Positions 1-64,000 of a stretch of DNA of 64,000 bases are shown in pieces (position 1 is the stretch's first letter; every line of letters starts with the position of its first letter). Made by a program: the position numbers and the translations under genes. The stretch is from positions 548,460 through 612,459 of the forward strand of contig PHAT01000005.1 of the NCBI GenBank assembly GCA_002840435.1, in the 5' to 3' direction. The notes under the pieces are model-generated. The model made no database searches, had not been told where the DNA came from, and saw only the letters and a program-made list of their open reading frames with translations. The DNA comes from Deltaproteobacteria bacterium HGW-Deltaproteobacteria-6 (GTDB lineage: Bacteria > Desulfobacterota > Syntrophia > Syntrophales > Smithellaceae).

Positions 1-100
1 CCACGTGAATCCAGTCCGCACCGGCTTTTTCCACTACGCCTATTTCCTCGCTAAGCCTTCCGCCGTCAGCCGAAAGAATTGAAGGGGCAATCAATTTCAT
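1..100 (-). CDS. rpe: Ribulose-phosphate 3-epimerase, N-terminal part (runs off window)
   Basis: The 33 visible codons begin [12 protein letters not shown] and continue to AGADWIHV. These are the first beta strand (with the SILSAD serine region) and the D-W-I-H-V strand of ribulose-5-phosphate 3-epimerase, the TIM-barrel enzyme that interconverts ribulose 5-phosphate and xylulose 5-phosphate in the pentose phosphate pathway. The start ATG at 98-100 is preceded by AAGGAGA with good spacing. The gene reads out of the window at position 1, so the C-terminal part is not visible. It is divergent from kdtA. The identification rests on a short but very characteristic N-terminus. Confidence 0.85.
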
Positions 101-127
101 GACGATTCTCCTTTATTGAGGTAATCA

Positions 128-154
128 ATTATACTAATGATTTGCCACTGTCAA
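128..154 (-). promoter_or_regulatory. Candidate sigma-70 promoter for rpe
   Basis: On the minus strand a perfect TTGACA (149-154) and a perfect TATAAT (128-133) are separated by 15 bp. Both hexamers match consensus but the spacer is about 2 bp shorter than optimal. The site is 28 bp upstream of the rpe start. Confidence 0.5.
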
Positions 155-195
155 TCTAAAGAAGATCGAAAGATGTTCTTTTCTGAGGCGGTAGG

Positions 196-320
196 CCGAA
201 GGCTGAAGACTGAAGGAAAAGCGTAATATAATTTTTCAATTATCCAAACAGAGCAATAGAACTAAAAGACAGTTTGCAGGAAATAATATGGTATCTCTTC
301 CTTCAGCCTTCAGCCTTCAG
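196..320. repeat. CCTTCAG heptamer repeats in inverted orientation upstream of kdtA
   Basis: Three tandem copies of CCTTCAG fill 300-320. A near-complementary tract with CTGAAG units lies at 196-220, so the two tracts could pair across about 80 bp (22 of 25 positions match). A further tract of the same kind (GGCCGAAGG, GGCTGAAG) lies at 1694-1719 just after kdtA. The tract falls inside the longest possible reading frame of kdtA, between a weak TTG at 274 and the ATG at 373, which supports the ATG as the true start. Confidence 0.6.
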
Positions 321-372
321 TATATATGCCTTTGTGCTTGACACAGGCGTTGAAAAAATCGAATATGCGCCC

Positions 373-1668
373 ATGAGATTTCTTTACAACATAGTTTTGC
401 TGATTGCCGCTGTTCCCGTTCTTTTATTTTTTTTATTAAAAATGCTGATCACCGGCAAATACCGCAACAGTCTCATTCAAAAACTGGGCGGCCGACAGGA
501 AAATATTCTGTCCCGGATTAATCAAGAAGGCAAGCGGATCTGGATTCACGCTGTGTCGGTAGGTGAAGTGACCGCTGCTGCGCCGATTGTCGCCTTATTA
601 AAAGTGAAGCGGCCCGGGGTGCGGATAATTTTTTCCACGTCCACGGAAACCGGACAGGGGATGGCTAAAAAAATGGTGAAAGAAGCGGATGCGTTTATTT
701 ATTTCCCGCTGGACATCTCTTTTGCCGTCAATAAAATGCTGAATCTTGTGCGTCCTGATGTCTTTGTCATGGTTGAGACGGAGCTCTGGCCTAATTTCCT
801 GGCTGCCTGCAGCAAGCGGGGTGTTTCATCGCTCATGGTGAACGGCCGGATTTCGCCCCGCTCCTTTTCCAAATACCGCAGGACCGGCTTTTTCTGGCGG
901 CGAATCCTGGAAAATGTGGCCGCAGCCGGGATGATTTCCGATATCGATGCGTCAAGAATTGCCGGCATTGGAATGGATGCCGGAAAGATCAAGGTTCTGG
1001 GCAATGCCAAGTATGACGCACTCGCGGCGATGGCATCGCCTGATCTGCATGATGATGTTGTCCGCCGCTTCAATGTGCAAAAAGATGAAAAGTTTCTGGT
1101 GGCAGGCAGTACGCACCCGGGCGAAGAAGACGTTATTATTCAAGTCTATCGGGAACTGCTTGCGTATTATCCGGAATTGGGATTAATTCTTGTGCCGCGG
1201 CATATTGAGCGGGTAGGCGAGGTGATCAATCTTCTGCGTCAGGCGGATTTAAAGGATATGATTACCGTGACCCGGATGAACAACGGGCATTTTCGCCGGA
1301 ATGAAAAAGTGATTGTTGTCGACGTGATCGGCGAGCTCTTTAAGACTTATTCTCTGGCGACGGTTGTATATTGCGGCGGCTCTCTGGTTCCAAAAGGCGG
1401 CCAGAATATTCTGGAGGCGGCAGCCTGGGGTAAAGTGATTTTTTACGGCCCGTCGATGGAAGACTTCAGTCAGGAAGCAGCGCTTTTGGAAGAAGCGGGC
1501 GCGGGGATTCGCATCCATAACGCCCGGGAATTATCGGAGGGCATTTTACGGATGCTGGCTGATCCGCAGGACTCAGAGCGTCGCGGTTGCCGCGGTCAGG
1601 CGGTTGTCCTTGCCAATAGGGGGGCGGCCGAACGTTATGCGGAGATGGTGATGAGGTATATAGGCTGA
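373..1668 (+). CDS. kdtA: 3-deoxy-D-manno-octulosonic acid (Kdo) transferase
   Basis: This is an inner-membrane GT-B glycosyltransferase of 431 residues that adds Kdo from CMP-Kdo to lipid A precursors, so the cell is Gram-negative with LPS. An N-terminal membrane anchor (about residues 5-25) is followed by the Kdo-transferase fold with IWIHAVSVGE, the FSTSTETGQ segment and ETELWPN. The C-terminal half has the AGSTHPGEEDVII and GGQNILEAAAWG motifs of the family. The frame is open from a TTG at 274, but the family starts with a short MRxLYN segment just before the anchor and a repeat tract occupies the extension, so ATG 373 was chosen. No strong ribosome binding site precedes either start. It is divergent from rpe. 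Confidence 0.9.
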   Translation: MRFLYNIVLLIAAVPVLLFFLLKMLITGKYRNSLIQKLGGRQENILSRINQEGKRIWIHAVSVGEVTAAAPIVALLKVKRPGVRIIFSTSTETGQGMAKKMVKEADAFIYFPLDISFAVNKMLNLVRPDVFVMVETELWPNFLAACSKRGVSSLMVNGRISPRSFSKYRRTGFFWRRILENVAAAGMISDIDASRIAGIGMDAGKIKVLGNAKYDALAAMASPDLHDDVVRRFNVQKDEKFLVAGSTHPGEEDVIIQVYRELLAYYPELGLILVPRHIERVGEVINLLRQADLKDMITVTRMNNGHFRRNEKVIVVDVIGELFKTYSLATVVYCGGSLVPKGGQNILEAAAWGKVIFYGPSMEDFSQEAALLEEAGAGIRIHNARELSEGILRMLADPQDSERRGCRGQAVVLANRGAAERYAEMVMRYIG

Positions 1669-1786
1669 CCCGCCTTTAAGGGGGTGTGAGACAGAAGGCC
1701 GAAGGAAACAAGGCTGAAGTTGTCTTGACGGGCGGCGAAAGTAGGCATAAAAAGGGTATCGGCTGTGACAGCCAGGGAGGATATTC

Positions 1787-2770
1787 ATGCAGAAAAAATA
1801 CGAAGCACTGAGCGAGCAGGTCAACCTGACCAGAACTTTAATGGCGAGATCAATTACCTACAAGTACCTGAACAGGACAAACCTGATCTGCTATTCTGAA
1901 CTTTCCAGACTCATCGGCTGCGAAGCCTTCGTCAAGCATGAAAACCACAACCCGACCGGATCATTCAAAATTCGCGGAGCGATTAACTTCTTTCATCACA
2001 TGTCCAAGGAAGAACTGGAGACGGGGATTCTTGTGGCGACCAGAGGCAACCACGGTCTGGCAATGGCCTGGGCGGGACAATGGTTCCACGTGCCCTGTAC
2101 GGTTGTCGTACCGGAAAACAACAATCCGGAAATCAACAGAATCATCGAAAGCTACGGCGCGGAAGTCATTGTCCACGGAGAGGATTTCTACGATGCCCAG
2201 TCCTACTGCGAAGAGCTGGTGGACAGCGCGGGTTATTACTATGTAAGGCAGGGCAACGAACCGGAAATATTAAACGGCCTGGCCACCATGGGGCTGGAGA
2301 TTCTGGAGGACCTGCCCGAGGTCGATACCATTATTTGTCCCATCGGCGGCGGCGCCGGTTGCGCATCCCTTCTGAAAACAGCCCGCGCCATCAAACCCGG
2401 AATCGAGATCATCGGCGTTGAGCCCGCAAACGTGCCGTCTTTCTATAATTCCTGGAAAAAGGGAGAAATCGTGACGCTTGATGACGCCCGTACGGTTGCC
2501 GACGGCCTGGCCGCAAGAAGCGTCTTCCACCTGCCTTATGTCATTCTCAAAGACACCATCAACGATGTTGTACTCCTGACGGAAGACGAAATACTGGAAG
2601 GCATCAGAATGGCGCTGGCCACCACCCATAATCTGGCCGAGGCCGCAGGAGCCGTTTCCCTGATGGCCGCTTATAAAATAAAAGACAGGCTTGCGGGCAG
2701 GAAAGTGGTGATGATTATGTCCGGCGGCAACCTGAAAATGGACAATCTGAAAACGGCCATCGGGTGTTGA
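1787..2770 (+). CDS. Threonine/serine dehydratase (catabolic type, PLP-dependent)
   Basis: This is a fold-type II PLP enzyme of 327 residues that deaminates threonine to 2-oxobutyrate (or serine to pyruvate). The PLP lysine is K61 in PTGSFKIRGA. The substrate loop is ATRGNHG, and the phosphate-binding glycine loop is the GGGAG stretch near residue 189. The C-terminus has MSGGN. Its length equals the short catabolic TdcB form, and no C-terminal ACT regulatory domain is present, so isoleucine feedback of the IlvA type is not expected. A good GGGAGG lies ahead of the ATG. It stands between kdtA and glnS in the same orientation. A serine or hydroxy-amino-acid racemase is a less likely alternative. 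Confidence 0.85.
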   Translation: MQKKYEALSEQVNLTRTLMARSITYKYLNRTNLICYSELSRLIGCEAFVKHENHNPTGSFKIRGAINFFHHMSKEELETGILVATRGNHGLAMAWAGQWFHVPCTVVVPENNNPEINRIIESYGAEVIVHGEDFYDAQSYCEELVDSAGYYYVRQGNEPEILNGLATMGLEILEDLPEVDTIICPIGGGAGCASLLKTARAIKPGIEIIGVEPANVPSFYNSWKKGEIVTLDDARTVADGLAARSVFHLPYVILKDTINDVVLLTEDEILEGIRMALATTHNLAEAAGAVSLMAAYKIKDRLAGRKVVMIMSGGNLKMDNLKTAIGC

Positions 2771-2885
2771 TTTGTGATAAGACGCCTGATAAGCAAAGCT
2801 GCCGCATGGCTTTTGGAAAATATGGAAGCCTCCATTTGGAGTGTTGCCTTCCCGGGAATAAGAAGCAAAAGGAGTAATTTAAGTT

Positions 2886-4574
2886 ATGTCACAACCGACA
2901 CCCCCAGCACCAAATGATTTTATCCGCGAGATCATCGACGACGGCCTACGGGCGAACAAACACGAAGGACGCGTTGCCACGCGTTTCCCGCCCGAACCCA
3001 ACGGCTACATCCATATCGGACACGCCAAGTCGGTTTGCCTCAACTTCGGCATTGCGAGACAGTATCGGGGAACCTGCAATCTGAGACTGGACGATACGGA
3101 CCCGCTGGGCGAGTCCATGGAATATGTGGAATCGATTATCCGCGATGTCCGCTGGCTGGGATTTGACTGGGAAGACCGTCTGTTTTATGCCTCCGATTAT
3201 TTCGAGAAGCTCTATCAGTTTGCCGTGGAGCTGATCAAAACCGGCAACGCCTATGTCTGCAGCCTGAACGCCGAGGAAGTGCGTGAAAACAGAGGAACGT
3301 TCACCGAGCCGGGAAAGGAAAGTCCGTATCGCAACCGATCGGTTGCAGAAAACCTGGACCTGTTTTCCCGGATGAGGGCAGGCGAGTTCGCCGACGGCGC
3401 TCATACGCTCCGCGCCAAGATTGACATGGCTTCCCCCAACATTGTCATGCGCGACCCCGTTTTGTACCGTGTTAAACGGGAGCCTCATTACCGGACGGGT
3501 GATCGATGGGTCATTTATCCGATGTATGATTTTGCCCATTGCCTTTCCGACGCCATGGAAGGGATCACGCATTCCATCTGCACCCTGGAGTTCGAAAATA
3601 ATCGCCCCCTGTATGACTGGATCGTGGAGAGGCTGATTACCGGCCACCGGCCGCGGCAGATCGAATTTGCCAGGCTCAATTTGAGTTACACGGTTTTGAG
3701 CAAACGGCGGCTCATTGAACTGGTGAAAAAAAATTATGTTCAGGGCTGGGACGATCCACGCATGCCCACCGTGACAGGAATGCGCCGCCGGGGTTATACG
3801 CCCGAGGCGATCCGAAACTTCTGTGCCCAGATCGGCGTGGCTAAAAACGATAACCTGATCGATGTTTCCCTGCTGGAATATTGTGTCCGCGAGGATTTGA
3901 ATGAAAAGGCACCCCGAGCCATGTGTGTTTTGCGGCCGCTTAAGGTTGTAATCGACAATTACCCGGAAGACCAAGTCGAACAGTTTGAATGTCAAAACCA
4001 TCCCCAGCGGCCCGAGCTGGGGGCAAGACAGGTTCCCTTCTCCAGGGAGCTTTATATTGAGCGGGACGATTTTATGGAGGATCCACCCAAAAAATATCAT
4101 CGTCTCGGGACAGGGCGGGAAGTCCGCCTTCGTAATGCCTACGTCATCAAATATGAAAGCATGGTCAAGGATGAGCAAACCGGCGAAGTGGTGGAGCTGC
4201 ACTGCACTTATGATCCCCAGACCGGCAATGCGCCGCCTCCGGACGGACGCAAGATTCAGGGCGTGATTCACTGGGTTTCCGCCCGGCATGCGGTGCCGGC
4301 CGAAGTGCGGTTGTACGATCGGTTGTTCAGCATTGAGGACCCGGGAAGCGAAGAAGAATTTTTAAACTATCTGAATCCGGCTTCTCTTACAGTCCTTGCG
4401 ACCTGCTATGCCGAGCAAAGTCTGAAGAATGCGGAACCGGGGAGCCAATATCAGTTCGAAAGACTGGGATATTTTTGTGCTGATCTGGATACGCAAACGG
4501 ATCAACCTGTCTTCAATCGCATCGTGCCGCTGCGGGATTCGTGGACAAAGATTGCTTCGGGAGAAAAGAAATAA
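2886..4574 (+). CDS. glnS: Glutaminyl-tRNA synthetase
   Basis: This class I aminoacyl-tRNA synthetase of 562 residues charges tRNA-Gln directly. The HIGH motif is at residues 43-46 in [15 protein letters not shown]. The second signature appears as VLSKRRL, the usual GlnRS variant of KMSKS. The Rossmann core is followed by the two beta-barrel anticodon-binding domains at the C-terminus, so it is GlnRS rather than GluRS. Length is close to the E. coli enzyme (554). The ATG is preceded by AAGGAG. A tRNA-Gln(CTG) gene lies about 1 kb downstream on the other strand. Confidence 0.97.
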
Positions 4575-4692
4575 GCCGGCGGTGGACAGGGATTCCGGAT
4601 TTTTAAAACACGGACCTGTAAGGTTAATGCGGTAAATGGATCAAGACAATTCAGTTAGACGTCCTGGAAAATCACAATAATGGAGAGGAAGA

Positions 4693-5460
4693 ATGAATAT
4701 GCAAAAGATATCCTGCCTGGTGGCCTTTCTGTTATTGCTTTGTATTCCTGCCATTGCTCATGCCGAGATCAAGACGATTACGGTCACCCAGTCTTACAAA
4801 ATGAGCGATAATGAGACACGCAATGAGGTTCGCCGTATCTGCGTTATCGAGGCCGGCAAAAGCGTTTTGGGGCAGGCAGCGGCCTATGCAGGCACGCTGA
4901 GTGCGGCAAAGCATCACCGGCTGTCCCCCAGAGAGATAAAAGTTTACACGGCGGCGGCGTTAAAAGTAAAGATTACAAATCAGGAGTGGCGCGATCAGAC
5001 AGTCACAACGACTGCCGCAACTGATGTTGACACTCATTATGTGGAAAAATTGATAGCAAGGATTAAAAGCGACGCCTCTTTACAGAAGCAAGTTAATGAG
5101 CAGCAGCAGAAAAAAGAGGAATTGGAGCAAACGCTGGCCGTATTGCAGAAAAAACTTAAACCGGCATCTTTTACCGATGCGGAGGATTTAAGGAAAGAGA
5201 GGAATGCCGCGATCAGCGAAATCGACGCCATCGAAGCAAAGAGAATGGAAATCATCGAAGGGATCATTAAAAAGTCCCTTGATGCGAAAAAAAGAATAAC
5301 CGTAAAAATGAAGAAAAAGGATGTTGAATCGTTATTCGGAAAATCCGATGCTCAAACGTACGAAAATTTTCAGCCGGATAACGGGAAAACTTACTATGTC
5401 TGGTATTACGGATATACAAGAATCTACTTTGATGGTCCCCAGGTGGTTAAGATAGACTAG
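4693..5460 (+). CDS. Exported coiled-coil protein with a BamE/SmpA-like C-terminus
   Basis: I do not recognise this as a named gene. The 255-residue product has a signal peptide (basic start, hydrophobic core, IAHA before the mature AEIKTI), so it should act in the periplasm or outer membrane. Residues about 25-120 form a mixed domain beginning with the pattern TVTQSYKMSDNETRNE. Residues about 120-205 are a Gln/Glu/Lys-rich coiled coil. The last 55 residues (KKDVESLFGKSD, then YYVWYYGYTRIYFDG) resemble the small alpha-beta fold of SmpA/OmlA/BamE. GGAGAGG precedes the ATG. An envelope-stress or outer-membrane assembly role is only a guess. Confidence 0.6.
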   Translation: MNMQKISCLVAFLLLLCIPAIAHAEIKTITVTQSYKMSDNETRNEVRRICVIEAGKSVLGQAAAYAGTLSAAKHHRLSPREIKVYTAAALKVKITNQEWRDQTVTTTAATDVDTHYVEKLIARIKSDASLQKQVNEQQQKKEELEQTLAVLQKKLKPASFTDAEDLRKERNAAISEIDAIEAKRMEIIEGIIKKSLDAKKRITVKMKKKDVESLFGKSDAQTYENFQPDNGKTYYVWYYGYTRIYFDGPQVVKID

Positions 5461-5597
5461 CTATACCGGAAGGTGATCAATCCTCCCCTTGCCGGCCGGA
5501 TTTAAGATGATGATGGATGAACGTTATAAAAATGTACTTGTGGTTTCCTGAAGGTATCCGTCAGAAAAATAAATCATTTTTGGAAGTGCTTGAAATT

Positions 5598-5671
5598 TGG
5601 CTGGGGAACAAGGATTCGAACCTTGATTAACGGAGTCAGAGTCCGTCGTCCTACCATTGAACGATTCCCCA
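5598..5671 (-). tRNA. tRNA-Gln (anticodon CTG)
   Basis: The minus strand folds into a complete cloverleaf of 74 nt including an encoded CCA. The acceptor stem is TGGGGAA/TTCCCCA with discriminator G, the D-arm has TTCAATGGTAGGAC, the anticodon stem ACGGA/TCCGT encloses loop CTCTGAC (anticodon CTG), and the T-arm contains GGTTCGAATCC. It closely follows bacterial tRNA-Gln. It faces glnS and the secreted protein gene. Confidence 0.95.
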
Positions 5672-6029
5672 GTAAGAAATGCTGAGAGCCTTGCCCGTCC
5701 GGTTTTTAGCTGCAAACCTGCTCGCGGGTGCGCTGTATATAATGCGATTGATTTTTTATGTCAACTAATTTTCTTCACTTTTTCCCGTAAAAGGTAAGCC
5801 TCGCCCGGCGACCGGAAAAAACCCGGATTGTTATCGGAAATCCCCGTCGATCCAGGCGGCTAACCTGAAAATGCCGGGATACCCGCCTGTCACGGCCCGG
5901 CCGGGACAGGGTCGTTCGGATGTCACATTCGATTTTTTCAGGGTAATAATCTGTTGCATTTCAGACGGATGGCAGGTATGTCATGCAGCAGGAAAATCGG
6001 ATGGATTATTTTTTGAAAAGGAATTTTTT
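5672..6029. other. Intergenic region between tRNA-Gln and the KAS III gene
   Basis: These 358 bp separate divergent transcription units. The first part should hold the tRNA promoter. GC-rich clusters around 5800-5850 can form short stems, but I see no convincing promoter hexamers, repeat or small gene. The frame of the downstream gene stays open through 5871, but without a ribosome binding site or conserved residues. Confidence 0.4.
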
Positions 6030-7166
6030 ATGACAACAAACTTATCCCCCACAATAGTCATCAGTGGTTCAGGACTTTGGACATCGCCCAATATTATAAC
6101 AAATGAAGAACTGGTTGAAAGCTATAACGCCTATGTGGAAAAGTTTAATGCCGATCACAAAGCGGAGATTGCCGCAGGCAAGATAGAGGAGAAGCACCCG
6201 TCCAGCGTAAGATTCATTGAGAAAACATCCGGGATTAAAGAACGGCATGTCTATACCAGGGATGGTATTTTAGATATCAATCGCATGCGTCCCAGGTTCC
6301 CCGAAAGAAAAGACGAAGAATTAAGCAATCAGGCGGAGATCGGCGTTATGGCGGCGCGTCAGGCCATGGCGGCTGCCGGCAAGACGGCCGCGGATGTTGA
6401 TGCTGTCATTGTTGCCGCCGCCTATACGCAAAGGCCCTATCCGGCCATTGCCATTGAAATACAAAACGAACTGGGCATTGACGGGTTTGCATTTGATATG
6501 CTGGGGGCCTGTTCGGCGGCGACATTCGGCCTTCACAGGGCTTATGACAGCCTGGTCTCCGGTTCGGCAAAGTGTGTTTTAGCGATCAATCCGGAACTGG
6601 TTACCCCCCAGGTCAATTTCTGTGATCGTGACAGCCATTTCATTTTTGGCGACGTCGCTACTGCCGTCATCATGGAGCGATCCGAAACATGCACATCTCC
6701 GAACAGCTACGAGATTCTCAGCACAAAAGCACTGACCCGCTTTTCCAATAATATCCGCTCCAATATCGGACATATGTCGTATGCCACGGATGTGGATCCT
6801 TTCGGCTGGGACAAACTGTTTCATCAATCCGGGCGCAAGGTGTTTGAAGAAGTAAGCCCGGTTGCCGCCAGGCATATTAATGACCATCTGGCCGGTCTTA
6901 ATTTTAAGCCCCGAGATGTCAAACGATTCTGGCTTCACCAGGCCAATATCAACATGAACAACATGGTGATTAAAGAAATCCTCGGTAAAGATGTCGAGGA
7001 AGCAAAGATCCCGACAATCCTTGACCGCTACGGAAACGCAGCGTCCGCGGGGTCAATCATCGCTTTTCATCTTTATCATGATGATCTGAAAAAGGGTGAT
7101 ATCGGGATGATTTGTTCCTTTGGCGCCGGATATTCCGTCGGCAGTCTGGTGCTGCGTAAACGCTGA
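6030..7166 (+). CDS. 3-oxoacyl-ACP synthase III family protein (long FabH-like)
   Basis: This 378-residue thiolase-fold condensing enzyme has the KAS III triad: C151 in GACSAATFGL, the histidine in WLHQANINM and the asparagine in YGNAASAGS. It should condense an acyl-CoA with malonyl-ACP, priming fatty-acid synthesis. It is longer than classical FabH (about 317) and has an inserted charged segment around residues 30-60, as in the longer FabH-like subgroup that accepts medium-chain acyl-CoA. The start at 6030 is preceded by AAAAGGAA, whereas the upstream in-frame codons lack a binding site and give an unrelated arginine-rich leader. No fab genes flank it, so a specialised priming role is possible. 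Confidence 0.85.
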   Translation: MTTNLSPTIVISGSGLWTSPNIITNEELVESYNAYVEKFNADHKAEIAAGKIEEKHPSSVRFIEKTSGIKERHVYTRDGILDINRMRPRFPERKDEELSNQAEIGVMAARQAMAAAGKTAADVDAVIVAAAYTQRPYPAIAIEIQNELGIDGFAFDMLGACSAATFGLHRAYDSLVSGSAKCVLAINPELVTPQVNFCDRDSHFIFGDVATAVIMERSETCTSPNSYEILSTKALTRFSNNIRSNIGHMSYATDVDPFGWDKLFHQSGRKVFEEVSPVAARHINDHLAGLNFKPRDVKRFWLHQANINMNNMVIKEILGKDVEEAKIPTILDRYGNAASAGSIIAFHLYHDDLKKGDIGMICSFGAGYSVGSLVLRKR

Positions 7167-7214
7167 GAGAAAACCTGACCTGAAAATCGGAAGCCGGATA
7201 AAAATAATCATCCT

Positions 7215-7514
7215 CTAGGGTAGTTTAATTTTTCTTTTTTCCGTCTGCGGACAGGGTCGATAGAAAATGGCGATGTTGCCGATGAGACCGACCAGTTCGC
7301 TTTTGGTTGCCTGGGCAATTTCCGCGGATATTTCCTTTTTGGCTTCCTTGAATTCGCCGAATTTTACTTTAATAAGTTCATGATCCTTCAGAGCGAGATC
7401 GACCGAACCGAGCAATTGTTCGGTTACGCCTTTGGCGCCGATCATGACCAGCGGCTTTAAGTGATGCGCCTGGGAGCGCAGATATTTGCGTTGTGATCCT
7501 TTGAGAGGTTCCAT
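7215..7514 (-). CDS. yhbY: YhbY-family CRM-domain RNA-binding protein
   Basis: The product of 99 residues is a single CRM domain as in E. coli YhbY, a factor associated with pre-50S ribosomal particles. The family pattern is visible in order: LKGSQRKYLRSQAHHLKP, then MIGAKGVTE, then LIKVKF and a C-terminal IGNIAIFYRP strand. The start at 7514 has GGAAG at a normal distance. An in-frame ATG at 7541 would add nine mostly charged residues and has no clear binding site. It is convergent with the KAS III gene, and the 3' ends are about 50 bp apart. Confidence 0.88.
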   Translation of the reverse strand: MEPLKGSQRKYLRSQAHHLKPLVMIGAKGVTEQLLGSVDLALKDHELIKVKFGEFKEAKKEISAEIAQATKSELVGLIGNIAIFYRPCPQTEKRKIKLP

Positions 7515-7603
7515 TTTTTCTTCCTTCTTGCTTAAATTCATTTCCGTATAGCACAGATGATTATTTTTAAAAAACCTTATATTTGCACCCGGAGCGGGCT
7601 TTA

Positions 7604-7684
7604 ATTCCCTCCTTTTTAAAGGAGGGTTAGGGAGGATTTATTTTAAATCTCCCTAAATCTCCCTTTTGAACAAAGGGGGAGAAA
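7604..7684. repeat. 81-bp imperfect palindromic element (CCCTCCTTT/AAAGGAGGG family)
   Basis: The two halves are near-complements around position 7643. The left half carries CCCTCCTTTTTAAAGGAGGG followed by TTAGGGAGGATTT. The right half carries AAATCTCCCTAA followed by CCCTTTTGAACAAAGGGGG. Each half also contains its own small hairpin. It sits between the divergently transcribed yhbY and amidase genes. It looks like a REP/MITE-like dispersed element and not a normal promoter. Confidence 0.65.
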
Positions 7685-7801
7685 TCTGTGCTTCATGGAT
7701 AATGACTTTCCCTTGAACAAGCCACTCGATAAATTCAGTAGAAATGTATGGCGAATAGTGTCATTATTCACGGACATTTAACAGAAGGGAGACTTTTGTG
7801 T

Positions 7802-9322
7802 ATGAAAAAAAAGATTTCTTCACCGAAAGCATCACCCCATTCAAAATTCGATCCGGACTTCGGCACAGCGACTGGCGCTATCAAAGCCATCAAGACAGGT
7901 TTCATATCATCTCGTGAGCTGACCCGGCATGTTTTCAGGCGGATTAAGAAGCACAATGAAAAAATCAACGCTTTTGTTACGTTAAATGAAGAACAGGCAT
8001 TGAAGCGGGCGCGCAAAGCCGATGACGCTCTGGCTGCCGGAAAGGTCTGGGGGCCGCTGCATGGTCTGCCGATTCTCATCAAGGATCAGTTCATGACGGC
8101 CGGCTTGCGGACGACCTGCGGATTTCCGGAGCTTGCCGATTACGTCCCGACAGAAAACGCCGTAGCGGTGGAGCGGTTGCTTGCCGCCGGTGCGATTATT
8201 GTCGGCAAAACAAACACGCCCATTGGCGCGAGCGATATTCAAACCTACAACAAGGTTGCGGGGACAACGAATAACCCTTGGGATGTTACCAGAACATCAG
8301 GCGGTTCAACCGGAGGGGGAGCTGCGGCGCTGGCTGCGGGAATGGGATTTCTCGAACTGGGAGCCGATCTTGCCGGATCGATCCGTACGCCGAGTAACTT
8401 CTGCGGGGTCTGCGGCCACAAATCTTCTCTCAATCTCGTGCCTTTCCAAGGCGGGATTCCGCCGCTGCCTTCTTTGATTCCGCCGTCCATCAATCTGGCC
8501 GGCTTGAATGATCTGGCCGTCGTCGGGCCGCTCGCCCGTTCGGCGCGTGATTTGAAGCTGGAACTGGAAATCATTGCCGGGCCTGCGCCCGAGGATGCAA
8601 ACGCCCTGCGCTTCACTTTGCCGAAGCCGCGAAAAACGAAACTCAAAGATTACCGGGTCGGCTATGTCACGGATGATCCCTTTTGTCCGGTGATGCCTGA
8701 AATTGCAACCATCATGTCCGACACGGTTCAATCCCTGCGCAGGGAAGGCGTGAAAGTCAAAGAGGGCTGGCCTGCAGGCATCGGACCCAAAGAGATGTTC
8801 GATAATTATTTCAAATTGATGGCGGCCTTTGTTTCTCAGTCGCCGGCCTTTACGGATGCCGTGATCAGCATGCTCAGGATGCTGTATGACACACCTTACG
8901 GGGACTATTACAGAGATTTTGTGGATGGTCTCACGATTTCTCACAAGGACTGGAACACGCTGGGCGTGAAGCGCCTGATGGCGCGCCTGGCGTGGCAGGA
9001 ATACTTTAAAGAGTTTGACGCTTTCCTCATGCCCGCGAACTGTGTGGCGGCTTTTGCTCACAATCATGACCGCAATATGTGGGGACGCGTCATCGAAGAG
9101 ACGGACGGTTCGCGCTATTACGGCGAAACTTTTAAATGGATATCCATTGCCACACTGACCGGATGCCCCGTAACACTCATTCCCGTCGGGAGAACAGCAT
9201 CCAATCTGCCGGTCGGCATTCAGATCATGGGGCCGTATCTGGAAGACGGCACCTCTCTGGATCTGGCCATGAAGATGGAGGGCGTTCTGGGTGGTTTTAC
9301 GCCGCCGCCGGAATTTGAGTGA
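7802..9322 (+). CDS. Amidase signature family hydrolase
   Basis: This 506-residue serine amidase hydrolyses a carboxamide or aryl ester. The Ser-cisSer-Lys apparatus is visible: the lysine in LPILIKDQF (about residue 97), the glycine/serine-rich loop as GGSTGGG, and the nucleophile serine in LAGSIRTPS. The usual loop is GGSSGGS, so one serine is Thr here. The substrate cannot be read from sequence. It is not GatA-like by context, with no gatC or gatB nearby. The ATG at 7802 has GAAGGGAG ten bases upstream, whereas the ATG at 7748 lacks a binding site. An N-terminal KKK stretch is followed by no clear signal peptide, so it is probably cytoplasmic. Confidence 0.85.
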   Translation: MKKKISSPKASPHSKFDPDFGTATGAIKAIKTGFISSRELTRHVFRRIKKHNEKINAFVTLNEEQALKRARKADDALAAGKVWGPLHGLPILIKDQFMTAGLRTTCGFPELADYVPTENAVAVERLLAAGAIIVGKTNTPIGASDIQTYNKVAGTTNNPWDVTRTSGGSTGGGAAALAAGMGFLELGADLAGSIRTPSNFCGVCGHKSSLNLVPFQGGIPPLPSLIPPSINLAGLNDLAVVGPLARSARDLKLELEIIAGPAPEDANALRFTLPKPRKTKLKDYRVGYVTDDPFCPVMPEIATIMSDTVQSLRREGVKVKEGWPAGIGPKEMFDNYFKLMAAFVSQSPAFTDAVISMLRMLYDTPYGDYYRDFVDGLTISHKDWNTLGVKRLMARLAWQEYFKEFDAFLMPANCVAAFAHNHDRNMWGRVIEETDGSRYYGETFKWISIATLTGCPVTLIPVGRTASNLPVGIQIMGPYLEDGTSLDLAMKMEGVLGGFTPPPEFE

Positions 9323-9375
9323 AGCGGGATGCGTGAATCGCATCTCATATCTCGTGAAACGCAGGAAGAGTGAAC

Positions 9376-9582
9376 ATGATCGAAGTTTTTTCGACATACA
9401 GCCCCGGCGATATTGCGGTAATCAAATCCGTGCTTGACGGCGAAGGCCTTCCATATTTCTTTTCCGGCGAAAATATCAGCCTGATGATTGCCGCCGGTGC
9501 GTATGCCCGGCTGCTTGTGCCGGACGATCAGGCCGGACGCGTCCGGGATATTCTTCAGGAAATGGGATTTCTAAAAAAATAA
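9376..9582 (+). CDS. DUF2007-type small protein
   Basis: The product of 68 residues has the compact beta-alpha-beta DUF2007 fold: VFSTYSPGDIAVIKSVLDGEGLP at the N-terminus, then a strand near YARLLVPDDQAGRVRDIL and a short tail EMGFLKK. The domain is often called a putative signal-transducing protein and resembles the PII fold, but no function is established. It starts 53 bp after the amidase and is probably cotranscribed. ATG 9376 follows GGAAGAG; a GTG two codons earlier overlaps that site. Confidence 0.75.
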   Translation: MIEVFSTYSPGDIAVIKSVLDGEGLPYFFSGENISLMIAAGAYARLLVPDDQAGRVRDILQEMGFLKK

Positions 9583-9619
9583 AATTGAACAACAGTCTGC
9601 TGTCAGCGCATCCTTCATG

Positions 9620-9637
9620 AAGGCTTTATGCCTTTTA
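9620..9637 (+). terminator. Possible weak terminator after the amidase/DUF2007 pair
   Basis: A short hairpin AAGGC-TTTAT-GCCTT is followed by TT. It is only 5 bp long, so confidence is low, but it lies between convergent genes where a terminator is expected. Confidence 0.35.
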
Positions 9638-9669
9638 CTGATGAATTAATGCATCCTGCGAGAGCCCTG

Positions 9670-9682
9670 TTGCATGGTGCAA
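9670..9682. promoter_or_regulatory. TTGCATGGTGCAA palindrome at the 3' end of the sigma-54 activator gene
   Basis: It has the same TTGCA/TGCAA arms as the palindrome at 11150-11162 on the other side of the same activator gene. It lies 15 bp past the stop codon, so its role is unclear. It could be an extra binding site or coincidence. Confidence 0.3.
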
Positions 9683-9696
9683 TGGCAACAGAAGAG

Positions 9697-11112
9697 TCAG
9701 TCGAGCCTGAGGACGCCTTTTTTTAATTTGCGGTGAATGGTCGATGGATTGATGCCCAGTTTTTTTGCAGCCTTAACGATGCTGCCCGTCATTTGATACG
9801 CCTGCCTGATCCATTTCTCCTCGAACTGTTCCAGCGCCCTGGGCAGGGAAGACGGCAGCGCGATCATGGCCGGTTGGGGCGCCTGCATGTCCCGGACGTT
9901 GTTGTCTTGACGGGGTTTGATGTTCAGGATCAGTTCCAGGTCCTCCTCGTTTAACTCCTGTGAGGAATGAATGATAGCCATCCGCTCGATAACATTTTTC
10001 AACTCGCGCACGTTGCCCGGCCATTCATACTGAGCGAGCCGGTTCATCAGTTTGGCCGGAAGCTTGATGTCCGTATTATATTTGGCGTTGAAGATCTGAA
10101 TGAAATGCCTGATCAGAGGCAGAATGTCCTCCGGCCGGTCACTGAGCGGCGGGATGAAGATCGGGACCACCGCGATCCGGTAAAAGAGATCCTGGCGGAA
10201 ATGCTTACTGTTCATCAGCTGGTCCATGGTGAGATTGGTGGCGCAAAGGATGCGGACGTCCACTGCCTGCGTCTTCACGCCGCCGATCTTCTTGAATTTG
10301 CCCTCCTGAAGAAACCGCAATAATTTGGTTTGCATTTTCAAGGGCAATTCGCCGATCTCATCCAGAAAGAGCGTCCCTTCATGAGCCTCTTCTAAAAGGC
10401 CTTGCTTGCCGCTTCTCTTTGCTCCGGTAAATGATCCTTCCTCATAGCCGAATAATTCCGCTTCCAGAAGTTCATCGGGGATGGAGGCGCAGTTGATGGC
10501 GATGAACGGTTTGTCACTGCGCGTGCTGGCATGGTGAATAAAATCGGCTACGACTTCTTTACCGACGCCCGTTTCTCCCCAGATTAAAACGGGGGAAGCA
10601 GTGGCGGCCGCTTTCCATCCCAGGCGGATGACCTGCTGCATAACGGAACTGGAGTAAATAATTTCCACCTGGCCTTTATCCCCAACCATCTTTAAGTTTC
10701 TTCCCTCATACTGGGATATGATGGTTTCGGAGATCTTGAGTTTTTTTTCCAGGGTGACGAGTTTGGTCATGTCCCGGCCGGTCCCGACGGTTAAAACGAG
10801 TTCACCCCGTTCGTCAAATACCGGTATATAAGTCCAGGTGGCCGTCTGTCCCGTCTCGTAGGTCAGGTTCATGTCGATTTTTTTCTTGATTTCCAGAGAC
10901 TTGAGTGCCGCGGATTCTCTCAGCATCCCGCTCGCCACGAGGTCCTTGAGATTCACCCCGACGATTGATCGGCCCATCAGATCAATCAGTCTGCTGAAGG
11001 TGTCGTTGTACTTGAGGATGTTGGCGTCACGATCGACGATTAAAATGGCCTCGTCAATGCAATCCAGCAGAACGTCGATATCTTTCATCAGATATTTTTC
11101 AATCAGGTCCAC
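9697..11112 (-). CDS. Sigma-54-dependent transcriptional activator (PAS-AAA-Fis)
   Basis: The 471-residue enhancer-binding protein has an N-terminal PAS domain (about 10-120), the AAA+ domain (about 148-385) and a C-terminal Fis-type helix-turn-helix (about 435-468, GSIVKAAKKLGINPSTIHRKL). Walker A is GETGVGKE at 179-186 and Walker B is TLFLDEIGEL. The sigma-54 contact loop is GSFTGA at 226-231, where most members have GAFTGA. There is no receiver domain, so it probably senses a ligand or the redox state through PAS. It is divergent from the ligase/dehydratase operon, whose promoter region has a sigma-54 promoter and a TTGCAT/ATGCAA palindrome. It most likely activates that operon. Confidence 0.93.
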   Translation of the reverse strand: MDLIEKYLMKDIDVLLDCIDEAILIVDRDANILKYNDTFSRLIDLMGRSIVGVNLKDLVASGMLRESAALKSLEIKKKIDMNLTYETGQTATWTYIPVFDERGELVLTVGTGRDMTKLVTLEKKLKISETIISQYEGRNLKMVGDKGQVEIIYSSSVMQQVIRLGWKAAATASPVLIWGETGVGKEVVADFIHHASTRSDKPFIAINCASIPDELLEAELFGYEEGSFTGAKRSGKQGLLEEAHEGTLFLDEIGELPLKMQTKLLRFLQEGKFKKIGGVKTQAVDVRILCATNLTMDQLMNSKHFRQDLFYRIAVVPIFIPPLSDRPEDILPLIRHFIQIFNAKYNTDIKLPAKLMNRLAQYEWPGNVRELKNVIERMAIIHSSQELNEEDLELILNIKPRQDNNVRDMQAPQPAMIALPSSLPRALEQFEEKWIRQAYQMTGSIVKAAKKLGINPSTIHRKLKKGVLRLD

Positions 11113-11149
11113 TTTGACTCCTTTGGCCGTTTTTTTATAAGCGGTTCTC

Positions 11150-11162
11150 TTGCATGATGCAA
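11150..11162. promoter_or_regulatory. Perfect palindrome TTGCATGATGCAA, candidate upstream activator site
   Basis: A 6-bp perfect inverted repeat with a 1-bp centre lies 63 bp upstream of the -24 element and 38 bp upstream of the activator's own start. Fis-type helix-turn-helix activators bind palindromes of this kind at such distances. Inferred to be the binding site of the activator encoded at 9697-11112. Confidence 0.6.
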
Positions 11163-11224
11163 CATGTTTTAATGTAAAAAAAGGTGATTTATTAATAGTG
11201 TAATTATTTCTAATGCTTACAATG

Positions 11225-11240
11225 TGGCATTAAACCTGCT
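11225..11240 (+). promoter_or_regulatory. Sigma-54 (-24/-12) promoter for the ligase/dehydratase operon
   Basis: TGGCATTAAACCTGCT matches the TGGCAC-N5-TTGCW pattern with the GG and GC dinucleotides exactly 12 bp apart. Two positions differ from consensus (T for C at the end of the -24 box, C for T at the start of the -12 box). It ends 47 bp before the ATG of the first operon gene and lies next to a sigma-54 activator gene. Confidence 0.7.
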
Positions 11241-11287
11241 ATGGTTCAGCGAAAGAAAATTCGATTAGTCTTGAAAGGAGAGAAAAG

Positions 11288-12997
11288 ATGCCCAATCAAA
11301 AACCCTGGTTAAAGTTTTATAAGAATGTGCCGGAAACAATCGACTATCCTCGTGTGACGATGTACGAAGCGCTGATGCAGACGGTCGAAAAAAATCCGGA
11401 CCGCATCGCGTATGATTTTTTCGATTACACTTCAACCTATCGCCAGTTTGCGAAGGACATCGACATTTGCGCCAATGCGCTGGCTTCGCTTGGCCTGAAA
11501 AAGGACGACCGCATCACGATTTCCATGCCGACATCTCCTCAGGGCGTCATTTGCTTTTACGCGGCCAACAAGCTCGGGGTGGTGGCCAGCATGATCCATC
11601 CGCTCTCCACGCCCGCCGAAATCGCCTATTACCTGAACGTCAGCAATAGCCGGGTTGCCTTTACGCTGGACCTGTTTCATGACAGTTTTAAAAATCTTCC
11701 GGAAAAGACCCCGCTGGAATTGCTTATCCTGACGGAAATCTTCGACCAGCTTACTCAAGGGCAGCCCATGGCGGAAAAGCCCGCTCCGACCGCGGGGCCG
11801 GCTGTGAAGTGGTGGAAGGATCTGATGACCGCCCCGCACCCGCAGGCGCCGACAACGGACATGCATACCGATGAAATGGCCGTCATCCTGTATAGCGGCG
11901 GGACCACGGGCTTTCCTAAAGGGATCATGCTCTCCAACTATAATTTTATCAGTGAGGGGTTGATGGTCGCCAACTGGGGCGGCGGCGAACTGATGGCGGA
12001 GGATTCATCCATTCTGGCCATCCTGCCTATTTTCCACGGCTTCGGCCTGGGCGTTTGCTGCAACGCCGCTTTCATGGGCGGCAGCAAGAGCATTCTCGTT
12101 CCCCAGTTTACGCCGGAGATTGTAGCCGATCTCATCCGGAAAAAACGACCCAATATCATCGTTGGCGTTCCGACGCTTTATGATGCCCTTGCCAAAAATG
12201 AAGTTTTCCAGAGCACGGAACTGAGCTGCCTGAAAAATACATCCTCCGGCGCCGATTCTCTGCCGCGGACCGTCAAGGAAAGGTTTGAAGAGGTCGTCCG
12301 GAAGCAGGGGGGCAATGTTCAACTGGTTGAGGGATACGGCCTGACGGAGGCGGTCACCGCAATCATGTCGACGCCGCTTGACGGATACCGGGAAGGCAGT
12401 GTGGGCATCCCGTTCCCCGATATGCTGGCGAAGGTGGTCCGAATCGGCACCACCGACGAGGTTCCCATCGGCGAAGAAGGCGAGCTCTGCTTGAACGGAC
12501 CGGCTGTGATGCTGGGCTATCTGGAGCAGCCGGAAGAAACCGCCAGAGTTCTCCAAACGCACGCGGACGGCAAGCTCTGGCTCCACACAGGGGATATTTT
12601 CACCCAGGACCAGGACGGCTATTTCTACTACAAACTGCGCCTCAAGCGCATGATCAAATCGTCGGGAATGAATGTCTATCCCGTTCAGGTGGAAGCCTGT
12701 CTGGACAAACACCCGGATGTGGCGGCCGTCTGTGTCATCGGTGTTCCGGATGAGGCTCAGGTGGAGAAGGTCAAGGCCTTCGTCGTCCTGAAGGACGCAG
12801 CCAAGGCGTCTCCCGAAATGGAGAAGGCGCTGATCAACTATTCCCGCGAGCATCTGATCAAGTGGTCCTGCCCGCGCGAAGTGGAGTTCACGGACAAGCT
12901 GCCTTTGACAAAAGTCGGCAAGATTGCCTATACCGAACTGGAGAAGCAGGAAATCGAAAAACTCCGCAAAGCGGGAAAATATACAGGAGGAAAATAA
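11288..12997 (+). CDS. AMP-forming acyl-CoA ligase, first gene of the dehydratase operon
   Basis: This 569-residue ANL-superfamily enzyme activates a carboxylic acid to its CoA thioester via an acyl-adenylate. The P-loop is ILYSGGTTGFPKG (about residues 198-210), the A5 motif is VEGYGLTEAVT, the A7 motif is LHTGDIF, and the C-terminal catalytic lysine lies in LTKVGKIAYTEL. The substrate is not readable, but its place ahead of two dehydratase/reductase subunits suggests it makes their acyl-CoA or aryl-CoA substrate. AAAGGAG precedes the ATG. Its TAA stop overlaps the next gene's ATG by one base. Confidence 0.9.
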   Translation: MPNQKPWLKFYKNVPETIDYPRVTMYEALMQTVEKNPDRIAYDFFDYTSTYRQFAKDIDICANALASLGLKKDDRITISMPTSPQGVICFYAANKLGVVASMIHPLSTPAEIAYYLNVSNSRVAFTLDLFHDSFKNLPEKTPLELLILTEIFDQLTQGQPMAEKPAPTAGPAVKWWKDLMTAPHPQAPTTDMHTDEMAVILYSGGTTGFPKGIMLSNYNFISEGLMVANWGGGELMAEDSSILAILPIFHGFGLGVCCNAAFMGGSKSILVPQFTPEIVADLIRKKRPNIIVGVPTLYDALAKNEVFQSTELSCLKNTSSGADSLPRTVKERFEEVVRKQGGNVQLVEGYGLTEAVTAIMSTPLDGYREGSVGIPFPDMLAKVVRIGTTDEVPIGEEGELCLNGPAVMLGYLEQPEETARVLQTHADGKLWLHTGDIFTQDQDGYFYYKLRLKRMIKSSGMNVYPVQVEACLDKHPDVAAVCVIGVPDEAQVEKVKAFVVLKDAAKASPEMEKALINYSREHLIKWSCPREVEFTDKLPLTKVGKIAYTELEKQEIEKLRKAGKYTGGK

Positions 12998-14118
12998 TGA
13001 ACCATCTGGAAGAATACCGCCAGGCCGTCTCGGAACCCGCAGGCTACGCCCGGCAACTGAAAAAGGCATCCGGCAAAAAAATCATCGGATACACCTGCTC
13101 CTATACACCAGAGGAAGTCATCATGGCCGGGGGCGCTCATCCCCTGAGGCTGTTCGGCACGAAACAAAACATCAGCCTGGCCGACTCCCACCTGCAATCC
13201 TACTGCTGCTCCGTGGTCCGCGGAATTCTGGAGGAAGGCCTGTCCGGGCGTGTTGATTATCTTTCCGGCATGGTTTTCCCGCATACCTGCGACTCCATGC
13301 AGCGATTGTCCGACATCTGGCGGATGAATATCCCTTTTGGCTTCCATCTGGATATCACCCTGCCCGTCAAGCTCGATACGGCAAGCGCCAGGGACTATAT
13401 GGCTGACGTCTTGAAAAAATTCGCAGATGACCTGGGCCGGAAACTGGAGGTTGAGATTTCTGACGAGGCTCTGCAAAAGGCCATCACAACGACCAACACC
13501 ATCCGTCAGTCCATCCGGTCGATCTATGATATGCGCAGCCTCTATCCCCAACTCCTGCCGGGAGAGGATCTGTATAACATTGTCCGCGCGTCCATGATTA
13601 TGGACCGGGACCGGCTGGCCATACTGCTTGCCGAAACAGCCGCGGAATTGAAAGAACGCGCAGCGGGGGCGAAACCTGCCGCCGTGAAGCGGATCCTGCT
13701 GGCTGGCGGCATGTGCAATCAACCCGATGTGTATGCGATGATCGAAGAATCGGGCGGCGGTATTGTCTGGGACGATTTCTGCACAGGCGCCCGTTATTTT
13801 ACCGGTTTGACCGACACAGGGCGCGATCCGCTTTCAGGCATTGGTGAACGCCTTCTGAACCGGGTGGTCTGTCCGGCAAAGCATGCCGACCTTGATGGAC
13901 GGGCCCGGCATATCATCGGTCTGGTCAAAGAAAAGAATGTTCGGGGCGTGATTTTCCTCTTATTCAAGTTCTGCGATCCCCATGCTTTCGACTACCCTTA
14001 CCTCAAAGAGCGCCTCGACGAAGCCGGCATTCCGCTCATGATCGCGGAAGTCGACGACTCCCTGCCCGCCGGCGGGCAGTTGAAGACGCGCTTTGAAGCC
14101 TTTTTAGAAATGCTGTGA
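12997..14118 (+). CDS. 2-hydroxyacyl-CoA dehydratase / benzoyl-CoA reductase family subunit (BcrC-like)
   Basis: The 373-residue protein belongs to the 2-hydroxyglutaryl-CoA dehydratase D-component family, whose two subunits bind a [4Fe-4S] cluster and remove water from, or reduce, a CoA thioester by radical chemistry. Family cysteines appear in order: GYTCSYTPEEVI (about 34), SYCCSVVRG (about 67), FPHTCDSMQ (about 92) and KFCDPHAFDYP near the C-terminus. It ends EAGIPLMIAEVDD then RFEAFLEML, as in BcrC/HgdB-type proteins. AGGAGG precedes the ATG and translation is coupled to the ligase through TAATG. The frame is open further upstream inside the ligase, but without a binding site. Confidence 0.88.
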   Translation: MNHLEEYRQAVSEPAGYARQLKKASGKKIIGYTCSYTPEEVIMAGGAHPLRLFGTKQNISLADSHLQSYCCSVVRGILEEGLSGRVDYLSGMVFPHTCDSMQRLSDIWRMNIPFGFHLDITLPVKLDTASARDYMADVLKKFADDLGRKLEVEISDEALQKAITTTNTIRQSIRSIYDMRSLYPQLLPGEDLYNIVRASMIMDRDRLAILLAETAAELKERAAGAKPAAVKRILLAGGMCNQPDVYAMIEESGGGIVWDDFCTGARYFTGLTDTGRDPLSGIGERLLNRVVCPAKHADLDGRARHIIGLVKEKNVRGVIFLLFKFCDPHAFDYPYLKERLDEAGIPLMIAEVDDSLPAGGQLKTRFEAFLEML

Positions 14119-14129
14119 AAGGAGATTAC

Positions 14130-15371
14130 ATGACAGACCATACGCAAAACAACGAAAGCAAAACGATCAACTACGAAAAGCAGATGCGGGATATCATGAC
14201 CACTTATTATATCGACGCCAAAACGGCCGGCCAGAACAACAAAAAGGTGGCCTGGATCACCAGCGGCGGCCCCGTCGAGCCTCTGATTGCCATGGATATC
14301 ATTCCCGTTTATCCGGAAAACTACGGAGCGATGATCGGCGCCAGCAAGATGGGCGTCGATTTATGCAAAAAGGCGGAGGAGATGGGCTATTCGAGTGATC
14401 TTTGCTCCTACGCCCGCGGCGATATTTCCTGCGCAACGATCAATGGCGGCCCCATCGGCGGCCTGCCGAAACCGGACATGCTGGTGTGCTGCAACAACAT
14501 CTGTGGCACCGTTCTCAAATGGTATGAAGTGCAGGCGAGGTATTTCAAGGTTCCTCTGTTCATTTTTGATACGCCGATCGTGCACACGGAATTTTCCGGA
14601 GAAATGAGAACCTATGTGCAGCGGCAGATGGATGAGTATATTCTATTTCTGGAAAACGTGATTGGACGCAAAATGGATCGGGACCGCATGAAGGAAGTCG
14701 GGAAACTTTCCTTCGAGGGGCAAAAGCTCTGGCAGGAGGTTTTGGATACGACCATGAACAGGCCTTCCCCCATGACCGCCTTCGACGCCTTTTTCTATCT
14801 TGCTCTGATCGTCACACTCCGGGGCACAACGCAGGCTGTTGATTTCTACCGGGGCCTCCGGGATGAAATGCGCAGACGTGCAAGCGAAGGACAAGGGGCC
14901 ATTCCCCGGGAAAAGTACCGCCTGCTGTGGGATAACCTGCCGATCTGGTACCGGCTGAAATGGCTGTCCAGGGAATTTGCCAAGCATGACGCCTGCCTGG
15001 TGGCCGACACTTACACCTCAGCCTGGTGCGGCTCTCTGAAGTACGTCAACGAAAATGATTTTCTCGGGTCCGCGGCGGAATCCTATACACGTATTTATTT
15101 GAATATCGGCGTGGACCAGATGGCCGAGATCGTCCTTTCGATGATTGACAAATACGGGGCTGATGGGATCGTCATGCACTCCAACCGCAGCTGCAAACCC
15201 TATTCCTTCGGGCAGTATGACATCCAGAAGATTGTTGAGCGCGAACGGGGCATCCCCTCGCTGATGCTCGAAGCCGACATGTGCGACGAACGTAATTTTT
15301 CCGAAGCCCAGATTCAAACGCGGATCGACGCCTTTATGGAAATGATCCAGTCAAAAAAGGGGACGGCCTGA
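14130..15371 (+). CDS. 2-hydroxyacyl-CoA dehydratase / benzoyl-CoA reductase family subunit (BcrB-like)
   Basis: The 413-residue partner of the preceding subunit carries the same fold: AWITSGGPVEPL, then DLCSYARGDISC, the CCNNICGTVLKWYE segment, NRSCKPYSFGQYD and a terminal LEADMCDERNFSEAQ. The last segment is close to what is known for BcrB/HgdB. Together the two subunits would form the heterodimeric substrate-reducing component. A strong AAAGGAG overlaps the stop of the previous gene and sets the start at 14130. Only one activator-type ATPase is encoded in the operon, which fits a 2-hydroxyacyl-CoA dehydratase better than a four-subunit class I benzoyl-CoA reductase. Substrate unknown. Confidence 0.88.
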   Translation: MTDHTQNNESKTINYEKQMRDIMTTYYIDAKTAGQNNKKVAWITSGGPVEPLIAMDIIPVYPENYGAMIGASKMGVDLCKKAEEMGYSSDLCSYARGDISCATINGGPIGGLPKPDMLVCCNNICGTVLKWYEVQARYFKVPLFIFDTPIVHTEFSGEMRTYVQRQMDEYILFLENVIGRKMDRDRMKEVGKLSFEGQKLWQEVLDTTMNRPSPMTAFDAFFYLALIVTLRGTTQAVDFYRGLRDEMRRRASEGQGAIPREKYRLLWDNLPIWYRLKWLSREFAKHDACLVADTYTSAWCGSLKYVNENDFLGSAAESYTRIYLNIGVDQMAEIVLSMIDKYGADGIVMHSNRSCKPYSFGQYDIQKIVERERGIPSLMLEADMCDERNFSEAQIQTRIDAFMEMIQSKKGTA

Positions 15372-15429
15372 GATGCACACTGCCGGCATCGGTACCGGTT
15401 CCGACGGCTGTGCGGAGATGAGATTTGAC

Positions 15430-15462
15430 GGCTGACCCTTGCCATTAGGGTAAGGGTCAGCC
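15430..15462 (+). other. Intercistronic stem-loop in the dehydratase operon
   Basis: GGCTGACCCTT and AAGGGTCAGCC are perfect 11-bp complements around a short loop, extended by further pairs. No T-run follows, so it is more likely a processing or stability element than a full terminator. It would separate the catalytic subunits from the transporter and activator genes. Confidence 0.55.
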
Positions 15463-15519
15463 GTACTCCATGGCACACGGGATCCTCCCGGCAACACCAA
15501 AATAAACATTGCGAGGTAT

Positions 15520-16872
15520 ATGCCAATGAAAGCTCGAAAGATTTTCTTAGCTGTTATCTGCACACTTATGCTTACCGCAACGGCTGTCATGGCAAGCAGC
15601 CCATCGCTCCAGGGGGAAGAACTCTACAAGTACCTTTCAAAAAAAATCATCGGCGAAGGGGATACCGCGTTCGTAGACGGGCTTTCTTCCCGTGCGTCCC
15701 AGCTCGACTGGTCTGCGGCGCAAAAGAAGGAGCTGACAGGCAACCTCCGTATCCTGAAAGTTAAGACCGCAAAGGCCGGAACGGGAATACTCTACTTCTT
15801 ACGCGGCAGTGAAGGCGATATGTACGTCGTATCACTGCCGGTCAAAGGTGGACATCCCGCGGCCGAGTATGAGAAAATGTCGGAAAGCAGGATGATGTTC
15901 GCGCTTGAAACCGTTACCGGAGAACACGAAGGCAAGACCTACGCCTTTGCCCGGATCAGCGGCGAACCGAAGGCTATTCTCTTCGACCGGATATTCAAGA
16001 TATCCATCGTGCTCATGCTCTTCCTGGTCATGGTGGGCATGGGACTGACCCTGAAGCTCAGCGACTTCTCACTTGTCTTCCGCAAGCCGCTGGCCATTGT
16101 CATCGGAATAGTTCTCCAGTATGGCCTGATGCCCCTGGTCGCGTTAGGCCTGAGCCATCTGTTCGGATTCTACCAGGCTTATCCCTTCATATTCATGGGG
16201 CTTATTCTGGCGACGGTGAGCCCCGCGGGCGTTACCTCGAACCTGCTGACGCATTTCGCGAAGGGCGACCTGGCGCTTTCCATCTCCCTTACCTCGATTT
16301 CGACGATCATGGCCATGTTCTGCACGCCGCTCCTCCTCTCCCTCTACGGGACCACCAGCTCGGGAGCATCGCTCCCGGCCCTGCTCATCGCGCAGACCAT
16401 TATTGTGCTGGTCATCGTTCCGCTGGCGGTAGGCATGACGGTGCGGGCCAAATTCGAGAAGGCCTCGCTCAAAGCGGCGCCGATCTTCTCAATCCTGGGA
16501 ATTTTTACGGTCCTGTTCATCATGGTGACGGGCGTGGTGGGAAACCTCAACGCGTTGACCGATACAAACCGCTACAGCCTCTCCTTCTACTTCGCTCCCC
16601 TTATTTTAGCGCTCACCGGCATGGTGGCGGCCATAGTCGTCGCTAAGATTTTCCGTGTGTCCGCAAAGCAGATCCGGTCCCTCGCTTTTGAGACTGGCGT
16701 CCGCAACTCCGCCCTTTCCATGACGCTCGCGATCCTCATCCAGGACCAGATCGGCGACTTCTACAGCTCGCTCTTCATCGTCAACGGGGTCTATGGTCTG
16801 GAGATGTACATCGCGGGGATACTTTTCGTGCTGCTGTTCAGAAAGTTTTCTAAGAATACGGAGGAGGCTTGA
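15520..16872 (+). CDS. BASS (bile acid:sodium symporter) family transporter with an N-terminal exported domain
   Basis: The 450-residue protein has a signal-like helix (residues 4-26, ending AVMA), a soluble segment of about 120 residues, then 8-9 membrane helices from about residue 150 with the BASS core, including ATVSPAGVTSNLL and RNSALSMTLAILI. BASS proteins import organic anions with sodium. The soluble domain would lie in the periplasm and is not part of the normal BASS fold. GCGAGG precedes the ATG at 15520. Sitting between the dehydratase subunits and their activator, it probably imports the acid that the ligase activates. It could instead export a product. Confidence 0.82.
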   Translation: MPMKARKIFLAVICTLMLTATAVMASSPSLQGEELYKYLSKKIIGEGDTAFVDGLSSRASQLDWSAAQKKELTGNLRILKVKTAKAGTGILYFLRGSEGDMYVVSLPVKGGHPAAEYEKMSESRMMFALETVTGEHEGKTYAFARISGEPKAILFDRIFKISIVLMLFLVMVGMGLTLKLSDFSLVFRKPLAIVIGIVLQYGLMPLVALGLSHLFGFYQAYPFIFMGLILATVSPAGVTSNLLTHFAKGDLALSISLTSISTIMAMFCTPLLLSLYGTTSSGASLPALLIAQTIIVLVIVPLAVGMTVRAKFEKASLKAAPIFSILGIFTVLFIMVTGVVGNLNALTDTNRYSLSFYFAPLILALTGMVAAIVVAKIFRVSAKQIRSLAFETGVRNSALSMTLAILIQDQIGDFYSSLFIVNGVYGLEMYIAGILFVLLFRKFSKNTEEA

Positions 16873-16873
16873 G

Positions 16874-17653
16874 ATGTATACGATCGGCATTGATATTGGG
16901 TCCGTGACGGCAAAGGGCGCGCTGATGGCAGGCGAGGCGCTCGTGGCTGCCACGGCCTGTTTTACCGGCTACAATTCCGGAGCAGCCGCTCAGACAATTT
17001 ATGAGCGGCTGCTTACGGATCATGACGTGAGTCCTGCGGATGTCCGGGGCGTTGTGGCTACAGGCTACGGCCGCAACAGCGTGCCGTTTGCCGACCGGAC
17101 GTTCACGGAGATTATGTGCCATGCCGCAGGAGCCCGTCATCTTAATCCGGCCATCGGGGCTATCATCGACATTGGCGGTCAGGACAGCAAGGCCATCATT
17201 CTTGGCAAAGACGGCAATGTGGCCAATTTCATCATGAACGATAAATGTGCGGCCGGAACGGGCCGTTTTCTGGAAGTTATGGCTCGGGCGCTGGAGGTCG
17301 ATCTGGATAACTTCGGCGCCCTGTCTCTTGAAGCGGACAGTCCCGCAAAAATAAGCAGTCTCTGCGCGGTGTTTGCCGAATCGGAAGTGGTTTCCCTCAT
17401 TGCCAGGGGGGATAAAAGGGAAAACATCATCGCGGGTATTCATGAGGCCATCAGTTCGCGGATTTCCGCCATGGCCGGCCGGTTAGGCATGCATGCGGAC
17501 ACGTGCGTCATGATGACCGGCGGCGTCGCCAAAAATATCGGCGTCGTCTCGGCTCTGGAAAAAGCCCTGGGATACCCGATCAGCGTTTCGCCTCATGCGC
17601 AAATGACAGGAGCCATCGGCGCCGCCTGCATTGCCGCAAGAAAAGACGGTTAA
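16874..17653 (+). CDS. ATP-dependent activator of 2-hydroxyacyl-CoA dehydratase (BcrA/D-HgdC family)
   Basis: This 259-residue ASKHA-fold ATPase transfers one electron to the dehydratase at the cost of ATP. It shows GIDIGSVTAKG at the N-terminus, IDIGGQDSKAI in the middle, and the two bridging cluster cysteines C125 (NDKCAAGTGRFLE) and C164 (SSLCAVFAESE). These lie within two positions of the ligands known from the Acidaminococcus activator (Cys127, Cys166). A homodimer would bind one [4Fe-4S] cluster. GGAGG precedes the ATG, and the upstream stop lies 2 bp before it. It confirms that the two upstream subunits are an ATP-driven radical enzyme. Confidence 0.93.
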   Translation: MYTIGIDIGSVTAKGALMAGEALVAATACFTGYNSGAAAQTIYERLLTDHDVSPADVRGVVATGYGRNSVPFADRTFTEIMCHAAGARHLNPAIGAIIDIGGQDSKAIILGKDGNVANFIMNDKCAAGTGRFLEVMARALEVDLDNFGALSLEADSPAKISSLCAVFAESEVVSLIARGDKRENIIAGIHEAISSRISAMAGRLGMHADTCVMMTGGVAKNIGVVSALEKALGYPISVSPHAQMTGAIGAACIAARKDG

Positions 17654-17697
17654 AAAACCGCAAGATGGAGTGGATTCAATACAGGGGGCAGGACTCT

Positions 17698-18546
17698 ATG
17701 ATGAAAAAAATGGTGATGCTCTGTATTACAATTTTATTTGTCGTGTGCGCCATGACCGGGTACGGGTTTTACCGGGCCGTAAAAACGCCAGCCAATAACG
17801 CTGAAGCATTTTTAAAAGCGAAAATTGATCCATCTAAAAAAATTGCGGTCTTGATGGGGGACAGCCTTACCCACGGAGCCGTCAGCTATAATTATGTCGA
17901 AGAACTGTCCAAAGATCATGACGTCAGTCATTTTATTTTTATCAATGAAGGGATTAATAGTCAATTCGCTTATCATCAGCTGAATAAAGTTGATCAGGTT
18001 GCTGGAGCAAAGCCGCATGAAATTTTGATACTCATTGGCACGAATGATTGCCGAGCGACTTTGTCCGCTGCCGAATATGAACGTTTCAACGCATTATGGA
18101 AGCTGCCTGTTCAACCGACCCAAGAATGGTATGCGCATAATTTGAAAACCCTGGTCGATAAGCTAAAAGAAAAAACGCGGGCGAGAATTACGTTAATCTC
18201 CATTCCACCCCTGGGTGAAAAGGTGGATAGTATTCCTTTTCAAAAGTCTATTGAATATTCGCACGACATAAAGAGGATCGCCGAAGAAAAGAACGTTGGT
18301 TATATCGCGCTCAACGAGGCGCTTACGGAAGCGATCATAAAAAATGGCCGTAAAGATATTAAGGGATATGAATTAGACCTGCGAAGTATGTATGGCGCCA
18401 TATTCTCGCATTACCTGCTGCTGCAAAGTTGGGATGACATATCCGACCAGCGGGGATTACTGTTCTTAACCGATCATCTGCACCTCAACCGCCGGGGCGG
18501 TAACATTCTGATCACAAAGATCAAAGAAAGATTACTCTCGAAGTAA
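17698..18546 (+). CDS. SGNH/GDSL-family hydrolase, membrane-anchored or exported
   Basis: The 282-residue product starts with a hydrophobic helix (residues 4-24) and continues with an SGNH esterase/lipase fold. Block I is LMGDSLTHGA, block III is IGTNDCR, and the Asp-His pair is in TDHLHLNRRG near the C-terminus. It should hydrolyse an ester on the outer face of the inner membrane. It begins 44 bp after the activator gene with GGGGGCAGGA ahead of the ATG, so it may be cotranscribed. Its base composition is more AT-rich than the operon before it, so it may instead be an unrelated neighbour. Confidence 0.8.
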   Translation: MMKKMVMLCITILFVVCAMTGYGFYRAVKTPANNAEAFLKAKIDPSKKIAVLMGDSLTHGAVSYNYVEELSKDHDVSHFIFINEGINSQFAYHQLNKVDQVAGAKPHEILILIGTNDCRATLSAAEYERFNALWKLPVQPTQEWYAHNLKTLVDKLKEKTRARITLISIPPLGEKVDSIPFQKSIEYSHDIKRIAEEKNVGYIALNEALTEAIIKNGRKDIKGYELDLRSMYGAIFSHYLLLQSWDDISDQRGLLFLTDHLHLNRRGGNILITKIKERLLSK

Positions 18547-18595
18547 AAAAAAATGGATTCTTTGCGTGGTTGTCAGGGCAAAGGCTCAAATTAAA

Positions 18596-18641
18596 AGGGA
18601 ACGGTCTTGCCACCCACAGTGGTGGTCTTTGACCGTTCCCT
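18596..18641. repeat. 46-bp palindromic element with AGGGAACGGTC inverted ends (copy 1)
   Basis: AGGGAACGGTC (18596-18606) and GACCGTTCCCT (18631-18641) are perfect inverted repeats around an inner CCACC/GGTGG stem. The same ends bound a 105-bp element at 27395-27499. It lies between the convergent SGNH hydrolase and carB genes and could also act as a bidirectional terminator-like hairpin. Confidence 0.7.
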
Positions 18642-18675
18642 GCTTTGTGCCTTTGTCCCTTTGCAACTCTGTGCC

Positions 18676-21600
18676 TTACTTAATCTCCGCATGGTAACTT
18701 TGCAGCGATTTCGCCCGGCCGTGGCCCTGACGGAAAGCGGCAATGCCCTTGACCGCGGCCACTGCGGCCGCAACGGTCGTAATATACGGGATCTTGTATT
18801 TGATGGCCGCCTTGCGGATGTAAGAATCATCATATTTACTCAGGCGTCCGGCCGGCGTGTTGATCACCAGCTGAATCTCGCCGTTTTTGATGGCATCCAC
18901 AATATTGGGCCGCCCTTCATGCATCTTCAAAATCCGTTCCGAGGCAATGCCGTGTTCGGCAAAGAATTTATCGGTTCCTGCCGAGGCCAGGATTTTAAAA
19001 CCGATTTTGGCAAAAGCGCGGGCGACTTCCAGGATGCCGTCTTTATCTTTTTCTTCAACCGTGATGAGCACGGTGCCTTCCGAGGGAAGGCTCTGCCCGG
19101 TTGCTTCCTGAGCCTTGTAGTAGGCCAGACCGAATGAATCGGCCAACCCCAGCACTTCGCCGGTGGAGCGCATTTCCGGCCCCAGGATCGGGTCGACTTC
19201 CTGGTACATATTGAAGGGGAAAACAGCTTCTTTAACGCCGAAATGGCTGAAGACTTTGTTTTTCAGATTCATGTCTTTTAGTTTTTTGCCCAGCATAATC
19301 TGCGTGGCAATATTGGCCATGGAGATATTGCAGACCTTGGAAACCAGCGGCACCGTGCGTGAGGCGCGGGGATTGGCTTCCAGAATGTAAACAACGTTGT
19401 TGGCAATGGCATACTGAATATTCATCAGTCCAACCACGCCGAATTCAACGGCAATTTTTTTCGTGTAGTCAATAATCGTATCGATGTGCCGCGCTGAAAT
19501 GCTGATCGGCGGAATGACACACGCGGAATCGCCGGAATGGACGCCGGCCAGTTCGATGTGTTCCATCACCGCCGGAACAAAGGCGTCGGTGCCGTCGGAA
19601 ATGGCGTCGGCTTCGGCTTCAATGGCGTTTTCCAGAAACTTATCGATCAGAATCGGCCGCTCCGGCGTGACGCCGACTGCGGCTTTGACGTAGCGCTTCA
19701 GCATTTCTTCATCATGAACCACTTCCATGCCGCGGCCGCCCAGCACGTAAGAGGGGCGCACCATCAGCGGATAGCCGATGCCGGCCGCAATTTTGACGGC
19801 CTGATCCAGATTGCTGGCCATGCCGGATTTGGGCATCGGAATGCCCAGCTTGTCCATCATTTTACCGAAGCGGTCGCGGTCTTCAGCCAGATCAATGGTT
19901 TCCGGCGAGGTGCCGATGATTTTGACGCCGGCTTTCGCCAGATCCGCCGCAATGTTGAGCGGCGTCTGACCGCCGAATTGCACGATCACGCCTTCGGGTT
20001 TTTCTTTTTCGTAGATGCTTAAAACGTCTTCCACGGTCAGCGGTTCGAAATAAAGTTTATCGGATGTGTCATAGTCCGTGGAAACGGTTTCCGGGTTGCA
20101 GTTGACCATGATGGATTCGATGCCTTCATCGCGCAGGGCAAACGCCGCGTGCACGCAGCAATAATCAAATTCAATGCCCTGGCCGATGCGGTTGGGGCCG
20201 CCGCCCAGCACCATGATTTTGCGGTTGGGGCTGACGCCGACTTTGTCTTGTGCGTTATAGGTGGAATAGTAATAGGCCGCGTTTTCCACGCCGCTTACCG
20301 GTACCGCGTCCCAGGCTTCAGCAAGCCCTGCCCCAAGCCGCTGTTTGCGGATATCTTCTTCTTTCCTGCCCAGAATCTGCGCAAGGTATCGGTCGGAGAA
20401 GCCGTCTTTTTTAGCCTGGATCAGGAGCGCGTCGGGCAGCTCTTTTCCTTGATAAGTCAGAATTTTTTCTTCCAGCTCGACCAGTTCTTTCATCTGCCCG
20501 ATAAACCATTTCTTAATAAATGTTTTCTGGTGCAGGGCGTCGATCGTCGCGCCTTTGCGCAGGGCTTCATACATGATGAATTGTCTTTCACTGGACGGTT
20601 CGCTGAGGAGTTCCATCAGTTCATCTTGCGACTTGGTGTTGAAGTCTTTGACGAAGCCCAGGCCGTAACGTTTTTTCTCCAGAGAACGGATGGCTTTCTG
20701 AAAGGCTTCCTTGTAATTCTTGCCGATGCTCATGACTTCGCCGACGGCGCGCATCTGCGTGCCCAGCTTGTCTATGGCGCCGGGGAACTTTTCAAAATCC
20801 CAGCGGGAAAATTTGACGACCACGTAATCGCCGGACGGCGTGTATTTTTCCAGCGATCCGTCGCGCCAGTAAGGGATTTCATCCATCGTGATGCCGGAGG
20901 CCAGCGTCGATGAAATCAAGGCAATCGGGAAACCGGTGGCCTTGGACGCCAGCGCCGATGAGCGCGACGTGCGCGGATTGATTTCGATGACGACAATGCG
21001 GTCTGTTTTGGGGTCATGCGCAAACTGGACATTGGTTCCGCCGATGACCTGAATGGCTTCCACGATGTCGTAAGAATATTTTTGCAGGCGCTTCTGGATG
21101 TTTTCGGAAATGGTCAGCATCGGCGCAGTGCAGTAGGAGTCGCCGGTATGGACGCCCATTGCATCGACATTTTCAATAAAGCAGACGGTGATCATATTAT
21201 TTTTAGCGTCGCGTACGACTTCCAGTTCCAGCTCTTCCCAACCGATCACGGATTCTTCAATCAGGATCTGTCCGATGAGACTTGCCGAAATACCCCGGCT
21301 GGCGATGACGCGCAGCTCTTCCAGATTATAAACAATGCCGCCGCCCGTACCGCCCATGGTATAGGCGGGGCGGACAACCACCGGATAACCCAGTTTTGCC
21401 GCGATTTTTTCCGCCTCTTCCACGGTGACAGCCGGTTCGCTTCTGGGCATTTCAATGCCCAGTTTGTTCATGGCTTCTTTAAAAGCAATCCGGTCTTCAC
21501 CCCGTTCGATGGCGTCCACCTGAACACCGATCACTTTTACATGATGTTTTTGTAAAACACCCAGCTTGTAAAGTTCGGACGTCAGGTTCAGGCCGGTCTG

Positions 21601-21876
21601 GCCGCCCAGATTGGGCAAAATGGCGTCCGGCTTTTCGTTTTCAATGATTTCGGTAATCGTTTGAGCATTGAGCGGTTCGATATAGGTGACGTCAGCCATT
21701 CCGGGGTCGGTCATAATGGTGGCCGGATTGGAATTGACCAGGACGATTTCATAGCCGAGCTTGCGCAGCGCTTTGCACGCCTGCGTCCCCGAATAATCAA
21801 ATTCACAGGCCTGGCCGATGACAATAGGCCCGGAGCCGATAATGAGCACTTTCTTAATGTCTTCACGTTTTCCCAT
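18676..21876 (-). CDS. carB: Carbamoyl-phosphate synthase large subunit
   Basis: The 1066-residue protein makes carbamoyl phosphate from bicarbonate, ammonia and ATP for arginine and pyrimidine synthesis. Two homologous ATP-grasp halves are visible. The first begins KKVLIIGSGPIVIGQ and the second begins KIMVLGGGPNRIGQGIEFDY near residue 550. A C-terminal MGS-like allosteric domain follows. Length is as in E. coli (1073). The glutaminase subunit carA is not adjacent. The start at 21876 has GAGG seven bases upstream; an upstream in-frame GTG overlaps it. Confidence 0.97.
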   Translation of the reverse strand: MGKREDIKKVLIIGSGPIVIGQACEFDYSGTQACKALRKLGYEIVLVNSNPATIMTDPGMADVTYIEPLNAQTITEIIENEKPDAILPNLGGQTGLNLTSELYKLGVLQKHHVKVIGVQVDAIERGEDRIAFKEAMNKLGIEMPRSEPAVTVEEAEKIAAKLGYPVVVRPAYTMGGTGGGIVYNLEELRVIASRGISASLIGQILIEESVIGWEELELEVVRDAKNNMITVCFIENVDAMGVHTGDSYCTAPMLTISENIQKRLQKYSYDIVEAIQVIGGTNVQFAHDPKTDRIVVIEINPRTSRSSALASKATGFPIALISSTLASGITMDEIPYWRDGSLEKYTPSGDYVVVKFSRWDFEKFPGAIDKLGTQMRAVGEVMSIGKNYKEAFQKAIRSLEKKRYGLGFVKDFNTKSQDELMELLSEPSSERQFIMYEALRKGATIDALHQKTFIKKWFIGQMKELVELEEKILTYQGKELPDALLIQAKKDGFSDRYLAQILGRKEEDIRKQRLGAGLAEAWDAVPVSGVENAAYYYSTYNAQDKVGVSPNRKIMVLGGGPNRIGQGIEFDYCCVHAAFALRDEGIESIMVNCNPETVSTDYDTSDKLYFEPLTVEDVLSIYEKEKPEGVIVQFGGQTPLNIAADLAKAGVKIIGTSPETIDLAEDRDRFGKMMDKLGIPMPKSGMASNLDQAVKIAAGIGYPLMVRPSYVLGGRGMEVVHDEEMLKRYVKAAVGVTPERPILIDKFLENAIEAEADAISDGTDAFVPAVMEHIELAGVHSGDSACVIPPISISARHIDTIIDYTKKIAVEFGVVGLMNIQYAIANNVVYILEANPRASRTVPLVSKVCNISMANIATQIMLGKKLKDMNLKNKVFSHFGVKEAVFPFNMYQEVDPILGPEMRSTGEVLGLADSFGLAYYKAQEATGQSLPSEGTVLITVEEKDKDGILEVARAFAKIGFKILASAGTDKFFAEHGIASERILKMHEGRPNIVDAIKNGEIQLVINTPAGRLSKYDDSYIRKAAIKYKIPYITTVAAAVAAVKGIAAFRQGHGRAKSLQSYHAEIK

Positions 21877-21952
21877 ATTTAACCTCACATCTTCATATTG
21901 GATTTATTCTTTACACATTATTGTATTTCAGAAAGAACGATTTTGTTGCGGG

Positions 21953-21981
21953 AGTATACGAAGAATGACCTGACGTGTCAA
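21953..21981 (-). promoter_or_regulatory. Sigma-70 promoter for carB
   Basis: On the minus strand TTGACA (21976-21981) and TATACT (21953-21958) are separated by exactly 17 bp. The -10 box ends 77 bp upstream of the carB start codon. Confidence 0.75.
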
Positions 21982-22137
21982 AGGAATTGTGATCAAAAAG
22001 AAAGATGGGCAAAAAAAATTGTTTCAACGAAAACATTAATGATTTCAATGGTCATTTTCTTACAGCAAACGGAATGAGGAAGTTTGTGCAGGGGAATGCC
22101 GCAAACCACGCATTATTTTGACGACCGCTCTGACAGA

Positions 22138-22572
22138 TCAGTTTGATGAATCGGCCTGGCGTTTTTTACCGGGATATTCCGCATCCACACAGATGGCAAT
22201 TCCGCCGCGCACGGCAAACTGCGCCGACACTTTGCACCAGACGGGTTTGAGGACGGCCACCAGGTCATCAAGAATGATATTGGTGACATGTTCGTGAAAA
22301 ACACCTTCGTTGCGGAAAGACCACAAATACAGTTTCAATGATTTGGATTCGACGATTTTTTTCCCGGGAATGTACTGGATGGTGATTTTGGCAAAATCCG
22401 GCTGGCCGGTCATCGGACAAACGCAGGTGAATTCGTCGGTGGACAGCGTAACGGTATAGTCGCGCCTGGCATGATTGGGAAAGGTCTCCAGTTTGCGGAC
22501 GGGTTTTACCGTTTTGCCTGATCCCAAAAGCGAAAGTCCCGCCAGATCATTTGTTGTTGCGCTTTTTGCCAT
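22138..22572 (-). CDS. queF: NADPH-dependent 7-cyano-7-deazaguanine reductase
   Basis: QueF reduces preQ0 to preQ1 in queuosine tRNA modification. The 144-residue product is the short, single-domain type. The thioimide-forming cysteine is C52 in CVCPMTGQPDF, and the family ESKSLKLYLWSFRNEG and HEH segments follow. AGGAGAA precedes the ATG. No other queuosine genes are nearby. It is divergent from the rubredoxin-like gene. Confidence 0.95.
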   Translation of the reverse strand: MAKSATTNDLAGLSLLGSGKTVKPVRKLETFPNHARRDYTVTLSTDEFTCVCPMTGQPDFAKITIQYIPGKKIVESKSLKLYLWSFRNEGVFHEHVTNIILDDLVAVLKPVWCKVSAQFAVRGGIAICVDAEYPGKKRQADSSN

Positions 22573-22712
22573 GAAGTTCTCCTGTGTTGTAAAACTGTAT
22601 TTGCTTACAGAAAGTTGCCGTTAATTTCAAGTTTATTCGACGGCTGAAATAAATTAACATGCGTCATGGATTATGTGATAAATTTACTGAAAACATTAAG
22701 GAGAAATTGACC

Positions 22713-22904
22713 ATGGCCGAAAATAAAGCAACCCTTCCTGAAAATACCTGGAAGTGCAGCAACTGCGGAAACACAGTTGTGGAAATGAAACCTCCGGAAG
22801 TCTGCCCCGCCTGCAAGCAGCAATGCGAATTTCTCAATGTGACCTGTTATCAGCCGGACTGCGGCTTCACCGGAATGGATAACCGTCTCAAACCGTCAAA
22901 ATAA
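22713..22904 (+). CDS. Rubredoxin-like zinc-ribbon/iron protein
   Basis: The 63-residue protein has two CxxC knuckles (WKCSNCGN and EVCPACKQQC) as in the rubredoxin-like domain of rubrerythrins. Two more cysteines follow in CYQPDCGF, so it may bind one Fe or Zn with extra thiols nearby. It lacks the usual aromatic core of true rubredoxin. AAGGAG precedes the ATG. Candidate roles are a small electron carrier or a redox-sensitive structural zinc protein. It stands alone between queF and acs. Confidence 0.75.
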   Translation: MAENKATLPENTWKCSNCGNTVVEMKPPEVCPACKQQCEFLNVTCYQPDCGFTGMDNRLKPSK

Positions 22905-23259
22905 AATTGCAAATTGAGTTGTTGATGCGTTCGTCGCGGATCATCGGGGCGGCATTTTGCGGCTTTACGGGACGCCCCGCTCCAAGACGGTGTCACAATT
23001 GCAGCCCCGGTCATTCCAGATCCCGATGCGCCGGGATGAGGCATCTTAATGCTTTGAATTTATTAAAAAACCGGATTTCCCGCTCAGCTTCGATCGGAAG
23101 TCCATTCCGCGGTCAGCCGTCTGCCGGAGTCGAATGAAACTGCCCGTCTGACCCGCGCCGTCGTCAGCATGTCTTTTAATTTTCAGCAAGGTTCGTCTTC
23201 CGCCGGAAAATTTCCAACCTCAAAGAGGCCGGTATTTATCAACAATAAGCCCTACATGT

Positions 23260-23278
23260 TGTAGGACTTTATCCGACA
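23260..23278. promoter_or_regulatory. 19-bp imperfect palindrome upstream of acs, shared with a CoA-transferase promoter region
   Basis: TGTAGGACTTTATCCGACA has 7-bp arms matching at 6 positions around a 5-bp centre. A site with the same first 11 bases and the same symmetry lies at 55688-55706 upstream of the CoA-transferase gene at 54238-55572. Acetate-responsive NarL-type regulators (CrbR/ErdR type) control acs in other proteobacteria. That this is such a site is inference. Confidence 0.5.
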
Positions 23279-23335
23279 TTTAATTCGGACTGACGCCGAT
23301 ACCACAAACCATCATCCTGTAGTACTGAATCATTG

Positions 23336-23464
23336 CTTTTCAAGGGGTACGTGTATTGCATCCGCCATATGTAATACGCCCCAATGTTTCGGCGGTGAAT
23401 CAGATAACGCGTGTCTGACCAACAGGAACAAAGCCAGACTGCGGGGCGTACCCCTCCTGAAAAG
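23336..23464 (+). ncRNA. Branched foldable element ahead of acs (candidate structured leader RNA or MITE)
   Basis: The outer arms CTTTTCA-A-GGGGTACG (23336-23351) and CGTACCCC-TCC-TGAAAAG (23447-23464) pair over 15 bp with a small bulge. Inside are a hairpin GTATTGCAT/ATGTAATAC (23353-23361 with 23369-23377, one G-T pair), a stem GCCCC/GGGGC (23378-23382 with 23443-23447, sharing one base with the outer stem) and within it GTCTG/CAGAC (23413-23417 with 23435-23439). Such a nested layout suggests an RNA with a multi-branch junction. The inverted ends would equally fit a small mobile element. The strand is assigned only because of acs. Confidence 0.5.
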
Positions 23465-23577
23465 AATTTGAATTTCATGAGTAAAAAGACGGATCACCGA
23501 AAGTGGCTAATAAGAAAGGACTCATGCCTTTTAGGCGGATAAAAAGGGCATAAAAAAATAATTTTAAGGAGAATAAC

Positions 23578-25557
23578 ATGGCTGAGACTAACGAAACAGA
23601 TTTTTATGACAAGGTATTTCCTGTGCCTGATAGAGTGAGGGAGAAATCTTACATCAAGAGCCGGGCAGAGTATGACAAACTTTACAAAGAGTCCATTACG
23701 GACCCCAATGCCTTCTGGGCAAAAATGGCGAACGAAAGACTGACCTGGTTTAAACCCTTTGACAAAAAGAAAGTATCGGACTGGTCATTTGACGCGAAAG
23801 ACGTTCATTCCAAATGGTTCGAAGGCGGCAAGCTCAATGTCAGCTACAACTGCCTGGACCGTCACCTGGCCACCAAGAAAAACAAGGCTGCGATCATTTT
23901 CGAAGGCAACGATCCCAATGACTGGAAAGTTTACACCTATTACGACATGTATCGCGAAGTCAACAAATTTGCCAACGTTCTGAAAGGCCTGGGCGTCAAA
24001 AAGGGCGACCGCGTCACCATCTTCCTTCCCATGATCGCGGAACTGTCCATTGTCATGCTGGCCTGCGCCCGCATCGGCGCCGTTCATGCCATCGTTTTCG
24101 GCGGATTCTCGGCCGAAGCTTTGAGAGACCGCATTAACAACTCCGGCTCGCAGGTTGTCATTACCTGCGACGGCACCTACCGCGGCGCCAAGGCAGTTCC
24201 CCAGAAAGACACAGCCGACAAAGCCGTTGATCAGTGCCCCGGTGTGAAAACGGTGGTTGTTGTGAAACGCACCGGAACGAACGTTGCCATGAAGGAAGGC
24301 CGCGATGTCTGGTATGAAGCTCTGATGGCCAAAGCGGAGCGTTACTGCAAACCGGAAGAAATGGACGCGGAAGATCCGCTGTTCATCCTTTATACATCCG
24401 GTTCGACCGGACAGCCCAAGGGCGTTGTGCATACACAGGCCGGTTATCTGCTCTATGCCTCCATGACTCAGCAACTCGCTTTTGACGTTCGTGATGAAGA
24501 CACCTACTGGTGTACTGCCGACATCGGTTGGGTCACCGGTCACAGCTACATTGTCTACGGTCCGCTGTGCAATGGCCACTCCAGCATTCTTTTTGAAGGC
24601 GTTCCCAACTATCCGGACTTCGGCCGGTTCTGGGCTGTCGTTGAAAAATACAATGTCAATAACTTCTATACCGCGCCCACCGCTATTCGCTCCATCGCCA
24701 AAGAAGGCGACAAGTGGGTCGATATGCATGATATTTCTTCTCTGCGCGTTCTGGGTTCGGTCGGTGAACCGCTCAACCCCGAAGCCTGGTGGTGGTACTA
24801 CAACAAGATCGGCGGCGGCCGCTGCACGATTTCCGATACCTGGTGGCAGACGGAAACAGGCGGACATATGATCCTGCCTCTGCCCGGCGCAATCGATATT
24901 AAACCCGCCAAAGCCATGGTTCCGTTCTTCGGCATCATTCCGGTTCTGTTTGATGAAGAAGGAAAAGAAGTCAAAGGCCCCGGAAAAGGCGCTCTCTGTA
25001 TTAAAAATTCATGGCCCGGCATGGCCCGCGGTTTGTGGGATGATAAAGAAGGCCGGTTCGTTGAGAATTACTTCGTGCAGTTTCCCGGCACCTATTTCTC
25101 CGGCGACGGCGCGGAACGCGATGCCGACGGCGATTACAAAATCACCGGCCGTGTCGATGACGTTATCAATGTTTCCGGTCACAGAATGGGCACCGCGGAA
25201 GTCGAAGCGGCACTGACTTCTCATCCGGATGTCGCCGAAGCGGCGGTTGTCGGATTCCCCCATGAGATCAAAGGTCAGGGCATCTTCGCTTATGTCACGC
25301 TGAATAATGATGTGGCCAAAACGGATGACCTCAAAAAGGCCCTGATTGCCCATGTCCGCAAGGTTGTCGGTCCGATCGCCTCCCCCGACCATATTCAATG
25401 GGCGGATGGTCTTCCCAAAACGAGATCCGGCAAGATTATGCGCCGCGTCCTGAGAAACGTTGCCGCCAAAACGTTCGGTGACTTCGGTGACACGTCGACG
25501 CTGGCTGATCCGTCCGTGGTTGACGATCTGGTCGAAAACAGGAAGAAATTAGGCTAA
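23578..25557 (+). CDS. acs: Acetyl-CoA synthetase (AMP-forming)
   Basis: The 659-residue cytoplasmic enzyme makes acetyl-CoA from acetate, ATP and CoA. It has the ANL P-loop ILYTSGSTGQPKG (about 273-285), DTWWQTETGGHM (about 420), the hinge region in ITGRVDDVINVSGHR, and the C-terminal catalytic lysine in KTRSGKIMRRVLRN, which is the lysine acetylated for control in other bacteria. Length matches Acs (about 650). A strong AAGGAG precedes the ATG. A SatP-like acetate transporter gene is convergent downstream, and GNAT-domain proteins encoded in the window are candidate modifiers. Confidence 0.95.
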   Translation: MAETNETDFYDKVFPVPDRVREKSYIKSRAEYDKLYKESITDPNAFWAKMANERLTWFKPFDKKKVSDWSFDAKDVHSKWFEGGKLNVSYNCLDRHLATKKNKAAIIFEGNDPNDWKVYTYYDMYREVNKFANVLKGLGVKKGDRVTIFLPMIAELSIVMLACARIGAVHAIVFGGFSAEALRDRINNSGSQVVITCDGTYRGAKAVPQKDTADKAVDQCPGVKTVVVVKRTGTNVAMKEGRDVWYEALMAKAERYCKPEEMDAEDPLFILYTSGSTGQPKGVVHTQAGYLLYASMTQQLAFDVRDEDTYWCTADIGWVTGHSYIVYGPLCNGHSSILFEGVPNYPDFGRFWAVVEKYNVNNFYTAPTAIRSIAKEGDKWVDMHDISSLRVLGSVGEPLNPEAWWWYYNKIGGGRCTISDTWWQTETGGHMILPLPGAIDIKPAKAMVPFFGIIPVLFDEEGKEVKGPGKGALCIKNSWPGMARGLWDDKEGRFVENYFVQFPGTYFSGDGAERDADGDYKITGRVDDVINVSGHRMGTAEVEAALTSHPDVAEAAVVGFPHEIKGQGIFAYVTLNNDVAKTDDLKKALIAHVRKVVGPIASPDHIQWADGLPKTRSGKIMRRVLRNVAAKTFGDFGDTSTLADPSVVDDLVENRKKLG

Positions 25558-25565
25558 ACCCCTGG

Positions 25566-25599
25566 ATGTAGAAACAGATGCACCCGGTTTCTACATTTT
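25566..25599 (+). terminator. Rho-independent terminator of acs
   Basis: A perfect 10-bp stem ATGTAGAAAC/GTTTCTACAT with an 11-nt loop is followed by TTT. It starts 9 bp after the acs stop codon. Confidence 0.8.
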
Positions 25600-25614
25600 G
25601 AAGTCCCTCCTCAG

Positions 25615-25650
25615 AAATGCCGTTCTCCGCGAAACCGGGGAACGGCATTT
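25615..25650. terminator. Second hairpin between acs and the acetate transporter gene
   Basis: AAATGCCGTTC and GAACGGCATTT are perfect 11-bp complements around a 14-nt loop, and CCTTTTGG follows. A smaller CATCCCC/GGGGATG hairpin follows at 25674-25692. They lie between convergent genes and may terminate from either side. Confidence 0.55.
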
Positions 25651-25849
25651 CCTTTTGGCTGAGCGTTTTGACTCATCCCCTTTCCGGGGATGCAAAACTA
25701 AAGGGCTATTCGATGAACAGAAGCTTCATCGATGCGAAAGCAGATGATGTTCAATTTTTGCCGTGTTGTGACCATCTCCCTTTCCGGCGGTTTGTTTAAG
25801 GCAAGTCCTGCCCGCCGCTGTTATCTTTTTAACAGACATGATGGTCCGA

Positions 25850-26443
25850 TCATTTGACCACAGGCCCGGGAATCGGAATAACCGTTTTTCCGTAAACCGC
25901 GTTCGTCGCGGTGGCGGCTATCAGATAAATTGCGATGCAGCCGGTAAAGATGAGGAGGTAGCCTACAATAGGCTTGCAGACGGCGGCGTTTACCATACCC
26001 AGATCAATGAGAGCGATCAGAAACAATGCCACATCAACGATGACGACCAGACTAAACAAAGCGGCATTCGATTTTGCATAGGCCGGGGTCATGGCAACAA
26101 GGAATCCTGTGCCTGCCATCCATGTCCAGCCTTCGATGGTGGCCTCCGGTTTGAGACCATTGATGATCATCAGGAATTTCGCTATCGTGCTCAAGGCCGC
26201 GGCAAACATGAAAAACCCGGAAAAATACAAAAATACATTGCCTCCCGTTACATTATGATCTTTCAATTCGATGATTGCCGCAATCACCTGAACGATGCCT
26301 CCGCCAACCAGCCAGGCGGCCAGCAACGGCAGCCCGTTCACTCCTATCAGTCCGAGAAAAACGGCTCCAAAACCAAAAACCGCAACGGCGTATGCGCCTA
26401 AAGCCGCAGGACCCGGGGTGGCAAAACTATGCTGATGTTCCAT
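25850..26443 (-). CDS. Acetate uptake transporter, GPR1/FUN34/YaaH (SatP) family
   Basis: The 197-residue protein has six membrane helices. It starts with a short polar segment and GPAALGAYAVAVFGFG, a variant of the NPAPLGL family motif. A GGxxQxxAAIxELK segment follows in the second helix pair, then the FLYFSGFFMF region. Family members move acetate and other short acids, often with protons or as a channel. It is convergent with acs, so uptake and activation genes sit side by side. AAAAAGGAGAAAC precedes the ATG. In a syntroph it may also release acetate. Confidence 0.88.
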   Translation of the reverse strand: MEHQHSFATPGPAALGAYAVAVFGFGAVFLGLIGVNGLPLLAAWLVGGGIVQVIAAIIELKDHNVTGGNVFLYFSGFFMFAAALSTIAKFLMIINGLKPEATIEGWTWMAGTGFLVAMTPAYAKSNAALFSLVVIVDVALFLIALIDLGMVNAAVCKPIVGYLLIFTGCIAIYLIAATATNAVYGKTVIPIPGPVVK

Positions 26444-26565
26444 TCTGTTTCTCCTTTTTGAAATGTCTTATTAAAGTCATGGCCGAATCATTTGATCTCC
26501 GTCTGACTTGACGGTGAGAATGATTTAAAAATGTCGTATTCGAAAATAGAAAATATGATGCGCAG

Positions 26566-27345
26566 TTACTTATTTTTAAAACCATCAACTTTTCTTTTTT
26601 CTACAAATGCTTTCATTCCTTCCATTTGATCTTCCGTTGCGAAGCAGTCACCAAATAATTTTTCTTCAATGATGATGGCTTTGTCCATGTCGACCTGTAA
26701 GCCTTCATTGATTGCTTTTTTGCAGGCGCGAACGGCTATCGGAGCATTTCGCGTAATTTTTAAAGCCATTTTCTTCGCCGCCGGCATCAGGTCTTCCGCA
26801 GGAAATACCGCATTAACCAACCCGATTTTGTAAGCTTCATCGGCTTTAATGTTTGCGGCCGTATAAATCAGTTCTTTTGCTTTTCCGATTCCGACGATGC
26901 GCGCCAATCTTTGTGTCCCACCGAATCCGGGCGGAATTCCCAGTCCGACTTCCGGTTGTCCGAAGATCGCATTTTCAGAGCATAATCGGATATCGCAGCT
27001 CATGGACAGTTCACAACCGCCGCCCAGGGCAAACCCATTGATCGCGGCAATTACGGGAATGGGAAATGTCTCTAATTTTCTAAACACATCATTGCCTGCT
27101 TTTCCAAAAGCTTCACCCTGGGCTTTTGTCAGGGTTGACATCTCCGCGATATCCGCGCCTGCCACAAAAGATTTTTCTCCGGCGCCCGTAATAATTAAAG
27201 CTCTGACTGCGCTTAAATCAATGGCGTCCAAAGTCTCATCCAATTCCTTAATGACTTGAGCATTAAGCGCGTTTAAAGCTTTCGGCCGATTGACCGTTAT
27301 GACTCCCACACGTTCATTCAGTTCATATTGAATTAATTCCATCAT
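26566..27345 (-). CDS. Enoyl-CoA hydratase/crotonase
   Basis: The 259-residue crotonase-fold protein hydrates trans-2-enoyl-CoA to 3-hydroxyacyl-CoA in beta-oxidation. The oxyanion-hole segments are AGADIAEM and INGFALGGGCELSMSCD. Two glutamates occupy the catalytic positions (GGGCELS and GQPEVGLG). AAGGAG precedes a double ATG at 27345/27342; the first was chosen. The frame continues upstream through the repeat at 27395-27499, which is not coding. Together with the dehydrogenases and thiolase at 35-38.7 kb it completes a butyryl/acyl-CoA oxidation set. Confidence 0.93.
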   Translation of the reverse strand: MMELIQYELNERVGVITVNRPKALNALNAQVIKELDETLDAIDLSAVRALIITGAGEKSFVAGADIAEMSTLTKAQGEAFGKAGNDVFRKLETFPIPVIAAINGFALGGGCELSMSCDIRLCSENAIFGQPEVGLGIPPGFGGTQRLARIVGIGKAKELIYTAANIKADEAYKIGLVNAVFPAEDLMPAAKKMALKITRNAPIAVRACKKAINEGLQVDMDKAIIIEEKLFGDCFATEDQMEGMKAFVEKRKVDGFKNK

Positions 27346-27394
27346 CTCATCTCCTTCGCCAAACAGGTTTTTTCTGCCGTCATATTTAAATATA

Positions 27395-27499
27395 GTAGGG
27401 AACGGTCCGTTTCTCTGTCGCCATAACCTAACCGACGGATGTCCAGGAAGTTGCACGTGGTGGCACGAGGTTATGCGTTCCTGGAAGACCGTTCCCTAC
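27395..27499. repeat. 105-bp element with GTAGGGAACGGTC inverted ends (copy 2)
   Basis: GTAGGGAACGGTC (27395-27407) and its perfect complement GACCGTTCCCTAC (27487-27499) bound the element. The inner part has CATAACCT (27422-27429) pairing with AGGTTATG (27468-27475) and TCCAGGAA (27442-27449) pairing with TTCCTGGA (27478-27485). These are interleaved and would form a pseudoknot. The ends share 11 bp with the shorter element at 18596-18641. It lies 50 bp upstream of the enoyl-CoA hydratase start. Confidence 0.7.
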
Positions 27500-27508
27500 A
27501 ACCATCTT

Positions 27509-27634
27509 TTAAACGGCCGCGACGGCCGCGGCCATGTCCCGGCCGCCGCTGCGCCAAGAGGCCGGATCCGGGCCCGCATCGCGCCGCTTCATGAATTCCA
27601 TCCATTGTTCTTCTGCGGGTGCGAAATTCATCAT
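27509..27634 (-). CDS. Possible small protein of unknown function (41 residues)
   Basis: A short frame starting MMNFAPAEEQWMEFM and ending MAAAVAAV has GGAAGG well placed before a double ATG. The first half is acidic/aromatic and the second half is Arg/Gly then Ala-rich. I do not recognise it. It lies between two repeat elements, so it may be spurious or a remnant. Evidence is limited to the ribosome binding site. Confidence 0.25.
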   Translation of the reverse strand: MMNFAPAEEQWMEFMKRRDAGPDPASWRSGGRDMAAAVAAV

Positions 27635-27685
27635 TGTTTCCTTCCGTTTATTTTTTACGGATTTCCAATTTATATTCAAACTGCC

Positions 27686-27849
27686 AAACCATCCGGGCAT
27701 GCTTCCTTTGCGCCGATCGAGGACTTTCATTGGCTCTGGGGAAGCATGACCCGGGATGGCGGATGCCGGATTTCGTTGCTTCATCCATCTTTTGGAAGCA
27801 GGATAAAAGATTTTCCCGTTTCAGTAAATTCGGTGAACACCGTATTTCC
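27686..27849. repeat. About 165-bp dispersed intergenic element (copy A)
   Basis: It begins AAACCATCCGGG, has a hairpin CATGCTTCC/GGAAGCATG (27699-27707 with 27740-27748) extended by CCATCC-GGG/CCCGGGATGG, and ends near GTAAATTCGGTGAAC and TATTTCC. A second copy at 38699-38879 has the same order and spacing. The hairpin differs there by a compensating change (CATGTTTCC/GGAAACATG). It lies just beyond the 3' end of the [FeFe]-hydrogenase-like gene. Confidence 0.65.
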
Positions 27850-27928
27850 GATACCGGATATCCGTATTTCCTGCTGACACTGTGTTCCGGAGAGGGAGCA
27901 GCGTTTTCCCTGGATGACGTGTACCGTT

Positions 27929-29641
27929 TCATTTCGGCGAATTATCCTCTTCAATCAGTTTCGTGAGATTGCTTAAGGCTGTCTTGCTGTCTGCCGCGGT
28001 TTCTCCGAGCAGATGGGCAATTTCATGCGTGACGCGCATCTGTCTGTTGACGACCTCCTTGGTCCTGGCCAGCATGGCCTCCCGAATGGCATTGGATTTT
28101 TCCCGTTCCTTTTCCCGCTCCGTGATATCCCGAAGAATGGCCACCATCAATGGCTGCCCTTCGACCCGACCGATGGTCTGCTCAACGATAATGTCGTCGC
28201 GCATCCATCGCGCCTTGCCGACAACGTGTCGGCCCGTGTCGCGAACATACTTGAAGTCATCCAGTTCGGAAGTGAGACAGGACAGATGCTGCCCATGAAC
28301 GTCCGCCAGCCTGTGTTTAAAGAGCTTTTCCGCCGATGGAGATAAATCATGGATCGCCAGGTTGTCGTCGATGATGATGATGGCATTGGGCGCCGCATCC
28401 ATGACGAACTGATGCAATGATTCCGAACGATGCCGCATATAGGGAATGCACATCGTCGGGTCGGCCATGCCGCGCAGCGTGGCGATGGCCTTTTCACGGC
28501 AGGTGGAATAGCCGCAGGCGCCGCAATTCAATTGATCAACGGAATTATATTTATTGACCTGACGCATGACGGCCTGAATTTTCTCTTCCTCATACTCAGG
28601 TATCCGGATGCCCCGGTCTTTGAAAGTGCGCTCCATGGGCGGCCACATTCCTCTCGGAACGGAAACCGGCTGCCGGCGGCGACTGAAGCCGTCCCGGCTG
28701 GCTGGATCGGATTCTTCTTCCGGATTTGTTAAGGCCAGGCTATTTACACAACCGCCTCTGCACGCCATCAGTTCCACCAGTTTTTTCTTCACGCTGCCCG
28801 CCCGGATATCGCGCAGAACATCCTGACAGTCATCAAGGCCTGCGACCACAGCCATATCCTCATCCAGGGTTATCGGATTTAAAGCAGTCACACCGATCAG
28901 ACCGCCTTTAAGGGGGAAAAGGCGCGCGCGATCGGCGGGCTGCGCCTCCGGAATATCCCCTGCGGGTCCGTCATCGATGCCCGCCGCCGTAAACCATTCA
29001 TGGAGGCCCCGGAAGGTCATGGCGGCATGAATGACGCCGGCAACCGGTTTGTGATAGATTTCCATTTTCTTGGCCAGACACGGACCGATAAAGACAATAT
29101 AGGCGTCTGATCCGTATTTCTTTGCCAGAAGGCGCCCGTGGGCAATCATGGGAGAAACCAGCGGCGCTAAATGGGGCAGCAGATCGGGGTGGTATTTTTC
29201 AATCAAATTGATGACGGCGGGGCAGGCGGAGGTAATGACAGGCCACCGCTCCGGATGCTGATCGACATATTCCTGATGAGCCATTCCGACGATGCCGGCG
29301 CCGATGCCTGTGTCTTCGGCCGCCTGAAATCCGAGATTCAGGAGGGCCTTCTCCATTTCAGCAAAGTTTTTCATGTGAAAATACGCGGGGGCCGAATGCG
29401 CGACCGAGGCGATAAGTTTCCGGCCTTCCTGCCTGGCCTTCAGAACATCTTCCATGGCACTGTGGATGCCTTTTGCCTTTTGCGGACACACGCGAATACA
29501 CATCCCGCAAATGATGCAGAGTTTCGGGACAACCTGCGCCTGCCCGTTTTTAAACCGGATGGCCTTGACGTTGCAATTGCGCACGCAACGGTAACAATCA
29601 CGGCAATCGGCGGCATTGGTTTCGATATAGGGTATGCTCAT
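27929..29641 (-). CDS. [FeFe]-hydrogenase-like sensor protein with ferredoxin, Fe-S and PAS domains
   Basis: The 570-residue protein has two [4Fe-4S] ferredoxin motifs (C13/16/19/23 and C42/45/48/52), then an H-cluster domain with L1 TSACPAV (C140), L2 IGPCLAKK (C188) and L3 ELMACRGGC (C294, C298). Next come a further Fe-S motif NCGACGYSTC (C373/376/381, plus C398) and a PAS domain (about 410-530) with a helical tail. The cysteine before the cluster ligand, needed for proton transfer in catalytic enzymes (TSCCP), is alanine here. That loss is known from sensory HydS-type hydrogenases. It probably senses hydrogen or redox state. It follows the CoA-transferase-GNAT gene by 31 bp. Confidence 0.85.
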   Translation of the reverse strand: MSIPYIETNAADCRDCYRCVRNCNVKAIRFKNGQAQVVPKLCIICGMCIRVCPQKAKGIHSAMEDVLKARQEGRKLIASVAHSAPAYFHMKNFAEMEKALLNLGFQAAEDTGIGAGIVGMAHQEYVDQHPERWPVITSACPAVINLIEKYHPDLLPHLAPLVSPMIAHGRLLAKKYGSDAYIVFIGPCLAKKMEIYHKPVAGVIHAAMTFRGLHEWFTAAGIDDGPAGDIPEAQPADRARLFPLKGGLIGVTALNPITLDEDMAVVAGLDDCQDVLRDIRAGSVKKKLVELMACRGGCVNSLALTNPEEESDPASRDGFSRRRQPVSVPRGMWPPMERTFKDRGIRIPEYEEEKIQAVMRQVNKYNSVDQLNCGACGYSTCREKAIATLRGMADPTMCIPYMRHRSESLHQFVMDAAPNAIIIIDDNLAIHDLSPSAEKLFKHRLADVHGQHLSCLTSELDDFKYVRDTGRHVVGKARWMRDDIIVEQTIGRVEGQPLMVAILRDITEREKEREKSNAIREAMLARTKEVVNRQMRVTHEIAHLLGETAADSKTALSNLTKLIEEDNSPK

Positions 29642-29672
29642 GGTATTGCCTCATCATCAAAAGCGTTGTGTT

Positions 29673-31547
29673 TCAGTCCCGGAAGGTGATCTTCAATTCC
29701 CAAAGTCCGGCGATGTTCTTTTTCTCCAGATCAAACCCGCCCTTGTTAAAGACGTGCAGCATCGGATGATTTTCGGCCAGAACCTCCGCCGTAACGCCTA
29801 AAAGGCCCTGGCGCTTGGCAAGGTAAGTCAGATAGGCTAAAAGTTCCGACCCTATTCCCTGATTGTTATACATATCCTTGACGGCAAAGGCGACTTCCGC
29901 CGTATGGGTGGAGCCGTTAATATAGTATCTGCCGACACCGACGATTTCCTCGTTTTCCCCTTTTGGAACGACTGCCAGTATGGCCATTTCGGTCGTGTAA
30001 TCAATGATCACGAGTGACTGCAGCACTTCATGCGGGACGTCTTTTCTGGTAGACATGAAGCGGCGGTAAAGGCTTTGCTCCGACAGAGAATATATAAAAT
30101 CCTTCAACCGGGGCTCATCGCTGATTTTGATGGGCCTGAAAAAGATGTTCAGGCCGGTCTTCGTTGTCTTATGAGATTCCAGATGCTCCGGGTATTCCCC
30201 CCGCGTGCCGGGAATGAACTGCTGATCGTGATAGACAATGTTTCGTTTCTTTGCTTCTTCAATCAGCATCGGCCTGAATTTGGGATGGGCAATGGCAATG
30301 AGCTCCATGGCGCGCTCGCGGACATTCTTGCCGTGAAGATAAGCAATGCCGTATTCCGTTACGACGTAATGCACATCTCCGCGGGTTAGCGTAACGCCGG
30401 CGCCTTCGCGCAACGATGGAACGATCCGGGAAGCGACGCCGCAGGCGGCCGTGGATTGCATGGCCAGAATGGCCCTGCCGCCTTTGGAGAAAACAGCCCC
30501 GCGCATGAAGTCCGCCTGTCCCCCCACGCTGCTGTGAAAAATGCTGCCAATGGATTCCGCCGTGGCCTGTCCCGTCAGATCGATTTCCAGGGCGCTGTTA
30601 ATGGCCACCATGTGGTCCTGCTGGGCAATGACCATCGGGTTGTTGGTGTAGTCAATCGTCCTGAAATCAAAGGCCGGGTTGTCATGAAGATATTCGTAGG
30701 TGGCCTGATGCCCCATGCAAAATGTTGTCACGGTTTTTCCCGGGTTCACATTTTTTCTGGTATTGTCAATGACGCCTTTCTTCATGAGATCGACGATGCC
30801 GTCACTGATCAGTTCGGTGTGAACGCCCAGATGCTTTTTGCCGCAGAGGTTCTGCAGGACGGCATTGGGAATTCGTCCGTAGCCGACCTGAATGGTGTCG
30901 CCGTCTTCAATCAGGCGTGAAACATAGTTGCCGATTCTGATGGCGATATCCGTTTCGGCTTCCGGGCTGTATTCCAGAAGCGTTTCGTCGCGGGGAACGA
31001 TGTAGTCGATATCGCTGATATGCAGAAATGCGTCGCCATGAACCCGGGGCATGAAGCGATTCACCTGAGCGACAACAACCGATGCACTCTTCACAGCCGC
31101 CTTGATCACATCGACGCTGATCCCCAGACTCATGTGGCCTAGATTATCCGGAAGGGACGTCTGAATCAGGGCAATATCAATTCTGGCCATGCCTTTGTCG
31201 AAAAGCTTCGGCGCATGGGAAAGAAAGATCGGCGTATAGTCGGCAACGCCCTGGTTGATGGCATCCCGCGTGCTGTCGCCGATAAAGAAAGAATTGTGCC
31301 GGAAATGCTGCTTGAATCTTTCCGCTGCGTAAGGGGCGACGCCCAGAGACCGGATGTGGAGAACTTCGGCATCACAGAAAGCTTTGGGATTGGATTTTAC
31401 ATAATGAATCAGAGACTGCACCAGATGTTGTGGTTCCGCGCAGGCCGATCCGATGAAAATCGTATCCCCCCGGTGAATGCGGCCGAAGATCACATTCTCC
31501 GTGGCAAACTTTTCAGGATATTTTTCTCTCCAGTTTTCCAGATCCAT
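29673..31547 (-). CDS. Acetyl-CoA hydrolase/CoA-transferase with C-terminal GNAT domain
   Basis: The 624-residue fusion has a class I CoA-transferase/acetyl-CoA hydrolase domain (about 1-450), with the glycine loop VGYGRIPN and the catalytic-glutamate segment GVHTELISDG. It is followed by a GNAT acetyltransferase domain (about 465-615), with the acetyl-CoA loop in NNQGIGSELL. The first half moves CoA between acids or hydrolyses acyl-CoA. The second could acetylate a lysine, perhaps on a neighbouring acyl-CoA enzyme. The start at 31547 follows GAGGGAAAGAG; an earlier in-frame start lacks one. It heads a two-gene unit with the hydrogenase-like sensor. Confidence 0.88.
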   Translation of the reverse strand: MDLENWREKYPEKFATENVIFGRIHRGDTIFIGSACAEPQHLVQSLIHYVKSNPKAFCDAEVLHIRSLGVAPYAAERFKQHFRHNSFFIGDSTRDAINQGVADYTPIFLSHAPKLFDKGMARIDIALIQTSLPDNLGHMSLGISVDVIKAAVKSASVVVAQVNRFMPRVHGDAFLHISDIDYIVPRDETLLEYSPEAETDIAIRIGNYVSRLIEDGDTIQVGYGRIPNAVLQNLCGKKHLGVHTELISDGIVDLMKKGVIDNTRKNVNPGKTVTTFCMGHQATYEYLHDNPAFDFRTIDYTNNPMVIAQQDHMVAINSALEIDLTGQATAESIGSIFHSSVGGQADFMRGAVFSKGGRAILAMQSTAACGVASRIVPSLREGAGVTLTRGDVHYVVTEYGIAYLHGKNVRERAMELIAIAHPKFRPMLIEEAKKRNIVYHDQQFIPGTRGEYPEHLESHKTTKTGLNIFFRPIKISDEPRLKDFIYSLSEQSLYRRFMSTRKDVPHEVLQSLVIIDYTTEMAILAVVPKGENEEIVGVGRYYINGSTHTAEVAFAVKDMYNNQGIGSELLAYLTYLAKRQGLLGVTAEVLAENHPMLHVFNKGGFDLEKKNIAGLWELKITFRD

Positions 31548-31763
31548 GCTCTTTCCCTCACGTTTTGCGTTGAACGGCATCTTTGTGACGACTGTTTAAA
31601 AAAGGCGGGGCCGATCAATATGCTCCCGCCTCTTCTATTGAACACACCTGCCCGCATGCTATGCAGATGCCGCGTATTACCCTTGGCGGAATAGATGCTT
31701 AAGATCATCAGGCGGGCTTCGGATACCGGCTTTTTAGGTCTTCCTGAATCTCAAAGCCGCTGC

Positions 31764-31791
31764 GGTCCGGCCTGGAGGTTCAAGCCGGACC
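31764..31791 (-). terminator. Hairpin after the acyl-CoA ligase gene
   Basis: GGTCCGGC and GCCGGACC are perfect 8-bp complements around a 12-nt loop, 70 bp past the stop of the ligase gene on the minus strand. No T-run follows, so this is only a possible terminator. Confidence 0.4.
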
Positions 31792-31861
31792 CTGTGAATC
31801 ACGCCGCATGATTTTTTCGAGCGGTGAAGGATGAAAACGGCGGCCCGGTTTCCCTAATGGA

Positions 31862-33457
31862 TTACCCGCCGATCTTTTTCTCCTGATTCGCCCAATACTG
31901 CGCCCGTATTTCGCGCTTCAATATTTTGCCCGTGCCGGTTTTGGGCAGTTCGCTTACAAAATCCACGGAACGCGGCAGCTTGAACTTGGACAGCAGCGTG
32001 GCGCAATGGTCGATGATCTCTTTTTCAGTGGCCTTCATGTTCGGCTTCAGCACGACCAGCGCCTTGACCGCTTCACCCCACTTGGGGTCCGGGACACCGA
32101 CCACGGCGCATTCCATGACGGCGGGGAACTTGAAAATGCCCATTTCAACTTCCGCAGAAGCAACATTCTCACCGCCACTGATGATCATGTCCTTGCCGCG
32201 ATCGACGATTTGCACGAAGCCCTCCTGGTCGATGTTGGCAATATCGCCGGTATGCAGCCAGCCATCGATGATGATTTTGGACGTTTCCTCCGGATCGTTC
32301 CAGTAACCCTTCATCACGTTGTTGCCGCGAACAATGATCTCTCCCGCCGCCTCGCCATTAGGTTCCACGTCCCTGCCATCCTCATCAACAACCCGCAATT
32401 CGACGCCGAAGACAGGTTTGCCGGTCTTCGCGCGATAGACGAGCTGCTCCTCAAAGGGCAGTGTCTTCATATGGTCCTTCAGCGTCGACAGCGTCAGCAT
32501 GGGACAGGTTTCCGTCATTCCGTAGGCCTGATAACATTTGACGCCGAATTTTTCCTGAGCTTCCCGCAGGATAGTGATCGGAACCGGCGCGCCGCCGATG
32601 ATCATGCGCTCCCACGAGGAGGTGTCATATTTGTCCGCCCCGGGATGGTTCAGCAGCATGGTGACCATGGCCGGAACCATTGCTCCGATCGTCACTTTTT
32701 CCTTCTGGATAGCCGCAAGCACTCGTTCCGGGCGGAAATCCCGGACAATCACATGGGTCGCGCCGGAGCCGGTGATGCCATGGGGCGAGCCCCAGCCATT
32801 CACGTGAAACAACGGCACACTGTGCAGCTGCGTGTCGGCATCGGTAACACCCAGCATATGGATATAATTGATGGCGTTTGAGTAGATATTACGGTGAGTC
32901 ATCATCACGCCCTTGGGTCTGGATGTTGTGCCGCTCGTATAAAACAGTTCGGCGACATCGTTTTCATCTATCTCGGGCCGGGGGGGCCTCTCCGTTGAAG
33001 CCTCATTCAGCAGTGTATCATAGTCAGGCCAATCGATGCCTTCAGGGCGATGGCCGTCGGTAAACAGCATGAAATGCGTGACCGTTTCCAGTTTGTCGGC
33101 AACCGGGGCCACCAGATTTGCATACTCCCAATCAACGCATACCACTTTGGCGCCGGCATGGTTCAGAATGTATGCGATCTCCTCCGCGCTCAAACGGATG
33201 TTGATGCAAAGGAGGATGGCGCCGATCTGGGTAATGCCGTAATAGGACTCAAGGATACGGTGTCCGTTGGGGCCGATATAGGCGACACGGTCGCCCTGCT
33301 TGACGCCTTCACCGATCAGGGCATTGGAAAGCCGGTTGACCCTTTCGTTGAACTGGTTGTAGGTAAATCGTTTCTCTCCGTCAATGATACAGGTCTTGGG
33401 ACCATACAACTTGACGCCGCGATCTAGAAAATGAGTGACTAACATAGGTACTTGCAT
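31862..33457 (-). CDS. AMP-forming fatty-acyl-CoA ligase
   Basis: The 531-residue ANL enzyme activates a fatty acid to acyl-CoA. The P-loop is LFYTSGTTSRPKG (about 171-183), with YGMTETCPM, LHTGDIA and the C-terminal catalytic lysine in LPKTGTGKILKREI. Length and the N-terminal LVTHFLDRGVKLYG pattern fit medium/long-chain ligases. The substrate is not certain. It lies within the minus-strand beta-oxidation run, between the two CoA-transferase genes, and probably feeds that pathway. GGAGGCAAC precedes the ATG. Confidence 0.9.
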   Translation of the reverse strand: MQVPMLVTHFLDRGVKLYGPKTCIIDGEKRFTYNQFNERVNRLSNALIGEGVKQGDRVAYIGPNGHRILESYYGITQIGAILLCINIRLSAEEIAYILNHAGAKVVCVDWEYANLVAPVADKLETVTHFMLFTDGHRPEGIDWPDYDTLLNEASTERPPRPEIDENDVAELFYTSGTTSRPKGVMMTHRNIYSNAINYIHMLGVTDADTQLHSVPLFHVNGWGSPHGITGSGATHVIVRDFRPERVLAAIQKEKVTIGAMVPAMVTMLLNHPGADKYDTSSWERMIIGGAPVPITILREAQEKFGVKCYQAYGMTETCPMLTLSTLKDHMKTLPFEEQLVYRAKTGKPVFGVELRVVDEDGRDVEPNGEAAGEIIVRGNNVMKGYWNDPEETSKIIIDGWLHTGDIANIDQEGFVQIVDRGKDMIISGGENVASAEVEMGIFKFPAVMECAVVGVPDPKWGEAVKALVVLKPNMKATEKEIIDHCATLLSKFKLPRSVDFVSELPKTGTGKILKREIRAQYWANQEKKIGG

Positions 33458-33599
33458 AATTGTTGCCTCCGTATATTTTTAAAGTCATAAAGTATTGTTT
33501 TATTCGGACACGCATAACTGATTTTCCGGCCATGATTTCGGTTGCGCAGCATGACGGGCTGATGATGCGTCTCTCTTCTTCATTACATTTGTTTAAGTC

Positions 33600-34931
33600 C
33601 TATCGGCCTTTAACCCATATCCTCATTTTTTCGGCCTGGCCGATCAGCTCTTCTCTGAAATCCGGATGAGCTATACTGATGAGGGCCTCGGCCCTTTCCC
33701 ATGTTGATTTGCCTTTGAGCTGAACAATGCCGTATTCCGTAGCTACATACTGGACGATAGAACGAGGCACGGTGACAATGGACCCCGGTTCGACAAAAGG
33801 AACAATGCGCGAATGCAGTTTCCCTTTTTTATCCTTGAATGTTGAGCTCAGGGAAATGATGCCCTTGCCGCCTTTCGATTGAAAGGCGCCGAAAATAAAG
33901 TCGAGCTGGCCGCCTGTGCCTGATTTGTGGTTGATCCCGGATGATTCCGAACAGACCTGACCGTAAAGATCCACTTCAATGGCGTTGTTAATGGCAATCA
34001 CTTTGCTGTTGAATGAGATAATTCTCGGGTCGTTGGTAATATCCACCGGGTAGGAAGAGCAGGTGGGATTATGATCCAGGAAATCATAGAGCTTTTTAGT
34101 GCCCATCGCAAAAGTGTAAACCATTTTGCATTTGTCCACTGATTTCTTTTTGCCGGATATCTTGCCGGCATTATACAGATCGACGAAGGAATCGCACAGC
34201 ATCTCCGTATGGATGCCGAGATCTTTCAAATCACTTTCGGCAATCATCTGCCCGATCAGATTCGGCAGACCGCCTATCCCCAGTTGCAGGCAGGAGCCGT
34301 CTTCGATTTCCTTCATGATAATTTCGGCAATGCGCCGATCCACGTCTTTGGGAGCCGCCGGTTTAATCTCCGTCAGAGGCGGGTTCTTCCCCTCCACGAT
34401 ATAATCCACTTTGGAAATGTGGATGGACTCTTTGTTGCCTCCGTAACAGTAGGGAACGTTCTTGTTCACTTCGACAATAATGATCTTTGTTTTATCCAAT
34501 GCCGCGCCCGTCAGCGAATTGCACAGGCCGTAATTGAAATAGCCGTTTTTGTCCATCTCGGCTACCGTGATAAACGCGACTTCAAAGTCGATATATTTCC
34601 TGATCGTCCGCGGCCCCTGGTGGTAACTGAAAGGAATGTAATTGCACAGATCAGCGTCATGAAGACGGCGGCTGGCCGTGGAGAAATGCCAGTCATTCAT
34701 GATCACATGCTCGCGCTTGGGATCAGCTTCCACGACCTTGGGCACCCGTGCTGTGCAAAGAGACCTTAAATCAATGTTTTTGAGCAGATGAATTCTTTTG
34801 GACAGTGCTTCATCCAGAGATTCGGGAATCAGAATAAATTCACTGTAAAAAATTCTATCACCGGACTTGACGTAACTTGCCGCTTCCTCAGCTGAAACCA
34901 GTTTGTTTTTATAATCCGCATATACATCCAT
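33600..34931 (-). CDS. Class I CoA-transferase (acetate/butyrate/4-hydroxybutyrate type)
   Basis: The 443-residue protein belongs to the acetyl-CoA hydrolase/transferase family, which exchanges CoA between acetate and acids such as butyrate or 4-hydroxybutyrate. The glycine loop is LQLGIGGLPN, and the expected catalytic glutamate is E243 in GIHTEMLCDS. This corresponds by position to Glu238 known in Clostridium 4-hydroxybutyrate CoA-transferase. The C-terminal domain has GTGGQLDFIFGA. It lies upstream of the ligase and downstream of the 3-hydroxyacyl-CoA dehydrogenase. A close paralog is encoded at 54238-55572. Physiologically it may release acetate or butyrate from CoA without losing the thioester energy. 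Confidence 0.9.
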   Translation of the reverse strand: MDVYADYKNKLVSAEEAASYVKSGDRIFYSEFILIPESLDEALSKRIHLLKNIDLRSLCTARVPKVVEADPKREHVIMNDWHFSTASRRLHDADLCNYIPFSYHQGPRTIRKYIDFEVAFITVAEMDKNGYFNYGLCNSLTGAALDKTKIIIVEVNKNVPYCYGGNKESIHISKVDYIVEGKNPPLTEIKPAAPKDVDRRIAEIIMKEIEDGSCLQLGIGGLPNLIGQMIAESDLKDLGIHTEMLCDSFVDLYNAGKISGKKKSVDKCKMVYTFAMGTKKLYDFLDHNPTCSSYPVDITNDPRIISFNSKVIAINNAIEVDLYGQVCSESSGINHKSGTGGQLDFIFGAFQSKGGKGIISLSSTFKDKKGKLHSRIVPFVEPGSIVTVPRSIVQYVATEYGIVQLKGKSTWERAEALISIAHPDFREELIGQAEKMRIWVKGR

Positions 34932-35012
34932 ATTCCATCACCCTCTAAAAAAATTTGATGTCAAACTTTGAAAAATCATTCATCCCAAAAACTGTGGAGG
35001 TCCCGGTAATGT

Positions 35013-35870
35013 TCATTTCGTATAGTCATACACGCCGCGGTTGCACTTTCTGCCTAAATTTCCGGCCCGGACCAGTTTCCGCAATAAAGGCGCCGGCCGG
35101 TATTTATCGCCCAATTCTTTGTGCAGGCCTTCCATGACGCGAAGCAGCGTGTCATTGCCGATCAGGTCGGACAGGGCCAGAGGCCCGATAGGATGATTGC
35201 AGCCAAGCTGCATGCCGAGGTCGATGTCTTCCGCGGTGGCGACGCCTTCATCCAGTGCGTAGAAGGCTTCGTTGATCATGGTGCAGAGGATCCGGTTGAC
35301 GGCAAACGCCGGTGCTTCCTTGACGATAATGCATTCCTTGCCCAGCTTTTTCCCCCAGGCCAGCGCGGCTGCGAGTGTTTCGTCCGATGTCTGGTAAGCC
35401 CGGATGACTTCCAGCAAGCGCATAACGGGCACGGGATTAAAGAAATGGGTGCCGATGACTTTTTCCGGACGGTTGGTAATCGCAGCCATTTCCGTGATGC
35501 TGAGGCCGGATGTATTGGTGAAATAGAGACAGTCAGCGGAGACTATTTCATCGAGTTCCCTGTAGAGCTTCTTCTTGACGTCCATGACTTCAATAATGAC
35601 CTCAACAATAACATCCGCGTCTCTGGCTGCTTCCTTAAGATCAAGGACCGGTTTGATTCTGGCCAGGATGGCGTCCGCCTCCACCTTCGTTTTTTTTCCT
35701 TTTTCCACGTCCCGGTTAATATTTTTGGTAATGGCTTTCATTCCGCTGTCGATGAAGCGCTGTTCGATATCGCGCATGGTCACATCCATGCCAGCCTGAG
35801 CGCAAACCTGTGCAATGCCGTTGCCCATCAATCCCGCGCCTAAGACACATACTTTTTTTATTTCTTTCAT
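35013..35870 (-). CDS. hbd: 3-hydroxyacyl-CoA (3-hydroxybutyryl-CoA) dehydrogenase
   Basis: The 285-residue NAD(P)-dependent enzyme oxidises 3-hydroxybutyryl-CoA to acetoacetyl-CoA. The Rossmann motif [13 protein letters not shown] is at residues 9-21. The catalytic His lies in [10 protein letters not shown] with the partner Glu in LLEVI, and the C-terminal dimerisation domain has [14 protein letters not shown]. Length is that of single-domain Hbd and not the large fused form. A 320-bp gap with a strong terminator separates it from the acyl-CoA dehydrogenase gene, so it is probably the first gene of its own unit. Confidence 0.93.
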
Positions 35871-36190
35871 GACGGTTTCCTTATGAAATTTTTATGGTTA
35901 TTGAAAATTGCCTGTCGCTTTGCGCTGTCTGTCCGCTGCCCGATGGTTCTGAGTGCTGTCGGGCTTATCGTTTGATTGCAACGTATCAACAAATGCCCGC
36001 AGCGTAAATTCGGTGGAGACCTCATTTTACATCTTCAATCTCCGTATTAGCGTTATTCACGGCCCCTTATGCCGACATGGCAGCTAAGGACCAGGACAGC
36101 AGATAGTCCATTTTCGGGGACCCGGTAAACAGAAAAAGGCCGGGCCCTGCCGGCCTTTTTCCAAACTTGCCTGACGACAGATTCGCAATA
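35871..36190. other. Intergenic region upstream of hbd
   Basis: It holds a terminator (36133-36160) for the acyl-CoA dehydrogenase gene. A copy of the core GTAAATTCGGTG lies at 36004-36015, which also occurs in the two dispersed elements at 27824 and 38854. The remainder should contain the hbd promoter, but I see no convincing hexamer pair. Confidence 0.5.
36133..36160 (-). terminator. Strong terminator after the acyl-CoA dehydrogenase gene
   Basis: AAAAAGGCCGG and CCGGCCTTTTT are perfect 11-bp complements around a 6-nt loop. On the minus strand it starts 31 bp after the stop codon and ends in five Ts. It is symmetrical and could work in both directions. Confidence 0.85.
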
Positions 36191-37330
36191 TTATTTCTGC
36201 AGTAATTTGCCGATCGTCATGATTTCCGCCTCTTTGGTGCCCTCATAGAGTTCGAGAATCTTGGCATCGCGGTACCACTTCTGGACATCATACTCTTCCA
36301 TGTAGCCATAGCCGCCGTGGATTTCCACGCCTGCATTGGCGCAGTAGACCGCTGTCTGACCGCCCAGATATTTGCCCATGGCCGCCAGGGTATAATCGGG
36401 TGTTCCATTGTCCACCAGCCAGGCGGACTTATAGATGAAGCCGCGCAGGGCTTCAATCTTGATGGCCATTTCCGTCAGCTTCTGCATGGTGATCTGATAG
36501 CTTCCCAGAGGAGCGCCGAAAACCATTCTTTCCTTGGCATATTTTACAGAGGCGGCGAGGCACGCTTCCGATAGTCCCAGCGCCTGCGCGGCAATCATGA
36601 TCCGGGTCACATCAAAGAAATGCATGAGCTGGTAAAAACCTTTGCCGGGCGTGCCGACCAGATTTGCAAGAGGTACGCGAACGTCTTCCAGCGCGATTTC
36701 CGCCGTATCACTGGCGCGCAGCCCCAGCTTGCCGTGAAGTTTGGTCCGGGTGACGCCCTTGGTGTCGCAGGGAACAAGAATCTGGCTGAAGCTGGAATGC
36801 TTTTTGGCATCCGGTTCCGTAATCGCCTGAACGATCATATGGGTGCTGCAGGTCCCGTTGGTGATGAACATTTTGGTTCCGTTGATGACCCAGTCCTTGC
36901 CGTCTCTGACGGCTCTTGTTTTATAACCCGCCACGTCGGTGCCCGCATTCGGTTCCGTATAGGCTCCGGCAAAAACATACTCGCCGGTGCAGATGGGCGG
37001 CAGGTATTGCTGTTTCTGTTCTTCCGTTCCGTAGTGATAAACGTTCTGGGCTCCAAAGCAGGCGCCGTAAAGATTTAATCCGATGCCGATACAGGCTTTG
37101 GATAATTCTTCGGTGATAATGGTATGCCCCAGGAAACCAACGCCCGGCCCGCCGTACTCTTCCGGAATCCAGGCGCCCAAAAGGCCGTTTTCAGCCGCCT
37201 TCATTCTCACCTCAGGCGTATACGCTTCTTTTTCATCCGCCTCATGGGCAATGGGCACCATTTCAGCCTGGCCAAATTTGTAAGCCATATCCTTTAGCAT
37301 TTGCAGCTCGTCACTTAATCGATAATCCAT
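36191..37330 (-). CDS. Acyl-CoA dehydrogenase (short/medium chain)
   Basis: The 379-residue FAD enzyme oxidises acyl-CoA to trans-2-enoyl-CoA and passes electrons to ETF. The FAD segments TEPNAGTDVAG and FITNGT are present. The catalytic glutamate sits in LELYEGTKEAEIM near the C-terminus, the position of short/medium-chain and glutaryl-type enzymes. No ETF genes are in the window. Downstream of the thiolase by 80 bp, it likely shares its transcript. In a syntroph, butyryl-CoA oxidation is the energetically hardest step. Confidence 0.93.
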   Translation of the reverse strand: MDYRLSDELQMLKDMAYKFGQAEMVPIAHEADEKEAYTPEVRMKAAENGLLGAWIPEEYGGPGVGFLGHTIITEELSKACIGIGLNLYGACFGAQNVYHYGTEEQKQQYLPPICTGEYVFAGAYTEPNAGTDVAGYKTRAVRDGKDWVINGTKMFITNGTCSTHMIVQAITEPDAKKHSSFSQILVPCDTKGVTRTKLHGKLGLRASDTAEIALEDVRVPLANLVGTPGKGFYQLMHFFDVTRIMIAAQALGLSEACLAASVKYAKERMVFGAPLGSYQITMQKLTEMAIKIEALRGFIYKSAWLVDNGTPDYTLAAMGKYLGGQTAVYCANAGVEIHGGYGYMEEYDVQKWYRDAKILELYEGTKEAEIMTIGKLLQK

Positions 37331-37410
37331 TGTATTCTCCTTTACGTAAATTTTAATTTGTCTTATTTTACCTTCAGCGATCCGCTATCAGACTGAAGAC
37401 CGTTTTCTGC

Positions 37411-38670
37411 TTACAGAAGCTCCAAAGCCGTCGCCATGGACACCCCGCCGCCGCCGCAAAGTGTTGCCAGGCCCAGGGGCTTGCCATTCTTAATCATGGC
37501 ATGGAGCAGGGTGACCATGATGCGGCATCCCGTTGAACCGATGGGATGACCCAGTCCGATGCCGGAGCCGTTGATGTTGGTGATATCCCGGTTCAGCCCC
37601 AGTCCTCTTTCGCAGGACAGATACTGCGCGGCAAAAGCTTCATTGACTTCAATCTGACCGAAATCACTGATTTTAAGGCCTGATTTCTTCAGCAGCTGAT
37701 GGACGGCCGGGATGGGGCTGGTGCCCATGATGGAAGGATGGCATCCGCCGTAACCTACGGCCTTAATCCGCGCCAGCGGCTTCAAACCCAATTCCTTTGC
37801 CTTTTCGGCGGACATGATGATCATGGCGCTCGCGCCGTCATTGAGTCCCGAAGCGTTGCCGGCAGTGACTTTTCCGACTTCCGGGATAAAGGCCGGTTTG
37901 AGGGCCGCAAGCTTTTCCATGGTCAGGCCGGGCATGAAATGTTCGTCCTTATCGAAAATCACCGGCGGTTTGCCTTTTTTGCCGGCCAGGGTGATGGGTG
38001 CGATTTCGGCGGTAAAGTCGCCGTTTTTTGTTGCGCGTTCCGCGTTGTTGTGGCTCCTGAGGGCGACTTCATCCATTTCTTCGCGGGTGATGCCCAGCAT
38101 TTGGGCGACGAATTCCGCCGTCAGGCCCATGATATAGGGTTTGCCTTTATACAGATCAATGGGCATGCCGGATTTGACGGGGCCTTTCTCCGGTCCGGGA
38201 AGGAGGCGCGATCCGCAGAAAAGTTTGCGCTGCAGCGCGTCTTCGAGAACCTGATCCTGCAAACGATAGCCCCAGCGGGCTCCCGACAGGGCATAGGGAA
38301 CGCCGGACATGTGTTCGACGCCGCCGCCCAGAATGACATCCGCTATTCCCGCCTGGATCATGGCCATACCGGAAACCACGGCTTCCATACCGGAAATGCA
38401 AACCCGGTTGACGGTGACCCCGTTAACCGTGTCCGGAATCTCCGCCATCAGCGACGCTACTCTGCCGATATTCAGGGTGTCATGGTGCTCGCAGCAGCAG
38501 CCGAACCGGACATCATCAATAATCACCGGATCGATACCGGCGCGCCGCACGGCTTCTTTCATGGCGACGCTGGCAATCACGGGGCCGTTGGAATCCTTCA
38601 GTGTGCCGCCGAAACGCCCGATGGCTGTGCGGCAGGCAGAAACAATTACTACATCCTTCATCGTATTCAT
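37411..38670 (-). CDS. Thiolase (acetyl-CoA/3-ketoacyl-CoA acetyltransferase)
   Basis: The 419-residue enzyme cleaves 3-ketoacyl-CoA with CoA. The nucleophilic cysteine is C91 in VNRVCISGMEAV, the histidine is in GHPIGSTGCR, and the second cysteine is in ATLCGGGGVSM. All catalytic positions are intact. An internal ATG three codons in (MKDVV) has the usual family N-terminus and could be the real start. It heads the minus-strand beta-oxidation run with the acyl-CoA dehydrogenase following. Confidence 0.92.
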   Translation of the reverse strand: MNTMKDVVIVSACRTAIGRFGGTLKDSNGPVIASVAMKEAVRRAGIDPVIIDDVRFGCCCEHHDTLNIGRVASLMAEIPDTVNGVTVNRVCISGMEAVVSGMAMIQAGIADVILGGGVEHMSGVPYALSGARWGYRLQDQVLEDALQRKLFCGSRLLPGPEKGPVKSGMPIDLYKGKPYIMGLTAEFVAQMLGITREEMDEVALRSHNNAERATKNGDFTAEIAPITLAGKKGKPPVIFDKDEHFMPGLTMEKLAALKPAFIPEVGKVTAGNASGLNDGASAMIIMSAEKAKELGLKPLARIKAVGYGGCHPSIMGTSPIPAVHQLLKKSGLKISDFGQIEVNEAFAAQYLSCERGLGLNRDITNINGSGIGLGHPIGSTGCRIMVTLLHAMIKNGKPLGLATLCGGGGVSMATALELL

Positions 38671-38698
38671 TTTTATTCTCCTTTATCTTTTTCCGGTT

Positions 38699-38879
38699 TA
38701 CCATCCGGGCTCATGTTTCCCTCCTTCGCCGTTCGAGGAGGGGGGGATGCCCACAGCATTCAGGGGGAAACATGAACCACGGAATGGCGGTTATCTTTAT
38801 TGCATCATTTCGTTTTTACTTTCGGATGCAGAATAGGGAATTCTCCTTTTTCTGTAAATTCGGTGAACCACTTATTTCC
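38699..38879. repeat. About 180-bp dispersed intergenic element (copy B)
   Basis: It matches copy A at 27686-27849 in order: CCATCCGGG at the start, the hairpin CATGTTTCC/GGAAACATG (38712-38720 with 38766-38774), then TGTAAATTCGGTGAAC and TATTTCC at 38853-38879. The loop is longer and holds CCCTCCT/AGGAGGG. Relative to copy A one hairpin base pair is changed on both sides, which supports a conserved stem. It lies between the lone receiver gene and the thiolase gene. Confidence 0.65.
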
Positions 38880-38941
38880 ACTGGAAGGATGAACGCATTT
38901 TTGATGACGCTCACCTTACGCGGTTTTGGCCGGCGGCCGGC

Positions 38942-39328
38942 TCAGTTATCCGTTATTTTGTCCGCCTTGCGCTCAATGAAAATAATATCGATAATGCCAT
39001 CCGTGTTGATGGAATTTTTCGAAAGACAATAATCCACACCGCTGTCCTTGGCTTTTTGCAGGTATTCCGGTTGGTCATGACTTGTGATCCAGATGACACG
39101 CAAAGCAAGATGATGCGCTTTGAATTTCTTGGTCAGTTCAAAACAAGCGGTTCCCATGGACTGGACATCAATGAAGACGATATTCGGAGAAAATTGTCTG
39201 AATTGCTCCATGAGATCGGCGCAATTCGCGCTCAGGTTGATCACCGAAGATGAAATTTTCGTCTTCAGGATATCAGCCAGCATCTGCCCGTAAGTCAGAT
39301 TATTATCGATGATCATGATTTTCGGCAT
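38942..39328 (-). CDS. Stand-alone response-regulator receiver protein
   Basis: The 128-residue product is a CheY-like receiver with no output domain. The phosphoacceptor is the Asp in IVFIDVQ and the switch lysine is in YCLSKNS. The N-terminal acidic pocket reads IIDNN where most receivers have two acidic residues, so magnesium binding may differ. It could act as a phosphate sink or modulator for one of the nearby histidine kinases. It is divergent from the NarL-type regulator at 39541. Confidence 0.82.
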   Translation of the reverse strand: MPKIMIIDNNLTYGQMLADILKTKISSSVINLSANCADLMEQFRQFSPNIVFIDVQSMGTACFELTKKFKAHHLALRVIWITSHDQPEYLQKAKDSGVDYCLSKNSINTDGIIDIIFIERKADKITDN

Positions 39329-39540
39329 CAGATTCTCCCTTTTTCTTCAGGCGCTATTGTCTGCCTGGCTGACAGACTAGGGAAAAGGCACACGAAAGTA
39401 AATCAGGTGATGGCCTTATTTATGTCCGGACAAGACCCTATTCCGAAAATGATTAATGCGGAGAATTCCGGTTTGGTGCTTTACGAACGCGTGATCTCAT
39501 GGTAGGTTGATAACCATTACATGTACCGAAAAAGAAACTT

Positions 39541-40200
39541 ATGGATGCGGAAAAAAAGAAAATTGTTATTGCCGAAGACCACACGATTCTCAGGGAAGGC
39601 CTGAAAGCAATGCTTTCTTCGATTGCCGGGCTGGAAGTGATCGGAGAAGCCGAAGACGGACGCGAAGCCGTTCGAAGCGCCTCGGAATTGAAGCCCGATC
39701 TCATGCTGATGGACCTCTCCATGCCCCGGATGAACGGCATTGAAGCCATCAAGGAAATCAAGAAGCAGCATCCGGAAATTAAAATCCTGATTCTCACGGT
39801 GTATAAAACAGAGGAATATGTTCTGGCCAGTCTTCAGGCCGGGGCGGATGGCTACATTTTAAAGGAAGCAAGCCGCGCCGAATTTTTACTGGCCATCAAG
39901 AATGTGCTGATGGGCAAACACTACCTGAGCCCCGAAATCTCGGGAAAAGTGATTGAGGGTTATCTGAAGGGCAAACAGGAAAACGTCCCTGTTACGGTCT
40001 GGGATACGCTCACCTCCCGGGAACGGGAGATTCTGAAGCTGGTGGGAGAGGGATACAAGAACCGGGAAATCGCCGACGATTTGTGCATCAGCATGAAAAC
40101 GGTGGAAAAACATCGGGAAAATCTGATGAAAAAGCTCGATCTGCATACGGCATCGGCCCTGACGGCCTACGCCATCGAGAAAGGGCTGGTTGCTCAATAA
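39541..40200 (+). CDS. NarL/FixJ-type response regulator
   Basis: The 219-residue protein has a receiver domain (residues 7-123, acidic pair in IAEDH, phosphoacceptor in LMLMDLSMP, lysine in YILKEAS) and a LuxR-type helix-turn-helix (about 153-215: LTSREREILKLVGEGYKNRE, then SMKTVEKHRENLMKKL). It should bind DNA when phosphorylated by the histidine kinase encoded convergently just downstream. No strong ribosome binding site is evident upstream of the ATG. Confidence 0.93.
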   Translation: MDAEKKKIVIAEDHTILREGLKAMLSSIAGLEVIGEAEDGREAVRSASELKPDLMLMDLSMPRMNGIEAIKEIKKQHPEIKILILTVYKTEEYVLASLQAGADGYILKEASRAEFLLAIKNVLMGKHYLSPEISGKVIEGYLKGKQENVPVTVWDTLTSREREILKLVGEGYKNREIADDLCISMKTVEKHRENLMKKLDLHTASALTAYAIEKGLVAQ

Positions 40201-40213
40201 GGCGACTCAATAT

Positions 40214-41371
40214 TTACCAGGATGCAATAATGGCGGTGCCCTTATTCAACCGCGAGTCTATCACCAGGGAGCCCCCGGTAAGTTCCGCCCTTTCCCGCAT
40301 GCTGATCAGCCCCATGCCCTCCAGAACGGAGATGTCGTCGTCCATGGCGACCTTTTTCATGTCAAAACCCCTGCCATTATCCTCGATCGTCAACTGAATC
40401 CTGCCCTTGACTTTTTTCAGTGAAACAAGCACGCCGCTTGCGCGGCTGTGTTTTGCAGCATTGTTGAGCGCTTCCTGAAGGATCCGGTAAATAATAATTT
40501 TCAGGGGCTCCGGAATATCTTCCTCGGCAAGCTGAATATCCTGCTCCACTTTCATGCTGGTGTAAACCACCTGCAGTTCCCTGCAAAACCAGGAGATAGT
40601 CGCCAGAATGCCCAGATCGTCCAGAATGGACGGCCGCAGATCCATCATGATTCTGCGTACCTCGTCAATGGTCTGCTTTAAAAGATTTATGCCCGCATCC
40701 AGAAAACCGGTCGCTTTCGCTATATCCTGTTTTTCATTGAGCTGCAGAATGGTATTCTCCATGCTGAATTTGATCGCCGTCAGGTACTGTCCGATGCTGT
40801 CATGAAGTTCCCGGGAGATGTGTTTTTTCTGCCGCTCCTGCATCGTCATCAGCTGCGCGGACAGCACCCGCAGCTGTTTTTCCGATTTCCGGAGTTTCTG
40901 TTCCGCCACCTTGCGCTCCGTGATATCTTCCATATGGCTGATGACGGAATCCGGCGGCATATAGATAAAAGTAAACGCGATAATCTTCTGTTTTTTATTC
41001 GTGAACATCTGATACGGCGTTTCGAGCTTGATCAAACCATGATCATTGAAACAGGTATTCAAATTCAACTGGAGGTCGGGTCTGTTTTCATAGATAATGC
41101 TTGCCGGCTTATCCAGAAAGTTTCCAATCAGTCCATCCGTGAAATCTTCCATGGTGATGTTATAATCAGCGACGATAAAATCATTGCCCTTTTTCTGCCA
41201 CGTGATGGTCGGAATGTTGGTAAGCCGGTATTGAATCTTGAGACGCTCTTTTTCCGTTTGAATCATCTCATCCATGCGCCGGAGCCTGATTTCATTTTGT
41301 TCCAGTTCGGCTACTCTCTGGCGTAAAACGGCTACTTCATTTGCCCCTGCCGGATTTTCTTTCTCCCTCAC
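40214..41371 (-). CDS. NarX/DegS-type sensor histidine kinase
   Basis: The 385-residue cytoplasmic kinase has an N-terminal coiled coil (about 10-45), a PAS-like domain (about 50-170), a HisKA_3 domain with the phosphorylated His in SRELHDSIGQYL (about 195) and a HATPase domain with EDNGRGFD. No membrane helices are seen, so it senses an internal signal. It is convergent with its likely partner regulator at 39541-40200, and the stop codons are 13 bp apart. Confidence 0.92.
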   Translation of the reverse strand: MREKENPAGANEVAVLRQRVAELEQNEIRLRRMDEMIQTEKERLKIQYRLTNIPTITWQKKGNDFIVADYNITMEDFTDGLIGNFLDKPASIIYENRPDLQLNLNTCFNDHGLIKLETPYQMFTNKKQKIIAFTFIYMPPDSVISHMEDITERKVAEQKLRKSEKQLRVLSAQLMTMQERQKKHISRELHDSIGQYLTAIKFSMENTILQLNEKQDIAKATGFLDAGINLLKQTIDEVRRIMMDLRPSILDDLGILATISWFCRELQVVYTSMKVEQDIQLAEEDIPEPLKIIIYRILQEALNNAAKHSRASGVLVSLKKVKGRIQLTIEDNGRGFDMKKVAMDDDISVLEGMGLISMRERAELTGGSLVIDSRLNKGTAIIASW

Positions 41372-41643
41372 CTGACGTTCTCCCTGTCTTAAAATATTTC
41401 ACATTTTCTCATGCGGCAATCCTGCGGGTCTTTTTTAAAAAAAGCAGGCAAACCATCCGGGGGGGGCCTGTTATCTGACGGAAAGGCAAAATACGCGATA
41501 AACAATAAGCGGCGCCCGGATGGCAAAAAGACGAAAGAAGAATAGCAGGAAAGAAAGCAACAGTAAACGTTTTAGTAATGATTTGGGGGGAGCCGGAAAC
41601 GTCAACACTTCAGCTTCCTTCATTCCGCCTTATCCCGAAACGA

Positions 41644-42243
41644 TCAAAATGATGTGGTTCCCCAGCGCAGGACATGGGTGCGCCGGACCACTTCATCGTA
41701 GAGCTTTTCCAGCGGTTCGGCGGCCTTGGCCCCCTCAATTGCGGCGAGTGCCGCAGCAACCGCCTCGATGGTGGACATGCCGTCGGCGCGATGCTGATCG
41801 CGCAGCCGGCCCCGGGAGGGCGCGGGAGAGGGTAGAACCAGCCGGGGCAGGGACCACAGCGTCGGGGTGCGGTGATAAAGCCTCCGGGCCTGACGCCAGG
41901 TTGCGTCCAGAACCACAATGCGCCCGGGCGGCGTTACATCCTGCTTTGTATCCGGTCCGTCGGGCCACAAGAGCCATGTTCCGGGAGCCTGAAGCAACTC
42001 ATCATCAAGAGGCGAAAGCCCGACGCGGGTGCCGCCGCCCCAGGCGATAATTCGGGCATTCGGCAAGGCCAGGTCGATTAACCGGCCGGTGTTGCTGGGA
42101 CGTCCGGCTTCTCCGATGTGCCGCAGAATCAGAAATTCCGTTCGCGTCGGCACAGAAGGAATGACCGGGCAGATGCAGATTTCCCGGCGCAGCAGGCAGC
42201 GCAGGCAATGAGTGTCGGCATTACGGGGCTTGAAGGCACGCAT
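41644..42243 (-). CDS. DTW-domain protein, probable tRNA-uridine aminocarboxypropyltransferase
   Basis: The 199-residue protein has an N-terminal zinc-type cysteine cluster (HCLRCLLRREICICP) and the family core LDATWRQARR (DATW in place of the usual DGTW), followed by LPRLVL and ADGMSTIEAVA. TapT-type members transfer the aminocarboxypropyl group of S-adenosylmethionine to a tRNA uridine. Its GC content is clearly above that of its neighbours, which may indicate transfer. An opposite-strand frame over the same region has no ribosome binding site. Confidence 0.85.
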   Translation of the reverse strand: MRAFKPRNADTHCLRCLLRREICICPVIPSVPTRTEFLILRHIGEAGRPSNTGRLIDLALPNARIIAWGGGTRVGLSPLDDELLQAPGTWLLWPDGPDTKQDVTPPGRIVVLDATWRQARRLYHRTPTLWSLPRLVLPSPAPSRGRLRDQHRADGMSTIEAVAAALAAIEGAKAAEPLEKLYDEVVRRTHVLRWGTTSF

Positions 42244-42287
42244 GATTCAGCTGAAAACATCCTTTCTACTGTCCGTCAATAAGCTTT

Positions 42288-45200
42288 TCAGCCCTCTCCA
42301 TATAAAACAAAAACAGACCAGTAAAAGGGATTAGGATATTTTGACTTGATCTCCTTGCGGGCAAACTTCAGCGCCTCCGCATTGCTTTTGCCGGATTTGA
42401 TCTGGCCGTAAAATGACTTCATGTATTCCACGGCGGCCTCGGAGGCCACTTCCCAGAGGCTGACAACAACGCTTCGCGCTCCGGCATGCTGAAAGGCCCG
42501 CGCAAAATTGGCCACTCCCTCGCCCTCCGTCATCTTGCCCCTGCCCGTCGAGCAGGCCGATAAAACAACCAGCTCGGCATTCAATTTCAACCCCAGCACG
42601 TCGCTCAGGGTTAAAAACCCGTCATCGCCTTCTTTATTTTCCACCTGTCCCAGAATGATGAAAGGTTCCTGGATACCCTGAATTTTTCCCGGCAGATCGG
42701 CGTGGGTGGCGAAATGCAGATAGCGATAATCGCCAAGCGAGGCCTTGCGGAAATTTGTTTCGTTCGCGGCTATGCCCAGCAAAATAGCGGGAGGTACGGG
42801 CTGGACGCCAAAGAGCAAAGCAATGGCCCGGATCTCATCCTCTGTTTCGGGAAGCGCCGGATAGACCACTTCTTCGGTTGCCGTCGCGGCGTCCGTTTTG
42901 CCCAGCAACGTTAAGCCGCGATAGGCGTATTGTTTTAAACCGGGGCCTGGCGCAGGCAGGGGCTTTCCCTGCTTGTAGGCTATATAGCGCGGGTCCGCCC
43001 GGTCATAAACAGGATTGCCGATGGCAAAGAGCGTTTTTCCCGTCGCCTGCGCTTTCAGCATTCTGGTCAGGGCCAGAGAAGTTGCCGATTGGGCGTAGGT
43101 GATGTTCCACTGATCACCGGCGTAGAGGTTTCCGCGTTCGTCCCTGCCTTCCCTGACCACCAGCGCCTCAAACGGCAGAAGCCCGAGCAGCCGGTCGGGG
43201 ACGATGATCAACCGCTGCGCTTTATTGTTTTCACCCGCGAAAACGGGGGCCAGCAGCAGATGATAAAGTTCTCCGGCCGATTTTGCGGAAAACCCGGCAA
43301 ACCTGCCGGAAGTCAAAGGCTCGATGAATTTCTGCACCTTTTCGTCCAGTTGATCTCCAGAAAGGTTGATCCGGTAAATTTTAACAACGCCGCCCTTCCG
43401 GACATCAAAGACAAAAACGGCATCATGGCTGACGCCGAATTCGATGATGGCCTCCGAATCATTCAGGGGCAGTGATCCTGCGGCAACAGGCCGCGGATAA
43501 TGAAGGGCGGCATACAGCGGATAATCCTTTCTTATTTCCAGAATGAGGGAATCGAGTTGCGACGTCACGTTCCTTTCTTCAGACAGGAGGTTTTTAAAGG
43601 CCGCCTCGCCTTTTGCATAAGCGCTTTCCTTGTTCTTCCCGATGGCGGCAAGCGCTTGAACAATCTCTGCTTCTTTTGATTTGATGGATGCCGGGATTTG
43701 CGGATCTTCGGATTTCCTTACGGCTCCCGCCATGGTTTCCAGAAACATCCGGGCCTTGGCCAGTTCGGCAAAATAAAAGGCGCTCGCGGCGGCATCCGTG
43801 CCATAGGGCGCAAAAGCATCATCCTGCGTTTCTCCCCGGATGGCCATGGCCGCAAGAACTGCCATCAACTCCCGGTAAGGTGTCAGCCTGCTGATATAAC
43901 CGCCGCCTGCGAAAAACTCGCCGCGCTCTCCAACGGCGCGTCTGATTTCTTCAATAATGGTGACTGCCTGCAGCAGTTCCTTTGATGATTCCCTGAGCGC
44001 GCCTTTGCCCTTCAAAGCCAGGCCGTACTGGGTGTGGTACTCCAGAGCGCGGTTCCGGCTGTCCCGCCAGTTGGGGGGCAGTTCCCGAAGCAGGGCCAGC
44101 GCGTCATCATATTGATTTGTGGCAAGATAAACCTCTATCAAACCGGCATGAATCAGGCGGGTTTTTGTAATACGCCTGCTGAGATTTTTCCGCTCGATAA
44201 ATACGTCCTGTGCTTCACGGTATCGCTTCTGGCGGAGATAAACAGCGCCGATATTGTTGAGGCGCGCGGCAATGTTATGCGGATTGTCCAGTTTCCTTTC
44301 TATCTGCAAGGCTTCCTGGAGATTGGCCAGCGCCTGGTCATAGAGGCCCTGCCGGAAATATTCCATTCCGATGTTGTTCAGGCCCAGTGCAATTCTTTGC
44401 GGTCTTCTCAATTCTTTTTCGAGTTTCACCGACTGTTGATAATAGTTCAGCGCGGCAGCGGACTTGCCCAGACTCGCATAAACATTGCCGATGTTATTGA
44501 GGTTGGTGGAAATCAGGGCCGGATTATCCAGCGCCCTGCTGATTTTCAGCGATTCTTCATAGTTGGCCAGGGCCTTGTCGTATTGATCCAGCTCCTTATA
44601 CATCGCGCCCATGTTGGTATAGGTTATCGCCAGGTCAGGACGAATATTATTTCTCTTCTGAATGGCGAGCGCCTCCTGATAATAGGCAATGGCCTTGTCA
44701 CGCATATTCAGATCGCAATAGTTATCGCCGATATTGGTTAAGGTGGTCGCCATTTCCTGCTGATTATTAATCTGCCTCGTGAGCCGGAGCGCTTCCTGAT
44801 AATAGGCCAGCGGCTTGTCGTATTGGCCGAGGGCTGAGTAGGCACGGCCGATCAGGTTGAGGCTGACGGCGATGCCCTGCAAATCATTCAATTCTCTGTT
44901 GATACGGAGCGACTCGGTGAGCACGGACAAAGCCCGGTCATATCGGTTAAGGGCGTTTTGTGATTTGCCCATATTGAAAAGAACGATGGCGACACTTTTT
45001 TTATCATTCAGTTCCCGGAATATTCTCAAAGACTCCTCAAAGAGGCCCAATGCTTTTTCGTATTGATTAAAAGTACGGTGGTAAACCGCACCGGTATTGA
45101 ACAGATTGGCCGCAATCAGATCCTTGTTATTGGCTTTTCTTGCCGCGGCCAGCGCGTCTTCATAGTACTTGAATGCTTTTTTGTCGTCATCCATCGCCTC

Positions 45201-45434
45201 GTAAACCGCGCCGATGCCGTTGAGGTCGGCGGCTACGCATTCCCAGTCGCCCGCGCAAAGAGCAAGCGAGCGCTGATAATAAGCAAGAGCGTCTTTGTTG
45301 TTGCCTGCCGCGGAAGCCTTTTCCCCCATCTCCCACAAGGTTTCCGCTTCGTTTTTTCCCGCCAGCGCGGTATTGACGATCATTAAAGTAAAAATGAATA
45401 TCAGCAAAATAATGAAGCTTTTGGTCTTGAACAT
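42288..45434 (-). CDS. Secreted TPR-CHAT protein (caspase-like protease domain)
   Basis: The 1048-residue protein has a signal peptide (hydrophobic to about residue 25, ending TALA). About ten tetratricopeptide repeats follow (residues about 30-450, units such as ALAYYQRSLAL, ALGLFEESLRI, PLAYYQEALRL). After a linker comes a C-terminal CHAT domain. The catalytic dyad is visible as a His in HFATHA (H911) and Cys in LSACSTG (C961). CHAT proteins are caspase/separase-like peptidases controlled through their TPR arrays. It follows the coiled-coil protein gene by 268 bp and probably shares its promoter. Export to the periplasm is notable, because well-studied TPR-CHAT proteases are cytoplasmic. 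Confidence 0.88.
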   Translation of the reverse strand: MFKTKSFIILLIFIFTLMIVNTALAGKNEAETLWEMGEKASAAGNNKDALAYYQRSLALCAGDWECVAADLNGIGAVYEAMDDDKKAFKYYEDALAAARKANNKDLIAANLFNTGAVYHRTFNQYEKALGLFEESLRIFRELNDKKSVAIVLFNMGKSQNALNRYDRALSVLTESLRINRELNDLQGIAVSLNLIGRAYSALGQYDKPLAYYQEALRLTRQINNQQEMATTLTNIGDNYCDLNMRDKAIAYYQEALAIQKRNNIRPDLAITYTNMGAMYKELDQYDKALANYEESLKISRALDNPALISTNLNNIGNVYASLGKSAAALNYYQQSVKLEKELRRPQRIALGLNNIGMEYFRQGLYDQALANLQEALQIERKLDNPHNIAARLNNIGAVYLRQKRYREAQDVFIERKNLSRRITKTRLIHAGLIEVYLATNQYDDALALLRELPPNWRDSRNRALEYHTQYGLALKGKGALRESSKELLQAVTIIEEIRRAVGERGEFFAGGGYISRLTPYRELMAVLAAMAIRGETQDDAFAPYGTDAAASAFYFAELAKARMFLETMAGAVRKSEDPQIPASIKSKEAEIVQALAAIGKNKESAYAKGEAAFKNLLSEERNVTSQLDSLILEIRKDYPLYAALHYPRPVAAGSLPLNDSEAIIEFGVSHDAVFVFDVRKGGVVKIYRINLSGDQLDEKVQKFIEPLTSGRFAGFSAKSAGELYHLLLAPVFAGENNKAQRLIIVPDRLLGLLPFEALVVREGRDERGNLYAGDQWNITYAQSATSLALTRMLKAQATGKTLFAIGNPVYDRADPRYIAYKQGKPLPAPGPGLKQYAYRGLTLLGKTDAATATEEVVYPALPETEDEIRAIALLFGVQPVPPAILLGIAANETNFRKASLGDYRYLHFATHADLPGKIQGIQEPFIILGQVENKEGDDGFLTLSDVLGLKLNAELVVLSACSTGRGKMTEGEGVANFARAFQHAGARSVVVSLWEVASEAAVEYMKSFYGQIKSGKSNAEALKFARKEIKSKYPNPFYWSVFVLYGEG

Positions 45435-45702
45435 GTTATCTCCTTAAATCTTTTCTTTGCTACATTCTTCCGTCAAAGCTGTCGCTATTTTGATTTGAAA
45501 TCAAGTGATTTCTTCGAGGTGACTGAACCGGCGGAAGTGCGGAGTCTATCTTGTGCTGTTATGGATCGACGAATGTTATAAAGCACCCCGGGGCGGCGGG
45601 GTCAATGGCGCGCCCGGTCTGCTGCAAGCGGTTTTCACCTGCCTCAACCGCTGATTGCTTCGCTTACCATAAAAAATCACCAATAATGCTCTGATGGATA
45701 AC

Positions 45703-47838
45703 CTACTTTTTCTTTCTTTTTTTTGCCTTGGGGGGCGCCTGCGCCGGGGCTGTTGCCGGCGCCGGGGTAGCATTCAAACTTTGGGCTTTAGGGGCAAGTC
45801 GAATATCGGGAATCACCAGATCAAATTCCTGCCAGGACGGAATCCAGGCGCGCTTATAGTAGATAAACGGATGAAGATTGATCTTGATCGTTTTTGTATT
45901 GGCGGGAGCACCGGCGAACACCAGCTCCATCGCAACGGATGTTTGCGGCTGCAGGGCAATACCTTTACCCCGGCTGTCGATATCATACATCTGTTTTTTA
46001 TGGGCGCCTTGTATAACATAGGCATGTGTGGTTGTATAAAATTTATCGGATTCATCATAAATCTTTGATCTGTTCCATCGGCCGAAGCGTTCATCATAAA
46101 AAGCGACAGACCGGACATCGGCATCCGTGTTAATCACTTCCAGCCGGACGTGAATGCCGTCTTTGGCAACCTGGACACTGCGCAGATCAAACAGACATCC
46201 CAGCGCGCTAACGGTGGCCAGCGGTTGATAGCTGCGATGGGGCGTTGCCGCTGTTATTTTTTCCTGAGGCGCTTCCGCTGCCGGCCTGGGCTTGGCTTCC
46301 GGCACGGCATCCTCGCTTTTGTAAATGGGTTCCCTAGTTTGTTTTTCATAAACGGCCTGCTTTTTCAGGGGCTGTTTTACTTCCTGCTCCTCCAGAACGG
46401 TCCGGACACGGAAAGCCATGTTGACGCGCACAGAGTCCCCTTCATTAATAAAAGAGATTAGCCGAACGGCAATAATGCGCGCTTCCGTTATGGCCTGGGT
46501 GGAAGATTCCGCAGTTACCTGAAAATTGGTGACTTCAGTTGTGGAGCTGGAGTGCTGCGTCTTGGCATCGTTTTTAACTTCGGCCAGTTTATCCAGAATG
46601 GCTTCGGCGGAAGCTTCGGCAGGGCTTTGCGAACCTTTGGTGGTGGCCAGGGCTGTTTTGATAATAATGGATTCATGGGTCCGCTTTTTCTCCTGCAGAA
46701 CCGCCTGCGCGTCATGAAACTGCCTTTCCACCAAATCTTTTCTTTCCCGAATGGCCGCCACATCGAGGCTCATTTTGTAGTAAGTTTCTTCTTTGCGTTT
46801 CAGCAGTAATTTTTGAGTTTCCTTTTCTCCTTTAGCCGTTTTGATTTTATTCTGGAGATTCGTGATTCTGTCCTGAAAAGATTTAACCTGTTCATTTAAG
46901 CCGTCTCCGGCGGCAAGATTGCTTTGAGCCGTATCCCGGATGGCGTTTTCAAACCGGGTCAGTTCATAATTTTTAGGATTAAACTGGTTTTGCGTCAGAA
47001 ATACTTCCAAATCCTTATGGGAGCTTATAACGGCCACCTTATATTTTGCCGAAGCGGCTACCGGGCTTATTTTTCCGGACTTGTTATCCTGGAAAGGGTA
47101 AAGCTCATAGCGCTTCAGGCGCAGATACGTTGTCCCGCTTTCACCTTTTTCCAGTTCGATGCGCAGAGGCTCTTCTTTGTTCCATTTAGCCGTGCCTTCC
47201 TCCGTGGCGCGGATAAAATCAAAAGCCGCGATGCTATGAATGACTTTTGTGAAGGACTGGATATAAGTTCCCATATACTGGGCGATCAGCGGCGCTGAAG
47301 CTTTGTCGGCGGTGCCTTCCAGCTTATGGGCGCTGTCTTTGAATCCGCGGGTGTAGATAACGGCCACCAGGATTTCACCCTGCTTTTCCGACTGGAGCCA
47401 TCGTTTCAGAGAATCCTTCTGGGTTTTAATATCCTGTTCAAAGCGATCAATCTGGGCATCCAGATTTTCATTGGTAGCGCGGACGGTCTTGATGTCTTTG
47501 GCGGCTTCGTCAAGTTCGGTGGAAGAAGCCTGAAATTGCGTTGTCACCTCATCTCTCTTTTTCTTGGCGCGGATAAATTCTCTGTTTGCGGCAAGGATGG
47601 AACTCTTGTAATCCGCATCCTCTCTTTCTTTTTCTTCCTCAACAGCCTGGAGGTTCGCTCTCACTTCCTGCCTGGTTGAGAAGCCTTCGCGATTGTCCAC
47701 TTCGGAACGGATTATTTCGCGGACCGTATCCGGGGAATCGGTAGAAAGGGAAATCCATCGCAGCACGGGAGGGGCCGCATACGCCAAAGCCGTCATAAAG
47801 ATTAAAGTCAGCGATAAGCCTATTTTAGATTTAAACAT
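45703..47838 (-). CDS. Large secreted coiled-coil protein of unknown function
   Basis: I do not recognise this 711-residue protein. It has a signal peptide (MFKSKIGLSLTLIFM to AYA), a long charged coiled coil (about 55-150), a mixed domain (about 150-300), a second coiled coil (about 300-430), an Ala/Glu/Pro-rich linker with repeated PEAKPRPAAEAP-like sequence (about 510-540), and a beta-rich C-terminal domain (about 545-680) ending in a Pro/Ala/Lys-rich tail. It is the first gene of a unit with the TPR-CHAT gene and has a near-consensus promoter. It could be the substrate, scaffold or receptor of that protease; this is inference from adjacency only. Confidence 0.75.
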   Translation of the reverse strand: MFKSKIGLSLTLIFMTALAYAAPPVLRWISLSTDSPDTVREIIRSEVDNREGFSTRQEVRANLQAVEEEKEREDADYKSSILAANREFIRAKKKRDEVTTQFQASSTELDEAAKDIKTVRATNENLDAQIDRFEQDIKTQKDSLKRWLQSEKQGEILVAVIYTRGFKDSAHKLEGTADKASAPLIAQYMGTYIQSFTKVIHSIAAFDFIRATEEGTAKWNKEEPLRIELEKGESGTTYLRLKRYELYPFQDNKSGKISPVAASAKYKVAVISSHKDLEVFLTQNQFNPKNYELTRFENAIRDTAQSNLAAGDGLNEQVKSFQDRITNLQNKIKTAKGEKETQKLLLKRKEETYYKMSLDVAAIRERKDLVERQFHDAQAVLQEKKRTHESIIIKTALATTKGSQSPAEASAEAILDKLAEVKNDAKTQHSSSTTEVTNFQVTAESSTQAITEARIIAVRLISFINEGDSVRVNMAFRVRTVLEEQEVKQPLKKQAVYEKQTREPIYKSEDAVPEAKPRPAAEAPQEKITAATPHRSYQPLATVSALGCLFDLRSVQVAKDGIHVRLEVINTDADVRSVAFYDERFGRWNRSKIYDESDKFYTTTHAYVIQGAHKKQMYDIDSRGKGIALQPQTSVAMELVFAGAPANTKTIKINLHPFIYYKRAWIPSWQEFDLVIPDIRLAPKAQSLNATPAPATAPAQAPPKAKKRKKK

Positions 47839-48158
47839 AAAGTCACCTCTTTGAGACCATTCGGCGATTGGAAACCGGTTTGATAAGAATTCCCTTTTTG
47901 TAAGGATGAAGTATAGGAAACGCTATCCGGTATGTCAATGAAATAATGACTGAAAAGCAGAACAGTGTCTTCCGGGTACACGGCAGACAGGAACCACAGA
48001 CAGGGTTGTGGAGGATGACTCAGGCGTTCGGGCCGGATAATATTTATTTGCTTTCCAATGATCTTTTATGTAAAAGGGATATCATCCTCAAAACATATTT
48101 ATTACAAAAAGCCATATTTTAAGTGTGACGTATATTAATTGTTAGCGGGAAATTGATA
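47839..48158. other. Divergent intergenic region between the coiled-coil protein and GNAT genes
   Basis: It holds the minus-strand promoter at 47910-47938. The half nearer the GNAT gene is AT-rich around 48050-48150 and probably contains that gene's promoter, but no clear hexamer pair is visible. No repeat or small gene is seen. Confidence 0.4.
47910..47938 (-). promoter_or_regulatory. Sigma-70 promoter for the coiled-coil/TPR-CHAT unit
   Basis: On the minus strand TTGACA (47933-47938) and TATACT (47910-47915) are separated by exactly 17 bp. The -10 box ends 71 bp upstream of the start codon, giving a short leader. Confidence 0.75.
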
Positions 48159-48575
48159 ATGATCAAATACGTGAATTCCAAGCCAACCCTTGCTGCCTAT
48201 AAGAAGCTGTATGAGAGCACAGGATGGACAACCGCTGATGTGGTGCCGGATGAAGTTTTACAGGCGGCCATTGATAATTCCTGGTATTGGATATCCGCCT
48301 ATGATGATCAAACGCTGATTGGTGTTGGCCGTCTGGTATCCGATGGGGTTTATTATGCGCATATCCATGACATAATCGTCGACCCCAAATACCGGAATCA
48401 GGACATCAGCGCCTCAATCGTTGAGATGCTGAAAGAAAAGTGTCTGAAAAATTCATTCCGCAGAGTGTGGTTGTTTCCGGGAACGGGTCAAGTGGGTTTC
48501 TATTTGAGGAATGATTCGGAAAATCGCCCCTCTACTCAACAGTGGGTGAAGTTGATCAACGAATTCCAGTCGTGA
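48159..48575 (+). CDS. GNAT-family N-acetyltransferase
   Basis: The 138-residue protein has the GNAT fold: GVGRLVSDGVYYAHIHDIIVDPKYRNQDISASIVEML contains the central strand and the acetyl-CoA pyrophosphate loop, here RNQDIS in place of the common R/QGxGxG/A. The weakened loop may change cofactor affinity. Substrate unknown. It is convergent with the ADP-forming synthetase-GNAT fusion gene. The binding site GCGGGA before ATG 48159 is weak. Confidence 0.8.
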   Translation: MIKYVNSKPTLAAYKKLYESTGWTTADVVPDEVLQAAIDNSWYWISAYDDQTLIGVGRLVSDGVYYAHIHDIIVDPKYRNQDISASIVEMLKEKCLKNSFRRVWLFPGTGQVGFYLRNDSENRPSTQQWVKLINEFQS

Positions 48576-48810
48576 TCATGGCAAAAATATGTAGTCTTCC
48601 CATTGTCCGCTATCATCTTTTCGAGTAAACCAGTTCAAATAATGGTGGATTCCCTTCTTTGCGGCGGTGTTACAATGTCATTGCGAGCAAAGGGAAGCCC
48701 TCGCTGTCTGTTAGACTGCCACGTAAAAGTGGACAACTTTATTTATCTGAATTTTTCATGCGCTGCGAAATACGCTCGCGCCCCCTGCAAAGGGGGTCAC
48801 GAACCTCGCT

Positions 48811-51498
48811 TCACGAAAGATTCAGCAGCATGGAAACCATGTTTTCATCCTTAGCGTCCAGGGCAAAGTCGCAGCGGCGGAAGATATTGATCATGGCGTA
48901 ATTTTGCAGAATCGTTTCCGCCCGGATGGCCTTGTATCCTTCCTTTCTGGCCAGCTCAATGCACTGCCGGGACAGGGTAGCGCCCAGATACCGATGCTGC
49001 CAGGGATCGGAAACGATAATGGCATATTCCGCTTCGCCCGCGCAGCGTTTGTTTTTGATCAGACGGGCGATGCCGAGAAACTTATACTGATCACCGACCT
49101 TCATTTCCGCGACAACGGCGACTTCTTCTTCCGGATTGAGATTGCAGAAACGCTGCGCCCGTTCCGGCGTGGCGGAAAACGGCGCCAGAAACCGCAGCCA
49201 CAGGGATTTTTCGGAACAGCCATTGACAAAATCCGTCCACAGGCCGACATCTTTGTGATTGAGCAGTCTGAGGCGCACGGGATTGTTATCCACCGACAGC
49301 GTGTCGCAGGTCAGGTGGCGGGCGATGGAATCGGCAATGGCGCTCTGCCTCCTGACACCGTAATGATACATCTGCCCCAGCACCTCCGCCGCCATTTCGG
49401 CCGTGGAATATACCGGGAAGCCGGCCTGTTCCATTTTCATCACATCGTTGATCATGAATTCCTTGCAGGCCACCACGCACATCACCGGCTTTTCCTTATA
49501 GTCGATGCTCTTCATGACGTCGACAAACGAACCCAGGATCTCACCCTGAATCACAACGATAAAACTCGCCACGTCGCCCGATTCCACGCCGATTTCAATG
49601 AGATCCTTCACCTGCCCGGGCGTCATGGAAAACGAACAATCAATCGGATTGCCAATGCTGGCATAATCGGGCAAAACATTCTTTAAACGCTTTTCAAAAT
49701 AAGGTTCCAGGGTGGCCAGACGCATATCGGAAAGGTACAGCATATCGGTTGCCGCGACACCCAGCGAACCGGTATACGTGATGACTAAAACCCCGTTGCC
49801 TCTCGGAACAGGCTGTTTGGAAAAAGCCCGCGTCAGCGCGAAAAGATGTTCATTGTCCCGGGCCCGGATGACGCCGCTCTGCCGGAAGGCCGCGTTGTTC
49901 ACTTCATCATTGCCCGCCAGCGATGCGGTATGCGAGGACACGGCTTTTTTACCGGCTTCCGTCCGTCCCGATTTCAACACGATGACCGGTTTGCGCATCG
50001 CCGCCCTTGTTGCCACATCGACAAAACGCTTGCCGCTGCGGATGTCTTCCATGTACATGACGATGACGGAGATATGATCATCATTGCTCAGATACTCCAG
50101 AATATCCGTTTCATTGATGTCCATCTTGTTGCCGATTGTCGCCACAATGCCGAAATCAAGCACGTTGCTCAATCCGGTGAGAATTCCCGCGGCGTAAACA
50201 CCGGCCTGGGCCACCATCCCGACATTCCCTTTTTTCAGATCGGAAAGCAGCCCGATGGACTGCACCATGTTGTGATGGGTGTTAATGACGCCGGAACAAT
50301 TGGGGCCGAGCACGCGGCAGCCATGCTCGTGAATGATTTTCAGAATTCTTTCCTGAGCCTGCTTGCCTTCCTCGCCGCTTTCGGCGAACCCCGCCGCCTC
50401 CACGACGATAAACCGGACGCCCTTTTCAGCGCAATCGGCAATAGCCGACTCAACCGCTTTGGCCGGAACAATGACAATGGCCAGATCCACGGGACCCGGC
50501 ACATCACGGATCGACTTGTAGGCCCTGATGCCCAGCACGGAATCCTTATACGGATTGATCGGGTAGAGTTTGCCCGGAAAATCGTGGCTCAGCAGATTCC
50601 AGAAAACGTTGTAACCCAGTTTTATTTTGACATCGGAGGCGCCGATCACCGCGATGCTCTGAGGATAAAAGAAATCGTGCAGGCTTTCCCTGCCTGCTGC
50701 CGCGACGTTTTCATGCGGCGCGGGCTCGGTGACAAACATCCGTGCGTCGACGGTAACATAGCCATCCGGGTAGAGAAATAACGGGTTGATATCCAGTTCG
50801 CTGATTTCCGGATTCTCCTCAACCAGCCGGGAGATTTTCAAAAGCAGTTGTTTGAGCGAGTCCAGATCAACGGTCTGACCGCGGTACCCCTTCAGAATAT
50901 CCGAACCACGGATATCATCAATCATCTGGGCTGCGTCTTTTTCGGTGATCGGCAGAATGCGGAACGATACGTCGCGCAAAACTTCGACAAAAACGCCTCC
51001 CAAACCGAACATAATCAGGGGGCCGAAGCTGGGATCGCGCGCTACGCCGATGATGGCTTCGATGCCCGCTTTGGCCATCCGTTGCACCGCAACGCCTTCG
51101 ATATGCTGATATTTGAAAGTTTCCAGAATGTCACGGTAGGCGCAGCGGACGGCTTCGGCGCTCATCAAATTGAGTTTAACGCCGCCGGCGTCCGTTTTGT
51201 GAACAACATCCGGTGAAACGATTTTCATCACCACGGGAAACCCGATTTTATCGCAGATGGCCAGCGCTTCGTCCTCGGAGCGGGCCACCAGGTACCCCGT
51301 CGTGGGGATGCCGATGCCTTCGAGGATTTCCTTGCTTTCATGTTCCATCAGGTAGCTGCGGTTGTCCCGAACGGCCTGATGGATAATCTCAGCTAACCCG
51401 TCCTGCAAAAGTTTGCCCTTTGTTGATTCCGGCGCCATCCGGGTGACAAATGTTCCCGATGACGCCCGCGGTGATCCTGAGCATGTCCTTTCCATCAT
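48811..51498 (-). CDS. ADP-forming acyl-CoA synthetase (beta-alpha order) fused to a GNAT domain
   Basis: The 895-residue protein starts with an ATP-grasp beta domain (about 30-260, KEILEGIGIPTTGY and VVHKTDAGGVKLN). The CoA-binding and succinyl-CoA-ligase-like alpha domains follow (about 285-720, IAVIGAS, LGPNCSGVIN, GNVGMVAQAG). It ends with a GNAT domain (about 735-890). The phosphohistidine is retained in SSHTASLAGND, so energy-conserving acyl-CoA + ADP + Pi = acid + ATP chemistry is plausible. In the Pat/PatZ acetyltransferases the order is alpha-beta-GNAT, so the domain order here is different. A GGGGGAGAA precedes the double ATG at 51498. It may make ATP from acetyl-CoA and acetylate partner enzymes. 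Confidence 0.88.
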   Translation of the reverse strand: MMERTCSGSPRASSGTFVTRMAPESTKGKLLQDGLAEIIHQAVRDNRSYLMEHESKEILEGIGIPTTGYLVARSEDEALAICDKIGFPVVMKIVSPDVVHKTDAGGVKLNLMSAEAVRCAYRDILETFKYQHIEGVAVQRMAKAGIEAIIGVARDPSFGPLIMFGLGGVFVEVLRDVSFRILPITEKDAAQMIDDIRGSDILKGYRGQTVDLDSLKQLLLKISRLVEENPEISELDINPLFLYPDGYVTVDARMFVTEPAPHENVAAAGRESLHDFFYPQSIAVIGASDVKIKLGYNVFWNLLSHDFPGKLYPINPYKDSVLGIRAYKSIRDVPGPVDLAIVIVPAKAVESAIADCAEKGVRFIVVEAAGFAESGEEGKQAQERILKIIHEHGCRVLGPNCSGVINTHHNMVQSIGLLSDLKKGNVGMVAQAGVYAAGILTGLSNVLDFGIVATIGNKMDINETDILEYLSNDDHISVIVMYMEDIRSGKRFVDVATRAAMRKPVIVLKSGRTEAGKKAVSSHTASLAGNDEVNNAAFRQSGVIRARDNEHLFALTRAFSKQPVPRGNGVLVITYTGSLGVAATDMLYLSDMRLATLEPYFEKRLKNVLPDYASIGNPIDCSFSMTPGQVKDLIEIGVESGDVASFIVVIQGEILGSFVDVMKSIDYKEKPVMCVVACKEFMINDVMKMEQAGFPVYSTAEMAAEVLGQMYHYGVRRQSAIADSIARHLTCDTLSVDNNPVRLRLLNHKDVGLWTDFVNGCSEKSLWLRFLAPFSATPERAQRFCNLNPEEEVAVVAEMKVGDQYKFLGIARLIKNKRCAGEAEYAIIVSDPWQHRYLGATLSRQCIELARKEGYKAIRAETILQNYAMINIFRRCDFALDAKDENMVSMLLNLS

Positions 51499-51861
51499 GT
51501 TCTCCCCCTCATGTGTTTTCCCCTCGTTTTTTTTGTTCCGCAACCAAACAATGCGGAACACGAACACGATAGCGGATTAGCACAGGCGTTGGAAAGATTA
51601 TATCGGCTGAGGGCTGATTTACATGTCAGAATGATGCCGGGGCATATGACGGATTCTGTCCGACAGGCTGTCAGACGAATATTCGGATTCTTCCCGCGCC
51701 TTCGGCGGATTCGGAATAACATGCATTTTGTCACTTCGATCCCGGCATAAGCGGGGTCCTGCTCCGGGAGAAGTCTAAAATCGGGTCTGCAAAAAGGCAT
51801 CTCCCCGGCATGCGCCGGGCTGTCGCCTGCGGTCGATATGGCAATGTGGGGCAGCGCAAGA

Positions 51862-52494
51862 CTAATTGATGAATTTGTTGTGAACGGCGTAAAGGGTGAG
51901 TTCGGCGTTCTTTTTCATGCCCATTTTGGACATGACCCGTGTGCGGTAGGTGCTGATGGTCTTCACACTCAGGCACAATTCATCGGCAATGTCGGAGACG
52001 GACTTGCCGGAAGCCAGCATCAGCATGACCTGATGCTCACGGTTGGAAAGCCTTTCGTGGGGCAGCTTTTGCGTGTCGATATCCAGTTCGTCGGCCAGCT
52101 TTTCAGCCAGCGACGCGGTAACGTATTTTCCGCCCTGCGCAACCTTGCGGATGGCGCCGATCAGTTCCTGCGGCGCGCTGGCTTTGGTGAGATAGCCTGA
52201 TGCGCCCGCGCGCAGAGCGCGCACGGCATATTGCTCTTCAGGGTGCATGCTTAAGATCAATACAGCCAGCTTCGGGCGCTGGGCTTTGATGTCTTCCAGA
52301 ATTTCCAGACCGCTTCGTCCCGGCATGGAGATATCGAGCAGGACCACGTCATATTCATATTTCAGAACCTTATCGAGCGTCTCGGCGCCGTTTTGCGCTT
52401 CGTCCTTGACCAGAATATCCCGGACGTCCGCCAGAATCTGGATCACGCCCTGGCGCACCACGGCGTGATCATCGGCAACCAGTATGCGTATCAT
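51862..52494 (-). CDS. NarL/FixJ-type response regulator
   Basis: The 210-residue protein has a receiver domain (acidic pair in LVADDHA, phosphoacceptor in VVLLDISMPG, lysine in YLTKASA) and a LuxR-type helix-turn-helix (about 145-205: LSNREHQVMLMLASGKSV, then SVKTISTYRTRVMSKM). Its gene overlaps the 3' end of the kinase gene by 4 bp (ATGA), so the two are translationally coupled. A NarL-type protein of this kind is a candidate to bind the TGTAGGACTTT palindromes near acs and the CoA-transferase gene, but nothing in the sequence proves it. Confidence 0.93.
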   Translation of the reverse strand: MIRILVADDHAVVRQGVIQILADVRDILVKDEAQNGAETLDKVLKYEYDVVLLDISMPGRSGLEILEDIKAQRPKLAVLILSMHPEEQYAVRALRAGASGYLTKASAPQELIGAIRKVAQGGKYVTASLAEKLADELDIDTQKLPHERLSNREHQVMLMLASGKSVSDIADELCLSVKTISTYRTRVMSKMGMKKNAELTLYAVHNKFIN

Positions 52495-53975
52495 GTCGGT
52501 CTTCCTCCTTTATCAAGCGGAATGAGCACCCGGACCGTTGTTCCGGACGGTTTGGCGTTGCGGATATGAACCGTGCCGCCCCAGAGATGGGCGCGTTCCC
52601 TCATGCCGATCATGCCGAAGGAGCGGGGATCATCCACCTGCCACTGGGTGATGCCGACCCCGTTGTCCGTCACGTCCAGGGACAGTTCCTTTTCGCTTGA
52701 CGAGAGATTGACTTTGCAGAGTGTGGCCCTTGCATGTCTCGCGATATTGGTCAGGGTTTCCTGAAAGATACGGAAGACGGCCGTGGCCAGTTTCTTGTCG
52801 ATGACACTGTTCGCGCTCTTGATATTCGCCTGGCAGCGGATGCCGGAGCGCTTCTGAAAGTCCGCGGCCTGCCATTCGATGGCCGCCGGCAGCCCCAGGT
52901 CATCCAGCAGGCTGGGGCGCAGTTCCGTCGTGATGTTGTGGACACTCTCAATAGTGGAATCGACCAGGCCCGACATGCTTTGCGTTTTTTCCCGGATCGC
53001 TTTACTGTTGGCGGGCAGACGGGTTTTAAGCCAGGACAGATCCATCTGCAGCGCGGTGAGCGACTGCCCCAGTTCATCGTGAATTTTGCGCGCGACGCGC
53101 GTGCTTTCCTCTTCGCGTACCGATTGGAGATGGACATACAGATTGCGCAATTCCTCGCGCGAGCGCTGCAGTTCCTCCTGCGCTTTTTTTTCCGCCGTGA
53201 TATCTTCATAAGTGACCACAATCCGCTTCTCGCGGAGTTTTTCTCCGATGCGCGAGGCCTTCATCCGGCAGAGTATTTCCCGCCCGTCCTTGCGCAGGCA
53301 GGCAAACTCCGTCTCATACGTGCGTTGATGCTCAAGCGTGGCATAAAAAATAGCGCCGATCTTATCCGCCTCCTTTTCGTTGCGATAGATCATCCGGATA
53401 CTCTTGCCGATCAGCTCCTCGCGGTGCCAGCCGAAGATGACCTTGACCGCGTGGTTGGCAAAATTGATGCGCCGCTCGTGCAGACCTAGAACCGCCTGGG
53501 GGATCGCGTCCAGGATGGAGGACTCCAGCGCTTCCAGTTCTTCCAGTCTGCGGCTCGCCTCTTTGCGTTCGGTGACGTCCATCAAACTGCCCAGAATGGC
53601 CCGCTTGCCCTTGAACGTGATCGACATGACGTTTTCCATAATCCATTTGATCCGGCCGTCTTTGGTGACAATACGGAATTCATAGGGTGAAAAGCGCTGT
53701 TCCCTGAGCATCATGACGGCATTTTTGGTTGTATTGCGCCGGTCTTCCGGCAGGATGAGGGAGGCGGGTTTCATCTTGAGAACCTCTTCCTCGGTATAGC
53801 CTGTATAATCCCGGAAGTGGGCATTGATGAATTGAAACTTTTTGTTCTGGATAATGTAGTAGCCGACCTGCGTACTATGCGCCAGAATTTTGTAAAGGTT
53901 TTCCCCGAACGTCCCAGGCGGCGCGGAGGCATTTATTCCGGTCAATTCCGTCCGAAGATTATCGGCAGGTTCCAT
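52491..53975 (-). CDS. PAS-PAS sensor histidine kinase (HisKA_3 type)
   Basis: The kinase of about 494 residues has two PAS domains (about 25-145 and 150-275), a HisKA_3 domain with the His in ARKIHDELGQSLTALQ (about 305) and a HATPase domain with VTDNGVGI. No membrane segments are visible, so it senses a soluble or redox signal. It partners the overlapping NarL-type regulator. ATG 53975 was chosen; a GTG at 54008 would add 11 residues and cannot be excluded. Confidence 0.9.
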   Translation of the reverse strand: MEPADNLRTELTGINASAPPGTFGENLYKILAHSTQVGYYIIQNKKFQFINAHFRDYTGYTEEEVLKMKPASLILPEDRRNTTKNAVMMLREQRFSPYEFRIVTKDGRIKWIMENVMSITFKGKRAILGSLMDVTERKEASRRLEELEALESSILDAIPQAVLGLHERRINFANHAVKVIFGWHREELIGKSIRMIYRNEKEADKIGAIFYATLEHQRTYETEFACLRKDGREILCRMKASRIGEKLREKRIVVTYEDITAEKKAQEELQRSREELRNLYVHLQSVREEESTRVARKIHDELGQSLTALQMDLSWLKTRLPANSKAIREKTQSMSGLVDSTIESVHNITTELRPSLLDDLGLPAAIEWQAADFQKRSGIRCQANIKSANSVIDKKLATAVFRIFQETLTNIARHARATLCKVNLSSSEKELSLDVTDNGVGITQWQVDDPRSFGMIGMRERAHLWGGTVHIRNAKPSGTTVRVLIPLDKGGRPT

Positions 53976-54237
53976 CAAGTCTTTTTGGGTTGTTTTGCGT
54001 GGACGCACCTGTTGCCCCTAAAATATCACCCGGATAGAATGATGCTGTTTGTTGTGTCGCTTAACTGGGAAAACTGTAGCATAGATTAAGCTTAACTTCA
54101 GCAAAATTGGTAGAGGTTTCCGGAAATGCTTTTATGTTTTTAACGGGCGGCTTACAGGTGATCAAAAGACTGGCCATAGTCGTCTGCCGTTCTCCGGGAT
54201 ATACCTGCGCGGAATATCGAGCCGGTAAAATTAATGT

Positions 54238-55572
54238 CTACTTTCCTTTAACCCATATTTTCATTTTGTCAGCCTGTCTGATTAGTTCATCCTGGAAGTC
54301 AGGGTGGGCGATGCCAATCAGCGCGTCTGCTCTTTCCCAGGTGGATTTGCCGCAAAGCTTGGCGATGCCGTATTCCGTTGCCACATACTGAACGATGGAA
54401 CAGGGCACCGTGACAATCGACCCCGGCCCGAGGGTTGGGACGATTTGCGAATGCAGCTTCCCTTTTTTGTCCCTGTATGTTGAATTCAGATACATGATGC
54501 CCTTGCCGCCGTGGGACCGGAAAGCGCCTGCAATAAAATCCAGCTGGCCGCCTGTGCCCGGTTGTCGGCTGTTTTCCATGGATTCCGAGCAAACCTGTCC
54601 GTGAAGATCCACTTCGACGGCATTGTTAATCGCTACGACTTTGTCGTTTCGGGCAATTATTTTCGGATCATTGATATAATCGGCGGGATACGAAGCGCAG
54701 GCCGGATTGTGATCGAGGAAATCATAGAGTTTTTTTGTGCCCATGGCAAAGCTGTAGGCCATCTTGAAGGGGTCAACCGATTTTCTTTTGCCGGTGATCT
54801 TGCCGGCCTGATATAAATCAACGCAGGAATCGGTAAGCACATCCGTATGAATGCCCAGGTTCTTCAAACTGCTTTCGGCAATCATCCGGCCGATGAGAGC
54901 GGGCAGAGCGCCCTCTCCCAGCTGGAGACAGGCTCCGTCTTCAATTTCTTTCATGATATGCCCGGCAATCCGCCGCTCGGTTTCTTCAGGCGCCGCAGGT
55001 TCAAATTCGGCCAGAGGGGCGTTTTGGCCTTCCACAATATAATCAATTTTGGAAATATGAACCGACTCACGATTTCCGCCGTAGCAATACGGAACTGATT
55101 TATTCACTTCCAGAATGATGGTTTTTGATTTATCCAGAACAGCATCAGTCATTGCATTGGCAATCCCGTAGTTGAAATAACCGTTTTTGTCCATTTCGGC
55201 TACCGTGATGAAAGAGACGGCAAAATCATGGTATTGTCTGATGGTTCGGGGGCCCTGATGATAACAGGCGGGGATGTCATTACACAGATTACGATCATGG
55301 AGGCCGCGGGATACGCTTCCGGAATGCCAATCCTTCATAATGACATGCTCGCGCCTGGGGTCCGCTTCCACAATTTTGGGCGCACGCGAAAAACAGACGC
55401 CCTGGAGATCAATGTCTCTCAAGAGATGAATTTGCCTGGATAACGCTGCATCCAGAGCGTCGGGAAATAAAACTGACCCGCTGTAAAAAATTTTGTCGCC
55501 GTACTTGATAAAACTTGCGGCTTCATCAGCCGAAATCAACTTTTCCGTGTATTGCGTGTCTATATCCTTCAT
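54238..55572 (-). CDS. Class I CoA-transferase paralog with Asp at the expected catalytic Glu
   Basis: The 444-residue protein is a close full-length paralog of the product of 33600-34931 (same YHQGPRTIR, FITVAEMDKNGYFNYG and GTGGQLDF segments). Two sites differ. The glycine loop LQLGIGGLPN is LQLGEGALPA here, and the segment GIHTEM with the expected catalytic glutamate is GIHTDV here (D244). It may have altered acid specificity, act as a hydrolase, or be inactive. A 19-bp palindrome shared with acs lies 116 bp upstream of the start. GGAG precedes the ATG at 55572; the longer frame to 55614 lacks a site. Confidence 0.85.
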   Translation of the reverse strand: MKDIDTQYTEKLISADEAASFIKYGDKIFYSGSVLFPDALDAALSRQIHLLRDIDLQGVCFSRAPKIVEADPRREHVIMKDWHSGSVSRGLHDRNLCNDIPACYHQGPRTIRQYHDFAVSFITVAEMDKNGYFNYGIANAMTDAVLDKSKTIILEVNKSVPYCYGGNRESVHISKIDYIVEGQNAPLAEFEPAAPEETERRIAGHIMKEIEDGACLQLGEGALPALIGRMIAESSLKNLGIHTDVLTDSCVDLYQAGKITGKRKSVDPFKMAYSFAMGTKKLYDFLDHNPACASYPADYINDPKIIARNDKVVAINNAVEVDLHGQVCSESMENSRQPGTGGQLDFIAGAFRSHGGKGIMYLNSTYRDKKGKLHSQIVPTLGPGSIVTVPCSIVQYVATEYGIAKLCGKSTWERADALIGIAHPDFQDELIRQADKMKIWVKGK

Positions 55573-55643
55573 ATCCGGTCTCCATTTAAAGCTCGGGCTC
55601 TTCCGCTGCGGCAATTGAATACATTCTTTAAATGATTAGCGGT

Positions 55644-55660
55644 ATCGGACGCAGTCCGAT
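55644..55660. promoter_or_regulatory. Perfect palindrome ATCGGACGCAGTCCGAT upstream of the CoA-transferase gene
   Basis: 7-bp perfect arms surround a 3-bp centre. It lies 72 bp upstream of the start codon and 27 bp from the TGTAGGACTTT palindrome, so the promoter has two separate symmetrical sites. Confidence 0.45.
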
Positions 55661-55687
55661 TTAGATGTGAGAAATTTTCAGACAGCA

Positions 55688-55706
55688 TGTAGGACTTTCA
55701 CCTACA
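55688..55706. promoter_or_regulatory. 19-bp palindrome shared with acs, upstream of the CoA-transferase gene
   Basis: TGTAGGACTTTCACCTACA has arms TGTAGGA/ACCTACA matching at 6 of 7 positions around a 5-bp centre. Its first 11 bases are identical to the site at 23260-23278. Confidence 0.5.
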
Positions 55707-55799
55707 CGCTGACGGATTCTGAAACGGGGAGTGCTGAAGCGGGTTAAACGGAAAAAAATTACGCAAAAAAACAACGGTGAGCGTGAAGCGCCGCATAAA

Positions 55800-55831
55800 A
55801 AAACCCGCCAGGGCCTGCCCCGACGGGTTTT
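55800..55831 (-). terminator. Terminator after the long-chain acyl-CoA ligase gene
   Basis: AAAACCCG and CGGGTTTT pair around a 16-nt loop. On the minus strand it begins 25 bp after the stop codon and ends in a T-run (seven or more Ts). Confidence 0.8.
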
Positions 55832-55856
55832 CATTCTTTAAAAGATGGACGGATTT

Positions 55857-57665
55857 CTATTTATACAGATCCTGAAGCTGATCTCCGAATTTCTTCATGA
55901 CGAGCGGCCGTTTGAGTTTAAACGTCTGGGTCAGCATACCGCTTTCCACGGTGAAATCTTCCGCGACGAAAAGGAACTTCTGCGGCACTTCGTAGCCGCC
56001 GTAAGTCTTGCGGAGGTGGGCCGTGATATCCTTGGACAGGTAATCGGTTACCGCTTTGTCCTTGAGGGATTCTTCCAGAGTGTCTTTCAGGAGCGGCTGG
56101 AGATTCGGATCGGCCTTCAGCACGGCAAAGTCGGGCACAACCAGAGCCACGTTGTAGTCTTTGCCGTCGCCGTAAAGCATCACGTTGAGAATGTAGCGGA
56201 TCAGTTTAATTTCATTTTCAATGCCTTCCGGATGGACATACTTGCCGTTGGCCAGTTTGTATTCGTCCTTGAAGCGGCCGGTAATATGCAGGTAGCCTTC
56301 TTCATCAAGCCAGCCGCGGTCGCCGGTGCGGATGCCGGGAAAGCCGTTCCATTTATCCGGCATCATAATTTCCGCCGTCTGCTTCGGCTTATTGTGGTAG
56401 CCCATCATGATGTGAGCGCCGTAAGCGCAGATTTCGCCGTCCATGCTGTCTGCTCCCACACGGGATTTGTCAATCACCACGTGCATGTTTTTAACCACCT
56501 TGCCGACGGTTCCCAGTTTGTTGCCGTATTTAGGGGTATTGGAGGTAATGACCGGCCCTGCTTCCGTCATGCCGTAGCCGTCGAATGTCGGCTGGCCGAT
56601 ATCTTTGAAGAACAGGGCGATTTCCGGTTTGACCATCGCGCTGCCGGTCACGAAAAATTTCAGATCTCCGCCGAAAATTTTGCGGCACTGGGAGAAAACC
56701 AGCGCGTCGTAATCTTTGAATTCTTTTGTTTTCTCGGGAAGATCTCTGTTTTTGATTGCTTCGGCGACGGCCGCGTCAAAAAACAGCTTCTTGGTAGGAT
56801 CAGCGGCAACGCCCTGTAAAATAGAATCATAAACCTTGTTGACAATTTTGGGAACCACGCAGAGCCCTGTGGGTTTGACTTCCTGAAAGTTCTGAATCAG
56901 TTTTTCCACCGATTCGGCAAATGCAATGCCGCCGCCGGCAGCGACGTAAAGGTGCAGGTCGCACGCCAGGCCATAGACATGCGCCCAGGGGAGAACGGCC
57001 ACAACATGCATGTGTTCATTGATGCCGTATGAGTCTAAACCGAGGCGCGCGTTTAACGTAAGACTGCCGTGAGAGAGTTCAACGCCTTTCGGATCGCCGG
57101 TTGTGCCGGAGGTATAAACGATGTTGGCCATATCCGACCAGAGAGGTTTGATGGACGGCGCGGGGTTTTTCTTGCCCATTTCCTCCAGGGCGTTCATGGA
57201 ATTCTCGCCTTCACCGTAAACGACAAAGATTTCTTTCAAGGTGGGAATATCTTTTTTGAAATCCTTGACCTTTTCATAAATGTTTTTGTCGCGGGCAAAC
57301 AGAAACTTAATCTCGGCGTCGGTGACGACATACTGCATGACTTTCGGAAGTTCCGCAAGATACATGGGAACAAAGACGCCGCCCAGGCCATGAACAGCCT
57401 GCTCGCAAATAAACCATTCCGTGCAGTTGTTGAGGATAACGCCTACCTTTTCGCCCTTGGCAAGTCCAAGCTTTTTCAAGGCGCCCCGGAGGTTATCAAC
57501 TCTGTCAGCTACGTACTTGAAGGTTACCCATTCATATTGTCCGGACGCCGGATTTTTCGTTCCGAAAAGTCTGTTGCTCGCATACTTGGCCACGGCTTCC
57601 TCAAACAAATCAACTAGATTGTTCGGATTGTCGTACACAGCGCTCACATCTACATCATTAGCCAT
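55857..57665 (-). CDS. Long-chain acyl-CoA synthetase (FAA1 type)
   Basis: The 602-residue AMP-forming ligase is of the longer eukaryote-like FadD15/FAA type. The P-loop is IVYTSGTTGDPKG, followed by DGYGMTEAGPVIT and RTGDRGWLDEEGYLHITGR. It lacks the usual C-terminal GKxxR lysine motif and ends with a beta-alpha subdomain (QTFKLKRPLVMKKF), as these ligases do. It activates long-chain fatty acids. The start at 57665 follows GAGG; the longer frame to 57770 has no site. It has its own promoter and terminator. Confidence 0.9.
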   Translation of the reverse strand: MANDVDVSAVYDNPNNLVDLFEEAVAKYASNRLFGTKNPASGQYEWVTFKYVADRVDNLRGALKKLGLAKGEKVGVILNNCTEWFICEQAVHGLGGVFVPMYLAELPKVMQYVVTDAEIKFLFARDKNIYEKVKDFKKDIPTLKEIFVVYGEGENSMNALEEMGKKNPAPSIKPLWSDMANIVYTSGTTGDPKGVELSHGSLTLNARLGLDSYGINEHMHVVAVLPWAHVYGLACDLHLYVAAGGGIAFAESVEKLIQNFQEVKPTGLCVVPKIVNKVYDSILQGVAADPTKKLFFDAAVAEAIKNRDLPEKTKEFKDYDALVFSQCRKIFGGDLKFFVTGSAMVKPEIALFFKDIGQPTFDGYGMTEAGPVITSNTPKYGNKLGTVGKVVKNMHVVIDKSRVGADSMDGEICAYGAHIMMGYHNKPKQTAEIMMPDKWNGFPGIRTGDRGWLDEEGYLHITGRFKDEYKLANGKYVHPEGIENEIKLIRYILNVMLYGDGKDYNVALVVPDFAVLKADPNLQPLLKDTLEESLKDKAVTDYLSKDITAHLRKTYGGYEVPQKFLFVAEDFTVESGMLTQTFKLKRPLVMKKFGDQLQDLYK

Positions 57666-58101
57666 AAATTCACCTCGTCTGATAAGAATATATCTTCCCT
57701 GCTGAAATTTCAGGGGAAAACTCGCTAATTTGTTCGGATGCGCGGCAGTATATGGAAAACACTCAGGCAAGTCAAATCAATATTGAAAAAGTAATGTATT
57801 TTTCTGATTATTAACGGTTGCCGGTCTGCTTCCGGTGGCCGCCGTGCCCTGCCGGATAATAATGACTTGCTAAGGGACTCAATTATTGATAAAGGCAAAA
57901 AAAAGTATGAAATATATCGATAAAGAGAACTTTGATTCTTAATCAGCTTTGTTTTCCTGACTGCAATCAAATCGTCGGGCACGTGGCAAAATCTGATTAC
58001 TTGTTCAGGGTAATTAAGATTTTGTGCCGCATCGTTATGAACAGCACAGCGTATAATCAATCAAAGATCTCAACTAAATAAACGTTAAGAAAGGAAACAT
58101 T
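57666..58101. other. Divergent intergenic region between the ligase and thiolase genes
   Basis: These 436 bp carry the minus-strand ligase promoter (57747-57775). The stretch from 57800 to 58080 has GC-rich CCGG clusters near 57820-57860, then AT-rich sequence towards the thiolase gene, with a good AGAAAGGAAA binding site. I see no clear promoter hexamers for the thiolase and no small gene or repeat. Confidence 0.4.
57747..57775 (-). promoter_or_regulatory. Sigma-70 promoter for the long-chain acyl-CoA ligase
   Basis: On the minus strand TTGACT (57770-57775) and TATACT (57747-57752) are separated by 17 bp. It resembles the promoter of the AOR-ADH gene, which also starts TTGACTTGCC and has TATACT. 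Confidence 0.7.
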
Positions 58102-59283
58102 ATGAGAGAAGTAGTTATTGTCAGTGGTGCCAGGACAGCAATCGGAGATTACATGGGGACGCTTTCAGGTTTCACTCCTGTTCAGCTGGGCGTGACGGTC
58201 TTAAATGCGGCCATCGCCAAGGCCGGTATCGATAAAAAGCTGGTCGAAGAAGTGGTTGCCGGTCAGTGCAATCAGGCCGGTGCGCCGGGAAACAGCGCCC
58301 GTCACATTGCTCTGGGTGCGGAGCTGCCGGTGGAATCCTTCGCTTTTACAGTTCATCAGCAGTGCCCCTCTTCCATGCGCGCCTCCGAATTGCTGTCGCA
58401 GGAAATTATGCTGGGCAAAATTGACATCGGAGCAGTGGTCGGCATTGAAAGCATGAGCAACGCGCCTTATCTGCTCTTCGGCGCCCGTAAAGGCTACCGG
58501 CTGAACGATGGTGAAAAGATTCAGGACAGCTTGATGATCGGCGGTCTGGTTGATGCAATGCTGGGTTATCACATGGGGATCACGGCGGATAACATTGCCG
58601 ACCAATACAAAATTTCCCGCCAGGAGCAGGATGAATGGGCATTGATGAGCAATCAACGCGCCTGCGCCGCCATCAAAAACGGCTGGTTCAAGGATGAAAT
58701 CGTTCCTGTCGAAGTTAAAACAAGAAAGGGAATGGTCATGTTTGATACCGATGAACATCCCAAAGCGGACACCAGTATGGAGTCTCTGGGCAAACTGAAG
58801 CCGGTCTTCAAGAAAGACGGCACGGTCACGGCAGGAAACGCCTCCGGGTTGAACGACGCCGGTTCCTGCATGATCATGATGAGCGCCGAAAAGGCCAAAG
58901 AACTGGGTGTGAAACCCATCGCCCGTGTTGTTTCTTCCGCCCCCGGTTCCGTCGAGCCCCGCATCATGGGCATGGGCGTTGTTCCGGCTGTTCACAACGC
59001 GTTGAAATTCGCCAAAATGAAACTGGCAGACATCGATTACTTTGAATTCAACGAAGCTTTTGCCGCCCAGGTCATCGGCTGCAATCGCGAATTGAAGATT
59101 CCGTTGGACAGAATCAACGCCGTAGGTTCGGGCATCAGCATGGGCCATCCGGTCGGCGCCACCGGCGCTCGCCTGATCATCACCATGATCAACGAACTCA
59201 AACGCCGCGGCAAGAAATTCGGCTGCGCGTCCCTGTGCGCCAGCGGCGGTCCCGGTCATGCGTTTATTGTAGAAGCCCTTTAA
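58102..59283 (+). CDS. Thiolase family protein (acetyl-CoA acetyltransferase) with a variant C-terminal loop
   Basis: The 393-residue thiolase has the nucleophilic C88 in VHQQCPSSMRA, the histidine in MGHPVGATGAR and the second cysteine C379. The loop after C379 is CASGGPG, where most thiolases have CxGGG, so a glycine of the C-terminal signature is shifted. It probably makes or cleaves acetoacetyl-CoA or a related 3-ketoacyl-CoA. AAAGGAAA precedes the ATG. A strong terminator separates it from the 4-hydroxybutyryl-CoA dehydratase gene, although both are on the plus strand. Confidence 0.88.
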   Translation: MREVVIVSGARTAIGDYMGTLSGFTPVQLGVTVLNAAIAKAGIDKKLVEEVVAGQCNQAGAPGNSARHIALGAELPVESFAFTVHQQCPSSMRASELLSQEIMLGKIDIGAVVGIESMSNAPYLLFGARKGYRLNDGEKIQDSLMIGGLVDAMLGYHMGITADNIADQYKISRQEQDEWALMSNQRACAAIKNGWFKDEIVPVEVKTRKGMVMFDTDEHPKADTSMESLGKLKPVFKKDGTVTAGNASGLNDAGSCMIMMSAEKAKELGVKPIARVVSSAPGSVEPRIMGMGVVPAVHNALKFAKMKLADIDYFEFNEAFAAQVIGCNRELKIPLDRINAVGSGISMGHPVGATGARLIITMINELKRRGKKFGCASLCASGGPGHAFIVEAL

Positions 59284-59296
59284 TCCGAATATTCAG

Positions 59297-59328
59297 CGGG
59301 AGTTGCGTCAAAAAAGACGCAACTCCCG
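59297..59328 (+). terminator. Strong terminator after the thiolase gene
   Basis: CGGGAGTTGCGTC and GACGCAACTCCCG are perfect 13-bp complements around a 6-A loop, 13 bp past the stop codon, followed by ATTCTCTT. Confidence 0.8.
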
Positions 59329-59385
59329 ATTCTCTTGGTTGACAGCCGGTAAAATGTAAACAAATTATCTATTAATACATCAAAA

Positions 59386-59413
59386 GCGTTGTGACAAAAT
59401 TGGGACACAACGT
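59386..59413 (+). promoter_or_regulatory. Inverted repeat directly ahead of the abfD ribosome binding site
   Basis: CGTTGTG (59387-59393) and CACAACG (59406-59412) are perfect complements with a 12-nt loop, ending 2 bp before AGGAGG. It could be an operator or a leader hairpin that affects ribosome access. A TTGACA at 59339-59344 lies upstream, but its -10 partner is poor. Confidence 0.45.
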
Positions 59414-59426
59414 CAGGAGGAATCAA

Positions 59427-60887
59427 ATGGCACTTAAAACGCCCGAGCAGTACGAAGAAAGTCTGCGCAAAATGAATTTTAAAATTTACCTGATGGGAGA
59501 ACTGGTGACAAATTGGGTTGATAATCCGATTATTCGTCCTTCCATGAATTCCGTCAAAAAGACCTATGAACTGGCGCAAAAGCCGGAATATGAGGATCTG
59601 ATGACGGCCACCTCGCACCTTACCGGAGAAAAAATCAACCGCTTTACGCATCTTCACCAGAGCACGGAAGATCTCGTGAAAAAAGTCAAAATGCAGCGGC
59701 TGCTGGGTCAGCAGACGGGTTCGTGTTTTCAGCGTTGCGTGGGTATGGATGCCACAAACGCGGTGGACAGCACCACGTATGAAATGGATCAGAAACTCGG
59801 TACGAAATATCATGAACGCTTCATCAACTTTTTGAAAATGGTTCAGAAAGAGGATCTGACGGTGGACGGCGCGATGACGGACGTCAAGGGAGACCGTGGT
59901 TTGGCCCCCCATCAGCAGGCCGATCCGGATATGTTTGTCCATGTCGTAGAAAAGAATGACAAGGGCATTGTTGTGCGCGGCGCCAAAGCCCATCAGACCG
60001 GCGCGGTGAACTCCCATTGGATTTTAGTCATGCCGACCATCGCCATGAGCAAGGAAGATGCGGACTACGCCGTATCCTTTGTGTGCCCGGCGGATGAAAA
60101 AGGCATTTTTTACATTTACGGGCGTCAGTCCTGCGATACGCGCAAGCTCGAAGGCGGCACGATTGATGTAGGTAACCAGGAGTTCGGTGGCCATGAAGCC
60201 CTGATGGTCTTTGATAATGTTTTCATTCCCTGGGAAAACGTTTTGATGTGCGGTGAAACCGAATTTTCCGGCATGCTGGTCGAACGCTTTGCCGGTTACC
60301 ATCGTCAGAGCTACGGCGGCTGCAAGGTCGGCGTGGGCGACGTGCTGATCGGCGCGGCGGCTACGGCGGCGGATTACAATGGCGCAGCGAAGGCTTCTCA
60401 CGTCAAAGACAAATTGATCGAGATGACGCATTTGAACGAAACCTTGTTTTCGTGCGGCATTGCCTGTTCCGCGCAGGGCCATAAGACGGCGTCCGGCACG
60501 TATCTGATTGACCTGCTTTTGGCCAACGTCTGCAAGCAGAATGTCACCCGTTTCCCCTACGAAATTTGCCGTCTGGCCGAAGATATCGCGGGCGGCATGA
60601 TGGTTACCATGCCTTCCGAACAGGATTTCAAGAATCCGGAAATCGGCAAGGTTCTGGAAAAATACATGCAGGGCAACGCCAATGTTTCCTGTGAGGACCG
60701 CTCGCGGATCATGCGCCTGGTGGAAAACCTCACGCTCGGTACGGCGGCCGTCGGCTACCGCACGGAATCAATGCACGGCGCCGGATCGCCTCAGGCGCAG
60801 CGCATCATGATCGCCCGTCAGGGTAATCTGGAGCAGAAGAAAAAGCTGGCCAAAAAAATTGCCGGCATCAAGGAAGAAAAGAAATAA
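59427..60887 (+). CDS. abfD: 4-hydroxybutyryl-CoA dehydratase / vinylacetyl-CoA isomerase
   Basis: The 486-residue FAD and [4Fe-4S] enzyme dehydrates 4-hydroxybutyryl-CoA to crotonyl-CoA by a ketyl-radical mechanism. All four cluster ligands are visible: C100 and C104 in GSCFQRC, H292 and C299 in YHRQSYGGC. They fall almost exactly at the positions known for the Clostridium aminobutyricum enzyme (C99, C103, H292, C299), which separates it from flavin hydroxylases of the same superfamily. The RGAKAHQTGA flavin segment follows the family. AGGAGG precedes ATG 59427. It lies next to the AOR-ADH fusion gene and near a CoA-transferase, a context that fits 4-hydroxybutyrate metabolism. Confidence 0.95.
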   Translation: MALKTPEQYEESLRKMNFKIYLMGELVTNWVDNPIIRPSMNSVKKTYELAQKPEYEDLMTATSHLTGEKINRFTHLHQSTEDLVKKVKMQRLLGQQTGSCFQRCVGMDATNAVDSTTYEMDQKLGTKYHERFINFLKMVQKEDLTVDGAMTDVKGDRGLAPHQQADPDMFVHVVEKNDKGIVVRGAKAHQTGAVNSHWILVMPTIAMSKEDADYAVSFVCPADEKGIFYIYGRQSCDTRKLEGGTIDVGNQEFGGHEALMVFDNVFIPWENVLMCGETEFSGMLVERFAGYHRQSYGGCKVGVGDVLIGAAATAADYNGAAKASHVKDKLIEMTHLNETLFSCGIACSAQGHKTASGTYLIDLLLANVCKQNVTRFPYEICRLAEDIAGGMMVTMPSEQDFKNPEIGKVLEKYMQGNANVSCEDRSRIMRLVENLTLGTAAVGYRTESMHGAGSPQAQRIMIARQGNLEQKKKLAKKIAGIKEEKK

Positions 60888-60898
60888 TCTGCAAAGCA

Positions 60899-60930
60899 TG
60901 CAGGGCGGTCAGTGTCCCGGCCGCCCTGCA
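60899..60930 (+). terminator. Hairpin after abfD
   Basis: TGCAGGGCGG and CCGCCCTGCA are perfect 10-bp complements around a 12-nt loop, followed by CGCTTCCTTTC. The T-run is weak. It starts 11 bp past the stop codon and so splits abfD from the AOR-ADH gene. Confidence 0.65.
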
Positions 60931-61004
60931 CGCTTCCTTTCTAAATCAATCGTTATTCCCCGATCGACCGCTTTATCCGCCTTTGTTGCTGCAAGAATAA
61001 AAAG

Positions 61005-61034
61005 TTGACTTGCCTCCTGTTTCTTCATTATACT
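61005..61034 (+). promoter_or_regulatory. Sigma-70 promoter for the AOR-ADH fusion
   Basis: TTGACT (61005-61010) and TATACT (61029-61034) are separated by 18 bp. The -10 box ends 41 bp before the ATG. This gives the fusion its own transcript. Confidence 0.7.
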
Positions 61035-61075
61035 CCCCCGTCAGATAAAATAATCGTTCATTACAAGGAGGATCC

Positions 61076-63925
61076 ATGAAAATCCTGCGCGTATCCATGA
61101 ACAATCAAAAGGTATCATCCGAAAATCTTCCGTCAGACTGGACCTACCTGGGCGGCAGCGCTCTGATTGCCAAAATCCTGAATAAAGAAGTACCTCCGCT
61201 TTGTGATCCGCTAGGCCCCGAAAACAAATTGATTATCGCCTGCGGCCCGCTGGCCGGAACCCGCGCACCGCAACTGGGGCGCGTTTCCGTCGGCGCGAAG
61301 AGTCCTTTGACCCAGGGAATCAAGGAAGCCAACTCCGGCGGTCCGGCCGGCCAGTATCTGGACCGCCTGGGCCTGCGCGCCATTATTTTTGAAGAAGCAC
61401 CCAGAGACGGAAAACTGTATTGTCTTTTCATCAGCAGGGACAAAGCGGAACTGATTCCGGCGGATGAGTACCGCGGGATGAAAAATTACGAACTGGTTTC
61501 TGCGATTCATCAAAAATATTCCGATAAGGTCGCGGTGATCTCCACGGGACTTGCCGGGGAGCGTCAATATAAGGGTGCTTCCGTATCGCTCACCGATATT
61601 TTCGGTGATCCGTCACGCAACGCCGCGCGCGGCGGTTTGGGCGCGGTCATGGGTTCCAAGGGGCTCAAGGCCATTATTCTCGATCCGGCCGGGGCGGAGC
61701 AGGTCGCGATTGCCGATCAGGACGCCTTCCGCAAAACCGTCCGCGAATGGGCGGATATTTTAAAACACGACGTCAGCATCAGTTTGTATTCCCGTTTCGG
61801 CACGCCCTTTGCCATAACGAATTCCGCCGGCCACGGCTCGCTCCCGGCGATGAATTACCGTTCCGGCCGTCCCGAAAATTTTACGGCGGTGAGCGGCAAC
61901 AACATCCAGAAAATCCTTTTCGAACGCGGCGGCAGGATGCATGGCTGCATGCCGGGCTGCCTTGTCCAATGTTCTATTATCTATCCGGATAAAAACGGTA
62001 AAAGAATATGCGCCGCCTATGAATATGAAACCATCGCGCTTCTGGGCACCAACCTGGGCATTACCGATAATGATGCCATCGCGCGATTGAAGTTCATGTG
62101 CGACGATATCGGACTCGACGGCATTGAAGCCGGAAGCGCACTGGGTGTGGCCGCCGAAGCGGGCAGGATGAAATGGGGAGATGCACAAAGCGCCGAAAAT
62201 CTTCTGCAGGAGATTGAAAAGGAGACGCCACTCGGATTCGCATTAGCCAACGGCGTAGTGACAACGGCCCGCTTCCTGAACGTCGATCGGATTCCGGCTT
62301 TTAAGGGTCAGGCTCTTCCCGCCCATGATCCCCGCGCGGTAAAGGGCACGGGCGTGACGTACTTCTCGTCTCCGATGGGCGCGGATCACACGGCTGGTCT
62401 CACCTATCGACAGCCCAAAGAAAAGAAAGAACAAATCCAGACGTCGCTTGCCACGCAGATCAAGGCGGCGGCCTGTGACGCCTTCGGTTATTGCCTCAAT
62501 GCCGTTCCCGGCGGCGAACCGGTTTATCCTTTTTTCGCCAAACTGATGAATGCGCGCTTCGGCCTCACCATGACGGAAGAAGCCGTCATCGACGTTGCCA
62601 AACAGGCGCTTCGCGATCAGCTGGCTTTCAATGAAAAAGCCCAGTTCAGCAAAATCGATACGAAGATTCCGGCCTTCTTCCGCGAAGAACTGATCGCTCC
62701 GACCAGTTCCGTCTTTGATGTCAATGAAGCGGAGGTGAAAGATTTGTGGAAGGGCCTCGATGCATTCAGGGAAAAAGAAAAAGTCTGGGAGATCCGCATC
62801 CCGCCGATGCCGGACATTCTGATGGGCGAAGGTGTGGCCCGGTCGATGGGGAAAAAAATCAAAGCATTGAAAGTTACCAAGGTGTTTCTGGTCACGGACC
62901 CGTTTATGTTGAAAAGCGGCCGCGCGGCGGAAGTTCAGGACATCCTGAAAAAAAGCGGGATTGAAACCTATATTTTCTCGGAAGTGGAACCGGATCCACC
63001 CATCGAGCTCATCGAAAAAGCCGGCGCGCTTTATAAAGAAACGGGTTGTGACGGCATCCTGGGCCTGGGCGGCGGCAGTTCGCTGGATACCGCCAAAACA
63101 CTGGGACTGCGCGTCACCCATGGCGGCGACATGCGCGAGTATGAAGGCATTGTCGGCGGCGGCGGCAAAATCAAACCGATCTTTCCGCCGATCATCTGCA
63201 TGCCGACCACCTCGGGCACCGGCAGCGAAGTCAATCCCTGCGCCGTTCTGACCGACAAGGCCAGAGATTTGAAATTCATTTTAATGAGCAATCACTTTAT
63301 TCCCAAACTGGCGGTCGTTGACCCGCTCTTCACCAAAACCATGCCGCCTGGACTGACCATCGAATCCGGCATTGACGCCTTATCGCATTGTATCGAAGGC
63401 AGTGTGTCGCTGGCCACGCCTTATCACCCTTACTTCGAATCCAAAGCGCTTTTCGGCGTCAAACTGATTGGCCGTAGTCTGATCACGGCTTACAAAGAGC
63501 CGGACAATATGCGCGCCCGGACGGACATGTGTATGGCGGCCATCTGCGGGGGAATCGCCTTCCTCAAAGGGCTGGGGCTTGGACATGCCCTCACCCACGC
63601 CATCGGCGCCCACTATCACCTGCCGCATGGCAGAGCGGCCATCTTCGGTCTTCTCGGTTTCGTTATCGCCAATAAGGAAACCTGCAGGGAGGCCTTTATG
63701 GACATGGCTTATCTGATCAACCGGTCGGATGATCTGGAATCGGCGCTTAGGTGGCTTTATGGGGAATTGAATATTGACCTGCGGCTCAAAGCCCACGGCA
63801 TCAGCAAGGAAGCGCTCAAAGAAATTGCTTTTTATACATCACGCGACGCGGTGAACATGGCCACCGATCCGACATCACCCAGTCAGTCCAGAATTCTGGA
63901 GATCCTCACGGCGATGTATGAATAA
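61076..63925 (+). CDS. Aldehyde:ferredoxin oxidoreductase fused to an iron-type alcohol dehydrogenase
   Basis: A single 949-residue frame joins two enzymes. Residues 1 to about 565 are a tungstopterin aldehyde oxidoreductase (GGSALIAKIL, ANSGGPAGQYL, RNAARGGLGAVMGSKGLKAI). Its [4Fe-4S] ligands read C291-x3-C295-x3-C299 plus C473 (FGYCLN), the spacing of YdhV-like members and not the classical Cx2Cx3C. Residues about 570-949 are a complete iron-type alcohol dehydrogenase: cofactor loop GLGGGSSLDTAK, TTSGTGSE, and metal ligands in GIDALSHCIE and GHALTHAIGAHYHLPHG. The joint protein could take a carboxylic acid to an alcohol, or the reverse, using ferredoxin and NAD(P)H. A succinate-semialdehyde/4-hydroxybutyrate role is inferred from abfD next door. 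AAGGAGG precedes the ATG. Confidence 0.92.
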   Translation: MKILRVSMNNQKVSSENLPSDWTYLGGSALIAKILNKEVPPLCDPLGPENKLIIACGPLAGTRAPQLGRVSVGAKSPLTQGIKEANSGGPAGQYLDRLGLRAIIFEEAPRDGKLYCLFISRDKAELIPADEYRGMKNYELVSAIHQKYSDKVAVISTGLAGERQYKGASVSLTDIFGDPSRNAARGGLGAVMGSKGLKAIILDPAGAEQVAIADQDAFRKTVREWADILKHDVSISLYSRFGTPFAITNSAGHGSLPAMNYRSGRPENFTAVSGNNIQKILFERGGRMHGCMPGCLVQCSIIYPDKNGKRICAAYEYETIALLGTNLGITDNDAIARLKFMCDDIGLDGIEAGSALGVAAEAGRMKWGDAQSAENLLQEIEKETPLGFALANGVVTTARFLNVDRIPAFKGQALPAHDPRAVKGTGVTYFSSPMGADHTAGLTYRQPKEKKEQIQTSLATQIKAAACDAFGYCLNAVPGGEPVYPFFAKLMNARFGLTMTEEAVIDVAKQALRDQLAFNEKAQFSKIDTKIPAFFREELIAPTSSVFDVNEAEVKDLWKGLDAFREKEKVWEIRIPPMPDILMGEGVARSMGKKIKALKVTKVFLVTDPFMLKSGRAAEVQDILKKSGIETYIFSEVEPDPPIELIEKAGALYKETGCDGILGLGGGSSLDTAKTLGLRVTHGGDMREYEGIVGGGGKIKPIFPPIICMPTTSGTGSEVNPCAVLTDKARDLKFILMSNHFIPKLAVVDPLFTKTMPPGLTIESGIDALSHCIEGSVSLATPYHPYFESKALFGVKLIGRSLITAYKEPDNMRARTDMCMAAICGGIAFLKGLGLGHALTHAIGAHYHLPHGRAAIFGLLGFVIANKETCREAFMDMAYLINRSDDLESALRWLYGELNIDLRLKAHGISKEALKEIAFYTSRDAVNMATDPTSPSQSRILEILTAMYE

Positions 63926-64000
63926 AGAGACGACCATCCGTCAGGTTTAAAAGGTGAAGAAAATTAAGTTCGATTAAAATCATGTAATGCCCTTGCATCG

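Follow-up and report, generated by a model that had tools for sequence, protein, structure and literature searches.

The 64,000-nucleotide stretch of DNA analyzed here (the window) raises the question of whether an aldehyde:ferredoxin oxidoreductase (AOR) and an iron-type alcohol dehydrogenase (Fe-ADH) have been naturally joined in one protein and, if so, which reaction the joined enzyme would carry out. The original prediction, made from the sequence, was that one uninterrupted 949-codon frame encodes both enzymes, and this was borne out by the open reading frame (ORF), Pfam and the predicted fold. The frame begins with ATG, ends in a stop codon and has AAGGAGG, read from the sequence, just 5′ of its start. 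Its parts are as follows.

61076..63925 (+): AOR-ADH fusion gene, 949 aa (ORF, Pfam, 32 distinct full-length homologues)
61079..61681 (+): AFOR_N domain, residues 2-202 (Pfam, E 4.6e-58)
61742..62695 (+): AFOR_C domain, residues 223-540 (Pfam, E 1.7e-47)
62696..62812 (+): junction, residues 541-579, of which residues 541-578 were used in the selection test
62813..63325 (+): N-terminal, NAD-binding domain of Fe-ADH, residues 580-750 (Pfam Fe-ADH, E 3.4e-47)
63356..63919 (+): ADH_Fe_C, the C-terminal metal domain of Fe-ADH, residues 761-948 (Pfam, E 2.8e-31)

The AlphaFold2 model of the monomer had a mean pLDDT of 88.6 and a pTM of 0.84. Residues 1-563 of the model superposed on the AOR 1aor (Z 46.0, rmsd 2.0, 546 residues), and residues 571-949 on the Fe-type methanol dehydrogenase 8zwd (Z 55.5, rmsd 1.7, 372 residues); none of the structural matches listed was a known chain spanning both halves. 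Pfam and fold together confirm that the AOR/WOR half and the iron-type alcohol dehydrogenase half of the protein are each complete. Pfam found no ALDH, flavin or additional Fe-S domain in it, and all NCBIfam models listed for the protein scored below their cut-offs.

Besides the one in the window, 32 distinct full-length fusions (56-88% identical) were found, nearly all from MAGs titled Smithella relatives or deltaproteobacteria. All of them read through the same junction, and no stop or frameshift was seen around codons 565-575, the defect named in advance as the mark of a false fusion. Across the junction, dN/dS was 0.051-0.122 in six of seven pairs and the seventh was saturated; dS exceeded 0.9 in all seven pairs, making these ratios rough. 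Both halves, like the junction, are under purifying selection, in agreement with the claim that the fusion is natural.

On the AOR tree (111 rows, quick search, long branches flagged), the fusions that include the one in the window formed one clade (clade A; 39 rows, SH-aLRT 100). Four more fusion rows, from four genomes, formed a second, distant clade elsewhere on the tree (clade B). Forcing the two clades together was rejected on the AOR tree (p 4.4e-5), whereas a single origin was not rejected on the ADH tree (73 rows; p 0.516), so that the two-fusion reading rests on the AOR tree; truncated or duplicate rows were left out of both. The join appears to be of more than one origin, and because of this apparent recurrence its role is probably to help hand over a reactive aldehyde that would otherwise be lost. 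Separate Fe-ADH and AOR genes were adjacent on the same strand at 5 of 44 standalone loci examined (L145-L148 and L190-L229, the latter by rank order with some skipped). L228 and L229 had been selected for a previously seen ADH, and the other 42 loci gave three adjacent pairs; L211, with its ADH on the other strand, was excluded from the five. In these split pairs the ADH gene lies 5′ of the AOR gene, whereas in the fusion the AOR part comes first. The ADH halves of clade B clustered with four of the five AOR-adjoining standalone ADHs (SH-aLRT 96). Over-long frames at standalone AORs of two genomes, G102 and G317 (loci L151 and L152), were considered as further fusions and rejected, as Pfam found AOR domains only and the frames were over-extended.

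At least 17 of 395 sampled genomes of the phylum, including the window's own, carry either fusion; the survey was a sample in which two first-look candidates were scored per genome, and its counts are a lower bound. Thirteen of these genomes belong to clade A (G416 with an internal stop, G353 and G137 partial) and four to clade B (G295 partial), and a likely clade-A fragment in G261 lies outside the count. Most sampled genomes of the phylum do without either fusion. Within the family, one match spanned both halves in 13 of 51 genomes and was broken or cut by contig ends in four more, and two genomes had an AOR match alone.

The cofactor and metal motifs, predicted to be intact in each half, were located by alignment.

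61802..61804 (+): T243, aligned with PfAOR Thr243 (39/39 clade-A rows)
61946..61972 (+): [4Fe-4S] ligand motif C291-x3-C295-x3-C299 (Cys in 39/39 clade-A AOR rows)
62027..62029 (+): E318, aligned with PfAOR Glu313 (39/39 clade-A rows)
62324..62326 (+): H417, where PfAOR has Tyr427 (His in 39/39 clade-A rows, Tyr in 4/4 clade-B rows)
62387..62389 (+): H438, aligned with PfAOR His448 (39/39 clade-A rows)
62492..62494 (+): C473, aligned with what we take to be the fourth cluster Cys of PfAOR, presumably Cys494 (alignment; one gap among clade-A rows)
63068..63082 (+): GGGSS nucleotide-binding loop, residues 665-669 (alignment)
63374..63628 (+): Fe-ADH metal ligands D767, H771, H837 and H851 (0 deviations in 41 fusion ADH rows)

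The N-terminal half thus has the AFOR_N and AFOR_C domains, the fold and the four cluster Cys of the WOR/AOR family, and the C-terminal half has the Asp-His-His-His ligands, the GGGS loop and the fold of Fe-ADH (group III ADH). The original prediction had also singled out the Cx3Cx3C spacing and placed the AOR half in a little-studied branch. The branch assignment stands and the motif was read correctly, but it is not special to the fusion: the spacing occurs in all 39 clade-A rows, all four clade-B fusion rows and 56 of 68 standalone rows, the remaining 12 being Cx2Cx3C. It was therefore rejected as a fusion hallmark, and by this alignment is a trait of the wider subfamily. The pairwise alignment with PfAOR could be read as the loss of one cluster Cys and the gain of another; in the wider alignment this became a one-residue spacing shift. 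Residue 417 is a more telling feature. His occupies it in all five sister and all six next standalone AORs and in three of six distant rows, whereas Tyr occupies it in all 51 other ingroup standalone rows. The main text of PMC13328260 lists Tyr427 among the residues conserved in most aldehyde-oxidising WORs. Because His417 replaces this Tyr, the activity of the AOR half may be altered, and although the residues corresponding to Thr243, Glu313 and His448 (PfAOR numbering) are present, we did not file it with the typical aldehyde-oxidising AORs.

We consider it reasonably likely that the fusion is a CoA-free carboxylic acid/aldehyde/alcohol oxidoreductase with a ferredoxin-linked and an NAD(H)-linked site, resembling AdhE with an AOR in place of the ALDH. 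Judging from fold and residues, the WOR-type N-terminal half would convert acid to aldehyde or back at a metal that is coordinated by a pterin and is probably tungsten, and would exchange electrons with ferredoxin through the [4Fe-4S] cluster. The C-terminal half, from its fold and invariant ligands, would exchange hydride with NAD(H) at an iron or zinc centre, converting aldehyde to alcohol or the reverse. No common electron path is visible and no flavin module was seen in the protein or in the 12 flanking proteins given to Pfam, so that the halves would most likely be coupled through the shared aldehyde only. The predicted aldehyde hand-over and ferredoxin/NAD(H) coupling by way of this aldehyde are plausible. 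Fusion would stop a scarce, toxic aldehyde from escaping, and an AOR in place of a CoA-dependent ALDH would allow the free acid to be handled without CoA activation. The direction would be set by the ferredoxin and NADH state of the cell; alcohol oxidation to an acid that feeds acyl-CoA metabolism is somewhat more likely.

The surroundings of the gene bear on the substrate, and the following neighbouring features were annotated.

48811..51567 (-): acyl-CoA synthetase, which we take to be of the ADP-forming type (Pfam ATP-grasp_5, Succ_CoA_lig)
54238..55614 (-): CoA-transferase/hydrolase family gene (best NCBIfam model butyryl-CoA:acetate type, below cut-off)
58102..59283 (+): thiolase (TIGR01930, above cut-off)
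59391..60887 (+): 4-hydroxybutyryl-CoA dehydratase (AbfD type), just upstream of the fusion gene (best PDB match 1u8v, 772 bits)
60899..60930 (+): terminator-like hairpin separating the AbfD and fusion genes (consensus match only)
61005..61034 (+): promoter-like site 5′ of the fusion gene (10/12 matches, consensus match only)

Neighbourhoods vary: in a comparison of 40 loci, the most frequent neighbour cluster occurred at no more than 11. Neighbours were also counted within a 5 kb radius, at loci other than the window's own that had at least 5 kb of flanking sequence. An acyl-CoA dehydrogenase of a 611-aa type was within 5 kb at 11 of 36 clade-A loci versus 0 of 55 standalone loci; it was missing at the other 25 clade-A loci and was not seen in the inspected part of the window's locus. 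An acyl-CoA ligase lies 3′ of three of the four clade-B fusions (L141, L142 and L144). It was rejected as a constant clade-A neighbour, since this ligase type was found within 3 kb at one of 37 clade-A loci (L073) and 2 of 55 standalone loci, and at 0 of 36 clade-A loci under the 5 kb filter, where the window's own ligase type occurred at 1 of 36. At individual loci, Pfam identified an AMP-binding ligase 3′ of the fusion (L057) and a class III CoA-transferase 5′ of it (L071). The protein would probably act on an organic acid or alcohol of short or medium length that is tied to beta-oxidation. One homologue (L157) has a ThiS-family gene, of a kind called WorX in PMC13328260, some 110 bp ahead of its start; as a pointer to tungstopterin this is no more than suggestive.

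With the AbfD gene just upstream, succinate semialdehyde, a substrate raised by the original prediction, is possible, and 4-hydroxybutyrate/succinate is one candidate in the window's genus. The AOR half would then interconvert succinate and succinate semialdehyde and the ADH half the semialdehyde and 4-hydroxybutyrate, feeding the adjoining dehydratase; a CoA-transferase gene lies nearby. An AbfD gene is within 5 kb of the fusion at six of seven loci of the genus, and in a second genus the fusion is near succinyl-CoA-ligase-type genes and an SdhA. One of three clade-B loci also has AbfD, here a 70% identical contig-end fragment 2.45 kb from the fusion on the opposite strand (L143). However, AbfD was at 0 of 29 other clade-A loci, which rules it out as a constant partner, and none of the 55 standalone loci had it, so that a 4-hydroxybutyrate context is seen almost exclusively in the window's genus. 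AbfD relatives occur in 48 of 51 family genomes whether or not the fusion is present, the terminator-like and promoter-like sites separate the two genes in the window, and the 4-hydroxybutyrate dehydrogenase model NF058672 (NCBIfam) scored 230.6 bits against a curated cut-off of 500. On balance this assignment is rather unlikely. A gene encoding a TPP enzyme is within 5 kb at six of seven genus loci and downstream of the fusion in the window's own genome. In the PDB it is best matched by benzoylformate decarboxylases, enzymes of a kind able to liberate aldehydes, and the fusion could accordingly be imagined as a dismutase that detoxifies an aldehyde made nearby, the AOR half oxidising and the ADH half reducing the same incoming molecule. 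Yet the match is weak (126 bits), the gene was not found at any of the 29 other clade-A loci, and its relative at L036 is by NCBIfam an acetolactate synthase large subunit (633.5 versus a cut-off of 363), from which no aldehyde release is expected. Detoxification has been proposed as a role of Class I WORs (PMC13328260), but we regard scavenging by this protein as improbable.

Other alternatives concern the protein itself. His417, shared by clade A and its nearest standalone relatives and replaced by Tyr in clade B, could mean that the AOR half has diverged to another substrate or direction, such as acid reduction or a non-aldehyde substrate, and one WOR without detected aldehyde activity has been reported (PMC13328260). 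We think this unlikely, because clade A keeps T243, E318, H438 and the cluster Cys, His is not unique to this branch, and an aldehyde/alcohol enzyme as fusion partner would have little point without aldehyde chemistry. Electron confurcation, in which ferredoxin and NADH together would drive one reaction, had been suggested by the original prediction and was not supported. The structurally similar chains do include 9mqx, a WOR titled electron-bifurcating, but Class IV WORs need WorABC (PMC13328260), and Pfam found neither a flavin nor an extra Fe-S domain in the protein and no flavin/bifurcation module of the WorABC type among 12 flanking proteins of its own genome that were examined; such a mechanism is very improbable. 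An assembly or sequencing artefact joining two genes can practically be dismissed: broken copies do occur among the MAGs (L053, L074 and L160), but the full-length copies in other genomes and the constrained junction argue against it.

The favoured acid/aldehyde/alcohol oxidoreductase bears on an energetic limit. With acetate/acetaldehyde at -580 mV and ferredoxin at -400 mV (PMC12727526), or with ferredoxin as low as -500 mV, the calculated equilibrium aldehyde:acid ratio is ~1e-6 to 2e-3. The aldehyde product is thus thermodynamically scarce, and AOR reduction of unactivated acids is held back; milder acid/aldehyde potentials of -520 to -560 mV (PMC10816221) or about -500 mV (PMC13328260) would ease the limit. 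A natural AOR-ADH fusion offers a ready test of whether handing on the aldehyde beats this scarcity, could act as a single-polypeptide acid-to-alcohol catalyst, and bears on alcohol/acid use by syntrophs and sulfate reducers. A more far-reaching proposal is that two independent events joined AOR to Fe-ADH. The resulting CoA-free AdhE analogues would channel the aldehyde in a freely reversible acid-alcohol step between ferredoxin/NADH and alcohol, and the His417 branch would be tuned to unactivated-acid reduction; as a whole, we consider this proposal speculative and doubtful.

Among the matches listed in the open-access literature (mostly titles and abstract openings, with few subscription papers or preprints), no description of an AOR-ADH fusion was found. 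The fusion shares fold and most active-site residues with Class I WORs (PfAOR, GAPOR, BmWOR, CsWOR87). By definition these consist of one WorL and have no adjacent subunit (PMC13328260), whereas here an Fe-ADH is fused and Tyr427 is His, which places the protein outside that class. The paper that sorts WORs into five classes does not describe this architecture in its main text, where "alcohol dehydrogenase" and "fusion" have 0 occurrences each (PMC13328260). Class IV bifurcating WORs and Class III AorABC likewise link a WOR catalytic subunit to NAD(H), but through Fe-S and flavin subunits rather than a separate NAD(H) catalytic site (PMC13328260). Another published AOR fusion, Azoarcus AOR-MoaD, has as its partner a small sulfur-carrier domain and not an enzyme, and "alcohol dehydrogenase" has 0 occurrences in the available text (PMC1779556). 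The ADH half resembles Fe-dependent methanol dehydrogenase, FucO and 1,3-propanediol dehydrogenase in fold and metal site, but with only ~26-31% identity over the aligned part of the structural comparison. In the pathway of Thermoanaerobacter X514 and Clostridium autoethanogenum, AOR likewise reduces acid to aldehyde with ferredoxin and ADH then forms the alcohol (PMC10816221, PMC12727526); there the proteins are separate and the aldehyde is free in between, and acetaldehyde removal by AdhE doubled AOR acetate reduction (PMC10816221). A close parallel in arrangement is AdhE/BdhE, which has an N-terminal aldehyde-forming enzyme and a C-terminal Fe-ADH, reaches the alcohol in two steps and arose repeatedly and independently by fusion (PMC12454647). 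The aldehyde-forming enzyme there is an ALDH, and neither "ferredoxin" nor "tungsten" occurs in the main text of that report (PMC12454647), whereas here it is a WOR-type AOR. The fusion is thus an analogue of AdhE/BdhE and not a member, and would extend their published convergence to a different enzyme class.

The segment at 61076-63925 on the plus strand reads as a single frame of 949 codons from ATG through stop. Its product matches AFOR_N, AFOR_C, Fe-ADH and ADH_Fe_C in this order, all four above the Pfam cut-off, confirming the uninterrupted fusion of an aldehyde:ferredoxin oxidoreductase (AOR) and an iron-type alcohol dehydrogenase (Fe-ADH) that had been read from the DNA. The fusion is present in one copy in its own genome; seven further matches to the fusion query each covered one half only, including an AdhE-sized 873-aa protein in which the ADH part alone was matched.

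A search of genome contigs found relatives encoded at 46 loci. When all loci were pooled and each was taken once, 32 distinct full-length copies spanning both halves (56-88% identity) were obtained besides that of the window. The carriers were nearly all labelled Smithella, Smithellaceae, Syntrophaceae, Desulfobacteraceae or similar deltaproteobacterial MAGs; the L059 copy came from a genome labelled Proteobacteria, and one partial copy each was found at L067 (labelled Spirochaetota) and L073 (labelled Dehalococcoidia). In comparisons of the window with seven homologues, dN/dS values, which are rough because synonymous change was large, were 0.047-0.094 in the AOR half (7/7 pairs), 0.052-0.099 in the ADH half (six pairs) and 0.051-0.122 at junction residues 541-578 (six pairs; the L055 pair was saturated). 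The junction is clearly translated and under selection. An assembly artefact was rejected because of the 32 other full-length copies and the selection on both halves and the junction, and no stop or frameshift was seen near codons 565-575, which the original prediction had named as refuting; the same copies continue across the junction. The fusion is real, conserved and uncommon, occurring in at least 17 of the 395 phylum genomes sampled when the two fusion clades described below are taken together. The fusion copies at L053 and L074 have split frames and that at L160 has an internal stop within the ADH half, representing MAG errors or pseudogenes. At L040:6929-12847, two fusion genes called at 968 and 980 aa stand in tandem, separated by 76 bp.

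On an AOR tree of 111 rows, built by quick search, the window's protein and its relatives formed a single clade, A (SH-aLRT 100), adjoining the standalone AORs L145-L149, which lack a fused ADH and are 51-54% identical. The AOR half of a second fusion group, clade B (L141 and L142, with architecture confirmed by Pfam; L143 and L144, by phmmer), was about 38-41% identical and was placed among other standalone AORs. Constraining clades A and B together was rejected on the AOR tree (p-AU 4.4e-5), but a single origin was not rejected on the ADH tree (p 0.516). Two fusion events are thus supported by one half only, because the ADH tree permits one origin; alternatively, one half may have been exchanged. 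A same-strand Fe-ADH gene was located within 700 bp upstream in 5 of the 44 standalone AOR loci, two of which (L228 and L229) had been picked for an ADH already seen. The ADH halves of clade B clustered with four split-pair ADHs (L203, L214, L228 and L229; SH-aLRT 96), and a Spirochaetia MAG carries separate Fe-ADH and AOR genes with 35 bp between them (L081:1-3103). Neighbouring genes and recurrent fusion are classically taken to indicate that two proteins share a function. Because ADH comes first in the split pairs, the reverse of the order in the fusion, the fusion did not arise by simple stop loss. At L146:10601-13041, a sister standalone AOR is followed by a TPP-enzyme-like protein (by eye) and one that contains a 4Fe-4S dicluster domain.

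An AlphaFold2 model built from a 42-row alignment had a mean pLDDT of 88.6 and a pTM of 0.84. In structural comparisons of the model, residues 1-563 matched AOR structures (1aor, Z 46.0; 9g7j, Z 46.1; 9mqx, Z 46.5) and residues 568/571-949 matched Fe-dependent dehydrogenases (8zwd at Z 55.5 and, for its ADH portion, AdhE 6scg at Z 51.5). Because the pTM is so high for two large domains, the model suggests a defined mutual arrangement of the two halves. Since the halves show no common redox centre beyond their own active sites, they would most likely be coupled chemically through the shared aldehyde. Electron confurcation, raised as a possibility in the original prediction, is unlikely. Acetate reduction is reported to require about -580 mV (PMC12727526), and AOR-catalysed acetate reduction in vitro to rise twofold when AdhE removes the aldehyde (PMC10816221); the fusion would provide such removal locally. 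The reverse reaction, from alcohol to acid with a yield of NADH and reduced ferredoxin, would be equally possible, and this direction fits the acyl-CoA ligase that follows 3/4 clade-B fusions.

The genes around the fusion are, in order:
ADP-forming-type acyl-CoA synthetase
histidine kinase and regulator
CoA-transferase
AMP-binding ligase
thiolase
59391-60887, 4-hydroxybutyryl-CoA dehydratase (AbfD type)
fusion gene
past the window edge, TPP enzyme and zinc-type oxidoreductase

The AbfD gene is separated from the fusion by a hairpin resembling a terminator and a site resembling a promoter. In the other loci, counted where the flank reached 5 kb or more, AbfD was found within 5 kb of the fusion in 6/7 clade-A loci from the window's own genus, 0/29 other clade-A loci and 1/3 clade-B loci. 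The corresponding counts were 6/7, 0/29 and 0/3 for the TPP enzyme and 5/7, 6/29 and 0/3 for an acyl-CoA dehydrogenase of 611 aa (closest in the PDB to 8pns, 315 bits, and FadE5 6kse, 247 bits); each of the three was near 0/55 standalone AORs. AbfD had eight matches in its own genome at E<=1e-40, itself counted, and matches in 48/51 family genomes. At L082:3479-5032 the TPP enzyme lies immediately downstream of the fusion; its PDB matches were benzoylformate decarboxylases, whereas NCBIfam names its L036 relative acetolactate synthase. In a second genus, the neighbours were succinyl-CoA-ligase-type genes (Pfam, L044), a carboxyltransferase and an OAD-beta-type subunit, then, after the fusion, an acyl-CoA dehydrogenase, an enoyl-CoA hydratase and SdhA. 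The clade-B fusions of L141 and L142 have DUF1302, DUF1329, YCF48-like and MMPL genes on one side and an acyl-CoA ligase on the other; DUF1302/DUF1329/MMPL sets often accompany hydrophobic compounds. The ligase is also present at L144, where the contig starts within the fusion gene. Similarity searches found none of these genes at L143, which carries an AbfD-like fragment (L143:2-958; 70% identical to that of the window) on the opposite strand, 2.45 kb from the fusion. Taken together, these neighbourhoods point towards acyl-CoA metabolism rather than any single substrate.

The ADH metal-ligand positions D767, H771, H837 and H851 showed no deviation in 41 fusion ADH rows, and D608 aligned with the FucO Asp that favours NAD over NADP. 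On the AOR side, all 39 clade-A rows retained T243, E318, H438 and the Cys ligands, apart from one gap at C473. His417 occupied the position of Tyr427 of PfAOR, the numbering reference, in all 39 of these rows, in 5/5 sister standalone AORs and in 6/6 of the next group. The remaining 51 standalone rows of the ingroup and the four clade-B rows had Tyr there, and the six distant AOR rows were divided 3 vs 3 between His and Tyr. Tyr427 is one of four residues described as conserved in most aldehyde-oxidising members of the tungsten-type oxidoreductase (WOR) family, to which AOR belongs (PMC13328260). The His417 replacement, absent from the original prediction, bears on function.

The fusion did not prove to be common and already characterised, given its frequency in the phylum and the lack of a description in the open-access literature searched, whose coverage is incomplete; this negative result is weak evidence of novelty. 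In the available text of the five-class WOR scheme of 2026 (PMC13328260), no class with an ADH is described and the term is absent from the main text. An AOR-MoaD fusion is already in print (PMC1779556). AdhE and BdhE are ALDH-ADH fusions that are reported to have evolved independently and are thought to channel the aldehyde (PMC12454647). The present fusion has no ALDH and is not a member of that group, but by inference it would work in a similar way.
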